NCBI RefSeq assembly: GCF_018598555.1
Contig: NZ_JAHEWN010000018.1
Coordinates: forward strand, 1-64,000
DNA from: Curtobacterium aurantiacum
Lineage (GTDB): Bacteria > Actinomycetota > Actinomycetes > Actinomycetales > Microbacteriaceae
Reading direction: 5' to 3'
DNA: 64,000 nucleotides
Under the pieces are notes generated by a model that saw only the letters and a list, made by a program, of their open reading frames with translations, did not search any database and was not told the DNA's origin. Below, piece by piece: positions 1 to 64,000 of the stretch. Within the stretch, counting starts at the first letter, position 1, and each line of letters starts with the position of its first letter. The position numbers and the translations under genes were made by a program.

Positions 1-344
1 ACGTACGGGCGGTAGTTGCCATCCGGGGACCAGTAGGTGACCGACCCGGCGGTGATCGGGAACGACACCGACCCGTCTTCCAGGGTCGCGTCGCCGGAGA
101 CGCCGGGGGTGAGCTTCAGGGCGGTGAGGGCGTCGGTGAAGCCGGAGTCGAGCTTCACGGCGGTGGAACCACCGAGGACCTCGGGCACCGAAGCGACGGG
201 TGCGGGGATCTTCGACTCGGACGAGGACACCGTCTGCACGTTCGGGGTCGCGGCCTGGGCGGAGGAGATCCCGAACGCGGCACCGCCGAGGACGAGGGCA
301 CCGGTCGTGGCGAGGGTGATGGAGGTCTTGAGGCTCTTACGCAT
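1..344 (-). CDS. Secreted protein, N-terminal part only
   Basis: The ATG at 344 opens a frame that runs off the window start, so only about 114 residues are seen. The first 31 residues form a clear Sec signal peptide: basic MRKSLK, a hydrophobic stretch, then a cleavage site after AQA (residues 29-31). The mature part begins with a Ser/Pro-rich linker, followed by a segment with VKLDSGFTDALTALKLTPG and later SFPITAGSVTYWSPDG. This pattern resembles repeated surface or secreted domains of actinobacteria (HtaA-like phrasing), but I cannot name the family with confidence. It diverges from the phosphoketolase gene. Confidence 0.7.
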   Translation of the reverse strand, partial: MRKSLKTSITLATTGALVLGGAAFGISSAQAATPNVQTVSSSESKIPAPVASVPEVLGGSTAVKLDSGFTDALTALKLTPGVSGDATLEDGSVSFPITAGSVTYWSPDGNYRPY

Positions 345-541
345 CGTGATCAGTCCTTTGCTCTGTGGGCACTCCGGCCGGTGGCCGAACGTTCGCTCTG
401 TACGCACGCTGAATGTCGGCCGAATTCGACCGGAGAGCGCCCTGGGCTTTTGCCCTGTGCAAGTGATTCGGCACGCCGACCCGAACGGTTTGGGACGAGT
501 TTCCTGAGGCGCTGCGACCCGCTGTTTCGTACCGTGTACCC
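345..541. promoter_or_regulatory. Divergent promoter region
   Basis: This 197-base gap lies between the outward-facing starts of the secreted-protein gene (344) and phosphoketolase (542). It must hold both promoters. I see no perfect operator palindrome or convincing -35/-10 pair, and no open frame with a good start. Confidence 0.45.
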
Positions 542-2998
542 ATGGCTCCAGCACACATCCCCACCACCGACCGGCTCCGGGCGGTCGACGCCTGGTGGCG
601 CGCCGCCAACTACCTGACGGTCGGGCAGATCTACCTGCTGGACAACCCGCTGCTCAGCCGGCCGATCGAGCCCGACGACGTCAAGCCGCGGTTGCTCGGG
701 CACTGGGGCACCTCCCCCGCACTGAACCTCGTGTACGCGCACTGCAACGCGCTCATCGCCGAGACCGGCCGCGAGTTCCTGTACATCTGCGGCCCGGGGC
801 ACGGCGGCCCGGCGATGAACGCGAACGCCTGGCTGGACGGCACGTGGAACGAGCTGTACCAGGACGTCGACCTGCAGCGGTTCTTCCGCCAGTTCTCGTT
901 CCCCGGCGGCATCCCCTCGCACGCCGCCCCGGAGACCCCCGGCTCCATCAACGAGGGCGGTGAGCTCGGCTACTCGCTGTCCCATGCCTACGGTGCGGCG
1001 CTCGACAACCCGGACCTCGTCGTCGCATGCGTGGTCGGTGACGGTGAAGCCGAGACCGGTCCGCTCGCCGGGTCGTGGCAGGCGCACACGTTCCTCGACC
1101 CGGTGTCCGACGGTGCGGTGCTGCCGATCCTCAACCTCAACGGGTGGAAGATCGCGAACCCGACCGTCCTCGCCCGCATCCCCGACGAGGACCTCACCGC
1201 GTACTTCCGCGGGCTCGGGTACGACCCGATCGTGGTCGACTCCCGCCGCGTCGACGACGATGCGTACGCGGTCCACGCCCTGTTCGACGGCGCGCTCCGA
1301 CGCGCCCTCGCCAGCATCGACGACATCCAGGCCGCTGCCCGCGCCCAGGCCGCCCGTGCCGCCGCGGGGCAGCCCGCCGGTGCCGCGGCCCTGCGCCCGC
1401 GCTGGCCGATGATCGTGCTGCGCACCCCGAAGGGCTGGACCGGCCCGAAGGAGGTCGACGGCGAGCAGGTCGAGGGGACCTTCCGCGCGCACCAGGTGCC
1501 GCTGCCCGCCGTGCGCGAGGACGACGGCCACCGCGCCCAGCTCGAGGAGTGGATGCGCTCGTACCGCCCCGAGGAGCTCTTCGACGAGGACGGCCACCCG
1601 GTCGGCATCATGACGACGATCCGGCCGACCGGTGACGAGCGGATGAGCGCCACCCCGCACGGCAACGGCGGGCGCATCCGCACCGCGCTCGACCGCCCCC
1701 CGCTCGAGCCGTACGCGGTCGAGGCCGGTTCCACGGCGTCGGCCACCGGGACCCTCGGCCCCTGGCTCGCCGCACTCATCGAGAAGAACCCCTCGACCTT
1801 CCGGCTGTTCGGACCGGACGAGACGATCTCGAACAAGCTCGACGCCGTGTTCGACGTCACCACGCGTGTCTGGCGCGCCCGCCGGGCCCCGGGCGACGAG
1901 CACCTCGCCGCCCGCGGCCGGGTCACCGAGGTCCTGTCCGAGCACCTGCTGGAGGGCATGCTCGAGGGCTACGTCCTGTCCGGTCGGCACGGGATGCTCA
2001 ACACCTACGAGGCGTTCGCCCACATCATCGACTCGATGGTCGGGCAGTACGCCAAGTGGCTGGAGTCCTCGACCGACATCGACTGGCGCGTCCCGGTGTC
2101 GAACCTGTCGCTGCTGCTCTCGTCGCACGTGTGGCGGCAGGACCACAACGGGTTCTCCCACCAGGACCCCGGGTTCCTCGACGTCGTCGCGTCGAAGCAG
2201 CAGGACCTCGTCCGCATCAAGCTGCCCGCCGACGCCAACACGCTGCTCGCCGTCGCCGCGCACGCGATGGAGACCACGGACCGCATCGAGGTGATCGTCG
2301 CGGGCAAGCACCCGGAACCGGTCTTCCTGTCCCTCGACGACGCGGTCGCGCACGTGAAGGCCGGACTCGGCGTCTGGGACTTCGCCGGCACCGAGCAGGC
2401 CGTCGGCAAGGTCGACGTCGTCCTCGCCTGCGCCGGCGACGTCCCCACGGTCGAGGCGATCGCTGCCACGGACATCATCCGGAAGCACGCTCCCGGCGTC
2501 GGTGTCCGCGTGCTCAACGTCGTCGACCTGCTGGCACTCGGGGACCCGCGCAAGCACGAGCACCCGATCCCGGACGAGCAGTACGACGCGCTCTTCCTGC
2601 CCGGCACTCCCACGGTCTTCGCGTTCCACGGGTACCCGACCCTCGTGCACCAGCTGACGTACCGCCGGAACGGGCACGACGACCTGCACGTGCACGGGTT
2701 CCTCGAGCAGGGCACGACGACCTCGCCGTTCGACATGCTCATGCGCAGCGAGATGGACCGCTTCGCACTGGCCCACGACGCCCTGACGCGGGTGGACGCC
2801 GAGGCGCATGCCGACCTGCTCACGAAGCTGTCCGAGGCGCGTGACGCCGCGCGGACGTTCGCGTACACGAAGGGCGAGGACCACCCGTCGCTCGCGGGCT
2901 GGGAGTTCGCGGGCTGGCCCCAGGACGAGCCGGCCAGCGGCGGGACCGGCGGCGACCCGGGGGCGGGCGAGACCGAGGCTGCTGCGCCCGGCAACTGA
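542..2998 (+). CDS. xfp: Xylulose-5-phosphate/fructose-6-phosphate phosphoketolase
   Basis: Thiamine-diphosphate enzyme that cleaves xylulose-5-P (and usually fructose-6-P) with phosphate to acetyl-phosphate plus glyceraldehyde-3-P or erythrose-4-P. It is the key step of the phosphoketolase shunt and is cytosolic. The 818-residue length is normal. Visible signatures are YLxDNPLL and LLGHWGTSP near the N-terminus, GPGHGGPA, the SINEGGELGYSLSHAYGAA block, and the TPP-binding GDGEAETGPLAGSW around residues 166-179. The C-terminal third holds the transketolase-like domain (DHNGFSHQDPG, VFAFHGYP). The last 25 residues are a Gly/Pro-rich tail. The gene stands alone, diverging from the secreted-protein gene; the small genes downstream are probably unrelated. 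Confidence 0.96.
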   Translation: MAPAHIPTTDRLRAVDAWWRAANYLTVGQIYLLDNPLLSRPIEPDDVKPRLLGHWGTSPALNLVYAHCNALIAETGREFLYICGPGHGGPAMNANAWLDGTWNELYQDVDLQRFFRQFSFPGGIPSHAAPETPGSINEGGELGYSLSHAYGAALDNPDLVVACVVGDGEAETGPLAGSWQAHTFLDPVSDGAVLPILNLNGWKIANPTVLARIPDEDLTAYFRGLGYDPIVVDSRRVDDDAYAVHALFDGALRRALASIDDIQAAARAQAARAAAGQPAGAAALRPRWPMIVLRTPKGWTGPKEVDGEQVEGTFRAHQVPLPAVREDDGHRAQLEEWMRSYRPEELFDEDGHPVGIMTTIRPTGDERMSATPHGNGGRIRTALDRPPLEPYAVEAGSTASATGTLGPWLAALIEKNPSTFRLFGPDETISNKLDAVFDVTTRVWRARRAPGDEHLAARGRVTEVLSEHLLEGMLEGYVLSGRHGMLNTYEAFAHIIDSMVGQYAKWLESSTDIDWRVPVSNLSLLLSSHVWRQDHNGFSHQDPGFLDVVASKQQDLVRIKLPADANTLLAVAAHAMETTDRIEVIVAGKHPEPVFLSLDDAVAHVKAGLGVWDFAGTEQAVGKVDVVLACAGDVPTVEAIAATDIIRKHAPGVGVRVLNVVDLLALGDPRKHEHPIPDEQYDALFLPGTPTVFAFHGYPTLVHQLTYRRNGHDDLHVHGFLEQGTTTSPFDMLMRSEMDRFALAHDALTRVDAEAHADLLTKLSEARDAARTFAYTKGEDHPSLAGWEFAGWPQDEPASGGTGGDPGAGETEAAAPGN

Positions 2999-3091
2999 CG
3001 CGCTCCTCCACAGGCCAGGAGGCCCGGAACACCCTCCACAGGACCGGTCACGCCCGTCGCGTGGCCGGTTCCGTGCTGTCAGGGTTCCGGC

Positions 3092-3442
3092 ATGGACATC
3101 GGCTGGATCAGCGCGCTCGTGTCGGTCACGAGCGCGTCCGTCGCGCTGGGGGCGCTCGTCGCCTCGGTGCTCGACGGGCGCGCAGGACGGCGAAATGCAG
3201 AGTTCTCGGTGCACCGCGACCTGTGGTGGCAGCGTTGGTCGTGGGTCGCCGACCGGGCGACCTCGGACGACGAAGGAAAGCGCGCGGCTGCCGGTGTGAT
3301 GTCGGCTGCGCTGGTGACCCGCAGTTGGACGACCGACGACGACACGTGGACGTCCTCGGCGCTCGCTGACTCCGAGGCAGCGCGAACCGAAGCCCGGCGA
3401 CAACAGGAAGGAGTGCTCGCAGATGATCTCGACACTGACTGA
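3092..3442 (+). CDS. Small membrane-anchored hypothetical protein
   Basis: A 116-residue protein with one N-terminal transmembrane helix (about residues 5-26, SALVSVTSASVALGALVASVL) and a charged cytoplasmic tail containing a Trp-rich patch (LWWQRWSWVADRA). The C-terminal half is polar and likely helical. Its end overlaps the next gene by 20 bases, so the two are probably translationally coupled. I do not recognise a family; phage- or toxin-like roles cannot be argued from the sequence. Confidence 0.6.
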   Translation: MDIGWISALVSVTSASVALGALVASVLDGRAGRRNAEFSVHRDLWWQRWSWVADRATSDDEGKRAAAGVMSAALVTRSWTTDDDTWTSSALADSEAARTEARRQQEGVLADDLDTD

Positions 3443-3638
3443 TGATGAGTTCAAACGGTGGCTCGACAACCGCGAGATGACGACACCCCGGCTCCTGGCG
3501 AGCCCCCACTACGGTCCGCTCATGCGCGCGAAGGGCGCCGAAGCGGAACTCGCGCAGATGCGCATCGAGTGGCGCGAACGCCAGGAGCGCGCCCGGGCGC
3601 GGAAGCTCAGGTACGAGGCGTCCTTCGGTGAGGGCTGA
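3423..3638 (+). CDS. Small charged hypothetical protein
   Basis: A 71-residue soluble protein, beginning MISTLTDDEFKRWLD and ending in a long, strongly basic helix (about residues 40-66, rich in Arg and Glu). It overlaps the preceding small membrane-protein gene by 20 bases, which suggests they are expressed together and may interact. No catalytic motif is visible and the family is not recognised. Confidence 0.6.
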   Translation: MISTLTDDEFKRWLDNREMTTPRLLASPHYGPLMRAKGAEAELAQMRIEWRERQERARARKLRYEASFGEG

Positions 3639-3671
3639 ACCGGTGGTCCGCAGGCCTGCCACGCTGGGACC

Positions 3672-4355
3672 GTGACCGAACTCGTCATCCCGGCCCCGAG
3701 CCTCCCGACCGTGCCCACGACGACGGGCGCACGTTTCCCCGTCCGCCGCGTGTTCTGCGTCGGCCGGAACTACGCGGCGCACGCCCTGGAGATGGGCCAC
3801 GACCCGGACCGCGAGCCGCCGTTCTTCTTCACCAAGCCGGCAGACGCGGTCGTGGTCGACGGCGCCGACACTCCGTACCCGCCGCTGACGCAGCAACTGG
3901 AGCACGAGGTCGAGCTCGTCGTCGCGATCGGCACCGGCGGCACGGACATCGCCGTGGCCGACGCCCTCGCACACGTCTGGGGCTACGCCGTCGGGATCGA
4001 CCTCACCCGACGAGACCTGCAGGCCGAGGCGAAGCGGCTCGGCCGTCCGTGGGACACCGCGAAGGGCTTCGACGCCTCAGCGCCCATCGGGGCGATCACC
4101 CCGGCGGACGGGGTCGACCCGACCAGCGGCGCGATCGAGTTGACGGTGGGCGGGGAGCTCCGGCAGTCCGGCGACCTGGCCGACCAGATCTGGTCGGTGG
4201 CCGAGACGATCGCGGCGCTGTCGCGGTCCGTCGTACTCGCCCCCGGTGACCTCGTGATGACCGGCACTCCTGACGGTGTCGGCGTGCTCGAACGCGGTTC
4301 GGTGCTCGTCGGCACGATCGCCGGCGTCGGCGAGGTCCGGACCCGGATCGTCTGA
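3672..4355 (+). CDS. Fumarylacetoacetate hydrolase family protein
   Basis: The GTG at 3672 opens a 227-residue FAH-fold enzyme. Members hydrolyse or decarboxylate acylpyruvates and related 2-oxo acids with a bound divalent metal. Landmarks: [22 protein letters not shown], the metal-binding [11 protein letters not shown] (the E-x-E ligands), [26 protein letters not shown], and [13 protein letters not shown] near the C-terminus. The short length and lack of an extended N-terminal domain match FAHD1/maleylpyruvate-hydrolase-like members. The substrate is not shown by the neighbourhood. Confidence 0.9.
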
Positions 4356-4508
4356 GCAACGTGTCGGCGATGTGTCGCCGGGCTGGGAGCGTTCGCAGCC
4401 TGTGCGGGTAGTTCTTGGGCATCGTCGCGGGTGGGGCCCGCGACGGACACGGGGCGGCGCATCGCGACGGGGCGACGCGGACACCTCGGGACTGCCGGAG
4501 GTACCACC

Positions 4509-5483
4509 GTGCTGGAACACGACCTGCTCGCCACGTCCTGGACGTGGGCGGGCGACGAGAGCATCCGCGACCGCGTGCACGCCGTCGGTGTCGCCGGGTT
4601 CGCCGGCCTGTCGCTGTCCCTCGACGCCCTGCACGAGGTCCGAGCGACGACGGGGTTCGCCGAACTGCGCCGCATGCTCGACGGAGCCGGCATCGTCTGG
4701 GTCCAGCTCGGCCCGCTCGACCGCTGGTGGACCTGCACGAGCCGCACCGAGGACGAGGACGCCGACCGCGGGGTCGTGCTCGAGGCCGCCGCGACCCTGA
4801 GCGCCTGGCAGGTGGTGGTGCGCGCCGACACCTCGTTGCCCGGAGCCTCCCCCGCGACGATGGCCGACGACTGGGTCGTGCTCGCCGACCAGGCCGAGGC
4901 GGTCGGGGCGCAGCTCGTGCTCGAACCGGAACCGTGGTCCAACCTGCCCACGATCGAACGGGCCTCCCGCTTCGTCGCCGCCGCCGGGCACCCGAACGGC
5001 GGGCTGCTCATCGACGCCATGCACGCGCTCCGCGGCGGTTCCACCCTCGCCTCGATCCGTCAGGGCGTCGCGCCGGGGGTCCTCGCAGCCGTCGAGCTGA
5101 GCGACGGACTACTGCACACCCCGAGCGGGATGACCCTCGCCGAGGAGTCCCGGACCGCACGGTACCTGCCCGGTGCCGGAGCGTGGGACCTGCCCGGCTT
5201 CGTCCGGACCGTCCGTGAACTCGGGTTCGACGAGCCGTGGGGTGTCGAGGTCCGGACCCCGGCGCACCGGGCGATGCCCGTCCGCGATGCGCTCCGGACG
5301 GCCGTCGCCGCCACCCGTGCGGTGCTCGACGCCGCCGATGCGTTCGGCGCCCCGGCCGCTCCGGCGATGCCCTCGACCCCCGCACCGACGTCCGCGGTGG
5401 ACTTCGAGCCGCTGCACTCCGACCGCCGTGCACCGACGCACGGTGCCGGCCGACGGGACGCCGACACAGGGACGCCCGCGTAG
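4509..5483 (+). CDS. Sugar phosphate isomerase/epimerase-like TIM barrel protein
   Basis: I start this gene at GTG 4509 because a GGAGG ribosome site (4497-4501) sits seven bases upstream; an in-frame ATG at 4431 lacks one and would add a low-quality N-terminus. The product, 324 residues, has the xylose-isomerase-like barrel pattern: GFAGLSLSLDALHEV, LVLEPEPWSNLPTIERA, GLLIDAMHALRGGSTL, VAAVELSDG, and GFDEPWGVEV near the end, with the expected acidic and His metal ligands. It probably isomerises or epimerises a sugar or polyol. The C-terminal 50 residues are Pro/Ala-rich. Confidence 0.8.
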   Translation: MLEHDLLATSWTWAGDESIRDRVHAVGVAGFAGLSLSLDALHEVRATTGFAELRRMLDGAGIVWVQLGPLDRWWTCTSRTEDEDADRGVVLEAAATLSAWQVVVRADTSLPGASPATMADDWVVLADQAEAVGAQLVLEPEPWSNLPTIERASRFVAAAGHPNGGLLIDAMHALRGGSTLASIRQGVAPGVLAAVELSDGLLHTPSGMTLAEESRTARYLPGAGAWDLPGFVRTVRELGFDEPWGVEVRTPAHRAMPVRDALRTAVAATRAVLDAADAFGAPAAPAMPSTPAPTSAVDFEPLHSDRRAPTHGAGRRDADTGTPA

Positions 5484-5492
5484 GTTGCTGGC

Positions 5493-5669
5493 ATGACTGA
5501 TCAGGCAGCACACGACGACGACCTGCTCCGCCGTTCCCAGGAGTCCATCGACGAGGCCAAGGCCGCTGCGGCCGAGGTGGTCGAACCGGAGGAGGACACC
5601 CTCATCGACGAGGACGCCCCGGTGGCCGACCACGCCCAGCCGGCTGACGGCCCCGCGCCCGCGGCCTGA
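5493..5669 (+). CDS. Short acidic hypothetical protein (58 residues)
   Basis: Begins MTDQAAHDDDLLRRSQESID and is very acidic (runs of Asp/Glu, then a Pro/Ala-rich end). It starts nine bases after the preceding gene stops and is closed by a strong stem-loop, so it is very likely a real translated gene at the end of that operon. Small acidic proteins of this type are common in Microbacteriaceae and have no assigned role. No membrane segment or Cys is present. Confidence 0.6.
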   Translation: MTDQAAHDDDLLRRSQESIDEAKAAAAEVVEPEEDTLIDEDAPVADHAQPADGPAPAA

Positions 5670-5687
5670 CTCGGCCCCGCTCCACCG

Positions 5688-5730
5688 AACTCGCCGGGCA
5701 CCCCACCGAGGGTGCCCGGCGAGTTTCTTT
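5688..5730 (+). terminator. Intrinsic terminator
   Basis: Perfect 15-bp stem: AACTCGCCGGGCACC (5688-5702) pairs with 5711-5725, with an 8-base loop, followed by TTTCTTT. It ends the operon of the TIM-barrel and 58-residue genes. Confidence 0.88.
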
Positions 5731-5950
5731 CCGTGGTTGCGTGACGAAGCGGCCGCTCGACACGTCTCAAGGACGGACCCGCCAGGTGCGCTTCGGTGCG
5801 CCTGGCGCGAGGGGTCGTGTCCGGTCTCCCTGAACCGACCGGTCACGCCTCCCGCCGACGGTCCGTGCGCTCCCTGATCCAGCGTGCGGACCGTGGGGGC
5901 CGTCAGCCCCGTCAGCTCGTTCGGTGCGCCGGCCCTCCGGCGTCAGCCGG
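5731..5950. other. Gene-free gap with a UUCG-capped hairpin
   Basis: No frame here has a convincing start and composition. At 5780-5807 lies a 12-bp stem (two G-T wobbles) closed by a C(TTCG)G tetraloop, an unusually stable RNA hairpin. It lies downstream of the 51-residue minus-strand gene and may act as its terminator. Confidence 0.4.
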
Positions 5951-6106
5951 TCAGCCGTCGCCCTCGTCGGCGAGGAAGTCCGCGTACCGGACCTCGGCCT
6001 CCGTGGTGCTGGCCACGGGCTCCGTCTTGCGCTGCGACCGGTCGTCCCCCGTGATCGCGACGCGCTCTGCTGCCGTGTACGGCGGCAGGTACTTGCTCGA
6101 GTCCAT
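5951..6106 (-). CDS. Small hypothetical protein (51 residues)
   Basis: Reads MDSSKYLPPYTAAERVAITG and ends VRYADFLADEGDG. I chose the ATG at 6106 because a purine-rich GGGGGCTGGAG site precedes it; the frame stays open further upstream without a better start. The product is soluble and acidic, with no recognised family. It lies just downstream of ligD on the same strand, with a 159-base gap. Confidence 0.5.
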   Translation of the reverse strand: MDSSKYLPPYTAAERVAITGDDRSQRKTEPVASTTEAEVRYADFLADEGDG

Positions 6107-6265
6107 CCGCTCCAGCCCCCTTCGTCCCGGCGAACGTAACAGCCGTGCGCCGATCGTGGCCAGCGGTGCCGATAGTGTCCCCCGCGCGGACTCCGTACGG
6201 GGGACGGATGTTCGCCAGCGGCGGACCCCATGCGCACGCATGTGGAGCCGAGGGCGGAGCACGGG

Positions 6266-8800
6266 TCAGGTCTCCCGGACGACGTCCTCCGGGTCCTTGT
6301 CCGCCCGCCACCCTCGCCACGACGGCTGCCGGAGCCGTCCGTCGCCGGTCCACTCGGCGAACTCGACCTCGCCGACGCGCTTCGGGGTCACCCAGTGCGC
6401 GTCACGGGCGTCAGGACGCGGGACGTCGACGAACGGCGAGGTCTTCCGCTCCGTCGGACCGAGGAGCGCGGCGATCTCGTCGAGGTCACGGTCGCGGAAC
6501 CCCGTGCCGACCTTGCCGACGTACTCCAGCCCGTCGGGTCCGGGCACGCCGAGCAGCAGCGACCCGATCCCGCCGGCTCGCCGTCCGCTGCCGGGTTTCC
6601 AACCGCCGACCACGACCTCTTGCGTGGCGTGGTGCTTGCGCTTCAGCCAGGCCTCGGACCGCCGGCCCTCGGCGTACTTCGACGACCGCTTCTTCGCGAC
6701 CACGCCCTCGAGGCCCTGCTCGCGCGATGCAGCCAGCACCGCGTCGAGGTCGCCCTGCACCGCCGGCGGCACGTCGATCGCACCGCCCGGTTCCACGACC
6801 GTCTCGAGTGCCTGTCGCCGGGCGTCGTAGCCGAGCCGCGTGAGCTCGTGGCCGTCCGCCTCGAGCACGTCGAACAGCAGGAACCGCACGGGCGTGGTCT
6901 CCTGCGCGCTCCGGACCTCTCGTGCCTTGGTCAGGCCCATGCGGTTCTGGAGCAGCTGGAACGAGGGTCGGCCACGATCGTCGACGGCCACGATCTCACC
7001 GTCGAACACGCCGTCCACGCCGGCCCGCTCGCCCAGTTCCTGCAGCTCGGGGTACTGGGCCGTCAGGTCGTTGTCGTTGCGGCTGCGCAGGGTCACCGAC
7101 CCGTCGCGGACCGTCGCCAGCGCGCGCACCCCGTCCCACTTCATCTCGAAGGCCCAGTCGGCCGGGTCCAGCCGGGGCTCACCCTTGGCCAGGGTCGCCT
7201 GCATCGTCCGGCGCTCCGACGGCGGGGTCTCGGCGTCCGCGGTCCCGCTGATCCGTCGCTTCCCGGCGCGGTGTGCATCGCCGTTCCCGTCCGACGTTCG
7301 GTCCGCCCGTCGCGCCACCGCCGGCCCGGCAGAGCCGCCGCCGTCCGCCAGCCGTTCGGGTTGCTCCTTCGTGCGGTGGATGAGCCAGTTCTTCTCGTCG
7401 CCACCGCCCCGACCGCGGGTGTGCAGGAGTGCGAGCCGGCGAGCGCCACCGGCCCGACCGTGCAGCGTCACGATGACCTCCTGCCCCTCGCGCCACTTCT
7501 CGAGCTCGTAGGTGCCGTCGTCCCAGATCGTCACGGTGCCGCCGCCGTACTCGTCCTTCGGGATCGTGCCCTCGAACGTGCCGTACTCGAGCGGGTGGTC
7601 CTCGGTCTGCACGGCCAGGTGGTTCTTGCCGGGGTCGGTCGGTTCGCCCTTCGGCAGGGCCCAGCTCACCAGCACTCCGTCGTGCTCCAGCCGGAAGTCG
7701 TAGTGGTCGCGGGTGGCGTGGTGTTCCTGGATCACGAAGGTCGGTGTGCCGTCCTTCCGCACGGTGGGAGCGCCTTCCGGCACGGGCTCCGGGGTCTTCG
7801 AGGCGTCACGCTTCGCGCGGTACGCGGCGAGCCGGTCGCGCGCGGGCTGCTCGGCGTCGTTCGCCCGCTCGGTGCGGTCGCTGTCCCAGTGACCGTGGTC
7901 GTCGCGCCCGACGGCCAGCGAGGCGGACGCGACCGGGTGCAGGAAGTCCCCACGGGCCTCCAGGCGTTCGAGGACCTCGTCCAACGTGAGCTGCGCGAGC
8001 CCGCGCTCCTCGAGCTCCTTCCAGGTGCGGGGCGCCGCGACCGTCGGCCGCTCGCGGCCGCGCAGCGAGTACGGGGCGATGGTCGTCTTGTTGCCGTTGT
8101 TCTGCGACCAGTCGACGAAGACCTTGCCCTTCCGCTCGGCGCGGCTCATCGACGACAGCACCAGGTCGGGCAAGTCCGTCTCGAGTGCCTTCGCCAGCTC
8201 GTGGGCGACCTCGGAGACCTGCGCCGTCGTCGCTTTGCCGTCGAGTGCCGCGTACAGGTGGATGCCCTTGGAGCCGGACGTCACCGGGTACGGGTCGAGG
8301 CCCATCCCGTGCAGGATCTCGCGGGCGGCCACGGCGACCTCGACGCACTCGGGCAGCCCGACGCCGTCGCCCGGGTCGAGGTCGAGGACGAGCCGGTCCG
8401 GGTTCTGCTGCGCGCCGCGGGGGCCGAACCGCCACTGCGGGACGTGCAGTTCGAGCGCGGCCTGCTGCGCCATCCACACCAGGGTCGGCAGGTCGTCGAC
8501 GATCGGGTACTCGTTGTCGTGCTCCGAGTGGTGGATGGTGTGGTGCCGCACCCAGTCGGGGGCCGAGTCGGGCAGGTTCTTCTCGAAGAAGACCTTGCCC
8601 TCGACACCGTTGGCCCAGCGCTTCCGGGTCACGGGGCGGTCCTTGACGTGCGGGATCATCCACGGCGCGACCCGCTCGTAGTACTCGATCACCCGACCCT
8701 TCGTGGTGCCGGTCTCGGGGTAGAGCACCTTGTCGGTGTTCGTGAGCGCGAGCCGCCGTTCGCCGACGAGGACGACGGTCTTGCGCGAGGCGGGACTCAC
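6266..8800 (-). CDS. ligD: ATP-dependent DNA ligase D (polymerase-phosphoesterase-ligase)
   Basis: Multifunctional end-joining enzyme of 844 residues. Domain order is primase-like polymerase (about 10-290, with HTIHHSEHDNEYP and metal motif DLDPGD at residue 140), 3-prime phosphoesterase (about 345-480, with HYDFRLEHDG from residue 366 and PKDEYGGGTV), then ATP-dependent ligase (about 530-840, EMKWDGVRA with nucleotidylated Lys 554, DGEIVA). This Pol-PE-Lig order is the mycobacterial-type arrangement, not the Pseudomonas one. An Arg/Ser/Gly-rich linker joins the last two domains. The GTG start at 8800 overlaps the stop of the upstream dehydrogenase by four bases (GTGA), so they form one operon. 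The partner ku diverges from it 1 kb away. All key motifs look intact. Confidence 0.96.
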   Translation of the reverse strand: MSPASRKTVVLVGERRLALTNTDKVLYPETGTTKGRVIEYYERVAPWMIPHVKDRPVTRKRWANGVEGKVFFEKNLPDSAPDWVRHHTIHHSEHDNEYPIVDDLPTLVWMAQQAALELHVPQWRFGPRGAQQNPDRLVLDLDPGDGVGLPECVEVAVAAREILHGMGLDPYPVTSGSKGIHLYAALDGKATTAQVSEVAHELAKALETDLPDLVLSSMSRAERKGKVFVDWSQNNGNKTTIAPYSLRGRERPTVAAPRTWKELEERGLAQLTLDEVLERLEARGDFLHPVASASLAVGRDDHGHWDSDRTERANDAEQPARDRLAAYRAKRDASKTPEPVPEGAPTVRKDGTPTFVIQEHHATRDHYDFRLEHDGVLVSWALPKGEPTDPGKNHLAVQTEDHPLEYGTFEGTIPKDEYGGGTVTIWDDGTYELEKWREGQEVIVTLHGRAGGARRLALLHTRGRGGGDEKNWLIHRTKEQPERLADGGGSAGPAVARRADRTSDGNGDAHRAGKRRISGTADAETPPSERRTMQATLAKGEPRLDPADWAFEMKWDGVRALATVRDGSVTLRSRNDNDLTAQYPELQELGERAGVDGVFDGEIVAVDDRGRPSFQLLQNRMGLTKAREVRSAQETTPVRFLLFDVLEADGHELTRLGYDARRQALETVVEPGGAIDVPPAVQGDLDAVLAASREQGLEGVVAKKRSSKYAEGRRSEAWLKRKHHATQEVVVGGWKPGSGRRAGGIGSLLLGVPGPDGLEYVGKVGTGFRDRDLDEIAALLGPTERKTSPFVDVPRPDARDAHWVTPKRVGEVEFAEWTGDGRLRQPSWRGWRADKDPEDVVRET

Positions 8801-9687
8801 AGCGCCACCCCGGTCGCTCCCGCCACCGTCAGGGTCGTGCCGGACGTGTACGACGACTCGGGCCCGGCCAGGTAGACGTAGGCGCTGCCGAGCTCGACGG
8901 GTTGGGCCGGGCGCCCGAAGGGGGTGTCCTGGCCGTACGCGGCGATCTCGTCGCCCGGGTAGCTGATGGGCTGCAGGGGCGTCCACACCGGCCCGGGCAC
9001 CACCGTGTTGGCCCGGATGCCCTTCGCCGCGAGCTGCCGCGCGAGCCCGTTCGTGTAGGTGATGATCGCGGCCTTCGTCGCGGCGTAGTCGATCATGCGG
9101 TCCTGCGGCTGGTACGCGGACACCGAGCTGGTCGTGACGATCGAGCTCCCCGGCGCCATGTGCGGGACAGCAGCGCGGACGAGCCAGAACAGCGAGTACA
9201 GGTTGACCTTCATCGTGCGGTCGAAGTCCTCGGTGCTCTGCCGGGTGACGTCCTCGTGCACCTGCTGGTGGCCCGCGACCAGCACGAGCGCGTCGAGACC
9301 CCCGAGCTGGCTGACGGCGTCCTGCACCAGGACGTCACAGAAGGCCTCGTCGGTCAGGTCGCCGGGCAGCAGCACGGCCTTGCGCCCGAGGTCGCCGATG
9401 ACGTCGCGGACCTGCTCGAGGTCCTCGCGCTCTTCGGGCAGGGCGTTCAGGGCGACGTCGGCGCCCTCCTTCGCCATCGCGATCGCCGCAGCGCGCCCGA
9501 TGCCGGAGTCCGCCCCCGTGACGAGCACCCGGTACCCGCGCATCCGCCCGGTGCCCAGGTAGCTCGTCTCGCCATGGTCGGGGGCGGGGTCCATCGCACT
9601 CGCCAGCCCGGACCCCTGCTGGGTCTGCGCGGGGAACGGCGGACGGGGGAACTGGTCGCGCGGGTCCTGCTTGTCGAGCTGGCTCAT
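8797..9687 (-). CDS. Short-chain dehydrogenase, tailed general-stress type
   Basis: A 296-residue SDR with about 40 extra N-terminal residues (MSQLDKQDPRDQFPRPPFPA), as in YdaD/YhdF/YghA-type oxidoreductases. The NAD(P) site TGADSGIG and the catalytic YAATK with an upstream Ser (TTSSVSAY) are present. The usual NNAG motif is replaced by LVAGHQQ. The protein is clearly paralogous to the dehydrogenase at 48546-49472. It is the first gene of the operon with ligD (4-base overlap) and diverges from ku. The coupling to DNA repair is positional; the substrate is unknown. Confidence 0.88.
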   Translation of the reverse strand: MSQLDKQDPRDQFPRPPFPAQTQQGSGLASAMDPAPDHGETSYLGTGRMRGYRVLVTGADSGIGRAAAIAMAKEGADVALNALPEEREDLEQVRDVIGDLGRKAVLLPGDLTDEAFCDVLVQDAVSQLGGLDALVLVAGHQQVHEDVTRQSTEDFDRTMKVNLYSLFWLVRAAVPHMAPGSSIVTTSSVSAYQPQDRMIDYAATKAAIITYTNGLARQLAAKGIRANTVVPGPVWTPLQPISYPGDEIAAYGQDTPFGRPAQPVELGSAYVYLAGPESSYTSGTTLTVAGATGVAL

Positions 9688-9822
9688 GGGCCCATCGTGC
9701 TCGCGCCGGCCTCGCGGTGGTCCAGCGAACCGGACATCCGTGGAACGATCCCCCCGACGGCGGACCTGTGGAGGACCCGTCGGCTCCGGGCACGCACGCG
9801 TGCGGGCGGGCATCATGTGCGC

Positions 9823-10863
9823 ATGAGGTCGATCTGGAAGGGCTCCATCGCGTTCGGGCTCGTCAACGTGCCCATCAAGGTCTACGCGGCCACCGAGACG
9901 CACGACGTGTCCCTGCACCAGGTGCACGACGACGACAAGGGCCGCATCCGGTACAAGCGGGTGTGCGAGTTCGGCCACGAGGTCGAGTACGCCGACATCC
10001 AGCGTGCCTACGACGACGGTGACAAGACCGTGGTGCTCACGGCGGACGACTTCAAGCAGCTCCCCGAGGAGCAGTCGCACGAGGTCGAGGTGCTCGAGTT
10101 CGTGCCCGTCGAGCAGGTCGACCCGATGATGTTCGAGAAGACCTACTACCTCGAGCCGGACTCGCGCTCGCCGAAGGCGTACGTGCTGCTGCGCGAGACC
10201 CTGGCGAAGACCGACCGCCTGGCGATCGTGCAGTTCACCCTGCGGCAGAAGACCCGGCTCGGGGTGCTCCGGGTGCACGACGAGGTCATCCTGCTGCAGG
10301 GGCTGCTCTGGGGCGACGAGGTGCGCGCGGCCGACTTCAAGACCCTCGACACGACGGTGAAGGTCAGCGCCAACGAACTGAAGATGTCCTCCTCGCTCGT
10401 CGAGAGCATGTCCACCGACTTCGACCCCGACCGCTACACCGACTCCTACCAGGAGGAGCTGCAGCAGCTGATCGACGCGAAGCTCGAGGCGGGCGACGAC
10501 ATCGACACCGAGAAGACCTTCGGCGCGCAGGACGACGAGGACGACGACGACGAGGGCGGTGACGTGCTCGACCTGATGGCCGCCCTGCGTGCGTCCGTCG
10601 ACAAGAAGCGGACAGGAGGCTCGGGGTCGCGTTCGTCGTCGACCTCACGGTCGTCGTCGGGTTCTGGCTCGGGCACGTCTGGCTCGGGCACGTCCGGCCC
10701 CGGCAGGAAGGCACCGGCGAAGAAGGCGCCCGCGAAGAAGGCCGCGGAGAGCACGACCGAGACGGCCCCCGCGAAGTCGGCGCCGAAGAAGGCGCCCGCG
10801 AAGAAGGCTCCGGCGAAGAAGGCTCCGGCGAAGAAGCCCGCCGCCAAGAAGCAGGCGAGCTGA
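9823..10863 (+). CDS. ku: Ku homodimeric DNA end-binding protein with Lys-rich tail
   Basis: Bacterial Ku binds double-strand break ends as a homodimer and recruits LigD. The core (about residues 1-255) starts with the classic MRSIWKGSIAFGLVNVPIKVY and contains the YKRVC, FVPVEQVDP, YYLEPD and MSTDFDPDRYTDSYQEEL blocks. A linker of Asp/Glu then Ser/Gly leads into a tail (about residues 300-346) of repeated KKAPA units, giving 346 residues compared with about 270-300 for plain Ku. Such basic tails are known in some actinobacterial Ku proteins and favour DNA binding. The gene diverges from the dehydrogenase-ligD operon across a 135-base gap. Confidence 0.96.
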   Translation: MRSIWKGSIAFGLVNVPIKVYAATETHDVSLHQVHDDDKGRIRYKRVCEFGHEVEYADIQRAYDDGDKTVVLTADDFKQLPEEQSHEVEVLEFVPVEQVDPMMFEKTYYLEPDSRSPKAYVLLRETLAKTDRLAIVQFTLRQKTRLGVLRVHDEVILLQGLLWGDEVRAADFKTLDTTVKVSANELKMSSSLVESMSTDFDPDRYTDSYQEELQQLIDAKLEAGDDIDTEKTFGAQDDEDDDDEGGDVLDLMAALRASVDKKRTGGSGSRSSSTSRSSSGSGSGTSGSGTSGPGRKAPAKKAPAKKAAESTTETAPAKSAPKKAPAKKAPAKKAPAKKPAAKKQAS

Positions 10864-10876
10864 CCGCTGGCGAGGG

Positions 10877-11689
10877 TCAGGCCGCGGTCGAGCCGCCGCC
10901 CGCCAGACGCTCGAGCGTGGTGAACACCTCGGCGTACTGCTGCCGGAGCGCTGCCCACCCAGCGCCGGTGTCGATCGACTCCGGGTCCTCGACGGGTACC
11001 GCGTACCCGTACTGCGCCCGCGGGACCGGGTCACCCGGCAACCGGAGCTCCTGGGTGAACGCACCGCTCGCCGCCTCGAAGGTCAGGGTGTGCGATGCGA
11101 CGTTCCGGCCCCAGTCCGCGGACGGCCACGACATGAACGCGACGTGCCGCATCCCCTCGGCGGGATCGGTCGCCGAGACGTAGCAGCCGTGGTGGTCCTC
11201 GCCCGGGGACAGGATCGTGTACGTGCCGTTGTCCCGGTAGACGAGCAGTGCCTCGGCGAAGGGCTTCGGTGCGTACATCGCGGTGTAGCGCAGCGCGTGC
11301 ACGAACTGCGGCCGGCCCAGCGGGACCGTCACGAGCGCGCTGCGGGCCGGCCCTTCGCTCGGTGGCGCCTCGCCCGGGGTCGACGCCGCGACGCCTGCCG
11401 GAAGGTGGGCGACGTAGAGCAGTTCGGCGTCCTCCGTGCCGGTGCTGCGGCCGTCGTGCACCACGTGCGGCTCCTCGACCAGGGCCTCCCCTGGCCCGAC
11501 GACCCGCGTGGCCTCTTCGGTGACGTGCGTCAGCGCACCGCGCACCACGAGACCCGTCTGGCGTGCGTCGTGCCGGTGCCAGCCGGTCGACGCGCCCACC
11601 GGGAGCGTCAGCCGCCGCACCTCGTAGGTGCCGCCGTCGGGCCCGTCGACGGTCGCGACGAGGGTGGTGGTGGGCTCGGGGTGGGGCAT
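10877..11689 (-). CDS. Cupin-domain protein with uncharacterised C-terminal half
   Basis: A 270-residue protein. The N-terminal half is a cupin barrel: GWHRHDARQTGLVVRGALTH, GPGEALVEEPHVVHDGRS, with His metal-ligand candidates. The C-terminal half (from about residue 125, TVPLGRPQFVHALRYT) has no motif I recognise and contains a Tyr- and Trp-rich core. The start at 11689 follows an AGAGGA ribosome site. It converges with ku with only 13 bases between, so they may share a termination region. Enzymatic versus sensory role cannot be decided. Confidence 0.7.
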   Translation of the reverse strand: MPHPEPTTTLVATVDGPDGGTYEVRRLTLPVGASTGWHRHDARQTGLVVRGALTHVTEEATRVVGPGEALVEEPHVVHDGRSTGTEDAELLYVAHLPAGVAASTPGEAPPSEGPARSALVTVPLGRPQFVHALRYTAMYAPKPFAEALLVYRDNGTYTILSPGEDHHGCYVSATDPAEGMRHVAFMSWPSADWGRNVASHTLTFEAASGAFTQELRLPGDPVPRAQYGYAVPVEDPESIDTGAGWAALRQQYAEVFTTLERLAGGGSTAA

Positions 11690-11831
11690 CGGGGTCCTCT
11701 CGGTGGTGCGTTCGCCAGATGATCGTCTTGCACCCGCCTGGGACGGTGGTCGAAGGACGACGCGGATCCGTTCAGCCGGCGCGCGCGGCACGTGTCACGA
11801 GCCGGAAACACGGGTCCGGGACACTGGTCGG

Positions 11832-12452
11832 ATGACTCCACAAGAGCCTGGGAGCCTGCAGTCGTCATCCGAGACCGCAGGCCCGCCCGTCACCGTCTCC
11901 GTCACCCGCCTGGTCGAACCCGACCGCATCCCCGAGGCCACCCGCTGGGTGCAGTCCGGGGTGAACCTGGCGAACCGCTACCCCGGCTTCCTCGGCTCGG
12001 GGTGGGTGCGTTCCACCGCGCAGTCCCGCGAGTGGCACATGCTCTACCGGTTCGCCGACCACGACTCCCTGGCGACGTGGGAGAACTCCGACGACCGGCT
12101 GCGCTGGCTCGACCTGGGCCGTGACCTGGTGGTGGAGTCCCGCGTCGAGAAGCGCACCGGCATCGAGGGGTGGTTCGACGTCCCGCAGGACGCCCCGGCC
12201 TCGAGCGCTCCCCCGCGGTGGAAGCAGTCCGTGAGCATCTGGCTCGGCTTCTTCCCGGTGAACCTCGCGTTCACGTACCTGATGGCCTGGCTCGTCCCCG
12301 CGTTCGCGCACGTCGCGATCCTGCCCCGGGTGCTCATCACGACCGTCGTGCTCACGCCGATCATGACGTTCTGGGTGCTGCCGTTCGTGACGAAGCTGAT
12401 CCGCCCGTGGTTGCTCGCACCCGCTGCCACACCAACCGGTCACACGAGGTGA
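11832..12452 (+). CDS. Antibiotic biosynthesis monooxygenase domain membrane protein
   Basis: 206 residues. The N-terminal 120 residues form an ABM-type ferredoxin-like barrel (VTVSVTRLVEPDRIPEATRWVQSGVN, GFLGSGWVR, WHMLYRFADHDSLATWENSDDR). The C-terminal part has two transmembrane helices (about 135-160 and 165-190, IWLGFFPVNLAFTYLMAWLVP and VLTPIMTFWVLPFV). This ABM plus two-helix layout is a common uncharacterised actinobacterial family; despite the domain name no link to antibiotic synthesis is implied. Start ATG 11832. Confidence 0.8.
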   Translation: MTPQEPGSLQSSSETAGPPVTVSVTRLVEPDRIPEATRWVQSGVNLANRYPGFLGSGWVRSTAQSREWHMLYRFADHDSLATWENSDDRLRWLDLGRDLVVESRVEKRTGIEGWFDVPQDAPASSAPPRWKQSVSIWLGFFPVNLAFTYLMAWLVPAFAHVAILPRVLITTVVLTPIMTFWVLPFVTKLIRPWLLAPAATPTGHTR

Positions 12453-12462
12453 CGCAGCCCGT

Positions 12463-12708
12463 TCAGTCCACCTGCCGCAGGATCCGCTCGATGCCGTCGA
12501 GGCGTCGCTCGATGCTCGCGAGGGTGCTCGCGAGTTCGCGCTGCGCCGCCGCGTTGCGTTCGGTAGCCGCCCAGTCACCCTGACCGCGGTCTACCCCCCA
12601 CTTCAGTCGGGCGATCGAGTACACGACCCCACAGATGATTGCCGTCACCGGCACCAGTACCCAGAGCATCCCAGTCCAATCCGTCGTGAAGTCCACGTAG
12701 TCCTCCAT
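12463..12708 (-). CDS. Small membrane protein with coiled-coil tail
   Basis: 81 residues: an N-terminal transmembrane helix (about 13-34, MLWVLVPVTAIICGVVYSIARL) and a cytoplasmic helix rich in Ala, Glu and Arg (RNAAAQRELASTLASIERRLDGIERILRQ), likely a coiled coil. It starts four bases after the ArsR-like gene stops, so it is cotranscribed with that regulator. Role unknown; pairing with a regulator suggests a membrane partner or an accessory of the neighbouring ABC system. Confidence 0.65.
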   Translation of the reverse strand: MEDYVDFTTDWTGMLWVLVPVTAIICGVVYSIARLKWGVDRGQGDWAATERNAAAQRELASTLASIERRLDGIERILRQVD

Positions 12709-12711
12709 CGC

Positions 12712-13035
12712 TCAGTCCACGCCCTCACCAGTGACGTCCGTCGACATCGACGCTGCGACCCGGGTGTCGACCCGGACGTCGGAGTCGGCGAGCGTGTCGT
12801 AGCGGTACGCACGTCCGTCCGGGCCGAGGACCAGTTCGCTGGTCACCAGCCCGGTGGCCTCGAGCCGGGTCAGATGCATCGTCGCCAGCGGACGCGAGAT
12901 CTGCAGTCGACGGGCCAGGTCGCTCGCGTGCATCGTCCCCTCGAACAGCAGCGCGAGCATCCGGAGGCGTGGCGCACTCGCTTGCGCTTGGAGACGCGCG
13001 AGCAACATCGCGTCATCACTCGGGCGTTCGCGCAC
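12712..13035 (-). CDS. ArsR-like winged-helix transcriptional regulator
   Basis: 107 residues. The winged helix is readable: RLRMLALLFEGTMHASDLARRLQISRPLATMHLTRLEATGLV, then a wing (LGPDGRAYRYDTL). I see no Cys metal-sensing motif, so a metalloid sensor is unlikely; this is the general ArsR/HTH_20 type. It lies downstream of the ABC permease, on the same strand, and is followed at once by a small membrane protein. A perfect 10-bp palindrome (13108-13117) upstream may be its own site. It plausibly controls the exporter and precursor peptide cassette. Confidence 0.75.
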   Translation of the reverse strand: MRERPSDDAMLLARLQAQASAPRLRMLALLFEGTMHASDLARRLQISRPLATMHLTRLEATGLVTSELVLGPDGRAYRYDTLADSDVRVDTRVAASMSTDVTGEGVD

Positions 13036-13107
13036 AGTCCGTCCCGATACGTGTCGAGCCTCGGTCTCCTCATCTCAGCCGCAGCCCCCCTCGTGCCGGA
13101 GTGATCG

Positions 13108-13117
13108 GTACCGGTAC
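13108..13117. promoter_or_regulatory. Candidate operator palindrome
   Basis: Perfect 10-bp palindrome GTACCGGTAC in the gap upstream of the ArsR-like gene. Short, so chance occurrence is possible. Confidence 0.3.
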
Positions 13118-13123
13118 GTGTTC

Positions 13124-13150
13124 TCTCGCACCATCCATCGCGGTGCGAGA
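13124..13150 (-). terminator. Terminator-like hairpin after the ABC permease
   Basis: Perfect 9-bp stem TCTCGCACC (13124-13132) with 13142-13150 and a 9-base loop, 36 bases downstream of the permease stop. No U tract follows, so it may be a weak or Rho-aided terminator. Confidence 0.45.
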
Positions 13151-13185
13151 TCGACCCGCACCGTCTGTCCCCCCGTGAACATGGC

Positions 13186-14025
13186 TTACTCGGCTGACTT
13201 CCTGCGGGTGAAGCCCCGAGGCTCGCGCTCGGATGCCCACCGGAAGAAGGCGCCGGACAGGACGATGCCGATGACGGCCCACCCGAGCAGGATCAGGACT
13301 TGTCGACCGTCGCAGGCAAACGTGCCCTCGGAGAAGACCGCAGCGAACAGCTGGAAGAGCGGCGCACCGGGGAGGTAGGGGACGATGGCATCGACGACGG
13401 CACCGAGCGGCACCGTGATGAACGCGCCCGACAGGAACGCGAGCGGGAAGAAGATGCCGTTGACGATCGGGACTGCCGCGTCGGCGTTCGGCGGGAGCAG
13501 CGAGAGCGCCACGCCGATGGGCGACAGGGCGATGAAGCCGAGCACTGCCGTCACGACGAGCGGCACGATGCGGTCGGGGTCCATCGTGACCCGGAGACCG
13601 AGGAACCCGATCGCGGAGACCACCGCGAGCACGATGACCAGGGTGACGAAGATGTTCACGAGGAACGCACCCATGACGACCCACGGCGGTACCGGTGTTG
13701 TCCGGAACCGACGAAACAGGCCGTGTTCGCGGCGGATCGCCAGGCCGATCGCGACGTTCGCGAACGTCACGGACATCAGCGCGAACGTCAGCACGCCCGC
13801 ATAACTGAGGTTTGCCTGTCGGATCTCCGCACCGTCCACGGAACGAATGCTGTCCGCAGCACTCAGGAATGCAACTCCGAACACGACGTAGAACATGACG
13901 GGCATGAGCACGATGAACGCGAGCGAGATGACCGACATCCAGAAGTCGACGAATTCTGATCGCGTGTGCAAGAGAAAACTCTTCACAAAGTTGTGCCGCT
14001 TTCCAACGGCTGCTGCGAGCGTCAC
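13186..14025 (-). CDS. ABC-2 type transporter permease
   Basis: 279 residues with about six transmembrane helices, in the ABC-2 pattern: a first helix (about 31-50, VISLAFIVLMPVMFYVVFGVA), a large loop, then YAGVLTFALMSVTFANVAIGLAIRRE followed by the typical FRRFRTTPVPPWV coupling segment, and paired helices to the C-terminus. It starts by GTG overlapping the ATPase stop (GTGA), so the two are translationally coupled. Daunorubicin- or bacteriocin-type exporters have this half-size design. With the ATPase it probably exports, or protects against, the peptide made from 15011-15187; this is inferred from position. Confidence 0.88.
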   Translation of the reverse strand: MTLAAAVGKRHNFVKSFLLHTRSEFVDFWMSVISLAFIVLMPVMFYVVFGVAFLSAADSIRSVDGAEIRQANLSYAGVLTFALMSVTFANVAIGLAIRREHGLFRRFRTTPVPPWVVMGAFLVNIFVTLVIVLAVVSAIGFLGLRVTMDPDRIVPLVVTAVLGFIALSPIGVALSLLPPNADAAVPIVNGIFFPLAFLSGAFITVPLGAVVDAIVPYLPGAPLFQLFAAVFSEGTFACDGRQVLILLGWAVIGIVLSGAFFRWASEREPRGFTRRKSAE

Positions 14026-14927
14026 GCGGAGACCTCCGGTTCACCGACGAGCTTGACGTACGCATCGTCGAGGGTGGGTGCGACGATCGTCAGGTCACCG
14101 AGGTTGTGCCCCGTGGAGGCCTCCCACGATCGCAGCTGTTCGAGGAGCTTGCCGTGGGACGGCGTGGAGTACCGGAGACGCTCGCCGACACGGACGGCTC
14201 CGGCTGGGAGCAGCTCGCGTTCGCCGGCGGGGAGATCGAACTCGACCCGTCCGGGGGCGGCTGACAGCCGCACGATGTCCCGCGGGCTGCCGCTCGCGGC
14301 GAAGTGGCCGTCGCGGAGGATGTGCACGGCGTCGGCCAGCTGCTGGACCTCGTCCAGGTCGTGGGAGGTGAGCACCACGGTCACCCCGGCCCGGTTCGAG
14401 TCGGCGATGAGCCCGCGGATCGAATGTCGGGAGATCGGGTCGAGACCGGTCGACGGTTCGTCGAGGAACAGGATCCGTGGGCGGCCGACGAATGCCAACG
14501 CAAGGTCGAGACGACGACGCATACCGCCGGACAGGGACCGGACCGGCTTCTGCGCGAACTCGTCGAGGCCGAAGCGGGTCACCGATTCTGTGAGCGGCAC
14601 GGCGTCCGGGTAGTAACTGGCCTGCCGGAGAAGCAGATCGCGAGGCGTCAGTGCAGGTTCGAGGAGCGTCTGCTGCATGACGACGCCGATGACCGTCCTG
14701 AGCCGCCGGAAGTCCACGACGTGTCCGGGGTCGTACCCGAGGACCGACAGCGATCCAGAGTCGCGCCCCCGGTGCCCTTCGAGGATCTCGACGAGCGTGG
14801 TCTTCCCGGCACCGTTCGGCCCGAGGAAGGCGGCAACGCTGCCGTCTTCGACGACGACGTCGAGTGCCCGGAGGACGTCGACCCCGCGGTAGCTCTTGGT
14901 CAGCCCATCGGCTGTGATGGCGGCCAT
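14022..14927 (-). CDS. ABC transporter ATP-binding protein (DrrA/CcmA type)
   Basis: 301 residues. Walker A GPNGAGKTT, Q-loop VMQQ, signature LSGGMRRRLDLALAF, Walker B ILFLDEPSTGLDP and switch H (LTSHDLDEVQ) are all present. The C-terminal 80 residues form the extra domain seen in drug- and bacteriocin-exporter ATPases. It lies 83 bases downstream of the precursor-peptide stop with a hairpin between, and overlaps the permease gene. The substrate is inferred to be the neighbouring peptide. Confidence 0.93.
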   Translation of the reverse strand: MAAITADGLTKSYRGVDVLRALDVVVEDGSVAAFLGPNGAGKTTLVEILEGHRGRDSGSLSVLGYDPGHVVDFRRLRTVIGVVMQQTLLEPALTPRDLLLRQASYYPDAVPLTESVTRFGLDEFAQKPVRSLSGGMRRRLDLALAFVGRPRILFLDEPSTGLDPISRHSIRGLIADSNRAGVTVVLTSHDLDEVQQLADAVHILRDGHFAASGSPRDIVRLSAAPGRVEFDLPAGERELLPAGAVRVGERLRYSTPSHGKLLEQLRSWEASTGHNLGDLTIVAPTLDDAYVKLVGEPEVSA

Positions 14928-14970
14928 GGATGGGTCCTATCTGGTTGCTGGATCGGCGGTGATCGGATCA

Positions 14971-15004
14971 GTGCGGGGCTCTCACGCGCATGACAGCCCC
15001 GCAC
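14971..15004 (-). terminator. Hairpin between precursor peptide and ABC genes
   Basis: Perfect 10-bp stem GTGCGGGGCT (14971-14980) with 14995-15004 and a 14-base loop, starting six bases after the precursor stop. No U tract follows, so it may act as a partial terminator or mRNA stabiliser, letting the precursor be made in excess over the transporter. Confidence 0.5.
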
Positions 15005-15010
15005 GCTGGA

Positions 15011-15187
15011 TCAGCCGCAGGACCCCGACGAGCAGCACGAGCTGCTGCCACAGCAGGACGTCGAGGTGCAGCTGCTGCTGCCGCTCGTGGCCCCCGTCTC
15101 GGGAACGGCGACCGCCTCACGGACGGACAGGACCTCGAGACCGCTGAAGTCGAGATCTGGCAGATCAATGATTGAGTTGCGCTCCAC
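15011..15187 (-). CDS. Thiazolylpeptide-type RiPP precursor peptide (candidate)
   Basis: 58 residues from GTG 15187. The leader (about 1-36) is acidic and hydrophobic, IIDLPDLDFSGLEVLSVREA then VAVPETGATSG, a pattern I recognise from thiazolylpeptide-type bacteriocin precursors (leader ending in a PETGA/PEMGA-like motif). The core (37-58) consists only of Ser, Cys, Thr and Gly, with six Cys in C, CC, CC, C order, suitable for cyclodehydration to azoles. An AAGGGG ribosome site (15196-15201) lies eight bases upstream, and a near-consensus promoter precedes it. The next genes encode an ABC exporter. No modification enzyme is in the window, so whether the peptide is processed is open. A plain Cys-rich peptide is the alternative. 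Confidence 0.78.
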   Translation of the reverse strand: MERNSIIDLPDLDFSGLEVLSVREAVAVPETGATSGSSSCTSTSCCGSSSCCSSGSCG

Positions 15188-15236
15188 GATGAAGTCCCCT
15201 TCGCCACGGAACCAGCCAATCCAGCACCTGGCCGTT

Positions 15237-15265
15237 AACATATTGCCGTTCTTACTCGGCGTCAA
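15237..15265 (-). promoter_or_regulatory. Sigma-70-type promoter of the precursor peptide
   Basis: On the minus strand TTGACG (15265-15260), exactly 17 bases, then TATGTT (15242-15237). This is close to the housekeeping consensus and stands out in a high-GC genome. The expected transcript start near 15230 leaves a leader of about 40 bases to the GTG start. Confidence 0.7.
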
Positions 15266-15362
15266 CCACGGTCCCGAGTCCAGGGAAGTGCATGGGGTCC
15301 TTGGGTGACGACGGGGCGGCGCCGTTGCGCTGCCAGCATCGGGGGTGCGGCTCTGAGCCGTG

Positions 15363-16298
15363 TCAGACCAAGACCGACAGCTGGTCGAGCCGCTCGAGGA
15401 TGACGCCCTCGCGCAGCGCCCACGGGCAGATCTCGAGGGCCGGCGGGTCGAAGATGTCCAGGCACGCCTCGGCGACGAGCGCCCCGGGCACCACCTGGTG
15501 CGCCCGGCTCGCCGAGACGCCGGGCAGCGCCGCGAGCTCGTCGACCGACATCGTCAGCAGCTCCGGCAGCCGCTGCCGCAGCACCGCGCCGTCGAGCGCC
15601 CGCGGCACCAGGGGCCCGGCAACCGACGGCGCGGCCCCGCAGATGCGGGCGATCGACCGGAACGTCTTCGACGTCGCCACGGCCCGGTCCGGCCGACCCG
15701 AGCGGAGCAGCCGTCCCGCGTCACGGGCGATCTCGACGCGGATCTCGTGCCGGATCCGGCGGACGTCGTCCTCGGTCGGGGTGCCTGCGGAGAAGTACGA
15801 GCGCGCGAGGCGTGCGGCGCCGATCGGCATGGACCACGCGACGTCCGGCGCCTCGTCGGCACCGCCGGCGATCTCGAGCGAGCCACCGCCGATGTCGAAG
15901 ACCGCCAGGCGACCGGCGGACCAGCCGAACCACCGGCGCACGGCCAGGAACGTCAACCGGGCCTCGTCCGAGCCGGACAGGACGGCCAGCTCGACCCCGG
16001 TGGACGACTCGACGTGGGCGAGCACGGCCTCGGAGTTGCCGGCGTCGCGCACCGCCGAGGTGGCGAACGCGAGCATGTCCTCGCAGCCGCGCTCCTCGGC
16101 GACCCGGACGGCGTCGGCGACGAAGGTGGTCAGGGCGTCGATCCCCTGCTGCGTCACAGCGCCCGAGTCGTCCAGGTGCTCGGCCAGCCGCAGCGGCTGC
16201 TTGAACGAGGACGCCGGCAGCGGCGCGGCGCCGCCGTGGGCGTCCACCACGAGCAGGTGGCCGGTGTTGGACCCGATGTCGAGGACTCCCACGCGCAT
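15363..16298 (-). CDS. Ppx/GppA phosphatase family protein
   Basis: 311 residues of the sugar-kinase/Hsp70 fold. N-terminal phosphate-1 motif VGVLDIGSNTGHLLVVDAHGG, then FATSAVRDAGN, SGSDEARLTF and the phosphate-2 motif FDIGGGSLEIAGG, then the C-terminal MSVDELAALPGVSASRA block. Members hydrolyse polyphosphate and/or pppGpp in the cytosol. The length equals the short actinobacterial Ppx forms without a C-terminal HD domain. It stands between the precursor-peptide promoter and the ribokinase operon, with no sign of coupling to either. Confidence 0.92.
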   Translation of the reverse strand: MRVGVLDIGSNTGHLLVVDAHGGAAPLPASSFKQPLRLAEHLDDSGAVTQQGIDALTTFVADAVRVAEERGCEDMLAFATSAVRDAGNSEAVLAHVESSTGVELAVLSGSDEARLTFLAVRRWFGWSAGRLAVFDIGGGSLEIAGGADEAPDVAWSMPIGAARLARSYFSAGTPTEDDVRRIRHEIRVEIARDAGRLLRSGRPDRAVATSKTFRSIARICGAAPSVAGPLVPRALDGAVLRQRLPELLTMSVDELAALPGVSASRAHQVVPGALVAEACLDIFDPPALEICPWALREGVILERLDQLSVLV

Positions 16299-16313
16299 GC
16301 CACAACGCTAGCG

Positions 16314-16336
16314 GGCCGTGCAGTCACCGCACGGCC
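16314..16336 (-). terminator. Hairpin at the end of the ribokinase operon
   Basis: 8-bp stem GGCCGTGC (16314-16321) with 16329-16336, 7-base loop, 13 bases after the ribokinase stop. The adjoining GGGAGGCCCGTC string resembles one arm of repeat family A. Confidence 0.5.
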
Positions 16337-16348
16337 GGGAGGCCCGTC

Positions 16349-17209
16349 TCACACCCGCAGGAACGCCTCCAGCTCGGCGGTGGTCGGGTACGAGGCCTGT
16401 GCGCCCGGCTTGGTCGCGGCGTACGCCCCGACCCCCACCGCGAACCGAGCGGCGTCGACGAGGGTGTCCCCCGCGGCCAGGCGCAGCGCCACCGCACCCA
16501 TGAAGGCGTCGCCGCAGCCCGTGGTGTCCACCGGATCGACCCGCACGGCGTCGATCGCGACCGGCTCAGAACCGCCGTCGTGCACGACGCAGCCGGCACC
16601 GCCGCGGGTGACGATCGACCGTGCGACGCCGTGGTCACCGAGCGCCACGGCCTCGTGCTCGTTCACCAGCAGCACGTCGGTCAGTTCGAGGAGCTCGGCC
16701 GGCACGGCACCGAACGGCGACAGGTTCGTGAGCACCGTGACCCCGGCGACGTGCGCGGCCCGGGCGGCGGCGAGGACGACGTCGATCGAGACCTCAAGGC
16801 AGAGCCCGAGCACCGCGGCACCCGAGAAGACGTCGGCGGGCACGTCGTCCGGCGTCAGCGTGCCGTTCGCCCCGGCGGAGATCACGATGGTGTTCTCGCC
16901 GGCGGCGTCGACCGTGATCACGGCGGTGCCGGTGGCCACGCCCTCCCGGACGGCGACGTGCGTGGTGTCGACCCCCGCAGCCGCGACGGAGTCGCGGAGC
17001 AGCGCACCGTTCCCGTCGTCGCCGACCGCACCGATCATGCGCACCGTGCCCCCGAGCCTCCCGGCGGCCACCGCCTGGTTGGCGGACTTGCCCCCGGGCA
17101 GGATGGCGAGGTCGGAGCCCTGCAGGGTCTCACCGGGCTGGGGGAAGCGCTCGGTGCGGACCACCAGGTCCGCGTTGAGCGACCCGACGACGACGATGCT
17201 CTCGGTCAA
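16349..17209 (-). CDS. rbsK: Ribokinase (PfkB family)
   Basis: 286 residues; phosphorylates ribose at O-5. PfkB signatures: VVVGSLNADLVVRTERFPQPGETLQG with GGKSANQAVAAGRLGG near the N-terminus, and DTTGCGDAFMGAVALRLAAG near the C-terminus holding the catalytic Asp in the anion hole. It overlaps the MFS gene by four bases. In this operon the upstream nucleoside hydrolase would release ribose, which this enzyme then traps as ribose-5-phosphate, so the set reads as nucleoside salvage. Confidence 0.93.
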   Translation of the reverse strand: MTESIVVVGSLNADLVVRTERFPQPGETLQGSDLAILPGGKSANQAVAAGRLGGTVRMIGAVGDDGNGALLRDSVAAAGVDTTHVAVREGVATGTAVITVDAAGENTIVISAGANGTLTPDDVPADVFSGAAVLGLCLEVSIDVVLAAARAAHVAGVTVLTNLSPFGAVPAELLELTDVLLVNEHEAVALGDHGVARSIVTRGGAGCVVHDGGSEPVAIDAVRVDPVDTTGCGDAFMGAVALRLAAGDTLVDAARFAVGVGAYAATKPGAQASYPTTAELEAFLRV

Positions 17210-18636
17210 CGGACGGTCTCCTTCTGCGGGGCGACGGACGTGGTCTCGGCGCCCTCCGGACGGGGGATGAGGAACGAGATCGCGAGCGCGACGGTCGTGA
17301 TCGCGGCCCCGAGCAGCATGCCACCGGAGTACCCGGCGGTGCCCGCGGAACCGCCGACGCCGAGCGCGATCTGCAGCGCGGGCAGGACGGCGAAGCTGAC
17401 CCCGGCACCGAGGTTGAACGCACCGGCGTTCAGGCCGGGCAGGAACCCGGGGTTCGACTCCGGTGACAGCACGATGCCCAGGCCGTTCAGGATGATGTTC
17501 GCGATGCCGGCGTAGGTGATGCCGATCAGCACGGTCGCGGTGACCAGCACGGGCAGCGAGTGCACGCCGACGAGTGCCATCAGGACGGTCGAGACGATGC
17601 TGCCGATCAGGCCGAAGCGGAGCACGGCGCGGTACCCGATGGTCGGGGCGAGGCGCCCGGCGAAGGGTCCGACGACCCAGCCGACCAGGGCGTACGGGGT
17701 GAGGAACACGAGCGACGCCAGGTCGGGTTCCATCCCGAAGCCGGCGTCACCGTTCTGCGCGAGCGAGGTGACCAGGCCGTTGACGACCGCGAAGACGCCC
17801 GTCATCGTCAGGAACGTCGTCGCCAGGAGCGCCCAGGTCGCCCGGCGCTTCAGGAACCGGGTCTCGACCAGGGGTTCCCGCACCCGCGACTCGACGGCCC
17901 AGAACACCGCGAAGGCGACGAGCGCGACGACGACGCCACCGACCACGAGCACGGGGTTCGCCGCGCCGAGCTTGCCGGCTTCGTTGAACGCCGTGAGCAG
18001 CGCACCGACGCTCACCACGAGGGGCACGACGCCGATCCAGTCCATCCGGGTACCGGCGGAGGGCTTCGACTCGACACCCCAGACGGCGACCAGGAACAGG
18101 GCGATCACGGTGACGACGGCGATGACCCAGAAGATCCCGCGGAAGCCGAAGTTCGTCGCGATCCACCCGCCGGCCAGGGCGTCGACGCCCGCGATGCCGC
18201 CGTTCACCGCGGTCAGCAGGCCGAGCGCTCCGCCGTAGCGCTTCGGGTCGCTGATCTCGTTGCGCAGGACGAGCAGGCAGATCGGGACGACCGGACCGGT
18301 GACGCCCTGGATGATGCGGCCGGCGAACAGCATCGGCACGTTCACCGCGAGCGCGGCGACGATGCTGCCGACGAGCATCACGGCGAGCATGCCGAGCAGC
18401 ACGCGCTTGCGCCCGACGATGTCGGACAGCCGCGGCAGGAACAGCGAGAACAGCGCCGCGAGCGTGAAGTACAGGGTCTGCGACAGGCCGATGGTGGCAT
18501 CGTCCGTGTCGAGCTCGCGCGCCATCGTGACGAGGGCGGGGCTGAGCATGCTCGCGTTCAGCTGGAACGCGATGCACGCGGCGAGGAGCGCGGCGGTGAG
18601 CGCGCCGATCGACTTCTTCGTCGAGGTGGTGGTCAT
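17206..18636 (-). CDS. MFS transporter of the nucleoside/ribose operon
   Basis: 476 residues with 14 predicted transmembrane helices and MFS signatures (LPRLSDIVGRKRVLLG in the 2-3 loop, GRIIQGVTGPVVPICLLVLRNE). Sequence class is close to the DHA2 drug-efflux type, but its position between nucleoside hydrolase (5 bases upstream) and ribokinase (4-base overlap) suggests nucleoside or ribose uptake, or possibly base export. Which of these it does cannot be read from sequence. Confidence 0.88.
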   Translation of the reverse strand: MTTTSTKKSIGALTAALLAACIAFQLNASMLSPALVTMARELDTDDATIGLSQTLYFTLAALFSLFLPRLSDIVGRKRVLLGMLAVMLVGSIVAALAVNVPMLFAGRIIQGVTGPVVPICLLVLRNEISDPKRYGGALGLLTAVNGGIAGVDALAGGWIATNFGFRGIFWVIAVVTVIALFLVAVWGVESKPSAGTRMDWIGVVPLVVSVGALLTAFNEAGKLGAANPVLVVGGVVVALVAFAVFWAVESRVREPLVETRFLKRRATWALLATTFLTMTGVFAVVNGLVTSLAQNGDAGFGMEPDLASLVFLTPYALVGWVVGPFAGRLAPTIGYRAVLRFGLIGSIVSTVLMALVGVHSLPVLVTATVLIGITYAGIANIILNGLGIVLSPESNPGFLPGLNAGAFNLGAGVSFAVLPALQIALGVGGSAGTAGYSGGMLLGAAITTVALAISFLIPRPEGAETTSVAPQKETVR

Positions 18637-18641
18637 GGGGT

Positions 18642-19673
18642 TCAGTGCTCCGGGGTCGTGGTGATGCCGGCTTCGACGGCGTCGGCGGCGGCACGCGGGG
18701 TCCAGCCGGTGTCGGCCGTCTCGCCGATGCGCTCGAGGGCGTCGACGACGAGGTCCCAGAACCGGCCGTGGTCGAGCTCCATCGCGGCGCTCGTGCGGCA
18801 GTCCTCGGGCGCGGGGGCGCGGAAGTCGGCGACGGTCATGCCGAGGGTCAGGGCGCCCTGGGTCTCGACGCGGATCGGGACCTTCACGGCACGGACGATC
18901 GTGGGGTCGATGACGTAGGCGACGGCACAGGGGTCGTGGACCGGCGGGGCGTCGAAGCCCTGGGCGTCCTTGTAGGTCTGGCCGAAGAAGTCGAGCAGCT
19001 CACCGACGAACGCGGCGGGGGCGGTGCCGACGCCGGCGATGCGCGCGGCGACCTCGGGGGTGGCGAGGGCCTGGTGCGTCAGGTCGAGGCCGACCATCAC
19101 GACGTCCCAGCCGGCCTCGAACACGATGGCCGCGGCCTCGGGGTCGATGACGATGTTGAACTCGGCGACCGGGCTCCAGTTGCCGACGTGCACGCCGCCG
19201 CCCATGAGCACGACCTGCTTGACGCGCTCGACGATGCGGGGCTCCTTGCGGGCGGCGAGGGCGATGTTGGTCAGGCCGCCGGTCGGCACGAGGGTGACCG
19301 TGCCGGGCTCGTGGGCCATCACGGTGTCGATGATCAGGTCGACGGCGTGGCGCTCGTCGAGCTCGAACGACGGCTCGGGGAGCATCGGCCCGTCGAGGCC
19401 GCTCTCGCCGTGGATGTCCGGTGCCACCTCGATCTGGCGCAGCAGCGGGCGGGCGGCTCCGGCGGCGAACGGCACCCCGGTGATGCCGGCGATGCGGGCG
19501 ACGGCCAGGGCGTTGCGGGTGACCTTCGGCAGCGTCTGGTTGCCGACGACGGTGGTCACGGCGAGCAGGTCGATCGCCGGGCTGCCGTGGGCGAGCAGGA
19601 GCGCCACGGCGTCGTCGTGGCCGGGGTCGCAGTCGAGGATGATCTTCGCGGCGGGCTGGGTCGCATCGGGCAC
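18642..19673 (-). CDS. Inosine-uridine-preferring nucleoside hydrolase
   Basis: 343 residues. The hallmark N-terminal Asp cluster is clear: KIILDCDPGHDDAVALLLAH; the second is VTLVPTGGLTNIALAARKEP, and the C-terminal VHDPCAVAYVIDP carries the calcium/substrate Asp and His. It hydrolyses ribonucleosides to base plus ribose. First gene of the three-gene salvage operon; the promoter region upstream carries two LacI-type operators. Confidence 0.94.
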   Translation of the reverse strand: MPDATQPAAKIILDCDPGHDDAVALLLAHGSPAIDLLAVTTVVGNQTLPKVTRNALAVARIAGITGVPFAAGAARPLLRQIEVAPDIHGESGLDGPMLPEPSFELDERHAVDLIIDTVMAHEPGTVTLVPTGGLTNIALAARKEPRIVERVKQVVLMGGGVHVGNWSPVAEFNIVIDPEAAAIVFEAGWDVVMVGLDLTHQALATPEVAARIAGVGTAPAAFVGELLDFFGQTYKDAQGFDAPPVHDPCAVAYVIDPTIVRAVKVPIRVETQGALTLGMTVADFRAPAPEDCRTSAAMELDHGRFWDLVVDALERIGETADTGWTPRAAADAVEAGITTTPEH

Positions 19674-19762
19674 GCTGGGCGCTCCACTTCTTCGGGGAAT
19701 CGAGGTGAGTGCTCGACGTGGTGGGGATCCGCACCCCCGACAGAACGTCGGGCAGGCGGCGC

Positions 19763-19776
19763 GTCAAGCGTTTGAC
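19763..19776. promoter_or_regulatory. LacI-family operator 1
   Basis: GTCAAGCGTTTGAC, 14 bp and one base away from a perfect palindrome, with the central CG typical of LacI-family sites. It lies between the nucleoside hydrolase start (19673) and lacI-type gene (19837). Confidence 0.75.
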
Positions 19777-19786
19777 ATCGAAACAC

Positions 19787-19800
19787 GTCAAACGTTTGAC
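19787..19800. promoter_or_regulatory. LacI-family operator 2
   Basis: GTCAAACGTTTGAC, a perfect 14-bp palindrome whose centre is exactly 24 bp from operator 1. It ends 37 bases before the regulator start and probably serves autoregulation. Confidence 0.8.
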
Positions 19801-19836
19801 GTCAAGTTCCGGCGGTGCGCTCGCTAGCATCGACGG

Positions 19837-20835
19837 GTGCCCTCCCCCGCCACCCCGAGCCGTCGCGTGACCGCTGCGATGGTGGCGGAGCGAGCGGGCA
19901 CGAGCATCGCCACGGTCTCCCTCGTCGTGAACGGCAAGGACCGCGGACGGGTCTCCGGGCCGATCGCCACCCGGGTGCGCGACGCCGTGGACGAGCTCGG
20001 CTACGTCGTCGACCACGCGGCGAGCGCACTGGCGCGGGGCAGCGGCGACCTCGTCGTGTTCATCGCCCCCGACCTGTCGAACCCGTTCTTCGCCGAGGTC
20101 ATCCGCGGTGTCCGCGACACCCTCGGCGACCGCTTCCAGCTCGTGCTCTCCGTCACCGAGCGGGGCGCACAGCCCGTCGCAGCCGACGTCCGGCGGTTCG
20201 AGCGACTGCGGCCAGCCGGCATCCTGGTCGACGCCCCCGCCGCCGGGGAGTCGATGTCGGCGAGCGTCCCCGTGGTGCTGCTCGACGCCCCCGGCGGACC
20301 CGACGCCGTCAACTACGACCTCTCGACCGGCGTCCATGACCTCGTCGCGCACCTGCACGACCGGGGGCACCGGCACGTGGGCTACCTCGACGGCACCTCG
20401 CGGGCGACGACCTTCGGTGTGCGGCGGGAGCTGTTCGAGCAGGCCTGCGCCGCCGTCGGCATCACCGTCTCCGAGGTCACCGCCCGCGCCGACCTGACCG
20501 TGGACGCCGCAGCTTCGGCCACCGAGCACGTCATCGAGGCCTGGCAGGACGACGACGTCACCGCCGTCGTCGCGGCCGCGGACACCCTGGCCTACGGAGT
20601 CCTGCGGGTCGCCGGTTCGCTCGGCATCGCCGTCCCCGGCGCACTCGCGGTCGCGGGCTTCGACGACCTGCCGTCGTCGTCGGTCACCGCGCCGGCCCTG
20701 ACGAGCGTGGCGCTGCCCGGCGCCGACCTCGGCCGGGCTGCAGCACTGCGGCTCCTCGCGACGCTCGACGGCACGGCCGCCGAGCCCGCGGCGCTCCCCA
20801 CGCGGCTGGTGCCGCGCGCGAGCACCGGCGCGTAG
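19837..20835 (+). CDS. LacI-family transcriptional regulator
   Basis: 332 residues from GTG 19837. N-terminal HTH (about 10-60): RRVTAAMVAERAGTSIATVSLVVNGKDRGRVS, then the hinge helix (DHAASALARGSGDL) and a periplasmic-binding-like effector domain (VVFIAPDLSNPFFAEVIRGV, VAGFDDLPSSSVTAPALTSVALPG). It diverges from the nucleoside hydrolase operon over two matching operators, so it very probably represses that operon and itself, with a nucleoside or ribose as inducer. Confidence 0.92.
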   Translation: MPSPATPSRRVTAAMVAERAGTSIATVSLVVNGKDRGRVSGPIATRVRDAVDELGYVVDHAASALARGSGDLVVFIAPDLSNPFFAEVIRGVRDTLGDRFQLVLSVTERGAQPVAADVRRFERLRPAGILVDAPAAGESMSASVPVVLLDAPGGPDAVNYDLSTGVHDLVAHLHDRGHRHVGYLDGTSRATTFGVRRELFEQACAAVGITVSEVTARADLTVDAAASATEHVIEAWQDDDVTAVVAAADTLAYGVLRVAGSLGIAVPGALAVAGFDDLPSSSVTAPALTSVALPGADLGRAAALRLLATLDGTAAEPAALPTRLVPRASTGA

Positions 20836-20859
20836 CGCCGGGTCACCGCGACCTCACGC

Positions 20860-20907
20860 GCTCAGCGACAGCTCACGCGCGCTGAAACGCGTGAGGTGTC
20901 GCTCAGC
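20860..20907. repeat. Family D intergenic palindrome, copy D1
   Basis: Arms GCTCAGCGACAGCTCACGCG (20860-20879) and 20888-20907 pair at 18 of 20 positions with an 8-base loop; the right side continues into CACGAAACG. It lies between convergent genes. The shared GCTGAGCGACA/TTTCG elements recur at 31204-31265. Confidence 0.6.
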
Positions 20908-20947
20908 ACGAAACGCCGGCCGCGGCAGTGAGCGCGACCGAACGACG

Positions 20948-20987
20948 GACGGGAGGCGCGGCACCAGCTGGCACCGCGCCTCCCGTC
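20948..20987. repeat. Family A intergenic palindrome, copy A1
   Basis: GACGGGAGGCGCGG at the left and its complement CCGCGCCTCCCGTC at the right around CCAGCTGG. It sits between the convergent lacI-type and MFS genes, where it could end transcription from both sides. Other copies: 25949, 45006, 48482, 52865. Confidence 0.75.
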
Positions 20988-21027
20988 AGCACGCCGTCGT
21001 GTCCGCAACGCGCCCCGCGATCCGCCG

Positions 21028-21051
21028 GACGCCGCCAGATCCGGCGGCGTC
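21028..21051 (-). terminator. Terminator-like hairpin of the MFS gene
   Basis: 9-bp perfect stem GACGCCGCC (21028-21036) with 21043-21051 and a 6-base loop, four bases after the MFS stop. No U tract. Confidence 0.5.
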
Positions 21052-21055
21052 TCGC

Positions 21056-23379
<2,324 letters not shown>

Positions 23380-23388
23380 CGAGCAAGA

Positions 23389-23415
23389 ATTGCACTCTCC
23401 TGCCGAAAGTGCAAT
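23389..23415. promoter_or_regulatory. Operator of the TetR-MFS operon
   Basis: ATTGCACT (23389-23396) and AGTGCAAT (23408-23415), perfect 8-bp arms with an 11-base spacer, nine bases upstream of the regulator start. AT-rich arms stand out locally. Confidence 0.7.
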
Positions 23416-23428
23416 CCGGCCGACAGCC

Positions 23429-23929
23429 CTAGAGCGCCTTCTCGAAGCAGAACGACCACGGCATGGTCGCGACGTAGGGCTCGTAGACGTCGATCTGGTC
23501 CCAGCCGGTCTTGCGGTAGAGCGCCACGGCGTCGGGCTGCTTGTCGCCGGTCTGCAGGATGAGCCGCGGGGCGCCGAGTTCGCGACCGACGCGCTCGCAC
23601 TCGTCGAGCAGCGCGGTGGCCACCCCCTTGCCACGCGCCGAGTCCAGCACGATGAGGCGCTTCAGCTCGACGTCGTCACCGAGGCGTCGGACCGCGATGT
23701 GCCCGACCGGCTCGCCGGACTCGTCGAGGGCCAGGATCGACGTGACGACGGTCGACGGGTCGACGCTCAGCGCACGGCCCCGCTCGGCGGTGACCGCCGG
23801 GTCCTCACCGGCGTTCGCCGACCCGTAGCGTTCGTGCATCTCGTCGTCCATGCGGGCGCGGAGCACCACGCTGCGAGGGTCGTCCCAGGACACGCGTTCG
23901 ATCGTGATCACGAACGTCGATCCTGGCAC
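23429..23929 (-). CDS. GNAT-family N-acetyltransferase
   Basis: 166 residues. The acetyl-CoA site motif A is readable: VELKRLIVLDSARGKGVATALLDECERVGRELG, followed by LILQTGDKQPDAVALYRKTGW (motif B). Residue pattern and length match small GNATs that acetylate amino acids, antibiotics or proteins; no substrate can be inferred. It lies downstream of the HAD gene with a minisatellite in between. Confidence 0.88.
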   Translation of the reverse strand: MPGSTFVITIERVSWDDPRSVVLRARMDDEMHERYGSANAGEDPAVTAERGRALSVDPSTVVTSILALDESGEPVGHIAVRRLGDDVELKRLIVLDSARGKGVATALLDECERVGRELGAPRLILQTGDKQPDAVALYRKTGWDQIDVYEPYVATMPWSFCFEKAL

Positions 23930-23974
23930 GGGCGACCGACGTCGCGGAAACCGAGGCGACCGTCAGACGGTGAC

Positions 23975-24063
23975 CGGCGTCGCCCGTCGGGCGCGACGGC
24001 GCCGCCCGTCGGGCGCGACCGGCGCCGCCCGTCAGGCGCGACCGGCGCCGCCCGTCAGGCGCG
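23975..24063. repeat. 22-23 bp minisatellite, four copies
   Basis: Four tandem units of CGGCGCCGCCCGTC then RGGCGCGA: 23975-23996, 23997-24018, 24019-24041, 24042-24063. Units 1-2 read GTCGGGC and 3-4 GTCAGGC. The last unit contains the stop codon of the HAD gene and the array fills most of the gap to the GNAT gene. Confidence 0.8.
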
Positions 24064-24744
24064 CCGACCGAGCGCCGCGATCGGGCCCTCGCCGGCGCGG
24101 AAGGCGGCGAGCAGCGCGGCAGCGTCGTCGTACACCTCGGCCGCCCCGGCACCGCGGAGCTCGTCGCCGCCGATCCCGCCGGTCATCACGCCGACGCAGG
24201 TCACGCCGACCTTGCCGGCCGACTCGACGTCCCACATGGCGTCGCCGACCATCACGGCGTCGTCGGCAGAGACGCCGGCCTTCTCGAGCGCGACCCGGAT
24301 GATGCCGGGGTCCGGCTTCGCCTGCTCGACGTCCTCGGAGCTCGTCTCGGCAGTGACCCACTCCCCCGCGTCGAGCAGTTCGCGCAGGCGGGCGAGTTCG
24401 TGCTCGGGGGCGCTGGTCGCCAGCACCACGGCGTGCCCGGCCTCGGCGACGGCCTGCAGGAGCTCGCGTGCTCCGGGGAGCAGTCGGAGCCGTGGCATCT
24501 GCTCGGCGTAGTAGGCGGTGTGGAACTGCTTCGCGGTGTCGCGGGTCTCCTGGGACGCGTCCGGCAACAGCGTCTCGAGCAGCTTCGCCGAGTCCATGCC
24601 GATCGCGCGGTGGATCCGCCAGGCGTCGACGGACCCGCCGGCCGCCTGGATCGCTCGCCACCACGCGTCGATGTGGGCGTAGTTCGAGTCGGCGAGGGTG
24701 CCGTCGATGTCGAAGAGGACTGCTGTCATGGGTGCGTCGGCCAT
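24055..24744 (-). CDS. HAD-superfamily hydrolase
   Basis: 229 residues. HAD motif 1 VLFDIDGTLADSN with both Asp, helical cap with DAWWRAIQAAGG, motif 2 LATSAPEHE, motif 3 Lys in AKPDPGIIRVALEKAG and motif 4 VMVGDAMWDVESA: complete. Related to phosphoglycolate and other small-phosphosugar phosphatases. The C-terminal residues are encoded by the first unit of a tandem repeat, so its end may vary between strains. Confidence 0.9.
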   Translation of the reverse strand: MADAPMTAVLFDIDGTLADSNYAHIDAWWRAIQAAGGSVDAWRIHRAIGMDSAKLLETLLPDASQETRDTAKQFHTAYYAEQMPRLRLLPGARELLQAVAEAGHAVVLATSAPEHELARLRELLDAGEWVTAETSSEDVEQAKPDPGIIRVALEKAGVSADDAVMVGDAMWDVESAGKVGVTCVGVMTGGIGGDELRGAGAAEVYDDAAALLAAFRAGEGPIAALGRRA

Positions 24745-24759
24745 CCGTCCATGGTCCTC

Positions 24760-24780
24760 GGGAGGCCCGGGTCGCCTCCC
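24760..24780 (-). terminator. Terminator-like hairpin after the metallo-beta-lactamase gene
   Basis: GGGAGGC (24760-24766) pairs with GCCTCCC (24774-24780). It is 20 bases beyond the stop at 24800 and resembles a shortened family A element. Confidence 0.4.
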
Positions 24781-24799
24781 AGGGGCAGCCCTGCCTCCG

Positions 24800-25441
24800 T
24801 CAGACGGTGATCGTCTCCCCCGCCGGCAGGATCAGGACGGGCACCGGCCCGAGACCGTCCGGGCCGAGGAAGCGCGCGGCGGACTGCTGGCCGAGTTCAC
24901 TCAGCATCGCCTCGTGGATCTGCACCGCCCGCTCCGGTGCCACGGCCCGGACGTAGTCGACGGCCTGGGCGGTGTTCGTCCACGGGCCGCTCGTCGGCAG
25001 GAGCAGGGTCGACACCGGCACGCCGGGCTCGAGGTACGCGTCGCCCGGGTGGAACACCGTGTCGTCCACCAGGTAGCCGACGTTCGAGGTGGACGGGATG
25101 TCGGGGTGGATGACGGCGTGCTGCTCGCCGAAGACCCGGACGGAGAACGGCCCGACCGTGACCGTGTCGCCAGCGCGCACCGCCACGACCCGGCCGTGGT
25201 GTTCACCGAGCTGCTCGACGATGGTCTCCGGACCGCGGACGACGAGGTCCGGGTTCGCGGCGAGCCCCGCACGCAGGGCGTCGATGTCGAAGTGGTCGGG
25301 GTGGTCGTGCGTGACGAGGACGCCCGCTGCTCCGCGGACGAGGTCGACGGCCTCGGGCGTGAACACGCCGGGGTCGATGACGAGGGTGACGCCGTCCTGC
25401 TCGAGGACGACGGTGGCGTGGTTGTACTTCGTCAACTCCAT
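24800..25441 (-). CDS. Metallo-beta-lactamase-fold hydrolase
   Basis: 213 residues from ATG 25441. The metal motif THDHPDHFD, the bridging Asp (FHPGDAY) and later His (VQIHEAML) are present. The short fold without extra domains is the UlaG/YtnP-like class acting on lactones or phosphoesters. A perfect 15-bp palindrome lies 12 bases upstream of the start and the MarR gene just beyond, so MarR control is likely. Confidence 0.87.
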   Translation of the reverse strand: MELTKYNHATVVLEQDGVTLVIDPGVFTPEAVDLVRGAAGVLVTHDHPDHFDIDALRAGLAANPDLVVRGPETIVEQLGEHHGRVVAVRAGDTVTVGPFSVRVFGEQHAVIHPDIPSTSNVGYLVDDTVFHPGDAYLEPGVPVSTLLLPTSGPWTNTAQAVDYVRAVAPERAVQIHEAMLSELGQQSAARFLGPDGLGPVPVLILPAGETITV

Positions 25442-25452
25442 GCGCACAACTG

Positions 25453-25467
25453 TACAACACTGTTGTA
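25453..25467. promoter_or_regulatory. MarR-type operator upstream of the hydrolase gene
   Basis: TACAACACTGTTGTA, a perfect palindrome (7+1+7), overlapping the translation start region of the metallo-beta-lactamase-fold gene. AT-rich and typical of MarR sites; the MarR gene is 33 bases upstream. Confidence 0.7.
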
Positions 25468-25499
25468 GAAGCAACGCCGGCCGGGAGGTGAGGAGCCGC

Positions 25500-25925
25500 T
25501 CAGTCGGCCCGGCGCGCGACCCGTTCGAACAGCTCCGGCAGGCGGCGGAGCAGCGCGCGTTCCTCGGCGTCGGTCTCCTCGCGGATCGCTGCGGCCAGCC
25601 AGTCCGTCCGGGCGTCCATGTCCCGCTGCAGGGCGGCCCGGCCCGTATCCGTGATGCCGATGACCGATGCCCGTCGGTCGGTGTCGGACGCCGTCCGGTC
25701 GACGTACCCGAGGTCGGCCAGCTCGCCGACGGTCCGTGACTGACCCTGGTGCTTCACGCCGCGGCGACGCGCCAGTTCCGCGATCGTCATCGGCCCCTCG
25801 CGGTGCAGGAACCCGAGGGTGGTGGTGTGCGTGGCCGGCAGCGCGTCCGCCTCGCGCCGAGCGGCGCGCACGACGCGTCCGATGGACTGCCGCAGCTCGG
25901 CGGCGAGCTCGTCGATCGGGTCCAT
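25500..25925 (-). CDS. MarR-family transcriptional regulator
   Basis: 141 residues. Winged helix: TTTLGFLHREGPMTIAELARRRGVKHQGQSRTVGELADLGYVDRTASDTDRRASVIGITDTGRAAL, with the DxRR wing. Flanking helices for dimerisation are present. The start at 25925 (MDPIDELAAELRQ) is the usual MarR N-terminus; a longer frame upstream crosses a repeat. It is directly upstream of the hydrolase gene whose start region carries a perfect palindrome. Confidence 0.9.
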   Translation of the reverse strand: MDPIDELAAELRQSIGRVVRAARREADALPATHTTTLGFLHREGPMTIAELARRRGVKHQGQSRTVGELADLGYVDRTASDTDRRASVIGITDTGRAALQRDMDARTDWLAAAIREETDAEERALLRRLPELFERVARRAD

Positions 25926-25948
25926 TCCCGGAACGCTACCGCCTGACG

Positions 25949-25988
25949 GACGGGAGGCCCGTGGCGACGTCGCCACGGGCCTCCCGTC
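25949..25988. repeat. Family A intergenic palindrome, copy A2
   Basis: GACGGGAGGCCCGTGGCGAC and its complement meet at the centre without a loop, 20-bp arms. It lies between two minus-strand genes, downstream of the DUF3618 gene (stop 26005). Confidence 0.8.
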
Positions 25989-26004
25989 CATCGTGTGGTC
26001 CCGC

Positions 26005-26577
26005 TCAGCTGCTGCGGACGTCGTCCGCCGCACCCTGCGCGTTGTCCTTGACGTCGGACGCGGCCCCCTGCGCCTCGCCCTTGACCGTCTGCGCGGCGTC
26101 CTGCGCGGTCCCCTTGAGGTCCTGCGCGTGCTCCTTCGCCACGTCGCCGAGCTGCGAACCGACGTCCTTCGCCTGCTCCTTGACCTCGTCGACGAGCGGT
26201 GCTGCCTTGTCCTTCAGCTCACCGGCGAGTTCTTCTTCCTTGTCGGTGGTCGGCAGGAGCGACGACACGAGCCAGCCGGCGCCGAACGCGATGAGGCCGA
26301 CGGCGAGGGGGTTGCCCTTCGCCTTCTCGACACCCTTCTGCGCGACGTCCTTCGCCTGGCCGGTCGCACCGGAGGCGGAACCGGAGGCGCTCGAGCGAGC
26401 CGACTGGGCTGCACCCATCACGGACTCGCGGACGTCCTGGAACCGGCCCTTCACCTTCTCGCTCTGGCGGTGGGCGATGGACGACGGGCTGACCTTGTCG
26501 GCGAGGGCGTCGACGTCGGAGCCGAGTTCGCCGCGGGTGCGCTCGATGTCGGCGCGGATCTCGTCTGGGGTGCTCAT
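26005..26577 (-). CDS. DUF3618 domain protein, LEA-like tail
   Basis: 190 residues. DUF3618 signature at the N-terminus: MSTPDEIRADIERTRGELG, DVDALADKVSPSSIAHRQ. A transmembrane helix (about 105-122, NPLAVGLIAFGAGWLVSSLLP) follows and the rest is an Ala/Lys/Asp-rich amphipathic repeat region (AKDVGSQLGDVAKEHAQDLKGTAQDAAQ) like LEA or YtxH proteins. It overlaps the upstream gene by four bases. Such operons are linked to envelope or general stress in actinobacteria; function is unproven. Confidence 0.85.
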   Translation of the reverse strand: MSTPDEIRADIERTRGELGSDVDALADKVSPSSIAHRQSEKVKGRFQDVRESVMGAAQSARSSASGSASGATGQAKDVAQKGVEKAKGNPLAVGLIAFGAGWLVSSLLPTTDKEEELAGELKDKAAPLVDEVKEQAKDVGSQLGDVAKEHAQDLKGTAQDAAQTVKGEAQGAASDVKDNAQGAADDVRSS

Positions 26578-27017
26578 GGCTTCCTCCCGGTGTTGGGCTT
26601 GAGTGTCTCGGGGACTTCCTTGGCGGTCTCGACCGTCTGCGGGGCGCCCTTGATCTCCTTGATCTCCTTGCGTCCGCGGACGGCGAGGATCGCGGCGACG
26701 ATGGCGTACACGACCGCGATGATCAGGGCGGACCAGGCGTTGCCGATGAGGTAGCCGAGGCCCCACCATGCGGCGATCGACAGGAACAGCAGGGCGAACA
26801 CGGCGGTGAGTCCGGCGCCGCCGAACATCCCGCCTGCCTTGCCGGCCTTCTTCGCGGAGTCGGTCAGCTCGGCCTTCGCGAGGGCGACCTCCTGCCGGAA
26901 CAGGCTGGAGAGATCGCGCGACACGTCGGACAGCAGCTCACCGAGCGGCGTGGTCGCGGCGCGCTCCTCGGGCGTCGGTTCGCCCAGTGGTGTCGCGCCG
27001 GGGACGGACTGGCTCAT
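26574..27017 (-). CDS. Phage holin superfamily (DUF1469-type) membrane protein
   Basis: 147 residues. Middle gene of the DUF3618 operon. The N-terminal motif ATTPLGELLSDVSRDLSSLFRQEVALAKAELTDSAKKAGKAGG is the standard DUF1469/phage_holin_3_6 start, followed by two transmembrane helices (about 63-85 and 92-112). Despite the name these are chromosomal membrane proteins, not lysis proteins. Overlaps both neighbours by four bases. Confidence 0.9.
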   Translation of the reverse strand: MSQSVPGATPLGEPTPEERAATTPLGELLSDVSRDLSSLFRQEVALAKAELTDSAKKAGKAGGMFGGAGLTAVFALLFLSIAAWWGLGYLIGNAWSALIIAVVYAIVAAILAVRGRKEIKEIKGAPQTVETAKEVPETLKPNTGRKP

Positions 27018-27853
27018 ACGCCGCTCCCGGTCCCGGTGGTGCCGTCGCCGGCTTCCTTCTCGTGCTTGACCTCGGTCGCGAGGGCCTTCGTCAGGCGTCC
27101 GGCGAGCAGACCGGCACCGGCGGCGATCGCGATGAACGTGCCGGGGCGCTTCGCGGCGAAGGTCTTCACCTCGTCGAGCAGCGAGCCCGGGTCGCGGTTC
27201 TCGAGGAACCCGGCGGCCGAGGTCGCGCGGCCCGAGAGGTCGCGGACGACCTTCGAGGCGACGCCCTGTTCCTCGTCGTTCTCGGCCATGCGCCCGAGCT
27301 GCTCACCGAGGGTGCGGAGTCCACCGGCAGCGCGCTGCTGCTGCTCGCCCGCCTGCTGCTTGAGGTTCTCGGACGCCTGCCCGTAGAGCTGCTTGGCGTG
27401 CTCGGTGGCCTCGGAGGCGACCTTCGACGCCTGCTCCTTGGCGGTGCCGGCGACGTCGGACGCCTTCGCCTTGGCATCGCCGGCGACGTCCTGTGCAGCA
27501 CCCTTCGCCGCGTCGGCCTTGCCGGAGCCGCTGCCCGAGTCGCTGCCGGTGCTGCCGGTGCTGCCGGTGCTGCCGGAGCCACCAACACTGCCGGCGGATG
27601 CGGCGGACGGGACGGCGGGGAGCTGCTCGTCGGCCGGGACGGCGTCCAGGGGCGCGTCGAACGGCACCTCGGCCGCGCTGTCGCCGTACGGGTCGTAGGT
27701 CTGCGGCGCTCCCGGGTCAGCGGGTCGCGCGGCGGGGGTGCCGCTGGCGTACGACGGCACGGTCACGCCGGGGGCGACCTCGTGCCCCTCGGAAGCTGCC
27801 GTGCGGTCGTGGATGGGCGTCCCGGAGTCGTTCCCGGGTGGGTTCGTGGTCAT
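27014..27853 (-). CDS. LEA/ElaB-like stress protein with low-complexity N-terminus
   Basis: 279 residues from ATG 27853. Residues 1-110 are disordered, with a GSTGSTGSTG tract. Then comes an amphipathic helical region (AKASDVAGTAKEQASKVASEA, EHAKQLYGQASENLKQQAGEQQQRA). A C-terminal glycine-rich transmembrane helix (RPGTFIAIAAGAGLLAGRL) follows the YqjD/ElaB pattern. First gene of the three-gene operon. The GST tract arises from a repeated GTGCTGCCG unit and could slip. Confidence 0.78.
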   Translation of the reverse strand: MTTNPPGNDSGTPIHDRTAASEGHEVAPGVTVPSYASGTPAARPADPGAPQTYDPYGDSAAEVPFDAPLDAVPADEQLPAVPSAASAGSVGGSGSTGSTGSTGSDSGSGSGKADAAKGAAQDVAGDAKAKASDVAGTAKEQASKVASEATEHAKQLYGQASENLKQQAGEQQQRAAGGLRTLGEQLGRMAENDEEQGVASKVVRDLSGRATSAAGFLENRDPGSLLDEVKTFAAKRPGTFIAIAAGAGLLAGRLTKALATEVKHEKEAGDGTTGTGSGV

Positions 27854-28001
27854 GGTCGGCCTTCCGGTTGTCGTCGTCCCCGGCGTGCACCGGGGGCGTG
27901 TTCCGCACCGAAGCTGCGCGCTGCTCTCTGGGTCAGGACCCAGGAATGCCGAGAAACGCGGACCGACAACCCGTACAGGCGACGGCCGGTTGGATCGACG
28001 G

Positions 28002-28757
28002 ATGCCCAGCGTCTCGGTCGTCATCCCCGTGCGGGACGACTCCGTGCACCTGCGCCGCTGCCTCGAGGCCCTCGCGGCGCAGACCGTGCCCGCCGACGAG
28101 GTCGTCGTGGTCGACAACGGCAGCTCCGACGAGAGTGCCCTGGTCGCCCGGGCCGCCGGGGCGGTCGTGCTCACGGAGCCGGTCCGCGGGATCGCCCGCG
28201 CTTCCGCCCGCGGGTACGACCGGGCGACGGGCGACGTCATCGTGCGGCTCGACGCCGACTCGGTCCCGCCGCCGTCCTGGATCGCCGATGCCGTGCGCCT
28301 GCTGGAGGATCCCGAGGTGGCCGCGGTGACCGGCCCCGGACATCCGTACGACGGCGGACCCCTGGTGCAGCGCACGTGGGACGCGGTCTACATGGGGCCC
28401 TACTTCGTGCTGATGTGGGGCGCGCTCGCACACCCGCCGCTGTTCGGGTCCGCGATGGCGATGCGGCGGTCGACCTGGGCGGCCGTCCGGGGACGCGCAC
28501 ACCGCGAGGACGCCGAGGTGCACGACGACGTCGACCTCAGCATGCAGCTCGACCCGGCCTGGCGGGTGGTGGCCGACCCCGTGCTCACGGTGCAGGTGTC
28601 CGCGCGACCGTTGTCGGGCCTCCCGTCCGTCTGGGTGCGGACGCGACGTGCCTTCCACACGTTCCGGGTGAACGGCCGGCGGGCCAACCCGGTGCGCCGC
28701 TGGGCGCGACGGCTGCGGTCGGAGTCGCGGGCGCGGCGCGGGTGGCGCAGCCGCTGA
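28002..28757 (+). CDS. Family 2 glycosyltransferase
   Basis: 251 residues from ATG 28002. GT-A fold: VSVVIPVRDDSVHLRRCLEALAAQTVPADEVVVVDNGSSDES, then the metal-binding DxD (RLDADSVPPPSWI) and the acceptor ED motif (HREDAEVHDDVDLSMQL). No transmembrane helix is obvious, so it works at the cytosolic face. It is not in an operon, so the polymer or lipid it modifies is unknown. It diverges from the LEA-like gene. Confidence 0.9.
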   Translation: MPSVSVVIPVRDDSVHLRRCLEALAAQTVPADEVVVVDNGSSDESALVARAAGAVVLTEPVRGIARASARGYDRATGDVIVRLDADSVPPPSWIADAVRLLEDPEVAAVTGPGHPYDGGPLVQRTWDAVYMGPYFVLMWGALAHPPLFGSAMAMRRSTWAAVRGRAHREDAEVHDDVDLSMQLDPAWRVVADPVLTVQVSARPLSGLPSVWVRTRRAFHTFRVNGRRANPVRRWARRLRSESRARRGWRSR

Positions 28758-28868
28758 CCGACGGGGTCGGGGGACAACGAATCGGTGACGGTCCCAGCCA
28801 TCGCGGCCCCCGGTCGGTACGTTCGTGAGCGACGGTCACGACCTGACGCGACCGGACGAAGGGGAACC

Positions 28869-29513
28869 ATGCGCCACACGATCACGCTCGCTGCCCTGCT
28901 GGCGGCGGGCCTCGCCCTGACCGGCTGCGCACAGGCCGGACCGGCCGGACCGGCGAGCGACACCGCGACCACCGCAACCGACCCGACGACGGCACCGAGC
29001 CCCACCGACACCGGGGCCGCTCCGAGCCCCACCGACACCGAGGCCCCGAGCGACGACACCGCCACCGTGCCGGCCAGCTGCACCGACCTGATCACTCCCG
29101 GCAAGTGGGACAAGACGTTCGCATCGGCACCGCTCAACGATCCGTCGGTCGTCGGCGACCCGATCGCGATCCCGAAGAGCGCCTTCACCCCGGCGCTGCA
29201 GGGCGACGCGAAGCGTCTGTACTGCGTGTGGCGGGAGCCGCAGGCGGACACCTCGTTCCTGTCCATCGCGGTCGACGCCGTCGACCCGGCCGCAGCCCGC
29301 GATGCGCTCGAGCAGCTCGCGGCGAAGGGTTACGACTGCGGCGACGAGTCCGACGGGTACCTGTGCCAGAAGGCCTCGGAGAACACGCAGTACCCGGTCA
29401 CCGACGGCGACACGTACTTCACCCGGGGCGACGTCGGCATCCACGTCCAGCAGTCGAACATCGAGACGACGGAGCTCCTCGACGACGTCGTGGCGCACGT
29501 GTTCACGGCGTAG
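28869..29513 (+). CDS. Lipoprotein with Thr/Pro-rich linker
   Basis: 214 residues. Lipobox LALTGC with Cys at residue 20, after a hydrophobic signal. Next is a linker with a duplicated APSPTDTxA unit. The folded domain (about 75-214) contains four Cys (SCTDLI, YCVWRE, DCGDE, YLCQK), likely two disulfides. A DUF3558-like pattern is possible but uncertain. Exported and anchored to the membrane. Confidence 0.8.
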   Translation: MRHTITLAALLAAGLALTGCAQAGPAGPASDTATTATDPTTAPSPTDTGAAPSPTDTEAPSDDTATVPASCTDLITPGKWDKTFASAPLNDPSVVGDPIAIPKSAFTPALQGDAKRLYCVWREPQADTSFLSIAVDAVDPAAARDALEQLAAKGYDCGDESDGYLCQKASENTQYPVTDGDTYFTRGDVGIHVQQSNIETTELLDDVVAHVFTA

Positions 29514-29522
29514 CGCAGCCGG

Positions 29523-30128
29523 TCACCGGGTGGGTCGGGACCGCACGTGCGCCCGCTCGCCCTGCGGCCCGTACAGGCAGAGCACCTCGGTGACGGAGTC
29601 GGTCTCGTTGCCCATCCAGTGCGGCGTGTGGGTGTCGAACTCGGCGACCTCGCCCGGCCCCAGGTCGAGGTCGTGCTCGCCGAGCACCAGACGCAGCCGG
29701 CCGGACAGCACGTAGAGCCACTCGTAGCCCTCGTGCGTCTTGAGCGACGGTTCGCCGCCCGGCGAGTTCGGCGGGAACAGCTGCTTGAACGACCGCACCC
29801 CACCGGTGCGCTTGGTCAGGGGCACGACCACGCGGCCCCCGTGCACCTCGGGCTTCATGTGCACGCGCGGGTCGCCCGTCTGCGGTGCGCCGACGAGGTC
29901 GTCGAGGGGTACCTGGTACGCCCGGGCGAGGGGCAGCAGCAGTTCGAGGGTCGGCTTCCGCTGTCCGGACTCGAGCCGCGACAGCGTGCTCACCGAGACA
30001 CCCGTCTCCTCGGACAGCGCGGCGAGCGTGACGTCACGGTGAGCGCGCAGCGCGCGCAGGCGGGGGCCGACGCCGTCGACGACCTCGGCCGTCGTGCGCG
30101 GGGCGGTCGGTCCGGGTGGGTGCTTCAC
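29523..30128 (-). CDS. XRE-family regulator with cupin sensor domain
   Basis: About 201 residues. HTH (about 18-75): GPRLRALRAHRDVTLAALSEETGVSVSTLSRLESGQRKPTLELLLPLARAY; cupin (about 125-195): THEGYEWLYVLSGRLRLVLGEHDLDLGPGEVAEFDTHTPHWMGN. I take the GTG at 30128, eight bases from an AAGG; GTG 30137 is also possible. It diverges from the thioredoxin-reductase-like gene across 67 bases and probably regulates it. Confidence 0.9.
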   Translation of the reverse strand: MKHPPGPTAPRTTAEVVDGVGPRLRALRAHRDVTLAALSEETGVSVSTLSRLESGQRKPTLELLLPLARAYQVPLDDLVGAPQTGDPRVHMKPEVHGGRVVVPLTKRTGGVRSFKQLFPPNSPGGEPSLKTHEGYEWLYVLSGRLRLVLGEHDLDLGPGEVAEFDTHTPHWMGNETDSVTEVLCLYGPQGERAHVRSRPTR

Positions 30129-30195
30129 ACGCACCACCTTGCCACACCGGCAAACTTCGTTGCTGTTTCCCGCCCACCCGCTCCATGATCAGCGC

Positions 30196-31215
30196 ATGTC
30201 TGAACACTTCGACGTCATCGTCATCGGCGGCTCGGCCGCCGGCCTCTCCGCCGCCCTCATCCTCGGCCGCTCGCGGCGTTCGGTGCTCGTCGTCGACTCG
30301 GGTGAACCCCGCAACGCCCCGGCGGCGGGGGCCCACAACTACCTCGGCCACGAGGGCGTCGCGCCCGCCGAGCTGATCCGCATCGGTCGGGACGAGGTCG
30401 CCGCCTACGGCGTCCAGGTCACGGCCGGGAGGATCGTGGCCACGTCCGCCACGACCGGTGACGGTCACGACCCGGTCGGCTTCTCGGTCACGCTGGACTC
30501 CGGCGCGGTCGTCACGGCACGCAGGCTGGTCGTCGCCTCCGGCGCCGTGGACGTCCTGCCGGAGGTCCCGGGCCTGGCCGAGCAGTGGGGGCGCGGGGTC
30601 GTGCACTGCCCGTTCTGCCACGGGTGGGAGATCCGCGACCAGCGGATCGGGGTCCTCGTCACGACGCCGAACGGCGCACACCACGCACTCATGTTCCGGG
30701 CGCTGAGCGATCGGGTGACCGCGTTCCTGACCGATCCGGCCCTGATGGACGACACCGCTCTGGCCGGTTTGGCGGCCCGGGGCATCGACGTGGTCGAGGG
30801 CCCGGTCGCCGCCGTCGTGTCCGAGGGCGACCGGCTGACCGGGGTCTCGCTCGGGTCCGGTGCGTTCGTCGGGCTCGATGCGCTGGCGACGGCCAGCCGC
30901 CCCGAGGCGCGTGTGGGGTTCCTGTCCGGGCTGGGCCTCGAGGCGACCGACCTGTTCATGGGCGACCACCGGTACGCGACGGCGTTGACCGTGGACGCTG
31001 GCGGGCAGACCGCGGTGCGGGGCGTGTACGCGGCGGGCAACGTGACGGCGCCGATGGCAACGGTCATCGCGTCGGCGGCTGCCGGCACCCAGACCGGCGC
31101 GGCGGTGCACGGCGACCTGGTGCAGGCCGACCTGGCGGCGGCGCTGGCCGGAGTGGGCGCTGGCGTCGGCGCGGGCGCGAGCTCGGGCGTCGGCGCGGCC
31201 GATGTTTCGCGCTGA
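30196..31215 (+). CDS. Thioredoxin-reductase-like NAD(P)/FAD oxidoreductase
   Basis: 339 residues. FAD site DVIVIGGSAAGLSAALILGRSRRSVLVVD, redox pair CPFCHGWE, and the C-terminal FAD motif VRGVYAAGNVTAPMATVIASAAAGTQTGAAVH. The NADPH domain is short. The last 25 residues are a GVGAG low-complexity run and the stop codon lies inside the left arm of a family D palindrome, so the tail may be an extension into the repeat. Divergent XRE-cupin regulator. Confidence 0.9.
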   Translation: MSEHFDVIVIGGSAAGLSAALILGRSRRSVLVVDSGEPRNAPAAGAHNYLGHEGVAPAELIRIGRDEVAAYGVQVTAGRIVATSATTGDGHDPVGFSVTLDSGAVVTARRLVVASGAVDVLPEVPGLAEQWGRGVVHCPFCHGWEIRDQRIGVLVTTPNGAHHALMFRALSDRVTAFLTDPALMDDTALAGLAARGIDVVEGPVAAVVSEGDRLTGVSLGSGAFVGLDALATASRPEARVGFLSGLGLEATDLFMGDHRYATALTVDAGGQTAVRGVYAAGNVTAPMATVIASAAAGTQTGAAVHGDLVQADLAAALAGVGAGVGAGASSGVGAADVSR

Positions 31216-31265
31216 GCGACAGTTCGCGGGGCCGGGCGGGCGTGCAGTGTCGGTGAGCGCGAAAC
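31204..31265. repeat. Family D intergenic palindrome, copy D2
   Basis: GTTTCGCGCTGAGCGACAG (31204-31222) pairs with 31247-31265 at 16 of 19 positions, with a 24-base loop. The left arm overlaps the last codons and stop of the oxidoreductase. Related to 20860-20907. Confidence 0.6.
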
Positions 31266-31275
31266 CCGGGCTCGG

Positions 31276-31941
31276 TCAGTCGACGCGGTAGCCGGCCTGC
31301 GCGGCCAGGAGCGGCGCGAGCGTGTACAGCTGGTCGGCGCCGATCGTCGCCCCGCGGAAGCCCTCGAGCCGCTCGACCCGATCGAGGTCCGCCCCGCGCA
31401 GGTCCACGTGGTCGATGCGGGTGTTCGACCCCTCGGCGGCACGGATGCTGCTGCCGTCGAACGACACCCGCAGCAGCTTCGCGTCGGCGATGTCGAGCTC
31501 GTCGATGACGCAGTCGCGGAACACCACGTCGGTGATCGTCGATCCGCGCAGGTTCACGAACCCGAACTTCATGCCGACGAACTCGACGCCGTTCAGCCCG
31601 GAGTCGTACAGCTCCGCGGAGCCGACCCGACCGCCGGAGACCCGGACCTCGCGCCACGAGCTGCTCGATGCCCGCAGGATCGGGGCGTCGAGGGAGTCGA
31701 TGACCGAGTCACGGACCCGGAGCCCACGGAAGTCCGCGTCGTCACCCCGGAGCGTGTCGATGACGCACTCCTCGATCTCCAGGTCGGGCAGTCGCTCGCC
31801 CGCCAGGTCGAGCATGTCGATGCGCTTGCCCTCGATGCGGTCACCCGTCAGGACGTCACCGGGTGCTGGCGCCCAGTCCTCGAGGTTCGTCGGTTCGGTC
31901 AGGGTGATGCGCGGGGCGTCGGTGCCGGAGGAGCGTGCCAT
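31276..31941 (-). CDS. Pentapeptide-repeat-like beta-helix protein
   Basis: 221 residues. From about residue 35 the sequence shows irregular five-residue periodicity with central Leu/Phe/Val (DFRGLRVRDSVIDSL, FVNLRGSTITDVVFRDCVIDELDIADAKLLRVSFDGSSIR, HVDLRGADLDRVE), typical of a right-handed quadrilateral beta helix. C-terminal helix caps it (LAPLLAAQAGYRVD). Some such proteins shield gyrase from quinolones, but most have unknown roles. It converges with the oxidoreductase over a family D repeat. Confidence 0.85.
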   Translation of the reverse strand: MARSSGTDAPRITLTEPTNLEDWAPAPGDVLTGDRIEGKRIDMLDLAGERLPDLEIEECVIDTLRGDDADFRGLRVRDSVIDSLDAPILRASSSSWREVRVSGGRVGSAELYDSGLNGVEFVGMKFGFVNLRGSTITDVVFRDCVIDELDIADAKLLRVSFDGSSIRAAEGSNTRIDHVDLRGADLDRVERLEGFRGATIGADQLYTLAPLLAAQAGYRVD

Positions 31942-31976
31942 GCCCCCAGTCTGGCGGTGACCGCCGACCCCGCGGG

Positions 31977-32387
31977 TCACGACCGAGGTCGGGTGAGGAC
32001 GCTGTCCAGCCGGTAGTCCTTCGCCGGGCCGCGCGCTTCCCACCGCACGGTCCAGCGGTCTTCGTCACCGTCGAAGGCACCCGTGTAGTCGTCCGGAGCG
32101 CAGGCGTGCGCGACGTTCGTGCCCCACACCCAGTCGTGGAACACCCGACCGTCGGAGAAGTGCACGGTCCAGCCGCCGGTACTCGTCCGCCGCAGGACGA
32201 GGTTCCGTGACACCGGGGTCGTCCGGCCGTCGAAGGTCATCACGCCCGACTCGTCCCAGCGCACCTCGTCGTCACCGACCCGGGTCAGGGTGGTGGTCCC
32301 GGTGACGATCCCCGTGGCACCGGCGCGGTGGTCGTGCACGGTGCGGTGCAGGTCCCACACCCCGAGCAGGTCCGTCGGCAGCAGCAC
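31977..32387 (-). CDS. DUF6314-like hypothetical protein
   Basis: 136 residues. Begins PTDLLGVWDLHRTVHDHRAG and has a lipocalin-like beta pattern with many Trp, Thr and Val (VTGTTTLTR, WTVHFSDGRVFHDWVWG, WTVRWEARGPAKDYRLDSVLTR). The LLGVW...R start and closing YRLDSVLTR resemble the DUF6314 family, which has no known function. It stands 35 bases from the next gene on the same strand. Confidence 0.68.
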   Translation of the reverse strand: MLLPTDLLGVWDLHRTVHDHRAGATGIVTGTTTLTRVGDDEVRWDESGVMTFDGRTTPVSRNLVLRRTSTGGWTVHFSDGRVFHDWVWGTNVAHACAPDDYTGAFDGDEDRWTVRWEARGPAKDYRLDSVLTRPRS

Positions 32388-32396
32388 CCGCCCAGG

Positions 32397-32651
32397 CTAG
32401 CTGCGGAGGGCCTCGGCCCGCGCGGCTCGGCGCTCGTCGTCGCTGATGACCCCGCGGGCGTGCAGCTCGTCGAGTTCGAGGAGCCGCTGTTCCGGCGAGC
32501 TCCGGCGCGCACCGTGTGGGCGCCGACTGCGGACGACCGCGATGCACACGGCGACGATGACCGCGATGACGACGAGCGCCATCAGCACGGTCCAGACGAG
32601 GTCGTAGACCGGCGGGATCAGGGGGTTGTGCACTTCCTCGGAGGCCATCAT
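32397..32651 (-). CDS. Small membrane protein with SHOCT-like C-terminus
   Basis: 84 residues: one transmembrane helix (about 18-42, VYDLVWTVLMALVVIAVIVAVCIAVV), then the SHOCT-like motif EQRLLELDELHARGVISDDERRAARAEALR. It overlaps the neighbouring paralogue by four bases, and the two C-termini match nearly residue for residue, so this is a tandem duplication. Role unknown; SHOCT segments probably mediate oligomerisation. Confidence 0.85.
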   Translation of the reverse strand: MMASEEVHNPLIPPVYDLVWTVLMALVVIAVIVAVCIAVVRSRRPHGARRSSPEQRLLELDELHARGVISDDERRAARAEALRS

Positions 32652-33001
32652 CGTCCGCGCAGGGCCTCGGCTCGGGCGCTGCGGTGCTCCTCGTCGGAGA
32701 TCACCCCGCGGGCGTGCAGGTCGTCGAGTTCGGCGAGCCGCTGTTCGAGCGGCTTGTCCGGTGCGAACGTGCGGCTCTGCATCACCTGGTACGCGATGTC
32801 CTCCTGCATGGTGAGCGGGTTCTGACCACGGTCGGCCATGCGCTTGCCGCGGTAGAGCGACAGGATGACGATCGTCAGGGTCGTGAGGATCGCCAACGCC
32901 GCGACGACCCCGAACGCGATGCCGAACCAGCCGTCGAACAGTTCGGTCCCCGGTCCACCCGGTCCCTCGATCTCACCGAACGCCGAACCACTGAGCACCA
33001 T
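32648..33001 (-). CDS. Membrane protein with SHOCT-like C-terminus, paralogue
   Basis: 117 residues from ATG 33001, preceded by GAAGGGGGAG. One transmembrane helix (about 24-50, GIAFGVVAALAILTTLTIVILSLY), a linker, and the SHOCT-like tail LEQRLAELDDLHARGVISDEEHRSARAEALRGR. First of a tandem pair with the gene at 32397. Confidence 0.86.
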   Translation of the reverse strand: MVLSGSAFGEIEGPGGPGTELFDGWFGIAFGVVAALAILTTLTIVILSLYRGKRMADRGQNPLTMQEDIAYQVMQSRTFAPDKPLEQRLAELDDLHARGVISDEEHRSARAEALRGR

Positions 33002-33061
33002 GGCGCTCCCCCTTCTCACAACGACGACCGAAGCGTAGCGCGAGACGGCGAACACGAGCGG

Positions 33062-33167
33062 GCGTTCCTTCCCAGAACGCCCGCGATGGAAAGCGGAATC
33101 GGGCGTACCTGGTCAGAACTTCCGACCCGGTACGCCCGACAGCACCCGGTACGCCCGATTCGACCAG
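33062..33167. repeat. Family B intergenic element, copy B1
   Basis: Starts GCGTTCCTTCCCAGAACG and contains the GGTACGCCCGA string repeated around GGGCGTACCTGGTCAGAAC. Matches 43689-43785 over about 90 bases with few changes and one extra ~20-base internal copy. It lies 3-prime of the epimerase gene. Confidence 0.8.
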
Positions 33168-33205
33168 GCAGCGCGAGCCCCACCACCCAGCCCGCCTCAG
33201 CCCGC

Positions 33206-34324
33206 TCAACCGCGCAGCGGCCCCGACCCCGGCACGTTCGCACCGTCCGCGAAGCCGGCCACGAGCGCACGCAACGCTTCTTCGGAGGTGTGTCGCGCCT
33301 CCCATCCGAGGACCGACCGGGCCCGGTCGGTCCGCATGATCGGCACCCCGGCCGCGATGTCGATCCAGCCGGCGTCCGTCGGCTGCAACCGCAGCCGCCA
33401 CGTCACCGTCACGATCCCGCGCAGCAGCCGCAGCGGGATGCGGACCGCGCCGAGCATGCCGAAGGCCCGAGCCAGACGCGGCGGGTTGAGCACGGGCGAC
33501 GCGGCGATGTTGAACGCCCCCGCTGCCCGTCGGTCGACGGCCCGCCAGTAGGCGTCGGCGACGTCGTCGGCGTGCACGGCCTGGAACACGAACGGGTACG
33601 GCAGCGGCAGCACGAGCCAGCGGATCCACCGGACGACCGACATCGGCACGAGGTGGCCGAGGAACAGCCCACGGATCTCGGCGGCGGCGTCCCGCTGGAA
33701 GATCAGCCCGGGCCGCAGCCGTGTCACCGTCACCGAGGGGTGGTCTGCCTCGAATGCATCCATCGCCGACTCGTTGGCGGCCTTGTGGATCGAGTACGTC
33801 GCCGTCGGGATGCCGTCGGCGGGCCAGCTCTCGTCCACGGGTGTGCGCTTGCCGTCGACGTCCACCCCGCGGTAGACACCCACCGAGGACGCGACCACGA
33901 CCTGGGGCACCCCGGCGCGCGCGACGGCCTCGAGGACGTTCGCCGTCCCCGTCACGTTCGTCCGGTGCTGCGCCGGGATGTCGTGCGTCGGCTGGAGCGA
34001 CCACGCCAGGTGGATCACGGCGTCGGCGCCCTGGAACACGGCGGCGAGCTGGTCCACGGCGTCCGCGGCACCGACGTCCACGGCGTGCCAGACGGCGGCG
34101 GCGTACGGCTCGGCGCGCAGGTCCGGCAGCCGCCGGGCGACGCCGACGATCTGGACGTCGGCGACGTCACGGCCGCCGGCGGACACAGAGGCGGACGCAC
34201 CTGCGGGCGGAGGAGCAGCACCACCAGCGGAAGCACCACCGTCGCCGTCGGCGCGCACGGCCGCGAGCCGACGGAGCACCGCCGTCCCGACGTTGCCGGT
34301 CGCACCGACGACGACGACGCGCAT
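33206..34324 (-). CDS. NAD-dependent epimerase/dehydratase family protein
   Basis: 372 residues. Extended-SDR: VVVVGATGNVGTAVLRRLA, SSVGVYRG, catalytic YSIHK (Tyr-xxx-Lys). An insert of Gly/Ala/Pro-rich sequence (about 24-50) interrupts the first beta-alpha unit, unusual for the fold. It starts on the last base of the alcohol dehydrogenase stop (TGATG overlap) and forms an operon with it. Substrate unknown. Confidence 0.88.
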   Translation of the reverse strand: MRVVVVGATGNVGTAVLRRLAAVRADGDGGASAGGAAPPPAGASASVSAGGRDVADVQIVGVARRLPDLRAEPYAAAVWHAVDVGAADAVDQLAAVFQGADAVIHLAWSLQPTHDIPAQHRTNVTGTANVLEAVARAGVPQVVVASSVGVYRGVDVDGKRTPVDESWPADGIPTATYSIHKAANESAMDAFEADHPSVTVTRLRPGLIFQRDAAAEIRGLFLGHLVPMSVVRWIRWLVLPLPYPFVFQAVHADDVADAYWRAVDRRAAGAFNIAASPVLNPPRLARAFGMLGAVRIPLRLLRGIVTVTWRLRLQPTDAGWIDIAAGVPIMRTDRARSVLGWEARHTSEEALRALVAGFADGANVPGSGPLRG

Positions 34325-35517
34325 CAGGCGGCGGGCATCGCGGGGTCGAGCACGACCTTGACGCAGCCGTCCTGCTTCTTCTGGAAGACCTCGTACATGT
34401 GCGGGGCCTCCTCGAGCGAGACGCGGTGAGTGGTCAGGTCGAGCGTGCCGAGCGGGTCCGACGGGTCGGAGACGAGCGGCATGATGTCGTCGATCCAGCG
34501 CTTCACGTTGCACTGGCCCTCGCGGATGGTGATCTGCTTGTCGAACAGCGTCATCATCGGCATCGGGTCGGCCATGCCGCCGTAGACACCGCTCAGCGAG
34601 ACGGTGCCGCCGCGGCGGACCAGGTCGATGGCCGCGTGCACGGCGGCGAGGCGGTCGACTCCGGCGGTCTCGATCGCCTTCTGCGCGAGCTTGTCGGGCA
34701 GCAGACCGGCGGCGCGCTGTGCGAAGCCCGCCATCGGGTTGCCGTGGGCCTCCATGCCGACCGCGTCGACGACCCCGTCGGGGCCGCGGCCGTCGGTCAG
34801 GTCGACGAGCTCGGGCACCAGGTCCTTCGTCAGGTCGAACACCTCGGCGCCGTGCTTCGCCCCCAGGTCACGACGGACCTGCTCGGGGTCGACGGCGAGC
34901 ACGCGGTAGCCGAGGTGCTTGCCGATGCGGGCGGCGAACTGCCCGACCGGGCCGAGGCCGAGCACCGCGAGCGTGCCGCCCTCGGGCACCTGGGCGTACT
35001 GCACGGCCTGCCACGCGGTGGGCAGGATGTCGCTCAGGAACAGCCAGCGGTCGTCGGGGGTGCCGTCGTCCGGTACGACGATGGGGCCGTAGTCGGCGTG
35101 CGGCACGCGCAGGTACTCGGCCTGGCCACCGGGGACCTGGCCGTACATCTTCGTGTAGCCGAACAGGGACGCCCCGCTGCCGTACTCGGTCACCTGGGTG
35201 GTCTCGCACTGCGACTGCAGGCCGTGCTGGCACATCCAGCAGTGGCCGCAGGAGATGTTGAAGGGGATGACGACCCGGTCGCCGACCTTGAGGTTCGTGA
35301 CGCCGGAGCCGACCTCTTCCACGACGCCCATCGGCTCGTGACCGAGGACGTCGCCGCGGTCGATGTACGGGCCGAGCACGCGGTACAGGTGCAGGTCGGA
35401 GCCGCAGATCGCCGTGGAGGTGATCCGCACGATCGCGTCGGTCGGCTCCTGGATGGTCGGGTCGGGGACGGTCTCGACGGACACCTTCTCGGTGCCCTGC
35501 CAGGTCAGTGCGCGCAC
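34324..35517 (-). CDS. Zinc-dependent alcohol dehydrogenase, formaldehyde-dehydrogenase-like
   Basis: 397 residues from GTG 35517 with an AGAGGA ribosome site. Catalytic-zinc motif TAICGSDLHLY then GHEPMGVVEEVGSGV; structural-zinc Cys set NISCGHCWMCQHGLQSQC (four Cys). NAD site LGLGPVGQFAARIG and DPEQVRRDL. This is the long MDR subgroup related to glutathione-independent formaldehyde dehydrogenases (GYTKMYGQVPGGQAEYLRVP). Followed by the epimerase in the same operon, perhaps for oxidation of a detoxified aldehyde or sugar alcohol. Confidence 0.93.
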   Translation of the reverse strand: MRALTWQGTEKVSVETVPDPTIQEPTDAIVRITSTAICGSDLHLYRVLGPYIDRGDVLGHEPMGVVEEVGSGVTNLKVGDRVVIPFNISCGHCWMCQHGLQSQCETTQVTEYGSGASLFGYTKMYGQVPGGQAEYLRVPHADYGPIVVPDDGTPDDRWLFLSDILPTAWQAVQYAQVPEGGTLAVLGLGPVGQFAARIGKHLGYRVLAVDPEQVRRDLGAKHGAEVFDLTKDLVPELVDLTDGRGPDGVVDAVGMEAHGNPMAGFAQRAAGLLPDKLAQKAIETAGVDRLAAVHAAIDLVRRGGTVSLSGVYGGMADPMPMMTLFDKQITIREGQCNVKRWIDDIMPLVSDPSDPLGTLDLTTHRVSLEEAPHMYEVFQKKQDGCVKVVLDPAMPAA

Positions 35518-35644
35518 GTTGCGTTCCTCTCGTGGTCGCTTCGAGCCGGCCTGGAGGCACGACTCGCGTTCCCCTCCTCGGTACGCGCCCGCCCCGTGGA
35601 CGCTCCCAGCCCCGCGTCCCCCTCGCGCGCGTCGGCGCGGCTGG

Positions 35645-36556
35645 TCACGCCGACGCGAGGACGGCTGCGAGGACCCGTTCGTGCTCGTCGCGACCGCCCG
35701 GCCCGGCACTGCCCGCGAGCATGATGAGCGCCTTCCACAGCGCCCATCCCCGGGCCCGCGCCCAGGTGTCGTCGTCGAGGTCGACCGCCTGCCGGAACAC
35801 CTGCCGCGCCGGGGCGTCGAGCATCGTCCACGCGAGCACGAGGTCGCACGCCGGGTCCCCCACGCCGCACGTGCCGAAGTCGATCACGGCGCACAGCCGC
35901 CCGGCGTCGTCGACGAGGAGGTTGCCCGGGGCGACGTCACCGTGGAACCAGACGGCCGGCGCGTCCCACCGGGTGGCGAGGGCCTCGGCCCAGACCGCTT
36001 CGCACGCGCCGCGGTCGACGTCGGTGCCGCTGCCGTCGCCGCCGCCGCCGCCGCCGCTGAGCGTGTCGAGCGCCGCCCGCACCTCGGCGTCGTACACGGA
36101 CGGGTGCTCCCCGCGGTGGAACGAGTGCGCGCCGGCGGTGGGTCCGCCCGTCGCGGGGATGCTCCGGAGCTGCCGGAGCACGGCGCCGACCTCGGCCGCG
36201 AAGCGCTCGTGGTCGAGGTCGTCGACCTGCTCGGCCGGCGTCCCCTCGAGCCACCGCAGCACGGACCACGGGAACGGATAGCCCTGGCCCGGTTCCCCGA
36301 GCGCCACGGGCTCCGGCACGGCGACGTCCAGCCGACGGGCGAGGTACGGCAGGACGTCCTGCTCCTTCTCGACCGCGGGCACGTAGCCGGCCGCGCTCGG
36401 CAGCCGCACCGACAGGGCCTCCCCGAGCCGGTACGTGCGGTTGTCCCAGCCCTGGTGGTCGACCTCGCGCACGGGCAGGCCGACCCAGTCGGGGAACTGC
36501 GCCGCGACGAGTCGTTCGACGAGTCCGGCGTCGATCCGGGGCACCTCGGTGTGCAT
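35645..36556 (-). CDS. Aminoglycoside phosphotransferase-family kinase
   Basis: 303 residues. APH fold: GWDNRTYRLGEALSVRLPSA, ATP Lys in VEKEQDVLPYLA, catalytic loop VWFHGDVAPGNLLVDD, and metal DFGTCGVGDPACDLV. All catalytic residues are present. A six-Gly run (SGGGGGGDGSG) encoded by a pure GCC/CCG tract interrupts the middle. Members phosphorylate drugs or small metabolites; drug resistance is not shown. Confidence 0.88.
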   Translation of the reverse strand: MHTEVPRIDAGLVERLVAAQFPDWVGLPVREVDHQGWDNRTYRLGEALSVRLPSAAGYVPAVEKEQDVLPYLARRLDVAVPEPVALGEPGQGYPFPWSVLRWLEGTPAEQVDDLDHERFAAEVGAVLRQLRSIPATGGPTAGAHSFHRGEHPSVYDAEVRAALDTLSGGGGGGDGSGTDVDRGACEAVWAEALATRWDAPAVWFHGDVAPGNLLVDDAGRLCAVIDFGTCGVGDPACDLVLAWTMLDAPARQVFRQAVDLDDDTWARARGWALWKALIMLAGSAGPGGRDEHERVLAAVLASA

Positions 36557-36655
36557 GCCCGCAGCATAGGCGTCGGACCCCGCACGGGGGTGGGACCGGT
36601 GGGTGCCGGCGGCGAGCGGCGGGGCGGACCCGCACCGGGCCTCCCGGCCGTCGCT

Positions 36656-37246
36656 TCAGACGGGTTCTGCCAGGGCGAGCAGCGCGTCCCGCGCGACCGC
36701 GAGCTCTCGCTCGGCCAGGTAGGGCGGCATGCCGGCCGCGGCGGCGAGCCCCTCGGCCGCGTGCCGGACGACGAGCGTGCGGTCCTCGGGCAGGCCGTCA
36801 CGGGCGAACAGCGTCCGCCAGTGCTCGGCGTCATCGGTGACGACCGCGGCGATCCCGGGGACGGCCATCAACCCGGTCCAGTGCGAGGACGGCGCGAAGA
36901 GCTCCATCGCCTGTTCGCTGCCGCCGCAGAGCGCCCGGACGTAGGCGCGGAGGACCTTGCCCGGTCGGTTCTCGGCGAGGTCCACGTGCCGCATGACCTC
37001 GTCGGTGAACGCGGCCAGTCCGTGCTCGACGACCGCGAGCAGGAGTTCGTCCTTCGACGGGAAGTGGTGCAGCAGCCCGCTCTTCGAGACGCCGGCGTCC
37101 GTCGCGATCTCGGCGACGCTCACCCGGGTACCGCGCTCGGCGAGCAGCCGGTGTGCGGACTCGAGCACGGCCTGTCGCGTGCGCTCGCGGTCACGGGACC
37201 CGTCGGTGCCCGTGCGGACGACGCCCGTGCGGCGGTCAGTGCTCAT
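36656..37246 (-). CDS. TetR-family regulator of the adjacent MFS pump
   Basis: 196 residues. HTH: VLESAHRLLAERGTRVSVAEIATDAGVSKSGLLHHFPSKDELLLAVVEHG. A Pro/His-rich effector domain follows. I used ATG 37246; the MFS gene ends at 37236, so the two overlap by 11 bases and are coupled. MdrR/QacR-like operators upstream of the MFS gene make it the likely repressor of the pair. Confidence 0.88.
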   Translation of the reverse strand: MSTDRRTGVVRTGTDGSRDRERTRQAVLESAHRLLAERGTRVSVAEIATDAGVSKSGLLHHFPSKDELLLAVVEHGLAAFTDEVMRHVDLAENRPGKVLRAYVRALCGGSEQAMELFAPSSHWTGLMAVPGIAAVVTDDAEHWRTLFARDGLPEDRTLVVRHAAEGLAAAAGMPPYLAERELAVARDALLALAEPV

Positions 37247-38762
37247 GCGGTCCATCCTGCCGGTTCGGGATGACCCGGAGCGCGACGACGGCGGCGACCG
37301 CGAGCAGCACGGCGGCACAGATCGAGGCGAGTTGCATGCCGCCGGTGAACGCCTCGCGGGCGTGCTCGAGCACGGGCGACCCCGGCTGCAGCACCTGGCT
37401 CGCCGAAGCCAACGACTCCCGGACCCGGCCGGCGACCCCCGAGCCCAGACCGTCACCGCCCAGTTCGAGGTTCGACCGGTAGAACGCGGTCTGCAGCGAC
37501 CCGAGCACCGCGATGCCGAGCGCCACGCCGAGCTCGTACCCGGTCTCCGAGATCGCCGAGGCGGCACCGGCGCGCTCCCGGGGAGCCGCGGCGACGACCG
37601 CGTCCGTCGCCAGGGTCATCGACACCCCGACGCCGAGGCCGACCACGGCGAGTGCGATCGCGATGCCCCAGTACGTCGGCAGCCCCTCGGCGAACGCGAG
37701 TCCGGCCATCCCGACCGCGGCGACCGCGAGGCCGAGGCCGATCGACCGGCCGGGTCCGACGTGGCGGGACAGCAGCCCGATCACGGCGATCACCGCGATG
37801 GAGGCCAGGGTCGCCGGCAGCTCCGCCGCCCCCGCCAGCAGCGGCGGGAACCCGCGCACGAGCTGCAGGTACTGCGAGAAGAAGAACAGCAGACCGCTCA
37901 GCGCGAAGACGGACAGCGAGTTGGCGACCACCGCACCCGAGAACGCCGGGATCCGGAACAGCTGCAGGTCGATGAGCGGCGTGGTCAGACGCTTCTGCCG
38001 CCGGACGAACCACCAGCCCGAGCCGATCCCGACCAGCGCGGCGACCGGCACCGTCCAGTCGAACCCGTGCCCGGCGACGTGCTTGACGGCGTACACGAGC
38101 GGCACGATCGCGAGCACCGAGAGCACGGCGGACAGCAGGTCGATCGGGGTGCGGGCGCTGCCGCGTGACTCCGGCAGCAGGAACGCCCCGGCGACCACGA
38201 TCACCGCGATGACCGGGATGTTGATGAGGAAGACGGAGCCCCACCAGAAGTGCTCGAGCAGCGCACCGCCGACGAGCGGTCCGGCGGCGGCACCACCGGT
38301 CGCGCCGGCGGACCACACGGCGATGGCGGTGGTGCGCTGCCGGGGATCGCGGAAGATCGTGCGGACCAGCGACAGCGTCGACGGCATCAGCGTGGCACCG
38401 GCGACGCCGAGGAGTGCCCGGGCGGCGATGAGCAGTTCCGGGCTCGACGCGAAGGCGGCGGTGGCGGATGCCAGCCCGAACGCGACCGAGCCGATGAGCA
38501 GCAGGCGCTTCCGGCCGATCCGGTCGGCGACGTTGCCCATCGTGACGAGCAGTCCGGCCAGGGCGAACGAGTAGACGTCGCCGATCCAGAGCACCTGGGT
38601 CGCGGTCGGGTCGAGGTCGGCGGTCAGGGAAGGCACCGCCAGGGCCAGCACGGTGCCGTCGATCGCCAGGAGCACCACGGCCAGGGTGAGGACGCCGAGG
38701 GACGCCCATTCCCGGACGGAGGCGCGGTGAGTCGGGGTGGCGCTGGTCTGGGTCGGTTGCAC
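37236..38762 (-). CDS. MFS multidrug efflux transporter (DHA2)
   Basis: 508 residues with 14 helices. AIDGTVLALAVPSLTADLDPTATQVLWIGDVYSFALAGLLVTMGNVADRIGRKRLLL is the DHA2 helix-1 to loop 2-3 signature; later GPLVGGALLEHFWWGSVFLINIPV. First gene of an operon with its TetR regulator and preceded by an 18-bp perfect operator. Similar to SmvA/LfrA-type pumps; substrate unknown. Confidence 0.92.
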   Translation of the reverse strand: MQPTQTSATPTHRASVREWASLGVLTLAVVLLAIDGTVLALAVPSLTADLDPTATQVLWIGDVYSFALAGLLVTMGNVADRIGRKRLLLIGSVAFGLASATAAFASSPELLIAARALLGVAGATLMPSTLSLVRTIFRDPRQRTTAIAVWSAGATGGAAAGPLVGGALLEHFWWGSVFLINIPVIAVIVVAGAFLLPESRGSARTPIDLLSAVLSVLAIVPLVYAVKHVAGHGFDWTVPVAALVGIGSGWWFVRRQKRLTTPLIDLQLFRIPAFSGAVVANSLSVFALSGLLFFFSQYLQLVRGFPPLLAGAAELPATLASIAVIAVIGLLSRHVGPGRSIGLGLAVAAVGMAGLAFAEGLPTYWGIAIALAVVGLGVGVSMTLATDAVVAAAPRERAGAASAISETGYELGVALGIAVLGSLQTAFYRSNLELGGDGLGSGVAGRVRESLASASQVLQPGSPVLEHAREAFTGGMQLASICAAVLLAVAAVVALRVIPNRQDGPHEH

Positions 38763-38774
38763 CCACTGACCCTA

Positions 38775-38792
38775 ACCGACCAGATGGTCGGT
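38775..38792. promoter_or_regulatory. TetR operator of the MFS operon
   Basis: ACCGACCAGATGGTCGGT, perfect 8-bp arms about a GA centre, 12 bases upstream of the MFS start. Typical TetR operator geometry. Confidence 0.8.
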
Positions 38793-38834
38793 AGCGCAGA
38801 CTGCCCAGTCGGTTCACAGCACAGCGCCGCTGCG

Positions 38835-39500
38835 TCATCCCCGCAGGCGGTCGCGCTCCCCCGGCGGCAGGTGCTCGGTCGCCGTCCGTCGTGCCGCCGG
38901 GCTGAGGAACCGGCCGCTCCTCTCGAGGAACGCCACGAGCGCCGCCTCGGACGCCCGCTTCCCCGTCTCGCGCAGGACCCACCCGAGCGCCGACTGCACG
39001 GTCTCACTGCGTTCCCGCACCAGGCGACCGGCGATCCCGAGCGGCACCTCGGCGTCGCCCTGCTTCACGAACGCCAGGGTCGCCACGACCGCGATCCGCC
39101 GGACCATCGCCACGTCGGACTTCGCCAGCGCGAACAGCGGCCCCGTCGAACCGCCCACGAGCGGGGCGCCGACGAGTTCCTCGGCCGCCAGGTCGACGAG
39201 CAGCGGGTCCTCGAACCGCTCGGCCTTCGCCGCCGACAGGTACTCGTCGGTGAGCTCCGGATCGGGGTGCTCCCGCATCGCCTGCACGAGCAGCAGCACG
39301 GCGACGAGCTTCGCGCCGTCGTCCTCGCTCCAGAGCAGTGCCGAGCGCTCCCCCTCGTCGAGGCCCTGGAACTGCCGGGCGACCCTGCGGGCCGCCGGGA
39401 CGTCGCCGGGGGTGCGGGCGAAGGCCGCCAGGACGGCTTCCGCGTCGTGCGCGTTGCGGTTCCCGTTGCCGTTGCCGTTACCGGCCTGGAGGCGCGTCAT
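38835..39500 (-). CDS. AlkD-like DNA alkylation repair protein
   Basis: 221 residues. HEAT-repeat DNA glycosylase type: VAVLLLVQAM, NLVDLAAEELVG-like segments, SDVAMVRRIAVVATLAFVKQGD, and SETVQSALGWVLRETGKR with the AlkD-type Trp and Asp region. The N-terminus has a GNGNGNRN tract from a 6-base repeat. It overlaps the TauE gene by four bases (ATGA); functional link between them is not evident. Confidence 0.82.
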   Translation of the reverse strand: MTRLQAGNGNGNGNRNAHDAEAVLAAFARTPGDVPAARRVARQFQGLDEGERSALLWSEDDGAKLVAVLLLVQAMREHPDPELTDEYLSAAKAERFEDPLLVDLAAEELVGAPLVGGSTGPLFALAKSDVAMVRRIAVVATLAFVKQGDAEVPLGIAGRLVRERSETVQSALGWVLRETGKRASEAALVAFLERSGRFLSPAARRTATEHLPPGERDRLRG

Positions 39501-40300
39501 GCGACCTCCCCCACGGTCGCGTCGCTCCGGGGTGCGGTCCGCCGACCGCGGCTGAGCACGATGACCGCGACGACCACCAGGAACGCCGCGAACAACCAGG
39601 TACCGACCTGCGGGTCGACCAGGCGCGCGAGCACGGCCCCGCCCGGCGAGCACACCGCGGCGGTGATGCCGACCGTCAGCCCGATCCGCAGGTCGACCGC
39701 GCGGCGTCGCAGGTTCGCGACCGTCCCCGACACCGACGTCGGCACCATCGTGAGCAGCGACGTGCCCTTCGCCAGCAGGTCACCGGCGCCGAGGACGACC
39801 TCGAGCCCCGGCACGATGACCACCCCGCCGCCGACCCCGACGAGCCCGGACAGCACGCCCGACAGCAGCCCGAGCAGCAGCAGGACGATCGCCTCGACGA
39901 CCCCGAAGTGCACCTCGCCGCCGCGGGTCGGCACCGTGGTGAACAGCGAGACGAGCACGACGGCGATGAACCCGACGAAGATCCACGGCAGCACCCGGAG
40001 CGGCAGGGCACGGAGCAGCCGGGCACCGAGCGGGGCGCCGACGACGCTGCCGACCGCCAGGGTCAGGGCCGCGAGCCAGTGCACATCGCCCTGCACCGCG
40101 TACGTGAGGGCACCCACGACGGCCGCGGGGGCGATCGCCACGAGCGACGTGGCGGACGCCCGACGCTGGTCCATCTGCAGGAAGGCCATCAGCGCCGGCA
40201 CCACGATGACCCCGCCGCCGACGCCGAACAGCCCGGACAGGACCCCCGCGAGGATCCCGATCGCCACCAACACGAGCACCGTTCCGCCGCGCTTCCTCAT
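39497..40300 (-). CDS. TauE/SafE-family sulfite/organosulfonate exporter-like protein
   Basis: 267 residues from ATG 40300 (MRKRGGT). Two half-repeats each carry the LSGLFGVGGGVIVVPAL motif (residues about 15-35 and 150-175), and about eight helices follow the TauE/SafE/TSUP fold. Such proteins export sulfite, sulfonates or other small anions. First of the pair with the AlkD-like gene. Confidence 0.9.
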   Translation of the reverse strand: MRKRGGTVLVLVAIGILAGVLSGLFGVGGGVIVVPALMAFLQMDQRRASATSLVAIAPAAVVGALTYAVQGDVHWLAALTLAVGSVVGAPLGARLLRALPLRVLPWIFVGFIAVVLVSLFTTVPTRGGEVHFGVVEAIVLLLLGLLSGVLSGLVGVGGGVVIVPGLEVVLGAGDLLAKGTSLLTMVPTSVSGTVANLRRRAVDLRIGLTVGITAAVCSPGGAVLARLVDPQVGTWLFAAFLVVVAVIVLSRGRRTAPRSDATVGEVA

Positions 40301-40360
40301 CCCGCCCAGGCTATCCGCGCCGTGCCGCGTCCTCGCACCGTGCGAGCTCGCCCGCGCTCG

Positions 40361-40411
40361 GTGAGCAGAAATGGTCGGGTGCCCGTGGGCGACCCGACCA
40401 TTTCTGCTCAC
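40361..40411. repeat. Family C hairpin, copy C1
   Basis: GTGAGCAGAAATGGTCGGGT (40361-40380) and its exact complement (40392-40411), perfect 20-bp stem with 11-base loop. Between divergent/convergent neighbours at the lectin-peptidase 3-prime end. Second copy at 46910. Confidence 0.85.
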
Positions 40412-40443
40412 GAAGCGAACACCGCGCTCGCCCCCACCCCGCC

Positions 40444-41640
40444 TCAGCGGAAGTGCATGTTCTTCAGCGGGTCCACGAGCGTGCCGTTGCGCCGGGTCTC
40501 CACGTGGATGTGCGGCCCCGTCGACTGCCCGGTGTTGCCGGACTTCGCGATCTCGGTGCCGAGCTTCACGATCTGCCCCTGCTTCACCTCGATCTTGCTG
40601 AGGTGCGCGACCAGCACCGCGGTCATGCCGTATGTCACGACGATGTAGTTGCCGTACGCACCGTCGTTCGCGACGGTCTTGGTGACCGTCCCGGTCCCCG
40701 AGCCGTACACGGGAGTGCCGACCGGCACCGGGGCATCGGCGCCCTGGTGGTAGCGCGGGACGTGTCCGGCGCCGCGGTCATCGCCGTACCGCCCGGTGAT
40801 CTTCGTGCCGTTGACGGGCCAGGCCAGGCCGGTGACCGGTCGGCTCGACCAGACCCGGGTGTCCTTCGCGCCGTAGAGCACGACGTTGCCGTCGACCTGC
40901 ACGAGCAGGTTGCCCGAGCCGGCGGTGCTGGTGCGGGAGCTCCAGAGCGCGACCTTCTTGCGCGCCGCGTCACGGGTCCAGATGACGAAGTTGCCCTTCG
41001 ACTGCAGCTCGGCCCAGGCGCCGGGGTGCCCGCCGGTCCGCGACTGCCAGACGACGCGACCGCTGACCTTCTGCACCAGGTTGCCGTCGGTGCGCATGTT
41101 GAGGATGCGCGTGTTCGAGGTGTCGGACCGCAGGACGGTCCCACCCAGGATGGTGTTCCCCGACGGGACGCGGTCCTGGTACCCGCTCCAGCTCACGACG
41201 ACGGTCTTGCCGGCGAGCAGGGCCATCGTGCCGTCCGCACGCACCTTCATCGCCGTCGAGTTCGCGGTGCCGGCCGAGGCCCAGCGGGCCACGCGCTTGC
41301 CGTTCTTGGTGATGTCGAGGGCGCGGTTCTTGCCGATCACGGCGATCGCACCGGAGTTGCCGGCGGTGTTCGACGCCCACAGCACGCGGTTGCCGATGCC
41401 GTACTCGACCAGGTTGCCGTCGCCCTGCATGATGAGCTTGAACTGGCCGTTCGGCGACGTGATCTGGTCGCCGGGCAGGATCTTCGTGCCGGCCGGCGCC
41501 GAGCCGACCCACACGGCGGAGGCCGCAGCCGGTTCGGCTGTCGCCACGAGCGTCCCCGCCGCGAGTGCCAGTGCCATGACGGCGCCGGCGATGCGTGGGA
41601 GTCGGCGCGCACGTGCGACGGTCGACGGAGTGGTGGTCAT
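40444..41640 (-). CDS. Secreted mannose-binding-lectin / M23 peptidase protein
   Basis: 398 residues. Signal peptide (1-41, ending AAASA), then a bulb-type lectin repeat region (about 45-265) with three QxDxNxVxY-type sites (QGDGNLVEY, RTDGNLVQK, QVDGNVVLY). The C-terminal M23/LytM metallopeptidase (about 280-398) has HQGAD, AHLSK and GPHIHVE, the complete metal and catalytic set. It would cleave peptidoglycan cross-bridges; the lectin part should dock on mannose-rich glycans. A secreted cell-wall hydrolase, either for remodelling or against other cells. Diverges from the transferase gene. Confidence 0.9.
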   Translation of the reverse strand: MTTTPSTVARARRLPRIAGAVMALALAAGTLVATAEPAAASAVWVGSAPAGTKILPGDQITSPNGQFKLIMQGDGNLVEYGIGNRVLWASNTAGNSGAIAVIGKNRALDITKNGKRVARWASAGTANSTAMKVRADGTMALLAGKTVVVSWSGYQDRVPSGNTILGGTVLRSDTSNTRILNMRTDGNLVQKVSGRVVWQSRTGGHPGAWAELQSKGNFVIWTRDAARKKVALWSSRTSTAGSGNLLVQVDGNVVLYGAKDTRVWSSRPVTGLAWPVNGTKITGRYGDDRGAGHVPRYHQGADAPVPVGTPVYGSGTGTVTKTVANDGAYGNYIVVTYGMTAVLVAHLSKIEVKQGQIVKLGTEIAKSGNTGQSTGPHIHVETRRNGTLVDPLKNMHFR

Positions 41641-41798
41641 GGATCCCCTGCCCTGGAATCGACCACACGAGCGCGCGGCCGTCGGCGCTCGCCCTGCACG
41701 AGTCGCCGAACGATGTTCGCTTTTCTGCACGGGGTGCACAACCCCTTGGACTGGGGGTAGGCCGCGCGGGATCGATGCCCTCGGGACAGGATGGGACC

Positions 41799-43679
41799 AT
41801 GCCGACGCCGAATCCCGCCTTCGTCCCGCCCACCCCGCACACCACGCGACCGGACCTGCAGGGCACGTTCGGCATGGCGGCCGCCACCCACTGGATCGCC
41901 ACGGCGACCGCCCAGTCGGTGCTCGAACGCGGCGGCAACGCCTTCGACGCCGCCGTCGCCGGGGCCTTCGTCCTGCACGTCGTGGAGCCGCACCTGAACG
42001 GCCCCGGCGGCGACCTGACGGCGGTCTTCGCGACGGCCACGAACCCGGCGCCGACGGTACTGGTCGGTCAGGGTCCCGCCCCCGCCGCTGCGACACCCGA
42101 GCACTACCGCGCCGAGGGCCTCGACCTCGTCCCCGGCTCCGGCGCACTGGCCGCGGCCGTTCCGGGAGCGGTCGACGCGTGGTTGCTCCTGCTCCGTGAC
42201 CACGGCACGTGGGAACTCGCGGACGTCCTCGCGCCCGCCGTCGGGTACGCCCGTGACGGCCATCCGGTCGCACCTGCGGTGGTCCGGACGATCACCGCCG
42301 TGCGGGACCTGTTCCAGCAGCACTGGCCCACCTCCGCCACGCAGTGGCTGCCTGGAGGCGCGGTGCCGGCCCCCGGGGACCTGGTGCGCAACGAGGCACT
42401 CGCCGCAGTGCTCGAGCGGCTGGTCGACGCCGGTGACGGCGCCGGCAGCCGGACCGGCCGCATCGACGCCGCCCGGTCGGAGTGGGCGGAGGGGTCCGTC
42501 GCCGAGGCGATCGACCGCTTCGTCCGCGAACCGCACCGGCACGCGTCGGGCACCGACCACGCCGGCGTCATCCGTGCGTCGGACCTCGCGGCGTTCCGGG
42601 CGTCGTACGAACCCGCGACGACCGCGGAGTTCCGCGGCTGCACGATCGCGAAGACCGGGCCGTGGGGCCAGGGGCCGGCGCTCCTGCAGACCCTCCGGCT
42701 GCTCGAACCGCTCGACGACGCCCTGCTCGACCCGTCGACCGAGCTCGGTGCACACACCATCGTCGAGGCACACAAGCTCGCGCTCGCCGACCGCGAGGCG
42801 TTCTACGGCGACGGCGAGGTCCCGATCGACGTGCTCCTGTCGGACGCCTACGCCGACGAGCGCCGCGCCCTCATCGGCGAGCGGGCGTCCGCGGAGTTCC
42901 GACCGGGCACGATCGCCGGGGCGGAGCACGCGCTGCCGCCGGTCCGCACGTCGCACGGGTCCGGCGTGACGGCCGGCCTCGGTGAACCCACCCTGCAGGT
43001 CGCTCGTGACGCCGAAGCCGACACCCAGGTCCCGCCTGCAGTTCCCCTCGAGGACCGCGGCGAGCCGTTCGTGGCCCCCGACGGCGAGACCCGCGGCGAC
43101 ACGTGCCACATCGACGTCGTGGACCGCTGGGGCAACATGGTCAGTGCGACCCCGTCCGGCGGATGGCTGCAGTCGTCGCCGACGATCCCCGAGCTCGGGT
43201 TCTGCCTCGGCACCCGCCTGCAGATGACCTGGCTCGAACCGGACACCGCGTCGACCCTGCGACCCGGCGAGCGCCCCCGCACCACGCTGACCCCGACCCT
43301 GGTGCTCCGTGACGGGCAGCCCGTCGCCGCGCTCGGTTCCCCCGGCGGTGACCAGCAGGACCAGTGGCAGCTGCTGTTCCTGCTGCGCTGGATCGTCGGC
43401 GGGTACTCCCCGCAGCAGGCCATCGACGCGCCCGCGCTCCACACGACGTCGTTCCCGGGCTCGTTCTGGCCGCGCACCTGGGAGCCAGCAGGCCTCGTCG
43501 TCGAGGACCGCCTCGGTGACGACGTCATCGCGGGGCTCGAGGCACGCGGACACGTGGTGACCCGCGGCGGCGACTGGAGCCTGGGCCGGCTGTCGTGCGT
43601 CACCCGCGACCCGGAGACCGGGGTCCTCGGTGCCGCCGCGAACCCCCGCGGCGCGCAGGGCTACGCCGCGGGACGCTGA
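41799..43679 (+). CDS. Gamma-glutamyltransferase family protein
   Basis: 626 residues. Ntn-hydrolase: AAATHWIATATAQSVLERGGNAFDAAVAGAFVLHVVEPHLNGPGGDLTAVF, and the autoprocessing/catalytic region GDTCHIDVVDRWGNMVSATPSGGWLQSSPTIP with the nucleophile Thr. GSPGGDQQDQWQ near the C-terminus. No signal peptide is seen, so it is likely cytosolic, as in the actinobacterial subfamily. Acts on gamma-glutamyl or related amide substrates. Confidence 0.9.
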   Translation: MPTPNPAFVPPTPHTTRPDLQGTFGMAAATHWIATATAQSVLERGGNAFDAAVAGAFVLHVVEPHLNGPGGDLTAVFATATNPAPTVLVGQGPAPAAATPEHYRAEGLDLVPGSGALAAAVPGAVDAWLLLLRDHGTWELADVLAPAVGYARDGHPVAPAVVRTITAVRDLFQQHWPTSATQWLPGGAVPAPGDLVRNEALAAVLERLVDAGDGAGSRTGRIDAARSEWAEGSVAEAIDRFVREPHRHASGTDHAGVIRASDLAAFRASYEPATTAEFRGCTIAKTGPWGQGPALLQTLRLLEPLDDALLDPSTELGAHTIVEAHKLALADREAFYGDGEVPIDVLLSDAYADERRALIGERASAEFRPGTIAGAEHALPPVRTSHGSGVTAGLGEPTLQVARDAEADTQVPPAVPLEDRGEPFVAPDGETRGDTCHIDVVDRWGNMVSATPSGGWLQSSPTIPELGFCLGTRLQMTWLEPDTASTLRPGERPRTTLTPTLVLRDGQPVAALGSPGGDQQDQWQLLFLLRWIVGGYSPQQAIDAPALHTTSFPGSFWPRTWEPAGLVVEDRLGDDVIAGLEARGHVVTRGGDWSLGRLSCVTRDPETGVLGAAANPRGAQGYAAGR

Positions 43680-43688
43680 CCCCGCGGC

Positions 43689-43785
43689 GCGTTCCTTCCC
43701 AGAACACCCGCACTGGAAAGTCGAATCGGGCGTACCTGGTCAGAACTCCCGACCAGGTACGCCCGATTCGACCAGGTACGCCCGC
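43689..43785. repeat. Family B intergenic element, copy B2
   Basis: Same start GCGTTCCTTCCCAGAAC as B1. Contains a perfect 16-bp stem TCGGGCGTACCTGGTC with its complement, 9-base loop. Between convergent transferase and DUF805 genes. Confidence 0.8.
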
Positions 43786-43802
43786 GCGAACGCCCCGGTG
43801 AG

Positions 43803-44396
43803 CTACACCTGTTGCAGAGCGGGCTCAGGCAGCACACGCCGTCCGGCGAACAGGCCGCGGTCGAACCGGGCGCCGGCAGGACGCGACGACCGCGCCACCA
43901 TGACGCCCAGCACGAGCGCTCCGATCGGTCCGGTGAACACGAGGAGCAGGATCCACAGCCCGGTGTGGTCCCGGTCGTGCAGTCGCCGCACGAGCAGCGA
44001 CCACCGGGGCACGATGGTCAGGATCGTCGGGACGAGCAGCACCAGGTCCCACGCGTCCGGCCAGACCTCGCGGTCACCGGTCCCCCAACCGAACGACCCG
44101 TCCCGCCCGCGGTCGATCAGGTCGAACGAGACCTGCGGCGAGGGGACGACTCCGAACGGGTCGACGTACAGCTCCCAGCGTCCTCCGGTCCCGTGCACGC
44201 CGACGACCCAGAGCGCGACCCCGGCCAGCGCGAGCTCGAGCGCGATCACCCACCAGAACTCGGAGCGACTCGCCCGCCCGTGGAGCCGCCACCCCTGCGT
44301 CCAGAACCGGAGCCAGGCGACCACCGGGTTCGCCACGTCGGCCGGGCCCTGCTCGAGCACGGACTCGCGGAAGGTCGTCGCGGTGCTGTCCCCCAT
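43803..44396 (-). CDS. DUF805 membrane protein
   Basis: 197 residues. DUF805 hallmarks: WRLHGRASRSEFWWVIALELALAGVALW, then RLHDRDHTGLWILLLVFTGPIGALVLGVMVAR, with about four helices. Integral inner-membrane protein of unknown function. It diverges from osmC; a palindrome lies between. Confidence 0.9.
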   Translation of the reverse strand: MGDSTATTFRESVLEQGPADVANPVVAWLRFWTQGWRLHGRASRSEFWWVIALELALAGVALWVVGVHGTGGRWELYVDPFGVVPSPQVSFDLIDRGRDGSFGWGTGDREVWPDAWDLVLLVPTILTIVPRWSLLVRRLHDRDHTGLWILLLVFTGPIGALVLGVMVARSSRPAGARFDRGLFAGRRVLPEPALQQV

Positions 44397-44443
44397 GCGC
44401 CCGATCGTAGGGCGGACCTGCGTCTTCACCGTGAGCCCGTTGC

Positions 44444-44459
44444 GAGAACGATCGTTCTC
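44444..44459. promoter_or_regulatory. Operator-like palindrome upstream of osmC
   Basis: GAGAACGATCGTTCTC, a perfect 16-bp palindrome, 60 bases upstream of osmC and 47 from the DUF805 start. No regulator gene is adjacent. Confidence 0.65.
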
Positions 44460-44519
44460 CGATTGACTCAGGAGCGGTGGTCCCGTTCGGGGCCGCTCCC
44501 CCACACGAAAGGAGCGGGC

Positions 44520-44960
44520 ATGCCCACTCGCACCGCACGCACCGCCTGGAACGGCGGCCTCGAGGACGGTTCCGGCCAGGTCGAACTCTCGAGCTCGAAG
44601 GTCGGCACGTACGACGTCTCGTTCCCGAAGCGCACCGCCGAGGAGGCCGGTGGCACCACGAGCCCCGAGGAGCTCATCGCCGCCGCGCACTCGGCCTGCT
44701 ACGCCATGCAGTTCTCCGCCGTCCTCGGCGAGGCCGGCGGCACGGTCGAGGCCCTCGACGTCAAGGCCGACGTCTCGCTCGGCCCGGACCCGGCCGGCGG
44801 CTTCCGCCTCACCGGGATCGTCCTGACCGTCAGCGGCGAGGTCTCCGGCATCGACGAGGCCGCCTTCCTCAAGGCCGCCGAGGACGCCAAGGCGACCTGC
44901 CCCGTCAGCAAGGCGCTGACCGGCGTCGAGATCACGCTGCACGCGACCTTCGAGCAGTAG
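44520..44960 (+). CDS. osmC: OsmC-family peroxiredoxin
   Basis: 146 residues from ATG 44520 after an AAAGGAGCG site. OsmC features: TARTAWNGGLEDGSG, FPKRTAEEAGGTTSPEELIAAAHSACYAMQFS with the peroxidatic Cys, and KATCPVSKAL with the resolving Cys. Reduces organic hydroperoxides in the cytosol. The conserved LIAAAHSACYAM matches OsmC rather than Ohr. Confidence 0.93.
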   Translation: MPTRTARTAWNGGLEDGSGQVELSSSKVGTYDVSFPKRTAEEAGGTTSPEELIAAAHSACYAMQFSAVLGEAGGTVEALDVKADVSLGPDPAGGFRLTGIVLTVSGEVSGIDEAAFLKAAEDAKATCPVSKALTGVEITLHATFEQ

Positions 44961-45005
44961 CGAACGCAGCGCAGTACGCGCGAGACGCGACAACCGTCAC
45001 CACGT

Positions 45006-45053
45006 GACGGACGGGAGGCCCGGTGCCAGCTGGCACCGGGCCTCCCGTCCGTC
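45006..45053. repeat. Family A intergenic palindrome, copy A3
   Basis: The longest copy: GACGGACGGGAGGCCCGGTG and on to the centre, perfectly palindromic over 48 bp. 46 bases after osmC, 20 before the next gene. Confidence 0.85.
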
Positions 45054-45073
45054 GTCCACCTACGCTGGGTGCC

Positions 45074-45328
45074 GTGCCCCGTTTCCTCGCCACCCCGACC
45101 CTCGTCGCCCTCTGGCTCGGCCTGCTGGCCGTCGTCGTCGGGATCGTGTTCGTGCTGACGGCTCCGCCGTCGTCCTTCGGGTGGTTCGCGTACGCCCCGC
45201 TGTCCGACTACGCGTTCGTCGCCGGTGACCGACCGTGGCAGCTGACCGTCGGACCGGTCCTCGTGCTGGTGGGCGCGGTCGTCGCGGCCTTCGCCCTCGG
45301 TCGACTGAGCACGCGCCGCCGGGGCTGA
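45074..45328 (+). CDS. Small two-helix membrane protein
   Basis: 84 residues from GTG 45074. Two transmembrane helices (about 8-30 and 55-77) joined by a loop with FGWFAYAPLSDYAF. The loop WFAYAPLS resembles small actinobacterial membrane proteins of unknown role. Just downstream of a family A palindrome. Confidence 0.7.
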   Translation: MPRFLATPTLVALWLGLLAVVVGIVFVLTAPPSSFGWFAYAPLSDYAFVAGDRPWQLTVGPVLVLVGAVVAAFALGRLSTRRRG

Positions 45329-45386
45329 TCCGAAGGCGTCCAGCGGACGTCCGGACTCGAGCCCGGCGGACTGGCACCATGGCGGG

Positions 45387-46913
45387 ATGGCCGAGCAGCA
45401 CCCCCCGGGCCCGCACAAGCCGGGCCGCCCGCCCCGGCCTCGCCGCCGCAGCCTGGCGCAGCACGACCTGCGCGACGCGCGGGCCCGCCTGCGCGGCACG
45501 ATCTACGAGCACGTCGAGCCCGACGCCAAGGGGCGCGACCAGTACACGGCGACGCAGATCGTCGACTTCTGCCTCGACCTGGCCGAGGTGATGCTCGCCT
45601 CCGGTGCGGACACGCGCAGCGTCGAGACGGCCGTCGTCGCGGTCTCGACGAAGTGGAACCTCGCGCCGCTCGACCTCGACTTCTCCGGCAGCTCGGTGAC
45701 GATCCAGTACGCGCCGGCCGACGTCCCACCGCTCGTCAAGGTCCGCACCGTGCGGTCGGACGGCTCCGACCTCGACAAGCTGGCACGGGCGAACCAGATC
45801 GTCGACGACCTGATCCACGACGACCGCGACATGACCTCGGCGGTGAACGCCCTCGTCGCCGTGCTGCGACTCCCGCCGCGGTGGCCGATGTGGTTGTCCG
45901 ACGTCGGCCTGTCGATCCTCGGCATCTCGATCGCGGTGCAGGCCGGTGGCGGCTGGCGGGCCGGACTCGGGGCGTTCGTGCTGATGCTCGGGATCATCGT
46001 CTCCGGGCGCTGGCTGACCGACCGGGGGTACCCGCAGTTCTTCGTGTCCGGGGCGCAGGGCGCGGTGGCGTCGGCGATCGGCACGCTGGCGATCTGGGCC
46101 GGGGTGCTCAACGCGAACGGTGCCGCGACGATGGTCGCCGCGCTCGTCGTGCTGCTGCTGCCGCACCCGTCGCTCGTGACCTGGGCGCAGGACGCCATCT
46201 CCGGGTTCCGGGCGATGGCCGTGGCGCGGGCGTTCTACATCGGGCTGGTCATCGCGGCGATCGTGGTCGGGGTCCCGGCCGGGATCGCGATGACGCACTG
46301 GCTGAAGATCGAGGTCGACCCCTCCGGCATCGTGACGCAGACCCTGCCGCTCTGGGCATCGCTGTCGCTGACCGTCGTGTCAGCCGCTGCGAACTGCTTC
46401 GTCCAGCAGGCCAGCGCCCGTGTCATACCCGTCGCCGTGGTGTTCTCGGTCGCCGCCGGTGCCGCGCTGTGGGCGCTGCGGCAGGCGGGGCTCCCGCTCC
46501 TCGGCGCGACGTTCCTCGCGGCGGTCCTGCTCGGCGTGCTCTCGACCTACGCGGCCGTGCGGATGCGGACGGCGGTCGCGGCCATCGCGGTGCCGGCGTT
46601 CTGCGGAGCGCTGCTCCCCGGTGTCGCGGTGTCGAACGCCCTGCTGAACTTCATGTCCGGGTCGTCGAGCGCGGCGCTCGACTTCGTGGCGGCGGTGTCG
46701 GTGGCGCTGGGGATCGGCGCGGGACTCGTGCTCGGCGGCCTGTTCGCGACACCCGGTGCCCGTCGAGCTCTCCGGCGCACCCGCCGCGTCGTCGTGCACT
46801 CGGTCCACAACGACACGACCGCGCTCCGGGTCATCCGCGACACCGGGTACGACCCCGGCGACGGATCGGTGCCGCGCGGTTCGCGCTCCGGCGGAGGCGG
46901 CGGCGTTTCGTGA
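45387..46913 (+). CDS. thrE: Threonine/serine exporter ThrE
   Basis: 508 residues. N-terminal DUF1212-type domain (about 60-230, LASGADTRSVETAVVAVSTKWNL) and C-terminal ThrE domain of about ten helices. Exports Thr/Ser in Corynebacterium relatives. The C-terminus (GSRSGGGGGVS) ends where a family C palindrome begins; the stop codon is in its left arm. Confidence 0.9.
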   Translation: MAEQHPPGPHKPGRPPRPRRRSLAQHDLRDARARLRGTIYEHVEPDAKGRDQYTATQIVDFCLDLAEVMLASGADTRSVETAVVAVSTKWNLAPLDLDFSGSSVTIQYAPADVPPLVKVRTVRSDGSDLDKLARANQIVDDLIHDDRDMTSAVNALVAVLRLPPRWPMWLSDVGLSILGISIAVQAGGGWRAGLGAFVLMLGIIVSGRWLTDRGYPQFFVSGAQGAVASAIGTLAIWAGVLNANGAATMVAALVVLLLPHPSLVTWAQDAISGFRAMAVARAFYIGLVIAAIVVGVPAGIAMTHWLKIEVDPSGIVTQTLPLWASLSLTVVSAAANCFVQQASARVIPVAVVFSVAAGAALWALRQAGLPLLGATFLAAVLLGVLSTYAAVRMRTAVAAIAVPAFCGALLPGVAVSNALLNFMSGSSSAALDFVAAVSVALGIGAGLVLGGLFATPGARRALRRTRRVVVHSVHNDTTALRVIRDTGYDPGDGSVPRGSRSGGGGGVS

Positions 46914-46960
46914 GCAGAAGACGTCGGGTGCGATCGTGCCACCCGACGTCTTCTGCTCAC
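46910..46960. repeat. Family C hairpin, copy C2
   Basis: Perfect 20-bp stem, arms 46910-46929 and 46941-46960, 11-base loop. The outer GTGAGCAGAA and inner TCGGGT match C1 while three middle pairs differ on both arms. Lies between convergent thrE and DUF2795 genes and includes the thrE stop. Confidence 0.88.
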
Positions 46961-46988
46961 TGGACGCGATCGAACGCGCCGACCGACC

Positions 46989-47183
46989 TCAGCCCGCGTC
47001 GGAGACCGCGCTCGACACCGCGGTCGGAGCGTCGTACTCGCCGTCCGGGATCGCGCGGAGCGCCTCGAGGACGTCGTCCGGCGCCCCCTCCTGCTCCGCG
47101 GTGGAGACCACGTCGTCCTTCGACGCCGGGTAGTCGATGCCGCTCAGGTACTTCTGGACCTGGATGGGGTTCGGTGCTGCCAT
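46989..47183 (-). CDS. DUF2795 protein
   Basis: 64 residues from ATG 47183. MAAPNPIQVQKYLSGIDYPASKDDVVSTAEQEGAPDDVLEALRAIPDGEYDAPTAVSSAV is the complete DUF2795 pattern: a small helical protein of unknown function, common in actinobacteria. Single-gene unit converging with thrE. Confidence 0.9.
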   Translation of the reverse strand: MAAPNPIQVQKYLSGIDYPASKDDVVSTAEQEGAPDDVLEALRAIPDGEYDAPTAVSSAVSDAG

Positions 47184-47273
47184 GTCGGTTCCTTCCGTCA
47201 GGTTGCGACTCCCTGGAGTACCCGCGGGAGCCTGCACGACGACGGAGGAACGCGCTCCGCGGACGAACCCCGG

Positions 47274-47957
47274 TCAGAGCTCCCAGCTGCCCGAGGCGTC
47301 GTCGTTCCACATCGCCAGACGCCGGGCGGCCTGCGGCTCGTACCGCTCCATCCAGCCCCGCTCGAGCCGGGCGACCGCACGGTCGAACGCCGGCACGAGG
47401 TCGAGCTCGGAGCGCAGCAGGGCCTGCAGCTGGAGCCCCTCGTACAGGGCGATGAGCTGCTCGGCGCCGCGGCGGGGGTCCATCGTGTGCGGCGCACGAC
47501 CGATGGCGATGTCGCGCTCGAGACCGCGCTTGATCTGGGCGGCGAAGAGCTGGTAGCGGGACCGCAGGTAGGTCGCCATCGGGTGGGCGGGGTTGCCCGC
47601 GACGGACAGCAGGGCGACGAGCAGGCGCATCAGGGCCGGGTCCTCGGCGTTCGAGGCGACGATCGCACGGAGCAGGTCCACGGTCGAGCCGTCACCGACC
47701 TCGCGCGTGACCTCGTCCATCCGGGCGCCGTTCCAGCGGTCCAGTGCGGCGAGGACGAGACCGTCCCACGACGGGAAGTGCTGCTCGAGCTCGGCGACGC
47801 TGATGCCCGTGCGCTCGGCGACCTGCACCGCGCGGGCCTCGTGGAAGGGGACGTCCCGGAGCAGATCGACGGTGGCGCCCACGATCATGATCCGCAGGTG
47901 GAGGGTGGCCGCAGCGGCCGCAGCGGCCCGGGTGTCGGCGCTGGTGTGTTCGAGCAT
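47274..47957 (-). CDS. TetR-family transcriptional regulator
   Basis: 227 residues from ATG 47957. HTH: GATVDLLRDVPFHEARAVQVAERTGISVAELEQHFPSWDGLVLAALDRW, a slightly divergent recognition helix (ISVAELEQHFPSWD). The C-terminal domain matches the TetR_C_6 type (YEGLQLQALLRSELDLVPAFDRAVARLERGW). No divergent target is clear; the small plus-strand gene at 48120 is its nearest upstream neighbour. Confidence 0.85.
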   Translation of the reverse strand: MLEHTSADTRAAAAAAATLHLRIMIVGATVDLLRDVPFHEARAVQVAERTGISVAELEQHFPSWDGLVLAALDRWNGARMDEVTREVGDGSTVDLLRAIVASNAEDPALMRLLVALLSVAGNPAHPMATYLRSRYQLFAAQIKRGLERDIAIGRAPHTMDPRRGAEQLIALYEGLQLQALLRSELDLVPAFDRAVARLERGWMERYEPQAARRLAMWNDDASGSWEL

Positions 47958-48119
47958 CGTGCCCTCCGTCGTCCCCGGACGTCCTGTCCGTGCCACCCCG
48001 GGTCCGGGGTCGGGTCCATCCAAACGCAGAACGGGGGACACCAGAATCCCCGGTACGGGTGTCAGCACAAGGGAGGACAGACCATCACGTCGAGCGGGTT
48101 CGCGGCCGTCCGTGCGACC

Positions 48120-48446
48120 ATGCCGGACATGACCCCGAACGACCCCACCGCGCAGGGACTCGCGACCATGGCCTCGGCCGGGTTCGAGTTCGGCGGCGAT
48201 CCCGACCAGGTGGCGCACGACGTCCGGGCCATGTGGGACCAGCTCGGACGGCCCGCCGGCGCGTTCGAGGCTGCGGCGCAGGCCATCGCCGTGCTGCCCC
48301 AGCGCCCCGAGGTGCCGATCGCCGACCAGGCCCGCCGTCGTGCGTTCGAGCACGCGATCGGCATCAACCCCGTCGAGGTCGAGCTGGCCGCCGCCCTGTC
48401 CGCGCGCGAGCTCCTGGAACGGATGGCGCGCTCGGTCAGCTGCTGA
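48120..48446 (+). CDS. Hypothetical helical protein
   Basis: 108 residues. Ala-rich and probably all-helical, with EFGGDPDQVAHDVRAMWDQLGRPAGAFEAAAQAIAVLPQRPEVPIADQARRRAFEHAIGINPVEVELAAAL. The composition is like neighbours. Diverges from the TetR gene. Family not recognised. Confidence 0.6.
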   Translation: MPDMTPNDPTAQGLATMASAGFEFGGDPDQVAHDVRAMWDQLGRPAGAFEAAAQAIAVLPQRPEVPIADQARRRAFEHAIGINPVEVELAAALSARELLERMARSVSC

Positions 48447-48481
48447 CGCGGACCAGGCGCCGTAGGCCGGCCCACACGGAC

Positions 48482-48521
48482 GACGGGAGGCGCGGTACCC
48501 ACCGGCACCGTGCCTCCCGTC
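48482..48521. repeat. Family A intergenic palindrome, copy A4
   Basis: GACGGGAGGCGCGGTACC at left and GGCACCGTGCCTCCCGTC at right; two mismatches in the stem. Between convergent genes. Confidence 0.7.
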
Positions 48522-48545
48522 AGGGCCCCGTCAGGAGCAGGCGCC

Positions 48546-49472
48546 CTACGGCGTCGGCATCCCGCCGTCGACGTGCAGCGTCTCGCCCACGACGTACGAC
48601 GACTCGCCGCTCGCCAGGAACACGTAGGCCGGCGCGAGCTCGGCCGGCTGCCCCCAGCGGCCCAGGTAGGTCTGCTCACCGGCGCTCGGCAGCGCCTCCG
48701 GCGGCTGGCCGCCCGCCGGCTGCAGGGGCGTCCAGATCGGACCGGGGGCGACCGCGTTGACGCGGATCCCCTTCGGCGCGAGCTGCGCGGCCAGACCCTT
48801 CGCCATGTTGTTCACGGTCGCCTTCGTGGCCGCGTAGTGCACCAGGTGCGGCGACGGCGCGTAGGCCTGGATCGACGTCGTGTTGATGATCGTCGAACCG
48901 GGCTGCAGGTGCGGGACCGCGGCCTTGGTGATGCGGAACGTCGCGTAGGCGTTCGTCTTGAAGGTCTCGTCGAACTCCTCGTCCGAGATCTTGGTGATGT
49001 CGTCGACGTTCTGCTGCTTGCCGGCGTTGTTCACCAGGATGTCGAGGCCACCGAGCTGCTCGACGGCGTCGGCGACGATCTGCTCGCAGACCTCGAGCGA
49101 CGTGATGTCGCCGGGCAGGGTCACGGCCTTGCGGCCGGCCGCCTCGATGAGGCCGACGATGCGGTCGGCGTCCTCCTGCTCCTCGGGCAGGTACGAGATC
49201 GCGACGTCGGCGCCCTCGCGCGCGTAGGCGATGGCGACGGCAGCACCGATGCCGGAGTCGCCGCCGGTGACGAGCGCCTTGCGGCCGGCCAGACGCCCGG
49301 AGCCGCGGTAGGTGTCCTCGCCGTGGTCGGCGGGGACGTTCTGTGCCATCTCCGCGTCGGTGCCGGCACCCTCGAGGTACTGCTCGTCGGGCTTCTTGTC
49401 GGCGTACATCTTCGTGGGGTCCTGCATCACGTACTGGTCAGGCCCGGTCTGGTCGTTCTGCTGGTCCGTCAT
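48546..49472 (-). CDS. Tailed short-chain dehydrogenase (YghA/YhdF type)
   Basis: 308 residues from ATG 49472. N-terminal extension with DQYVMQDPTKMYADKKPDEQYLEG, characteristic of the general-stress SDR group. NAD(P) site TGGDSGIG, NNAGKQQ and catalytic Ser/YAATK all present. Close paralogue of the dehydrogenase beside ligD at 8797-9687, but with a canonical NNAG. Single-gene unit. Confidence 0.93.
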   Translation of the reverse strand: MTDQQNDQTGPDQYVMQDPTKMYADKKPDEQYLEGAGTDAEMAQNVPADHGEDTYRGSGRLAGRKALVTGGDSGIGAAVAIAYAREGADVAISYLPEEQEDADRIVGLIEAAGRKAVTLPGDITSLEVCEQIVADAVEQLGGLDILVNNAGKQQNVDDITKISDEEFDETFKTNAYATFRITKAAVPHLQPGSTIINTTSIQAYAPSPHLVHYAATKATVNNMAKGLAAQLAPKGIRVNAVAPGPIWTPLQPAGGQPPEALPSAGEQTYLGRWGQPAELAPAYVFLASGESSYVVGETLHVDGGMPTP

Positions 49473-49671
49473 GCCGCCGACGGTACGCAGGGGGTCGCTG
49501 CGGACCGTCCAGGAGGCTGTCCCCCGGTGCGCCCATCGGCCTGCGCCCGCCGTCCGCACCGGTTCACGAGCCCCGGGTGCGTGATCCTCGTTTGTCACGG
49601 TCCGGTGACGGGCAGGCTCCGATTCGGTAACACCTGTCGTTCTGTCCTCGTCGAGGCCGTACCGTCGAACG

Positions 49672-50430
49672 GTGACTCCTCGGACCCTGCTGGCGCTCGG
49701 CGCCGCCGCGCTGGCCTTCTCGGCCGGTGCGCTCGCGTTCGACGGCGTCACCGGCATCGGCGTCGAGACCGCCGTCGCGGCCGAGACCTCGCACGACGCC
49801 GCCCCGGTGCGCGTGACGAAGGCGGATCTCCGGAGCGTCGACTCGATCGAGCTCGACGCCGAGGCGCTGGTCCTGCGCGACGGGGACGACACCGTGGTGA
49901 AGTCCTCGATGCGCGACTCCGGCCTGACCGTGAGCCTGCTGAACCGGCTGCTCGGCACGCCCTCGCGCACGCAGACGGCCGAGGGCGACGGCGGCGCGTG
50001 CTTCCCCGCCGGCACCACCTACACGTGGGGCGGCGCCATCCGGGTCGCAGCTCTGACGACCGACGCCGCGGCCGGCAACGCCGTCGAGATCCGGGTGCTG
50101 CGCGACTCGGTCCGCAGCATGCTCGGCGGGCGCATCGACCTGACCGGGCCGCACGGCGTCCAGGTGGGCGACGACATCGCGGACGAGATCGCCGACGCTC
50201 CCCGTTCGGAGCGGGTGTCCTACGGCTCGGACGACTCGCGTGCGTGGCAGCTGCTCCTGCGCGAGGGCTGGGCCGCCGAGCCGGACGACGAGCGCGCTGA
50301 GCAGGACACCGACGAGTCGAGCACAGACGAAGCGGACTCCGGCACCAACGGGGTCTCCGCCCTGACGAACGAGACGACCGTCACGGTGCTCGGTTCGCCG
50401 ATGCCCGTCCACGCGCAGCGGAGCTGCTGA
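49672..50430 (+). CDS. Secreted hypothetical protein
   Basis: 252 residues from GTG 49672. N-terminal signal (about 1-37, LLALGAAALAFSAGALAFDG then AVAAET). The body has no motif I recognise. The final third is acidic and Ser/Thr-rich (DDERAEQDTDESSTDEADSG). A 14-base direct repeat at the 3-prime end (50418 and 50444) carries the stop and a second copy beyond it. Confidence 0.68.
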   Translation: MTPRTLLALGAAALAFSAGALAFDGVTGIGVETAVAAETSHDAAPVRVTKADLRSVDSIELDAEALVLRDGDDTVVKSSMRDSGLTVSLLNRLLGTPSRTQTAEGDGGACFPAGTTYTWGGAIRVAALTTDAAAGNAVEIRVLRDSVRSMLGGRIDLTGPHGVQVGDDIADEIADAPRSERVSYGSDDSRAWQLLLREGWAAEPDDERAEQDTDESSTDEADSGTNGVSALTNETTVTVLGSPMPVHAQRSC

Positions 50431-50462
50431 CAGCGAGCAGAGCGCGGAGCTGCTGACCGCTC

Positions 50463-51245
50463 TCAGATGCGCAGCGTCGCAACCACCGGGAAGTGGTCGC
50501 TGGCGAACCAGGTCTCCGGTCCGTCGTGGTCGATCACGACACGGTCCACGCCGCCGACGTCACGCGTGAGCACCCAGTCGATCCGCTCCCCGGAGTCGAC
50601 GGGCGGCTGCCAGCCGTTGAAGGTGGCGGTGCGGTCGGACGGGTCCCCCGCCGTCAGCCAGGCGTCGTCGAACCCGGCCTCGGCGAAGACCCCCGACGCC
50701 GCACCGGTCCCCGCAGGTTCGTTGCAGTCACCCGCGAACACGACCGGCCCGGTGGTCCCCGCCAGTCGTTCGGTGATGAGGGCGGCGCTCCGGCCCCGGA
50801 CCTGATCACCGTGCGGACCGGGCTCGTGGTCGAGGTGGGTGGTGAGCAGGGTGAACGTCGGCCCGTCGGCGTCGAGGAACCTGGCGTGGTTCGCGATCCG
50901 CGGGTACAGGCTGCCCCAGGTGTTCGAGACGGGCTCGTCCGGGGTGTCCGACAGCCAGAACGATCCCTCGTCAGACGGACGGAACCGCTCGCGGCGGTAG
51001 AACACGGCCGCGTGCTCCCCGGCGTCGCCGCCCTCACGCCCCTGCCCGACGTCGGCGTGGTCCGGCAGCCCGGCGCGCAGGTCGTCCATCTGGTGCGCGA
51101 AGGCCTCTTGCACGCACAGCAGGTCGGGGTCGTGCCGGCGGATCACGTCGAGCACGACCGGCAGGCGGGCCGGCCAGTCGTGCGCGGGGTCCGGGTTCTT
51201 GATGTTGTAGGTCATCAGGACGATCGGGCGTGCGGCGCTGGTCAC
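50463..51245 (-). CDS. Endonuclease/exonuclease/phosphatase family hydrolase
   Basis: 260 residues. EEP fold: MTYNIKNPDPAHDW, DLLCVQEAFAHQ (metal Glu), LLTTHLDHEPGPHG (catalytic His-Asp), VFAGDCNEPAGTG (Asp-x-Asn), IDWVLT and WFASDHFPV (final Asp-His). All catalytic residues present. Cytosolic; substrate may be a phosphodiester or sugar-phosphate. Located 3-prime of the secreted protein, convergent. Confidence 0.9.
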   Translation of the reverse strand: MTSAARPIVLMTYNIKNPDPAHDWPARLPVVLDVIRRHDPDLLCVQEAFAHQMDDLRAGLPDHADVGQGREGGDAGEHAAVFYRRERFRPSDEGSFWLSDTPDEPVSNTWGSLYPRIANHARFLDADGPTFTLLTTHLDHEPGPHGDQVRGRSAALITERLAGTTGPVVFAGDCNEPAGTGAASGVFAEAGFDDAWLTAGDPSDRTATFNGWQPPVDSGERIDWVLTRDVGGVDRVVIDHDGPETWFASDHFPVVATLRI

Positions 51246-51283
51246 CCCACGAACCTACCGACCGGTTGCCCGGCGGGTTCCCA

Positions 51284-52786
51284 TCAGTAGATGCAGGTGC
51301 TGTCGTTGCCGTAGTTGTGCACGTCGGTCGACTTCGGCGACGGCTCCTTCGCGGGCTTCTTCGTCGGCTTGGAACCCGAGTCGGACCCGCCGGTCGCCGG
51401 CGTCGAGGCACCGGTGCTCGGTTCGGTCGCGATCGGCTTCGCGGTCGTGCCGTCGGTGCCGAGCACGAGGGTGACCCCGGTGACCGCACCGGTGCGGACG
51501 GCGACGGCGCCGGGCACCGCGGACGCGACGGCCTTCGCCTGCGACTCCTGTCCGGCGGGGTACTGCACCTGCGTGGTCTTCGTGGTGGCGGACGAACCGG
51601 CCGGGGCGACCTGGAACCCGCGGGCGGTCAGGACCTGCCCGGCGGCCGTGGCGGCGCCCTCGACCCCGCTGCCGTTCAGCACCGTGACCGACGTGCTCGC
51701 GGGCTGCGCGCGGCCGGCCTTCGTGTACGCCTCGGGCTGGCCCACCAGGCCCTGCACGAACGCGGGCAGCCCGACGGTGTCGACCTCGACGATCGACAGG
51801 GCGGAGCCGTTCACGTAGATGGTGGGGGTGCCGAGCGTGGGGATGGTGGCGGACTGGATGTTGCCCGGCCGCAGGTTGCGCATCTGCGACGCCAGGGACA
51901 CCAGGTCGGTGTCGGTCTGGATCGAGTCGCCGACCGCGCCGAGGATGTTGTTCATCTTCACCGGGTTGAGGAGCGTGCCAGCCGACAAGACCTTCCGGGC
52001 CTCCTGCGACAGGAAGTACTGCTGCCGCACGTTGCGGTCGAGGTCACCGTTCGGCAGACCGTGACGCTGCCGCACGAAGGACAACGCCTCCTTCGCGTTG
52101 AGCGAGGACTTGCCCGCGGGCAGGTTCAGCCCGGAGAAGGGGTCGTTGGTGGCCTGCTTCAGGCAGACCTGCACCGGCCCGAGCTCCTTGACCACCTGGT
52201 AGAAGCCGAGCAGCGAGACCCGGACGTAGTGGTCGATCGACAGGCCGCTCAGGTTCTCGATGGTCTTGATGAGCAACTTCGCACCACCGGTGTCCCCACC
52301 ACCGTTGAGCGTGCCGTAGTAGAACGCGCTGTTGAGCTTGCCCTTGCCGACGTTCGGGATGTCGACGTACGAGTCGCGGGGGAACGAGATCATCGTCGCC
52401 TGGCTGCCGTCGGCGTTGATGTGCAGCACGATCATCGTGTCGGTGTTCGTCGCACCGCCGTCGTCCTCGGTGCTGAGCTCGGCGAGCTGCTCCGGGGTGG
52501 CGTTGTCCGGGCGGTGGTCGTCACCGACGAGCAGGATGTTCTGCGCCTTGCCGTCGACGTCGTCCTTGTCGCTCTTCGTGCCGGCGATCGCGTCGATGCG
52601 CGTCACCCCGCTCTGGAGGCGGTTGTAGGCGAAGGCCGCGTACCCGCCGCTCAGCAGGAGGGCCATGGTGAGCACCCCCGCCACCGCCGGGAACACGACG
52701 CCCGCGCGTCGCTTCTGGCGCCCGTGGCGCGGCGTCGCGGCACCGCGGTGTGCGGGCTCGGTCGTCTGCTCGGGTTCGTTGCTCAC
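51284..52786 (-). CDS. LytR-CpsA-Psr family ligase with LytR_C domain
   Basis: 500 residues. Transmembrane helix (about 31-53), LCP domain (about 80-300) with NILLVGDDHRPDN, NTDTMIVLHINADGSQATMISFPRDSYVDIP, GGAKLLIKTIENLSGLSIDHYV, then VRQRHGLPNGDLDRNVRQQYFL. C-terminal LytR_C domain (about 360-450, VTVLNGSGVEGAA). Transfers glycopolymers from lipid carrier to peptidoglycan. One of two LCP proteins in the window. Confidence 0.93.
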   Translation of the reverse strand: MSNEPEQTTEPAHRGAATPRHGRQKRRAGVVFPAVAGVLTMALLLSGGYAAFAYNRLQSGVTRIDAIAGTKSDKDDVDGKAQNILLVGDDHRPDNATPEQLAELSTEDDGGATNTDTMIVLHINADGSQATMISFPRDSYVDIPNVGKGKLNSAFYYGTLNGGGDTGGAKLLIKTIENLSGLSIDHYVRVSLLGFYQVVKELGPVQVCLKQATNDPFSGLNLPAGKSSLNAKEALSFVRQRHGLPNGDLDRNVRQQYFLSQEARKVLSAGTLLNPVKMNNILGAVGDSIQTDTDLVSLASQMRNLRPGNIQSATIPTLGTPTIYVNGSALSIVEVDTVGLPAFVQGLVGQPEAYTKAGRAQPASTSVTVLNGSGVEGAATAAGQVLTARGFQVAPAGSSATTKTTQVQYPAGQESQAKAVASAVPGAVAVRTGAVTGVTLVLGTDGTTAKPIATEPSTGASTPATGGSDSGSKPTKKPAKEPSPKSTDVHNYGNDSTCIY

Positions 52787-52864
52787 CGGGAAACCATAAC
52801 CGGCGCACGCGCAGCCGACATGGGATGCGCCTGGAAGGTCACCCCGTACTCGCCGTCACCCCGG

Positions 52865-52904
52865 GACGGGAGGCCCGTGGCGGCGCCGCCACGGGCCTCC
52901 CGTC
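52865..52904. repeat. Family A intergenic palindrome, copy A5
   Basis: GACGGGAGGCCCGTGGCGGC and its complement, perfect 20-bp arms. Downstream of the GntR gene (stop 52929) on the minus strand. Confidence 0.82.
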
Positions 52905-52928
52905 CGTCTCCTGGTCGCGCTGGTCGCG

Positions 52929-53579
52929 CTAGTCGCGCGACGGGAGCAGGTGGATGGCTTCCATGGCGAGTTCCGCCGCGATGGGGTCCTTCGCGACGAC
53001 GGCGTCCTTCAGCTTCGTCAACTCGGGCAGGATCACGTCGGCCGGCAGGAGCTCGGCGAGCTCCGGCACGCGGAGCTTGAAGGAGAGCCCGTCCGTGGTG
53101 GAGTCGCAGAGCTGCACGAGCGACGGGTTGCCGCACGCGTCGGCCCACATCGAGTAGATGCCGGCTCCGTCGCGCGCGACCTGGTCCTGCTGGTCGGCGC
53201 TCACCCGTGCGTGCACGTCGTCGAGCATCTTCACGATCTTCTTGCGCTGCGCGTCCGTGAACCGGGGCACCGCGAGCCGCACGACGCCGCCGTAGATCAC
53301 GCCGAGGGTGCGGTACGCGTCGAGGAGCTCGTCCTTCGTCGGCGCCGCGACGCGGGTGTAGCGGTTCGGCGCCATCTCGATCAGACCGGCCCGGGCGAGT
53401 TCGGCGAGGGCTTCGCGGATCGGGGTGCGGGAGACCCCGAGCCAGGCGATGAGGTCGTCGTCGTTGAGCCGTTCTCCGGGCTCGAGCGTGCCGTCCATGA
53501 TGGCGTCGCGGATCTTGTCCTGCACCGTGTCGCGGAGGAGCTTGCGCTCGGCAGCGGGCTGCGTCGAGGGAACTGGCAT
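52929..53579 (-). CDS. GntR-family regulator (FCD type)
   Basis: 216 residues. N-terminal winged helix: DKIRDAIMDGTLEPGERLNDDDLIAWLGVSRTPIREALAELARAGLIEMAPNRYTRV; all-helical FCD-like C-terminal domain, though the canonical His ligands are not obvious. Just downstream of the MMPL gene (12 bases) and probably cotranscribed with it. Confidence 0.88.
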   Translation of the reverse strand: MPVPSTQPAAERKLLRDTVQDKIRDAIMDGTLEPGERLNDDDLIAWLGVSRTPIREALAELARAGLIEMAPNRYTRVAAPTKDELLDAYRTLGVIYGGVVRLAVPRFTDAQRKKIVKMLDDVHARVSADQQDQVARDGAGIYSMWADACGNPSLVQLCDSTTDGLSFKLRVPELAELLPADVILPELTKLKDAVVAKDPIAAELAMEAIHLLPSRD

Positions 53580-53591
53580 GGGCCTAGCGTG

Positions 53592-55709
53592 TCACATGTC
53601 AGGGCTCGTGCGCGAGAGGCGCGACGGCCACCAGGCGCGGTGCCCGAGGTCGTACGCCAGCGCCGGCACGAGCAGCGACCGCACGACGATCGTGTCGAGC
53701 AGGACACCGAACGCGACGACGAACGCGATCTGCACGAGGAACAGGATCGGGATGACCCCGAGGGCGGCGAACGTCGCGGCGAGCACGATGCCCGCCGACG
53801 TGATCACCCCGCCGGTCACGCCGAGTCCGCGCAGGACGCCCTCTCGTGGACCGTGCCGCAGCGCCTCCTCGCGCACCCGCGTCATGAGGAAGATGTTGTA
53901 GTCGACGCCGAGGGCCACCAGGAACACGAACGAGTACAGCGGCACGCTCGGGTCGGCACCCGGGAAGTGGAACACGTGGTCGAAGACGAGCGCGCCGACA
54001 CCGAGGGCCGCCGCGAAGGACACGATCACGCTGCCGATCAGAACGAGCGGCGCGACGATGCTGCGGAGCAGGAGCATCAGGATCAGCAGGATCACGACGA
54101 GCACCACGGGGATGATGAGCGTGCGGTCACGGATCCCGGTGTCGTTCGTGTCGACGGCCGTCGCGGTGACGCCACCCACGACCGCGTCGGGGTCGACCCG
54201 TTCGACGGCGGTGCGGAGGGCACGGACGGTCTGCTCGGCGGCGTCCGAGTCGGCCGGGTCGGACAGGGTGGCCTCGAGCAGGACGTCCCCCCGCGAGACG
54301 GTGGGCGTGCCGCCGCCCGGGGTGGCGTCACCGGTCACCGGCACGGTGCCGGCCGGGGCGTCCTTCGCCGCGGCGACGACGCCGTCGACCCCGTCCACCG
54401 CGGTGATCGCGTCGACGAGCTGGTCGAGGTCCCGCTCAGCGCCGATGACCTGCGCCGGGCTGCCGGAACCGCCCGGGAAGTGGTCGGCGAGCACGTCCTG
54501 ACCGTCACGGGCCTGCGACGCCCCGATGACCAGGTCGCTCTGCGGCACCCCGTCCGCCTTGAGTCCGAACAGGCCGGCGCCCATCGCGAGCAGACCGACC
54601 GTGCAGACGATCCACACCACGCGGGAGCGACGGGCGACGAGCCGGCCGACCCGGGCCCAGACGCCGCGGGCGTCCGGACCGGTGAGCACGGGGTGCGCAC
54701 TGCCGTGGACCGGGCGCAGCGGCCAGAACGCCGCACGGCGGAAGGCCAGCAGCAGCGCGGGCAGGAGCGTCAGGGCGGCGAGCAGGCTGAACGCGATGCC
54801 GATCGCCGCGACCGGGCCGAGCGCCTTGTTCGAGTTGAGGTCCGAGAGCAGCAGGCAGAGCACCCCGACGATCACGGTGCCGCCCGAGGCCAGGATCGGC
54901 TCGAGGCTCCCTCGGAGGGCCGCCTTCGTCGCGTCCCAGCCGGTGCGGTGGTCGCGCAGGGCCTCGCGGAAACGTGCCGTGTAGAGGAGCGCGTAGTCCG
55001 TCGCCGCCCCGATCACCAGGATCGACAGGATGCCCTGCACCTGGCCGTTCACGGTCACGACGTCGGCCTTCGCGAGCCACCAGACCACCAGGATCGAGGC
55101 GCACAGGGCGAAGGTGGCGGTGCCGAGCACGAGGATCGGCAGCAGGGGTGAGCGGTAGACGATGATCAGGATCACGAAGACCGCGGCGAGCGCCACCCCG
55201 AGCAGCAGCCCGTCGATGCCCGCGAAGGCCTCGGTCAGGTCGGCGGTGAACCCCGCTGGGCCGGTGACGTAGCCGCTGACACCGGACGGGAGCGCGTCGT
55301 CGACGTCGGCCCGGATGGCCTCGACCGCCTCCCCGGTCTCGGCGTCCTGCGTGAGCGTGGCGACGATCTCGACCGCGTCGCCGTCCTCACTCGGGATCAC
55401 CGGGCTGACGGCCTCGACGTCCTCGCGGTCGGACAGCGTGGTGGCCAGCGTCTTCGCGGCGGCGAGGTCGTCCGGCGACAGGCCACCGTCGCGCTCGAGG
55501 ACGATGATCGCGGGTGCCCCCGACTCGTCGCGGAACTCGGAGGACCGCTCCTGCACCGTCGTGGCGTCGGCCGACGCGGGCAGGAACGAGGTCTGGTCGT
55601 TGGTGGAGACCTCGGAGATCTTGCCGAAGAAGGGACCGCCGACCGAGGCGATGCCGAGCCAGACCACGATGACGAGCGCGGGGAGGACGATGCGGAGGAA
55701 GCGGGACAC
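53592..55709 (-). CDS. MMPL/RND-family transporter
   Basis: 705 residues from GTG 55709. Two repeats of one plus five helices with a large extracytoplasmic domain after the first helix of each. Motifs ATDYALLYTARFREALRD and GVDYNIFLMTRVREEALRHG carry the proton-relay Asp-Tyr pairs. Likely exports lipids, peptides or drugs. Diverges from a MarR gene over a 12-bp palindrome. Confidence 0.93.
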   Translation of the reverse strand: MSRFLRIVLPALVIVVWLGIASVGGPFFGKISEVSTNDQTSFLPASADATTVQERSSEFRDESGAPAIIVLERDGGLSPDDLAAAKTLATTLSDREDVEAVSPVIPSEDGDAVEIVATLTQDAETGEAVEAIRADVDDALPSGVSGYVTGPAGFTADLTEAFAGIDGLLLGVALAAVFVILIIVYRSPLLPILVLGTATFALCASILVVWWLAKADVVTVNGQVQGILSILVIGAATDYALLYTARFREALRDHRTGWDATKAALRGSLEPILASGGTVIVGVLCLLLSDLNSNKALGPVAAIGIAFSLLAALTLLPALLLAFRRAAFWPLRPVHGSAHPVLTGPDARGVWARVGRLVARRSRVVWIVCTVGLLAMGAGLFGLKADGVPQSDLVIGASQARDGQDVLADHFPGGSGSPAQVIGAERDLDQLVDAITAVDGVDGVVAAAKDAPAGTVPVTGDATPGGGTPTVSRGDVLLEATLSDPADSDAAEQTVRALRTAVERVDPDAVVGGVTATAVDTNDTGIRDRTLIIPVVLVVILLILMLLLRSIVAPLVLIGSVIVSFAAALGVGALVFDHVFHFPGADPSVPLYSFVFLVALGVDYNIFLMTRVREEALRHGPREGVLRGLGVTGGVITSAGIVLAATFAALGVIPILFLVQIAFVVAFGVLLDTIVVRSLLVPALAYDLGHRAWWPSRLSRTSPDM

Positions 55710-55731
55710 GTCGGCGAGCGTACACCGATCG

Positions 55732-55743
55732 TCAGCATGCTGA
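55732..55743. promoter_or_regulatory. MarR operator between MMPL and marR
   Basis: TCAGCATGCTGA, perfect 12-bp palindrome 22 bases before the MMPL start and 43 before the MarR start. Confidence 0.65.
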
Positions 55744-55786
55744 TTACTTGACGGTCGGGCGCATCTGCCGACCATAGAATCACGAC

Positions 55787-56194
55787 ATGGAGGACACGAC
55801 CGAGCAGTGGCCACTCGGGCGCCTGCTGTCCGCGGCCGCGCGGTCCGTCGAGCGGGACTGGGACGAGCGACTCCGCGCCATCGGCCTCTCGCACGCCGCG
55901 GTCGTCGCGATCGACATCCTCATCCGGACCGGGCCGACCGGGGCCGACACCATCGCGCGCACGGCCCGGGTCCAGCCCCAGACGATGTCCCGCACGCTGG
56001 AGCGGATGGAGCGGGACGGACTCGTCGAGCGCTCCCCGCACCCGGCCGACCGCCGGCGCCGCGTGGTGAACGTCACGCCCGCAGGCCGGACCGCCTGGGA
56101 GACCGCGCGACACATCGAGCGCGAGGTCCTGCCTGAAGACCCGGCGCTCCGGACGGCACTGGGCGAACTGCTCGCCGGACCGAAGCCCGAGTGA
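55787..56194 (+). CDS. MarR-family regulator of the MMPL gene
   Basis: 135 residues. HTH: DILIRTGPTGADTIARTARVQPQTMSRTLERMERDGLVERSPHPADRRRRVVNVTPAGR with the DRR wing. Divergent from MMPL with a shared palindrome, so it probably represses both. Confidence 0.9.
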   Translation: MEDTTEQWPLGRLLSAAARSVERDWDERLRAIGLSHAAVVAIDILIRTGPTGADTIARTARVQPQTMSRTLERMERDGLVERSPHPADRRRRVVNVTPAGRTAWETARHIEREVLPEDPALRTALGELLAGPKPE

Positions 56195-56269
56195 AACACT
56201 GTTCCTGAAATACCACATGCGATAAGATCCTGTGGTCGGTGCGCGCCGACCTGACCACAGGAGCCCCGC

Positions 56270-57313
56270 ATGTCCGAACGCCGAGCCGCCCGGGCGGCCG
56301 CAGCACACACTCTTCGCGCCACCGGACGCAGCACGCGGCGACGGCGACCGTTCCTGGTCGCCCTGGTCGCGACGCTCGGCTCGCTCGTCGGTGTCGCCCT
56401 GGTCATCGCCGTCGTGGCGAGCGTGTTCGTCAGCGGTCTCGCGCGGAGCTTCGACGCCGGTCGCGACACCATCACCGACCCGTTCCCGAGCGGTGCGCGG
56501 CCGAGCACGACCAGCGGTGAGAACATCCTGCTCATCGGGTCCGACACTCGCGCGCAGGGCGGCCCCGAGGGCGCGCGGCCCGAGCTCGGCGGACGCTCCG
56601 ACACCTTGATGCTGGCGCACGTCCCCGCCGATCGACAGCACGTGTACCTGATGTCGATCATGCGCGACTCCTGGGTCGAGGTCCCCGGACACGGACGCGC
56701 GAAGATCAACGCCGCCTACTCCTGGGGTGGGGTCGCCCTCACCACGGAGACCGTCGAACAGCTCCTGGACATCCGGATCGACCACGTGGCGGAGATCGAC
56801 TTCGCCGGGTTCGAGGGCATGACCGATGCCCTCGGCGGCGTCACGGTCGACTCCCCCCGGGCGTTCTCGGCGCGCGGCCACGACGTCACGGCCGGGGCGA
56901 ACCGGCTCGACGGGGCCGCAGCACTCGCCTTCGTCCGGGAGCGCTACGCCTTCGCCGACGCCGACCACACCCGGGTCCGCAACCAGCAGGCGTTCATGCG
57001 TGGCGTCGTGGACGGGCTGCTCTCCCGCGGCACGGTCACGAACCCCGGGCGCATCCAGGACTTCGTCGCCGCGACGAGCGAGCACCTGTCGGTCGACGCG
57101 GGGTTCTCGTTCGCACGGATGGTGGAACTCGGGTGGTCGCTCCGGGCCGTCCGGGCGGACGACCTCGTGACCTTCACCGTGCCGACCGCGGGCTCCGGGA
57201 CGTCACCGGACGGGCAGTCGGTCGTCACCCTGAACGAGCTCGCCGTCGGGTCACTGTCCCAGGCGCTCCGCTCCGACGACGTGGCTGGCTGGCTCGCCGA
57301 CAACCCGCAGTAG
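56270..57313 (+). CDS. LytR-CpsA-Psr family ligase, short form
   Basis: 347 residues. Transmembrane helix (about 28-52), LCP domain with NILLIGSDTRAQGG, RSDTLMLAHVPADRQHVYLMSIMRDSWVEVPGHGRAKINAAYSWGG, FVRERYAFADADHTRVRNQQAFMRG. No LytR_C domain, unlike the one at 51284. Extracellular glycopolymer transferase. Ends at a strong bidirectional terminator. Confidence 0.93.
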   Translation: MSERRAARAAAAHTLRATGRSTRRRRPFLVALVATLGSLVGVALVIAVVASVFVSGLARSFDAGRDTITDPFPSGARPSTTSGENILLIGSDTRAQGGPEGARPELGGRSDTLMLAHVPADRQHVYLMSIMRDSWVEVPGHGRAKINAAYSWGGVALTTETVEQLLDIRIDHVAEIDFAGFEGMTDALGGVTVDSPRAFSARGHDVTAGANRLDGAAALAFVRERYAFADADHTRVRNQQAFMRGVVDGLLSRGTVTNPGRIQDFVAATSEHLSVDAGFSFARMVELGWSLRAVRADDLVTFTVPTAGSGTSPDGQSVVTLNELAVGSLSQALRSDDVAGWLADNPQ

Positions 57314-57322
57314 CGCCGCACG

Positions 57323-57365
57323 CGCGACGGCGCCCCACGACTCGGGGTCGTGGGGCGCCGTCGCG
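57323..57365. terminator. Bidirectional terminator
   Basis: Perfect 19-bp stem CGCGACGGCGCCCCACGAC (57323-57341) with 57347-57365 and a 5-base loop, between convergent LCP and Rpf-like genes. Confidence 0.82.
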
Positions 57366-57382
57366 TTCGGTCTGCGGAGAGA

Positions 57383-58389
<1,007 letters not shown>

Positions 58390-59541
58390 TCAGGACCGGG
58401 AGAGCAGGGTCACGGCCTCGAGGTGCCCGGTCTGCGGGAACATGTCGAGCACCCGGGCCCGCCGCAGCCGGAACGACGGCATCCGCGCCAGGTCCTTCGC
58501 CAGGGTGACGGGGTTGCAGCTCGAGTAGACGACGTGCTGCACGTCCGACTCCTCGAGCCAGGTCGACAGCCGCTCGCCGATCCCACGGCGGGGCGGGTTC
58601 ACGACGACGAGCTCGGGCACCGCGTCCGGACGGGTGCGGAGCGCGTGCTCGGTGGCGTCGTCCGCGGCGAACCGCAGGCCCTCGAGCCCGGCCTCACGGG
58701 CGGACTGCGCTGCCGACCGGATCGCCTCGGCACTCGTCTCGATGCCCGTCACCGCACGGCCCGGGCGCGCGGCGTGCAGGGCGAACCCACCGACGCCGCA
58801 GTACAGGTCCCACATCGACGCAGGGTCGAGTTCGTCGATCCACGCTGCTGCCTGCGCGTACAGCTCGGTCGCGACGCCGGTGTTCGTCTGGAAGAAGCTC
58901 TGCGGGCGCAGGTGCATCGTGATCCCGCCGAGACGCATCGGCAGGGTCTCCTGCTCGGTCAGCACGATCTCCCGGTCACCCTCGGTGACGGCCTTGTGCT
59001 CGGGCAACAGGTTCGCGGTCACCACCACCACGTTCGGCAGCGCGGCGCGCAGGGCGTCGAGGTGCCGGCGGAGCCGTGGCAGCTGCCCCTCGGACCGCAG
59101 GACGAACCGGACCATGAGTTCGCCGTCGGGCGACTCGGTGACCAGGACGTACTTCAGCTCACCCCGGCGAGCGCCGACGTCGTACGGGATCAGCCCCGCG
59201 GTCGAGACGAACTCGGCCAGGACGGGCAGCGCGTGCCGGATGCCGGGCGTGCAGATGCCGCAGTGCCGCAGGTCCACCCCGCGCTGCCGGTGGTCGAGGA
59301 TCCCGACGGTGGGGTGCTGGACGGACCCCCCGACGACCATCTTCGCCTTGTTCCGGTACCCCGACTCCGGGCTCGTGATCGCCGGTGACCACGTGACCGC
59401 ACCGGGGCCGCCAGCGGCCTCGACGGCGTCGTGCAGGAGTTCGCGCGTCCGGAGTTCCTTGTCGAGGACCTGGTCGGCGTAGGGCTGACCCATGAGCGTG
59501 CACGACCGGCACACCCCGCGGTCGAAGTAGTCGCACTGCAT
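58390..59541 (-). CDS. rlmC: 23S rRNA (uracil-747-C5)-methyltransferase
   Basis: 383 residues, matching E. coli RlmC block by block: MQCDYFDRGVCRSC (Fe-S Cys), YRNKAKMVVGGS, RGELKYVLVTESPDGELMVRFVLRSE, RPQSFFQTN, MWDLYCGVGGFALH, NPPRRGIG, and the catalytic YSSCNPVTLAKDL. Methylates U747 of 23S rRNA using SAM. Single-gene unit after the Rpf leader. Confidence 0.94.
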   Translation of the reverse strand: MQCDYFDRGVCRSCTLMGQPYADQVLDKELRTRELLHDAVEAAGGPGAVTWSPAITSPESGYRNKAKMVVGGSVQHPTVGILDHRQRGVDLRHCGICTPGIRHALPVLAEFVSTAGLIPYDVGARRGELKYVLVTESPDGELMVRFVLRSEGQLPRLRRHLDALRAALPNVVVVTANLLPEHKAVTEGDREIVLTEQETLPMRLGGITMHLRPQSFFQTNTGVATELYAQAAAWIDELDPASMWDLYCGVGGFALHAARPGRAVTGIETSAEAIRSAAQSAREAGLEGLRFAADDATEHALRTRPDAVPELVVVNPPRRGIGERLSTWLEESDVQHVVYSSCNPVTLAKDLARMPSFRLRRARVLDMFPQTGHLEAVTLLSRS

Positions 59542-59548
59542 GGCCGAG

Positions 59549-60418
59549 TCAGGATACGGCAGCGTCCCGCGTCGTCGTGGCGATCCGGTACACCGACGTC
59601 GTCGCCGTCAGGAACAGCGTCGTGCCGTCGTCGCCACCGAAGCACAGGTTCGACACGACCTCGGGAACGGCGACCTCGCCGATCCGCGCACCCGCCGGGT
59701 CGAACACGACGACGCCACGGTGGGACGACGACCAGACGTTGCCGTGCACGTCGACCCGGATACCGTCCGGGGCACCTTCGCCCGACTCGAGCCGAGCGAA
59801 CACCCGGCCGTTCTTCAGCAGCTCGCCGCGGCGGTCGTACGCACGGATGACCGGTTCGTCGCCCGAGGAGCTCGCGATGTACAGCACCCGCTCGTCCGGG
59901 TCGAACGCCAGGCCGTTCGGCTCGTCGAGGTCGGTGGCCACCGGGCGCAGGTCGTCACCCGTGGGCCCGCAGCGGAACACCCAGTGATCGCCGTACTCGC
60001 GCACGCCCGGGTGCCCCTCACGCGGCTGCGTGATGCCGTAGGCGGGGTCGGTGAACCAGACGCCGCCGTCCCGCGCGACCACCACGTCGTTCGGGGAGTT
60101 GAACCGTCCCCCGTCCCACCCGTCGACGATCGACGTGACGACGCCGTCGCGGTCCCGCTCGACCCGACGCAGACCGTGCGAGCACTGCACGACGCTGCCG
60201 TCCCGGTCGAGGGTGCGGCCGTTGGTGAACTCGACACCGTCGGCGTACACCGAGGTCTCCCCGGAGTCGGCGTGCCACTGCAGGATCCGGTCGCCGGGGA
60301 TGTCCGACCACCGCAGTGTGCGTGTCGACGGGATCCAGCAGGGCCCCTCAGCCCAGGTACTGCCCGTGGCGATGCGCTCGAGCGCGTCGGGGTCCGGGAC
60401 GAGGTCGACGAGCAGCAC
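59549..60418 (-). CDS. SMP-30/gluconolactonase-family protein
   Basis: 289 residues from GTG 60418. Six-bladed propeller: TWAEGPCWIPSTRTLRWSDIPGDRI (metal Glu), NSPNDVVVARDGGVWFTDPAYGI, DEPNGLAFDPDERVLYIA and GAPDGIRVDVHGNVW (metal Asp). Hydrolyses sugar lactones. Seven bases upstream of rlmC; the two may be cotranscribed though unrelated. Confidence 0.9.
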   Translation of the reverse strand: MLLVDLVPDPDALERIATGSTWAEGPCWIPSTRTLRWSDIPGDRILQWHADSGETSVYADGVEFTNGRTLDRDGSVVQCSHGLRRVERDRDGVVTSIVDGWDGGRFNSPNDVVVARDGGVWFTDPAYGITQPREGHPGVREYGDHWVFRCGPTGDDLRPVATDLDEPNGLAFDPDERVLYIASSSGDEPVIRAYDRRGELLKNGRVFARLESGEGAPDGIRVDVHGNVWSSSHRGVVVFDPAGARIGEVAVPEVVSNLCFGGDDGTTLFLTATTSVYRIATTTRDAAVS

Positions 60419-60455
60419 GGGTTCTCCTTCGAACGGGGTGCCCAGCCTACGTTCG

Positions 60456-61076
60456 TCAGGCCGCGGCCGTCGCCTCGCTGCGTCGTCGCACGGCCTTCTC
60501 GATCGCGGAGATCGCGAGGCCGAGCAGGATCGACGCCACGACCGCGAGGGTCGTGACGAGGAAGGGCTGCTCGCGACTCCAGCGCCCAGTGGCCGAGGCG
60601 ATGCCCACGCAGTACGCGGCCCACACGACGTCGGCGAGCACGCAGCTGACCAGGAACCGCCGGAGGTCGAGCCCGCTGTCCGCGCCGACCAGGTTCGTCG
60701 TCAACCGGCCCATCGGGATGAAGCGTCCGAGCACCGCGATGCGACCGGGAGCAGCACGGTACCGACCGTCGATGGCGTCCCGGGCCGCGCGGATCTTCGG
60801 ACGCGCGAACCACGACCTCGAGCCGAGGTCGACCGAGCGCGCCAGGTGGTACAGCCCGAGGTCGCCGAGGACCATGCCGATCGAGGCCGCGACGACGAGG
60901 AACAGGACCGGCAGGAGGCCACCGTCACCGCCCACCAGGAGCGTGCCGATCGCGACGACGAGCGCCTGGCTGGGCAGGAAGACCGCGACGCTGCCCACGG
61001 CGAGCACGAGGCCGACCACGAAGAACGCCCACGGCGTACCGACGAGCTGGACGACCAGGTCCTGTGCTGCGTCCAC
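60456..61076 (-). CDS. DedA-family membrane protein
   Basis: 206 residues. DedA fold: FFVVGLVLAVGSVAVFLPSQALVVAIGTLLVG, the VLGDLGLYHLAR segment and GRFIPMGRLTTNLVGADSGLDLRRFL with the conserved Arg. About five helices. Likely a lipid-scramblase-type flippase for undecaprenyl phosphate or phospholipids, by family knowledge. Confidence 0.92.
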   Translation of the reverse strand: MDAAQDLVVQLVGTPWAFFVVGLVLAVGSVAVFLPSQALVVAIGTLLVGGDGGLLPVLFLVVAASIGMVLGDLGLYHLARSVDLGSRSWFARPKIRAARDAIDGRYRAAPGRIAVLGRFIPMGRLTTNLVGADSGLDLRRFLVSCVLADVVWAAYCVGIASATGRWSREQPFLVTTLAVVASILLGLAISAIEKAVRRRSEATAAA

Positions 61077-61143
61077 GACTCACCCTCCACGGGCACCGGA
61101 GCGGCACACCGGGTCCCATCCTCGCAGGTCCGAGGCGCTCCAC

Positions 61144-61803
61144 TCACGTGCGGTCGACGATCGCCCGCATCGTCGAGGCCGCTTCGTCCGGGCGACCGTC
61201 GAGGACGGCATCGGCGAGTGCGAGGTGGAGGCCGACGTCGTGCCGGTCCGGGCGGATGCTCCCGCGTTCGCGCAGCACCTGGCCGACGACCTGGTGCAGC
61301 CGTCGGTACAGGGCGTTGCCGGACAGGTCGAGCACGAGCGCGTGGAACCGCACGTCCGCGGCCACGAAGTCGAGGCGGTCGTCGCGGGTCGCGGCGGCGG
61401 CGAGTTCGTCCGCGGTCGTGCGGAGGGCCTCCCGTCGGTCCGCGCAGTCGTCCAGCGCTGCCCGCCGTGCGGCAGCGGCAGCGGCGACGGGCTCGACCGC
61501 CGCACGCAGCTCGCGGAGCTCGGCCGCCACGCGTTCGCCGTCGGGGCCCCGCAGACGCCACCGCACCACGCGCGGGTCCAGGACGTCCCAGTCCCGCACG
61601 CCGAGGACGGTCACGCCGACCCGGCGCCTGGCGGTGAGCAGGCCGAGGGCGACGAGGACACGGACGGCCTCGCGGACGATGCTGCGACTGGCGCCCGTCC
61701 AGACCACCAGGTCGTCGACGCTCCGGCGGCTGCCCACGGCCACCTCACCGGAGACGACGGCGGCACCGACCTGGTCGAGGACCCGGTCGAAGGTGCTCGT
61801 CAC
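61144..61803 (-). CDS. GntR-family regulator (FadR/FCD type)
   Basis: 219 residues from GTG 61803, overlapping the upstream dehydrogenase stop (GTGA). HTH: GEVAVGSRRSVDDLVVWTGASRSIVREAVRVLVALGLLTARRRVGVTVLG; FCD domain with DFVAADVRFHALVLDLSGNALY and the His-rich FHALVLDL metal region. Forms an operon with that dehydrogenase; operator candidate at 62527. Confidence 0.9.
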   Translation of the reverse strand: MTSTFDRVLDQVGAAVVSGEVAVGSRRSVDDLVVWTGASRSIVREAVRVLVALGLLTARRRVGVTVLGVRDWDVLDPRVVRWRLRGPDGERVAAELRELRAAVEPVAAAAAARRAALDDCADRREALRTTADELAAAATRDDRLDFVAADVRFHALVLDLSGNALYRRLHQVVGQVLRERGSIRPDRHDVGLHLALADAVLDGRPDEAASTMRAIVDRT

Positions 61804-62522
61804 CGCTGCGACACCGGGCTGACCACGAGTTCGTCGACTCGTACGTGCTGCGGGGCTTCGAGCACGAACGACACCGCACGGGCGATGTCCGCCGGCTGGA
61901 GCATGACGGACCGTGCGGTGGAATCGGGCACCGAGGGCCGCTGGTCGAGGAAGTCGGTCGCGACGTCGCCGGGGCACAGGTGCGTGGCACGCACGCCGTG
62001 CTCGGCCTCCTGCTGGTTGAGCGTCCGGACGGCCGACGCGAGCGCGGACTTGCTCGCCGAGTAGGCGACACCTGCCCCGGGCTGGAAGGACCACCCGGCG
62101 TAGGACGACACGACGACGACCACGCCGCCGGACGACCGGAGTGCCGGCAGCGCGGCGTCCACGACCGTGACGACCGCGGTGAGGTTCGTGTCCACGATCG
62201 CGCGGAAGTCGGTGAGCGACTGGTCGTCCCACCGGCGCCGCGGGGCGTTGAGCCCGGCCGCCAGCAGGAGCCCGTCGAGCCGCCCGTGCCGCTCGAGCAC
62301 GGTGTCCCGCGCGGCTGCGACGGCGTCGGGCTCGTTCGCGTCGAGGGGCAGGACGTCCGCGGTTCCCCCGGCGTCGCGGATGACACCCGCGACCTGCTCG
62401 AGCCGGTCGGCACGGCGCCCGCTGAGCACCACCGTCCAGCCGTCCCGAGCCGCCGCCTCGGCGCTGGCGGCTCCCATGCCGCTGCCCCCACCCGTGACCC
62501 AGAGCACGCGCTGATCCGTCAT
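61800..62522 (-). CDS. Short-chain dehydrogenase/reductase
   Basis: 240 residues. NAD(P) site VTGGGSGMG, SSYAGWSF with catalytic Ser, YSASK. The NNAG position reads AAGLN. First gene of the operon with GntR. Probably oxidises a sugar acid or polyol, as GntR-linked SDRs often do; the nearby SMP-30 lactonase supports that. Confidence 0.9.
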   Translation of the reverse strand: MTDQRVLWVTGGGSGMGAASAEAAARDGWTVVLSGRRADRLEQVAGVIRDAGGTADVLPLDANEPDAVAAARDTVLERHGRLDGLLLAAGLNAPRRRWDDQSLTDFRAIVDTNLTAVVTVVDAALPALRSSGGVVVVVSSYAGWSFQPGAGVAYSASKSALASAVRTLNQQEAEHGVRATHLCPGDVATDFLDQRPSVPDSTARSVMLQPADIARAVSFVLEAPQHVRVDELVVSPVSQR

Positions 62523-62526
62523 GCTC

Positions 62527-62543
62527 GAATAGTATGCCTATTC
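62527..62543. promoter_or_regulatory. GntR operator between divergent dehydrogenases
   Basis: GAATAG (62527-62532), five bases, CTATTC (62538-62543). AT-rich and perfectly inverted, five bases from the minus start and 25 from the plus start. Confidence 0.6.
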
Positions 62544-62567
62544 AAGGCACCGACGACGGGAGCAACG

Positions 62568-63320
62568 ATGCACCTCGACCTGACCGACCGCGTGGTGGTC
62601 GTGACCGGCGCAGCGCGCGGGATCGGCCGCACGCTCGCCGACCGCTTCGTCAGCGAGGGGTGCCGTGTCGTCGCACTCGACCTGGCCTTCGAACCGGACT
62701 TCCCGCTCGACCACGTCGTGTGCAACGTCGCCGACCCGCAGTCGGTGCACGACGCCGTGGACGAGGTCGTCCGGCGGCACGGCACGATCGACGTGCTGGT
62801 GAACAACGCCGGCATCAACGTCACGGGCACGGTCGCCGAACTGGAGTGGGACGCCTGGCGCCGCTGCATGGACGTCAACCTCGGTGGCACGTTCCTGATG
62901 AGCCAGGCCGTGGCTCCGGTGATGCAGGCGGCCGGGCGCGGTCGGATCGTCAACGCCGCCTCGTTCGCGGCGATCGTACCCAGCGTCGGGAGCGCGGCCT
63001 ACGCGGCGTCGAAGGCCGCCGTCGTCTCGTTCACCCGGGTCCTGGCGTCGGAGCTCGGCCCGTGGGGCATCACCGTGAACGCCTACGCGCCGGGGATGGT
63101 GCCGACGGCGATGAACGGCTTCGCGACGATGCCGGCCGACGCGCAGGAACGTCTGCTCGACACGCTGTCCCTCCGCCGGTGGGAGACCCCGGACGACGTC
63201 GCCGACCTGCTCGTCTTCCTGGCGAGCGACGCCTCGGGGTACATCACGGGCACCCTGCTCGACGTCTCCGGCGGCAAGCTCGCGACCCAGATCCCCGCTC
63301 GCGCGCACGGCCGGACCTGA
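62568..63320 (+). CDS. Short-chain dehydrogenase (glucose-1-dehydrogenase-like)
   Basis: 250 residues from ATG 62568 (AGCAACG spacing). VVVTGAARGIGRTLADRF, NNAGINVTG, catalytic SFAAIVPSVGSAAYAASKAAV. Classical SDR. Diverges from the GntR-SDR operon over a shared operator, so it probably belongs to the same regulon. Confidence 0.92.
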   Translation: MHLDLTDRVVVVTGAARGIGRTLADRFVSEGCRVVALDLAFEPDFPLDHVVCNVADPQSVHDAVDEVVRRHGTIDVLVNNAGINVTGTVAELEWDAWRRCMDVNLGGTFLMSQAVAPVMQAAGRGRIVNAASFAAIVPSVGSAAYAASKAAVVSFTRVLASELGPWGITVNAYAPGMVPTAMNGFATMPADAQERLLDTLSLRRWETPDDVADLLVFLASDASGYITGTLLDVSGGKLATQIPARAHGRT

Positions 63321-63421
63321 GCGGGCGGCTGTCCGGCCGCACAGGTTCTCCACATGGCCGCTTCCGTAGGCTGTGAAAGCCCAGTGAGCCGGACTGCAGC
63401 CCGACCCCGAGGAGGTGCCCG

Positions 63422-64000
63422 ATGGTCCTCGTCCTCGTCGCGTTCGCGATCGTCGCCCTGATCGTCCCCGCCCTGACCCCCGTCCTCGGCCGCCGCGTGT
63501 TCTTCGTGGCGGCCCTCGCCCCCGCCGCGGCGGCGGTGCTGACGATCGCCCAGACCGACGCCGCCCTGCACGGCAGCGTCGTCGAACGGCACCAGTGGGT
63601 CCCCCAGCTCGACCTCGACGTCACGCTGCGGATGGACGCCCTGTCGTGGGTGCTCGCACTGGTGGTGTCGATCGTCGGTGCCTTGGTGCTGGTCTACTGC
63701 GCCTCGTACTTCGAGCGGGACGAACCCGGGCTCGGTCGGTTCGCCGGGGTCCTGACCGCCTTCGCCGGCTCGATGTACGGACTCGTGATCGCCGACGACG
63801 TCATCGTGCTGTTCGTCCTGTGGGAGGCCACGACGGTCTTCTCCTACCTGCTCATCGGGCACGACGCCGCGAAGCGTGCCAGTCGCGCCGCCGCCATGCA
63901 GGCGCTCGTCGTGACCACCGCCGGCGGCCTCGCGATGCTCGCGGGCCTCGTGATGCTCTCGGTCGCGTCGGGCACGACCTCGCTGTCCGCGATCGTCGCC
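63422..64000 (+). CDS. mrpA: Na+/H+ antiporter subunit A (MrpA), 5-prime part
   Basis: 193 residues visible, running off the window. The start MVLVLVAFAIVALIVPALTPVLGRRVFFVAALAP and the segment LDVTLRMDALSWVLALVVSIVGALVLVYCASYFERDEPGLGRFAGVLTAFAGSMYGLVIADDVIVLFVLWEATTVFSYLLIGHD are typical of MrpA/NuoL-like subunits, with the conserved ExTTxxSYLLI helix. Likely first gene of an mrp operon. Confidence 0.93.
   Translation, partial: MVLVLVAFAIVALIVPALTPVLGRRVFFVAALAPAAAAVLTIAQTDAALHGSVVERHQWVPQLDLDVTLRMDALSWVLALVVSIVGALVLVYCASYFERDEPGLGRFAGVLTAFAGSMYGLVIADDVIVLFVLWEATTVFSYLLIGHDAAKRASRAAAMQALVVTTAGGLAMLAGLVMLSVASGTTSLSAIVA

Follow-up and report, generated by a model that had tools for sequence, protein, structure and literature searches.

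How does a peptide precursor of the thiazolylpeptide type come to stand beside an ABC exporter with none of the enzymes that would modify it? The question is raised by a stretch of 64,000 nucleotides from Curtobacterium aurantiacum (contig NZ_JAHEWN010000018.1 of assembly GCF_018598555.1; hereafter the window), for which a previous sequence-only reading had proposed that the modification must come from elsewhere or that the peptide is new in kind. That reading placed a 58-residue gene at 15011..15187; an open reading frame is present there, on the minus strand, which had not been specified, running from a GTG at 15187 to a stop codon ending at 15011 and preceded by the motif GAAGGGG, and the plus-strand frame over the same positions is unrelated. 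Counted on the translation, a leader of 36 residues with VPETGATSG at its end is followed by a 22-residue core (SSSCTSTSCCGSSSCCSSGSCG), which consists of serine, cysteine, threonine and glycine and contains six cysteines, just as described. The proposed thiazolylpeptide-type assignment holds against the curated cut-offs of three family models, NF033400 (64.3 bits; cut-off 30), PF19409 (56.3 bits; cut-off 23.5) and TIGR03892 (31 bits; cut-off 25), the last of which had been suggested as a check. With model scores far above chance, the peptide is classified here as a predicted precursor of the thiazolylpeptide-type (thiopeptide) family. The exporter, too, is where it had been reported: an ABC ATPase and then an ABC-2 permease come next in transcription order (Table 1). 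Beyond the downstream regulator, a small protein encoded at 12463-12708 gives a weak match to PspB (23 bits; cut-off 51.7).

Table 1. Features of the precursor locus, with positions in the window
Feature	Position	Strand	Basis
Promoter-like TTGACG-17-TATGTT upstream of the precursor	15237..15265	-	Consensus match only
Thiazolylpeptide-type precursor gene, intact, GTG start, 58 aa	15011..15187	-	ORF list and family models
ABC transporter ATPase, DrrA-like, intact	14022..14927	-	TIGR01188, 186.2 bits, below cut-off of 312.45
ABC-2 permease, intact	13186..14025	-	Family models
Remnant: first 33 codons (99 bp) of the lost LanB-type dehydratase gene	13084..13182	-	Congener alignment
Last two codons and stop (CG*) of lost precursor 2, fused in frame to the LanB stub	13075..13083	-	
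ArsR/MarR-like winged-helix regulator, downstream neighbour, whole; candidate cluster member at most	12712..13035	-	

To trace the missing enzymes we ran the genome-wide check for YcaO, SagB-type and LanB-type genes that the earlier reading had recommended, and of these a LanB stub was all that it recovered. Profile searches of the whole window genome (35 contigs, 99.99% complete) gave no match to YcaO, to Lant_dehydr_C, to the SagB-type dehydrogenase model TIGR03605 or to the TbtD-type pyridine synthase model NF045556; the first three were found by the same searches in two other strains of the genus, Curtobacterium sp. VKM Ac-1395 and VKM Ac-1376, both of which also matched NF045556, below its cut-off. 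What the window genome keeps of the split LanB dehydratase is a 33-codon stub of the glutamylation part, with no match to the elimination part (Lant_dehydr_C). Among 66 genomes of the genus the LanB protein is full length in two (VKM Ac-1395 and VKM Ac-1376), and a stub in the window genome, and the remaining 63 gave no match. The reported lack of YcaO, cyclodehydratase, dehydrogenase and LanB genes in the window thus agrees with the genome-wide searches, save for a LanB-type fragment of 99 bp at 13084-13182, which a reading of the letters alone had no means of recognising. Enzymes acting in trans find no support in these searches, which covered the YcaO, Lant_dehydr_C, SagB, LanB and TbtD classes, and the notion of a modification supplied from elsewhere is left with no candidate among them.

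A search of the genus with the precursor matched five of the 66 genomes (E <= 0.01). The matches in two of them (G020, E = 0.0061; G022, E = 0.0086) are weak and were treated as chance, since the matched stretches, read in both orientations in G020, contain no cysteine-rich core of the precursor kind. The gene is carried by the remaining three, namely the window genome, VKM Ac-1395 and VKM Ac-1376. Both the gene and its cysteines, whose conservation in close relatives had been put forward as a test, are therefore present in two congeners, with the cysteines at recurring positions, and the gene is missing from most of the genus. All 58 residues are the same as those of precursor 1 of VKM Ac-1376 (which has an ATG start), with 13 synonymous and no nonsynonymous changes over the 56 codons compared, and the precursor shows no residue change specific to the window.

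In both congeners a thiopeptide cluster occupies the chromosomal site of the window, with flanks collinear to those of the window and two precursor copies about 13 kb apart. VKM Ac-1376 (NZ_JADKRV010000003.1) and VKM Ac-1395 (NZ_JADKRX010000001.1) share with the window the site, the core of precursor 1, the ABC pair and the flanks, but they retain precursor 2, in decayed form in VKM Ac-1395, along with an enzyme block, and the window has lost both. The ATPase is 92% and 94% identical in amino acids in the two cluster-bearing congeners, and the permease 89% and 94%. A DNA search for an empty site in other congeners matched 22 of the 66 genomes (E <= 0.001), with strong matches confined to the window, VKM Ac-1395 and VKM Ac-1376. 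The difference at the ArsR/MarR-like gene runs opposite to that of the enzyme block: here it is the window that has the complete gene, and both congeners lack internal sequence, about 150 bp and about 240 bp in the alignments. Precursor 2 of VKM Ac-1395 (L015:13576-13749) has decayed, being devoid of 11 core residues and of its ATG, and this suggests that loss has begun in an enzyme-bearing strain as well. A second YcaO match, with one internal stop, lies on another contig of VKM Ac-1376 (G055:C60:23047-23790, L056).

The congener clusters read, in order, precursor 1, ATPase, permease, LanB-type dehydratase, TbtD-type pyridine synthase, a 530-aa protein, YcaO cyclodehydratase, a 477-residue frame, a fusion of Lant_dehydr_C and SagB, an M20 peptidase and precursor 2. 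The LanB-type protein (837 aa) has no Pfam match of its own and was named after a 41%-identical Nocardiopsis homologue, which matches Lant_dehydr_N with 63.8 bits. The pyridine synthase scores 113.8 bits against NF045556 (cut-off 325) and recovers the TbtD structure 5wa3 at 1.8e-11. The YcaO protein matches TIGR03604 (260.6 bits; cut-off 219.25) and itself contains a match to the leader-binding domain TIGR03882 (49.4 bits; cut-off 36.9). Family scans of the 530-aa protein gave no meaningful match; it stands where an F protein would be expected and is a candidate F protein by gene position alone. The 477-residue frame weakly resembles nitroreductases (15.2 bits; cut-off 23.5), and the fusion protein passes the cut-offs of PF14028 (108.7 bits; 24.4), TIGR03605 (85.3; 78.4) and TIGR03891 (81.6; 48.45). 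Among solved structures phmmer found no match for the LanB-type and F-place proteins. As predicted from these comparisons, the enzyme classes are those expected of a thiopeptide cluster.

Alignment to the two clusters reveals what happened at the window's site. On the 3' side of the permease the window aligns to the first 99 bp of LanB, and directly after these to the final two codons and stop of precursor 2; the deletion joint is at 13084|13083, and the fused frame reads MFTGGQTVRVDLAPRWMVRENTYRYRSLRHEGG-CG*. The alignment blocks that cover the permease end and the LanB stub are 92% identical to VKM Ac-1395 and 84% to VKM Ac-1376, and the missing piece measures 11,302 bp against the former and 11,339 bp against the latter. 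As both ends of the lost block are kept in the window, the strain must have had an ancestor with the block, and a scar that combines LanB codons 1-33 with the CG* of precursor 2 sets the direction as loss rather than late gain. In comparison with the congeners the two ends have about one base in common at the joint, which has the look of illegitimate joining rather than of recombination between precursor repeats. The idea of a collapse through recombination of the two precursor genes was rejected: one side of the joint falls within LanB and the other at the extreme end of precursor 2, and precursor 1 is left intact.

Taken together, these comparisons make it very probable that the window gene survives from a thiopeptide cluster as its precursor gene, the modification genes having gone in a deletion of about 11.3 kb, and the orphan state is attributed to that predicted deletion, with its scar at 13084|13083. 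The roles of YcaO and dehydrogenase, LanB and pyridine synthase are those of the established thiopeptide pathway. In the intact cluster YcaO, a partner protein and the dehydrogenase would convert core cysteines to thiazoles, the split LanB would dehydrate serines and threonines, macrocycle closure and leader release would fall to the pyridine synthase, and export of the product, with perhaps protection of the cell, to the ABC pair. In the window strain, with LanB codon 33 running straight into the final two codons of precursor 2, the precursor would give at most an unmodified peptide. With its modification genes deleted, the strain should not make the antibiotic, and it is most likely a non-producing remnant. 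The stretch scanned for promoters holds one promoter-like match (0.2 expected), both hexamers of which are unchanged in VKM Ac-1376 and VKM Ac-1395; as these hexamers, the precursor and the transporter are intact, expression may persist, and the transporter might still confer immunity.

To see whether the retained genes bear marks of use or of decay, we compared substitutions across the three strains. In pairs with the window dN/dS is 0.10-0.15 for the ATPase and permease, close to the 0.10-0.11 between the two cluster-bearing strains, and each of the two genes has eight window-specific residue changes, versus seven and six, respectively, in VKM Ac-1395. The 33-codon stub itself has no window-specific residue change (four in VKM Ac-1376 and three in VKM Ac-1395) and three window-specific base changes (nine and five). 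A stub that has not drifted in its residues indicates that the deletion is probably young, and with a young deletion the undecayed precursor and exporter are no proof of use. The absence of decay fits recent loss, and continued use of precursor and exporter would look alike.

The nearest relative changes along the locus. For the flanking Ppx and kinase genes dS is 0.13 to VKM Ac-1376, versus 0.40 and 0.45 to VKM Ac-1395, and for the ATPase and permease it is 0.23 and 0.19 to VKM Ac-1395, versus 0.45 and 0.50 to VKM Ac-1376; for the precursor, with 42 synonymous sites, it is 0.40 to VKM Ac-1376 versus 0.59 to VKM Ac-1395. The region from 13084 to 20842 of the window is hence a mosaic, in which the exporter and LanB stub are closest to VKM Ac-1395 and the flanks to VKM Ac-1376. 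This split suggests that part of the locus was probably moved between strains by recombination, and given such mosaic descent the deletion may have come in from another lineage.

Other readings of the locus have to be set against the deletion. That the enzymes exist but fell into assembly gaps or were hidden by a misjoined contig draws on the fragmented state of the assembly but is very improbable, as the assembly is nearly complete, no tested enzyme model matches any contig, including those other than the contig of the window, which argues against a misjoin, and the joint sits within a contig between sequences that share about one base. Hardly credible is the converse history, in which the window preserves an ancestral state of precursor and exporter and the congeners acquired their enzymes later: the ArsR-like gene by the joint, whole in the window and shortened in the congeners, does show that not every difference is a loss by the window, but the LanB 5' stub and precursor 2 tail contradict such an order of events, and the similar gene order in Nocardiopsis (see below) speaks against it too. 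It is also improbable, though less so than either of these, that the precursor still works as an unmodified or otherwise modified peptide with a function of its own, exported by the ABC pair. The lack of nonsynonymous changes against 13 synonymous ones to VKM Ac-1376, and a GTG start with GAAGGGG upstream, would suit a working gene; yet the core is equally conserved beside the enzymes, the making of a thiopeptide before the loss accounts for that conservation, and no enzyme of the modifying classes covered by our searches remains.

The deletion itself might be refined by supposing that the ABC pair is under selection as immunity to the thiopeptides of neighbours, with the precursor carried along upstream, a proposal that we entertain tentatively and rate as rather less than even. 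It is favoured by the intact ATPase and permease, with their dN/dS of 0.10-0.15 and a number of window-specific changes about the same as in VKM Ac-1395, by the retained promoter-like hexamers and by the place of the ABC pair between precursor and LanB in both congeners and in all 17 of the Nocardiopsis/Glycomyces loci described below; moreover, no further self-protection gene was named when the cluster proteins were scanned against family models. Still, the stub, where drift should be unhindered, is just as free of window-specific residue changes, so that too little time may have passed since the deletion for the comparison to have power, and the ABC pair may serve export only. The fuller version, a natural resistant non-producer in which selection maintains the ABC pair as a stand-alone immunity device against a thiopeptide of other Curtobacterium strains, and the precursor, expressed from the retained promoter, is a bystander or a spare core that recombination with producers could revive, is more doubtful again. 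The deletion reading, with or without such a refinement, accounts for the apparent orphan, since its enzymes went with the deleted block and a scar marks the place. It leaves in one genus cluster-bearing strains and a cluster-less one that keeps the transporter without the pathway, and this strain pair offers a clean setting for asking whether a thiopeptide transporter confers immunity.

We then examined how widely the precursor and its core are distributed. Across the class the NF033400 profile matched 28 of 394 sampled genomes, 24 of them above the cut-off; YcaO was present somewhere in the genome in 27 of the 28, the window genome being the exception. In a census of the family, five of 398 genomes matched, three above the cut-off (the window genome, G278 and G319), with VKM Ac-1395 and VKM Ac-1376 not among the matches listed; YcaO was found in G278 and G319 and in neither of the sub-cut-off genomes (G174 and G399). 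An orphan precursor of the thiazolylpeptide type is thus rare in the class and family samples. One of the family members, G319, has a related but altered core (L063). Among the class loci recovered by the profile only (L100 to L118, one per genome), four of 19 (L100-L103) have the window core, and the other 15 have different cores, some in the same genus as L100-L103. The window core, judged from these sequences, is one type among several, common to Curtobacterium and part of Nocardiopsis. A Clavibacter plasmid (NZ_CP083440.1:62696-62776) has an annotated thiazolylpeptide-type bacteriocin that matches residues 7-33 of the precursor, in the leader part.

GTDB species genomes were further scanned with a four-sequence alignment, requiring the exact core stretch CTSTSCCG or a leader stretch, and 20 loci were recovered: three belong to the two Curtobacterium strains and the other 17 to Nocardiopsis, counting one that is filed under Glycomyces fuscus. 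In all 17 of the latter ATPase, permease and at least the LanB start follow one another as in the congeners. Pyridine synthase and F-place protein were found in 16 of them and YcaO in 15; where they are missing, a contig end truncates the locus (L074 and L084). A pattern search over the window, L014, L015 and the 17 loci gave 39 frames, of which a minus-strand chance match in L014 was excluded. Twenty of the 38 precursor copies have the window core exactly, 17 differ by one residue and one is the decayed precursor 2 of VKM Ac-1395, although, the Nocardiopsis loci having been selected by the 8-residue core pattern or a leader pattern, identity in those 8 core residues is partly built in, unlike that of the other 14. 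Each one-residue difference is at core position 18, with glycine or alanine instead of serine. In 16 of the 17 Nocardiopsis/Glycomyces loci (L070-L084 and L087) tandem precursors pair a serine at position 18 with a glycine or alanine, hinting at two related products from a single enzyme set. LanB, pyridine synthase and YcaO matches are fragmented in Nocardiopsis eucommiae HDS5 (L080:12389-19864) and Nocardiopsis sp. CNR-923 (L077:11185-19155), as is the permease match in the latter; this could be decay or sequencing errors.

These distributions contradict the idea of a peptide new in kind, as the core recurs in thiopeptide clusters of both Curtobacterium and Nocardiopsis; the window gene is better seen as a remnant of a known kind of cluster. 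In the literature searched we found no title or abstract that describes the cluster of the two congeners and no occurrence of three strings taken from the core and leader. The Curtobacterium cluster is of an ordinary kind and, as far as that literature goes, apparently undescribed.

The closest known arrangement is that of the two-precursor Nocardiopsis clusters, whose core, in the 17 loci, is the same as that of the window or one residue off. Their gene order, as far as the loci reach, is that of the congeners, running precursor, ABC, ABC, LanB, pyridine synthase, F-place protein and YcaO. They differ in that precursor 2 stands beside precursor 1, upstream of the ABC pair, with two copies in 16 of the 17 loci, and in that the cluster proteins are about 26-62% identical to those of Curtobacterium over whole matches: about 40-62% for ATPase, permease, LanB, pyridine synthase and YcaO, and 26-32% for the F-place protein. 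Thus a core that is near letter-for-letter the same in Curtobacterium and some Nocardiopsis clusters is accompanied by modification enzymes that are just about 26-50% identical over whole matches. As for TbtD and PbtD, the pyridine synthases of the thiomuracin and GE2270 pathways, the pyridine synthase of the congeners resembles TbtD but stays well under the cut-off of NF045556, and its gene is missing from the window genome.
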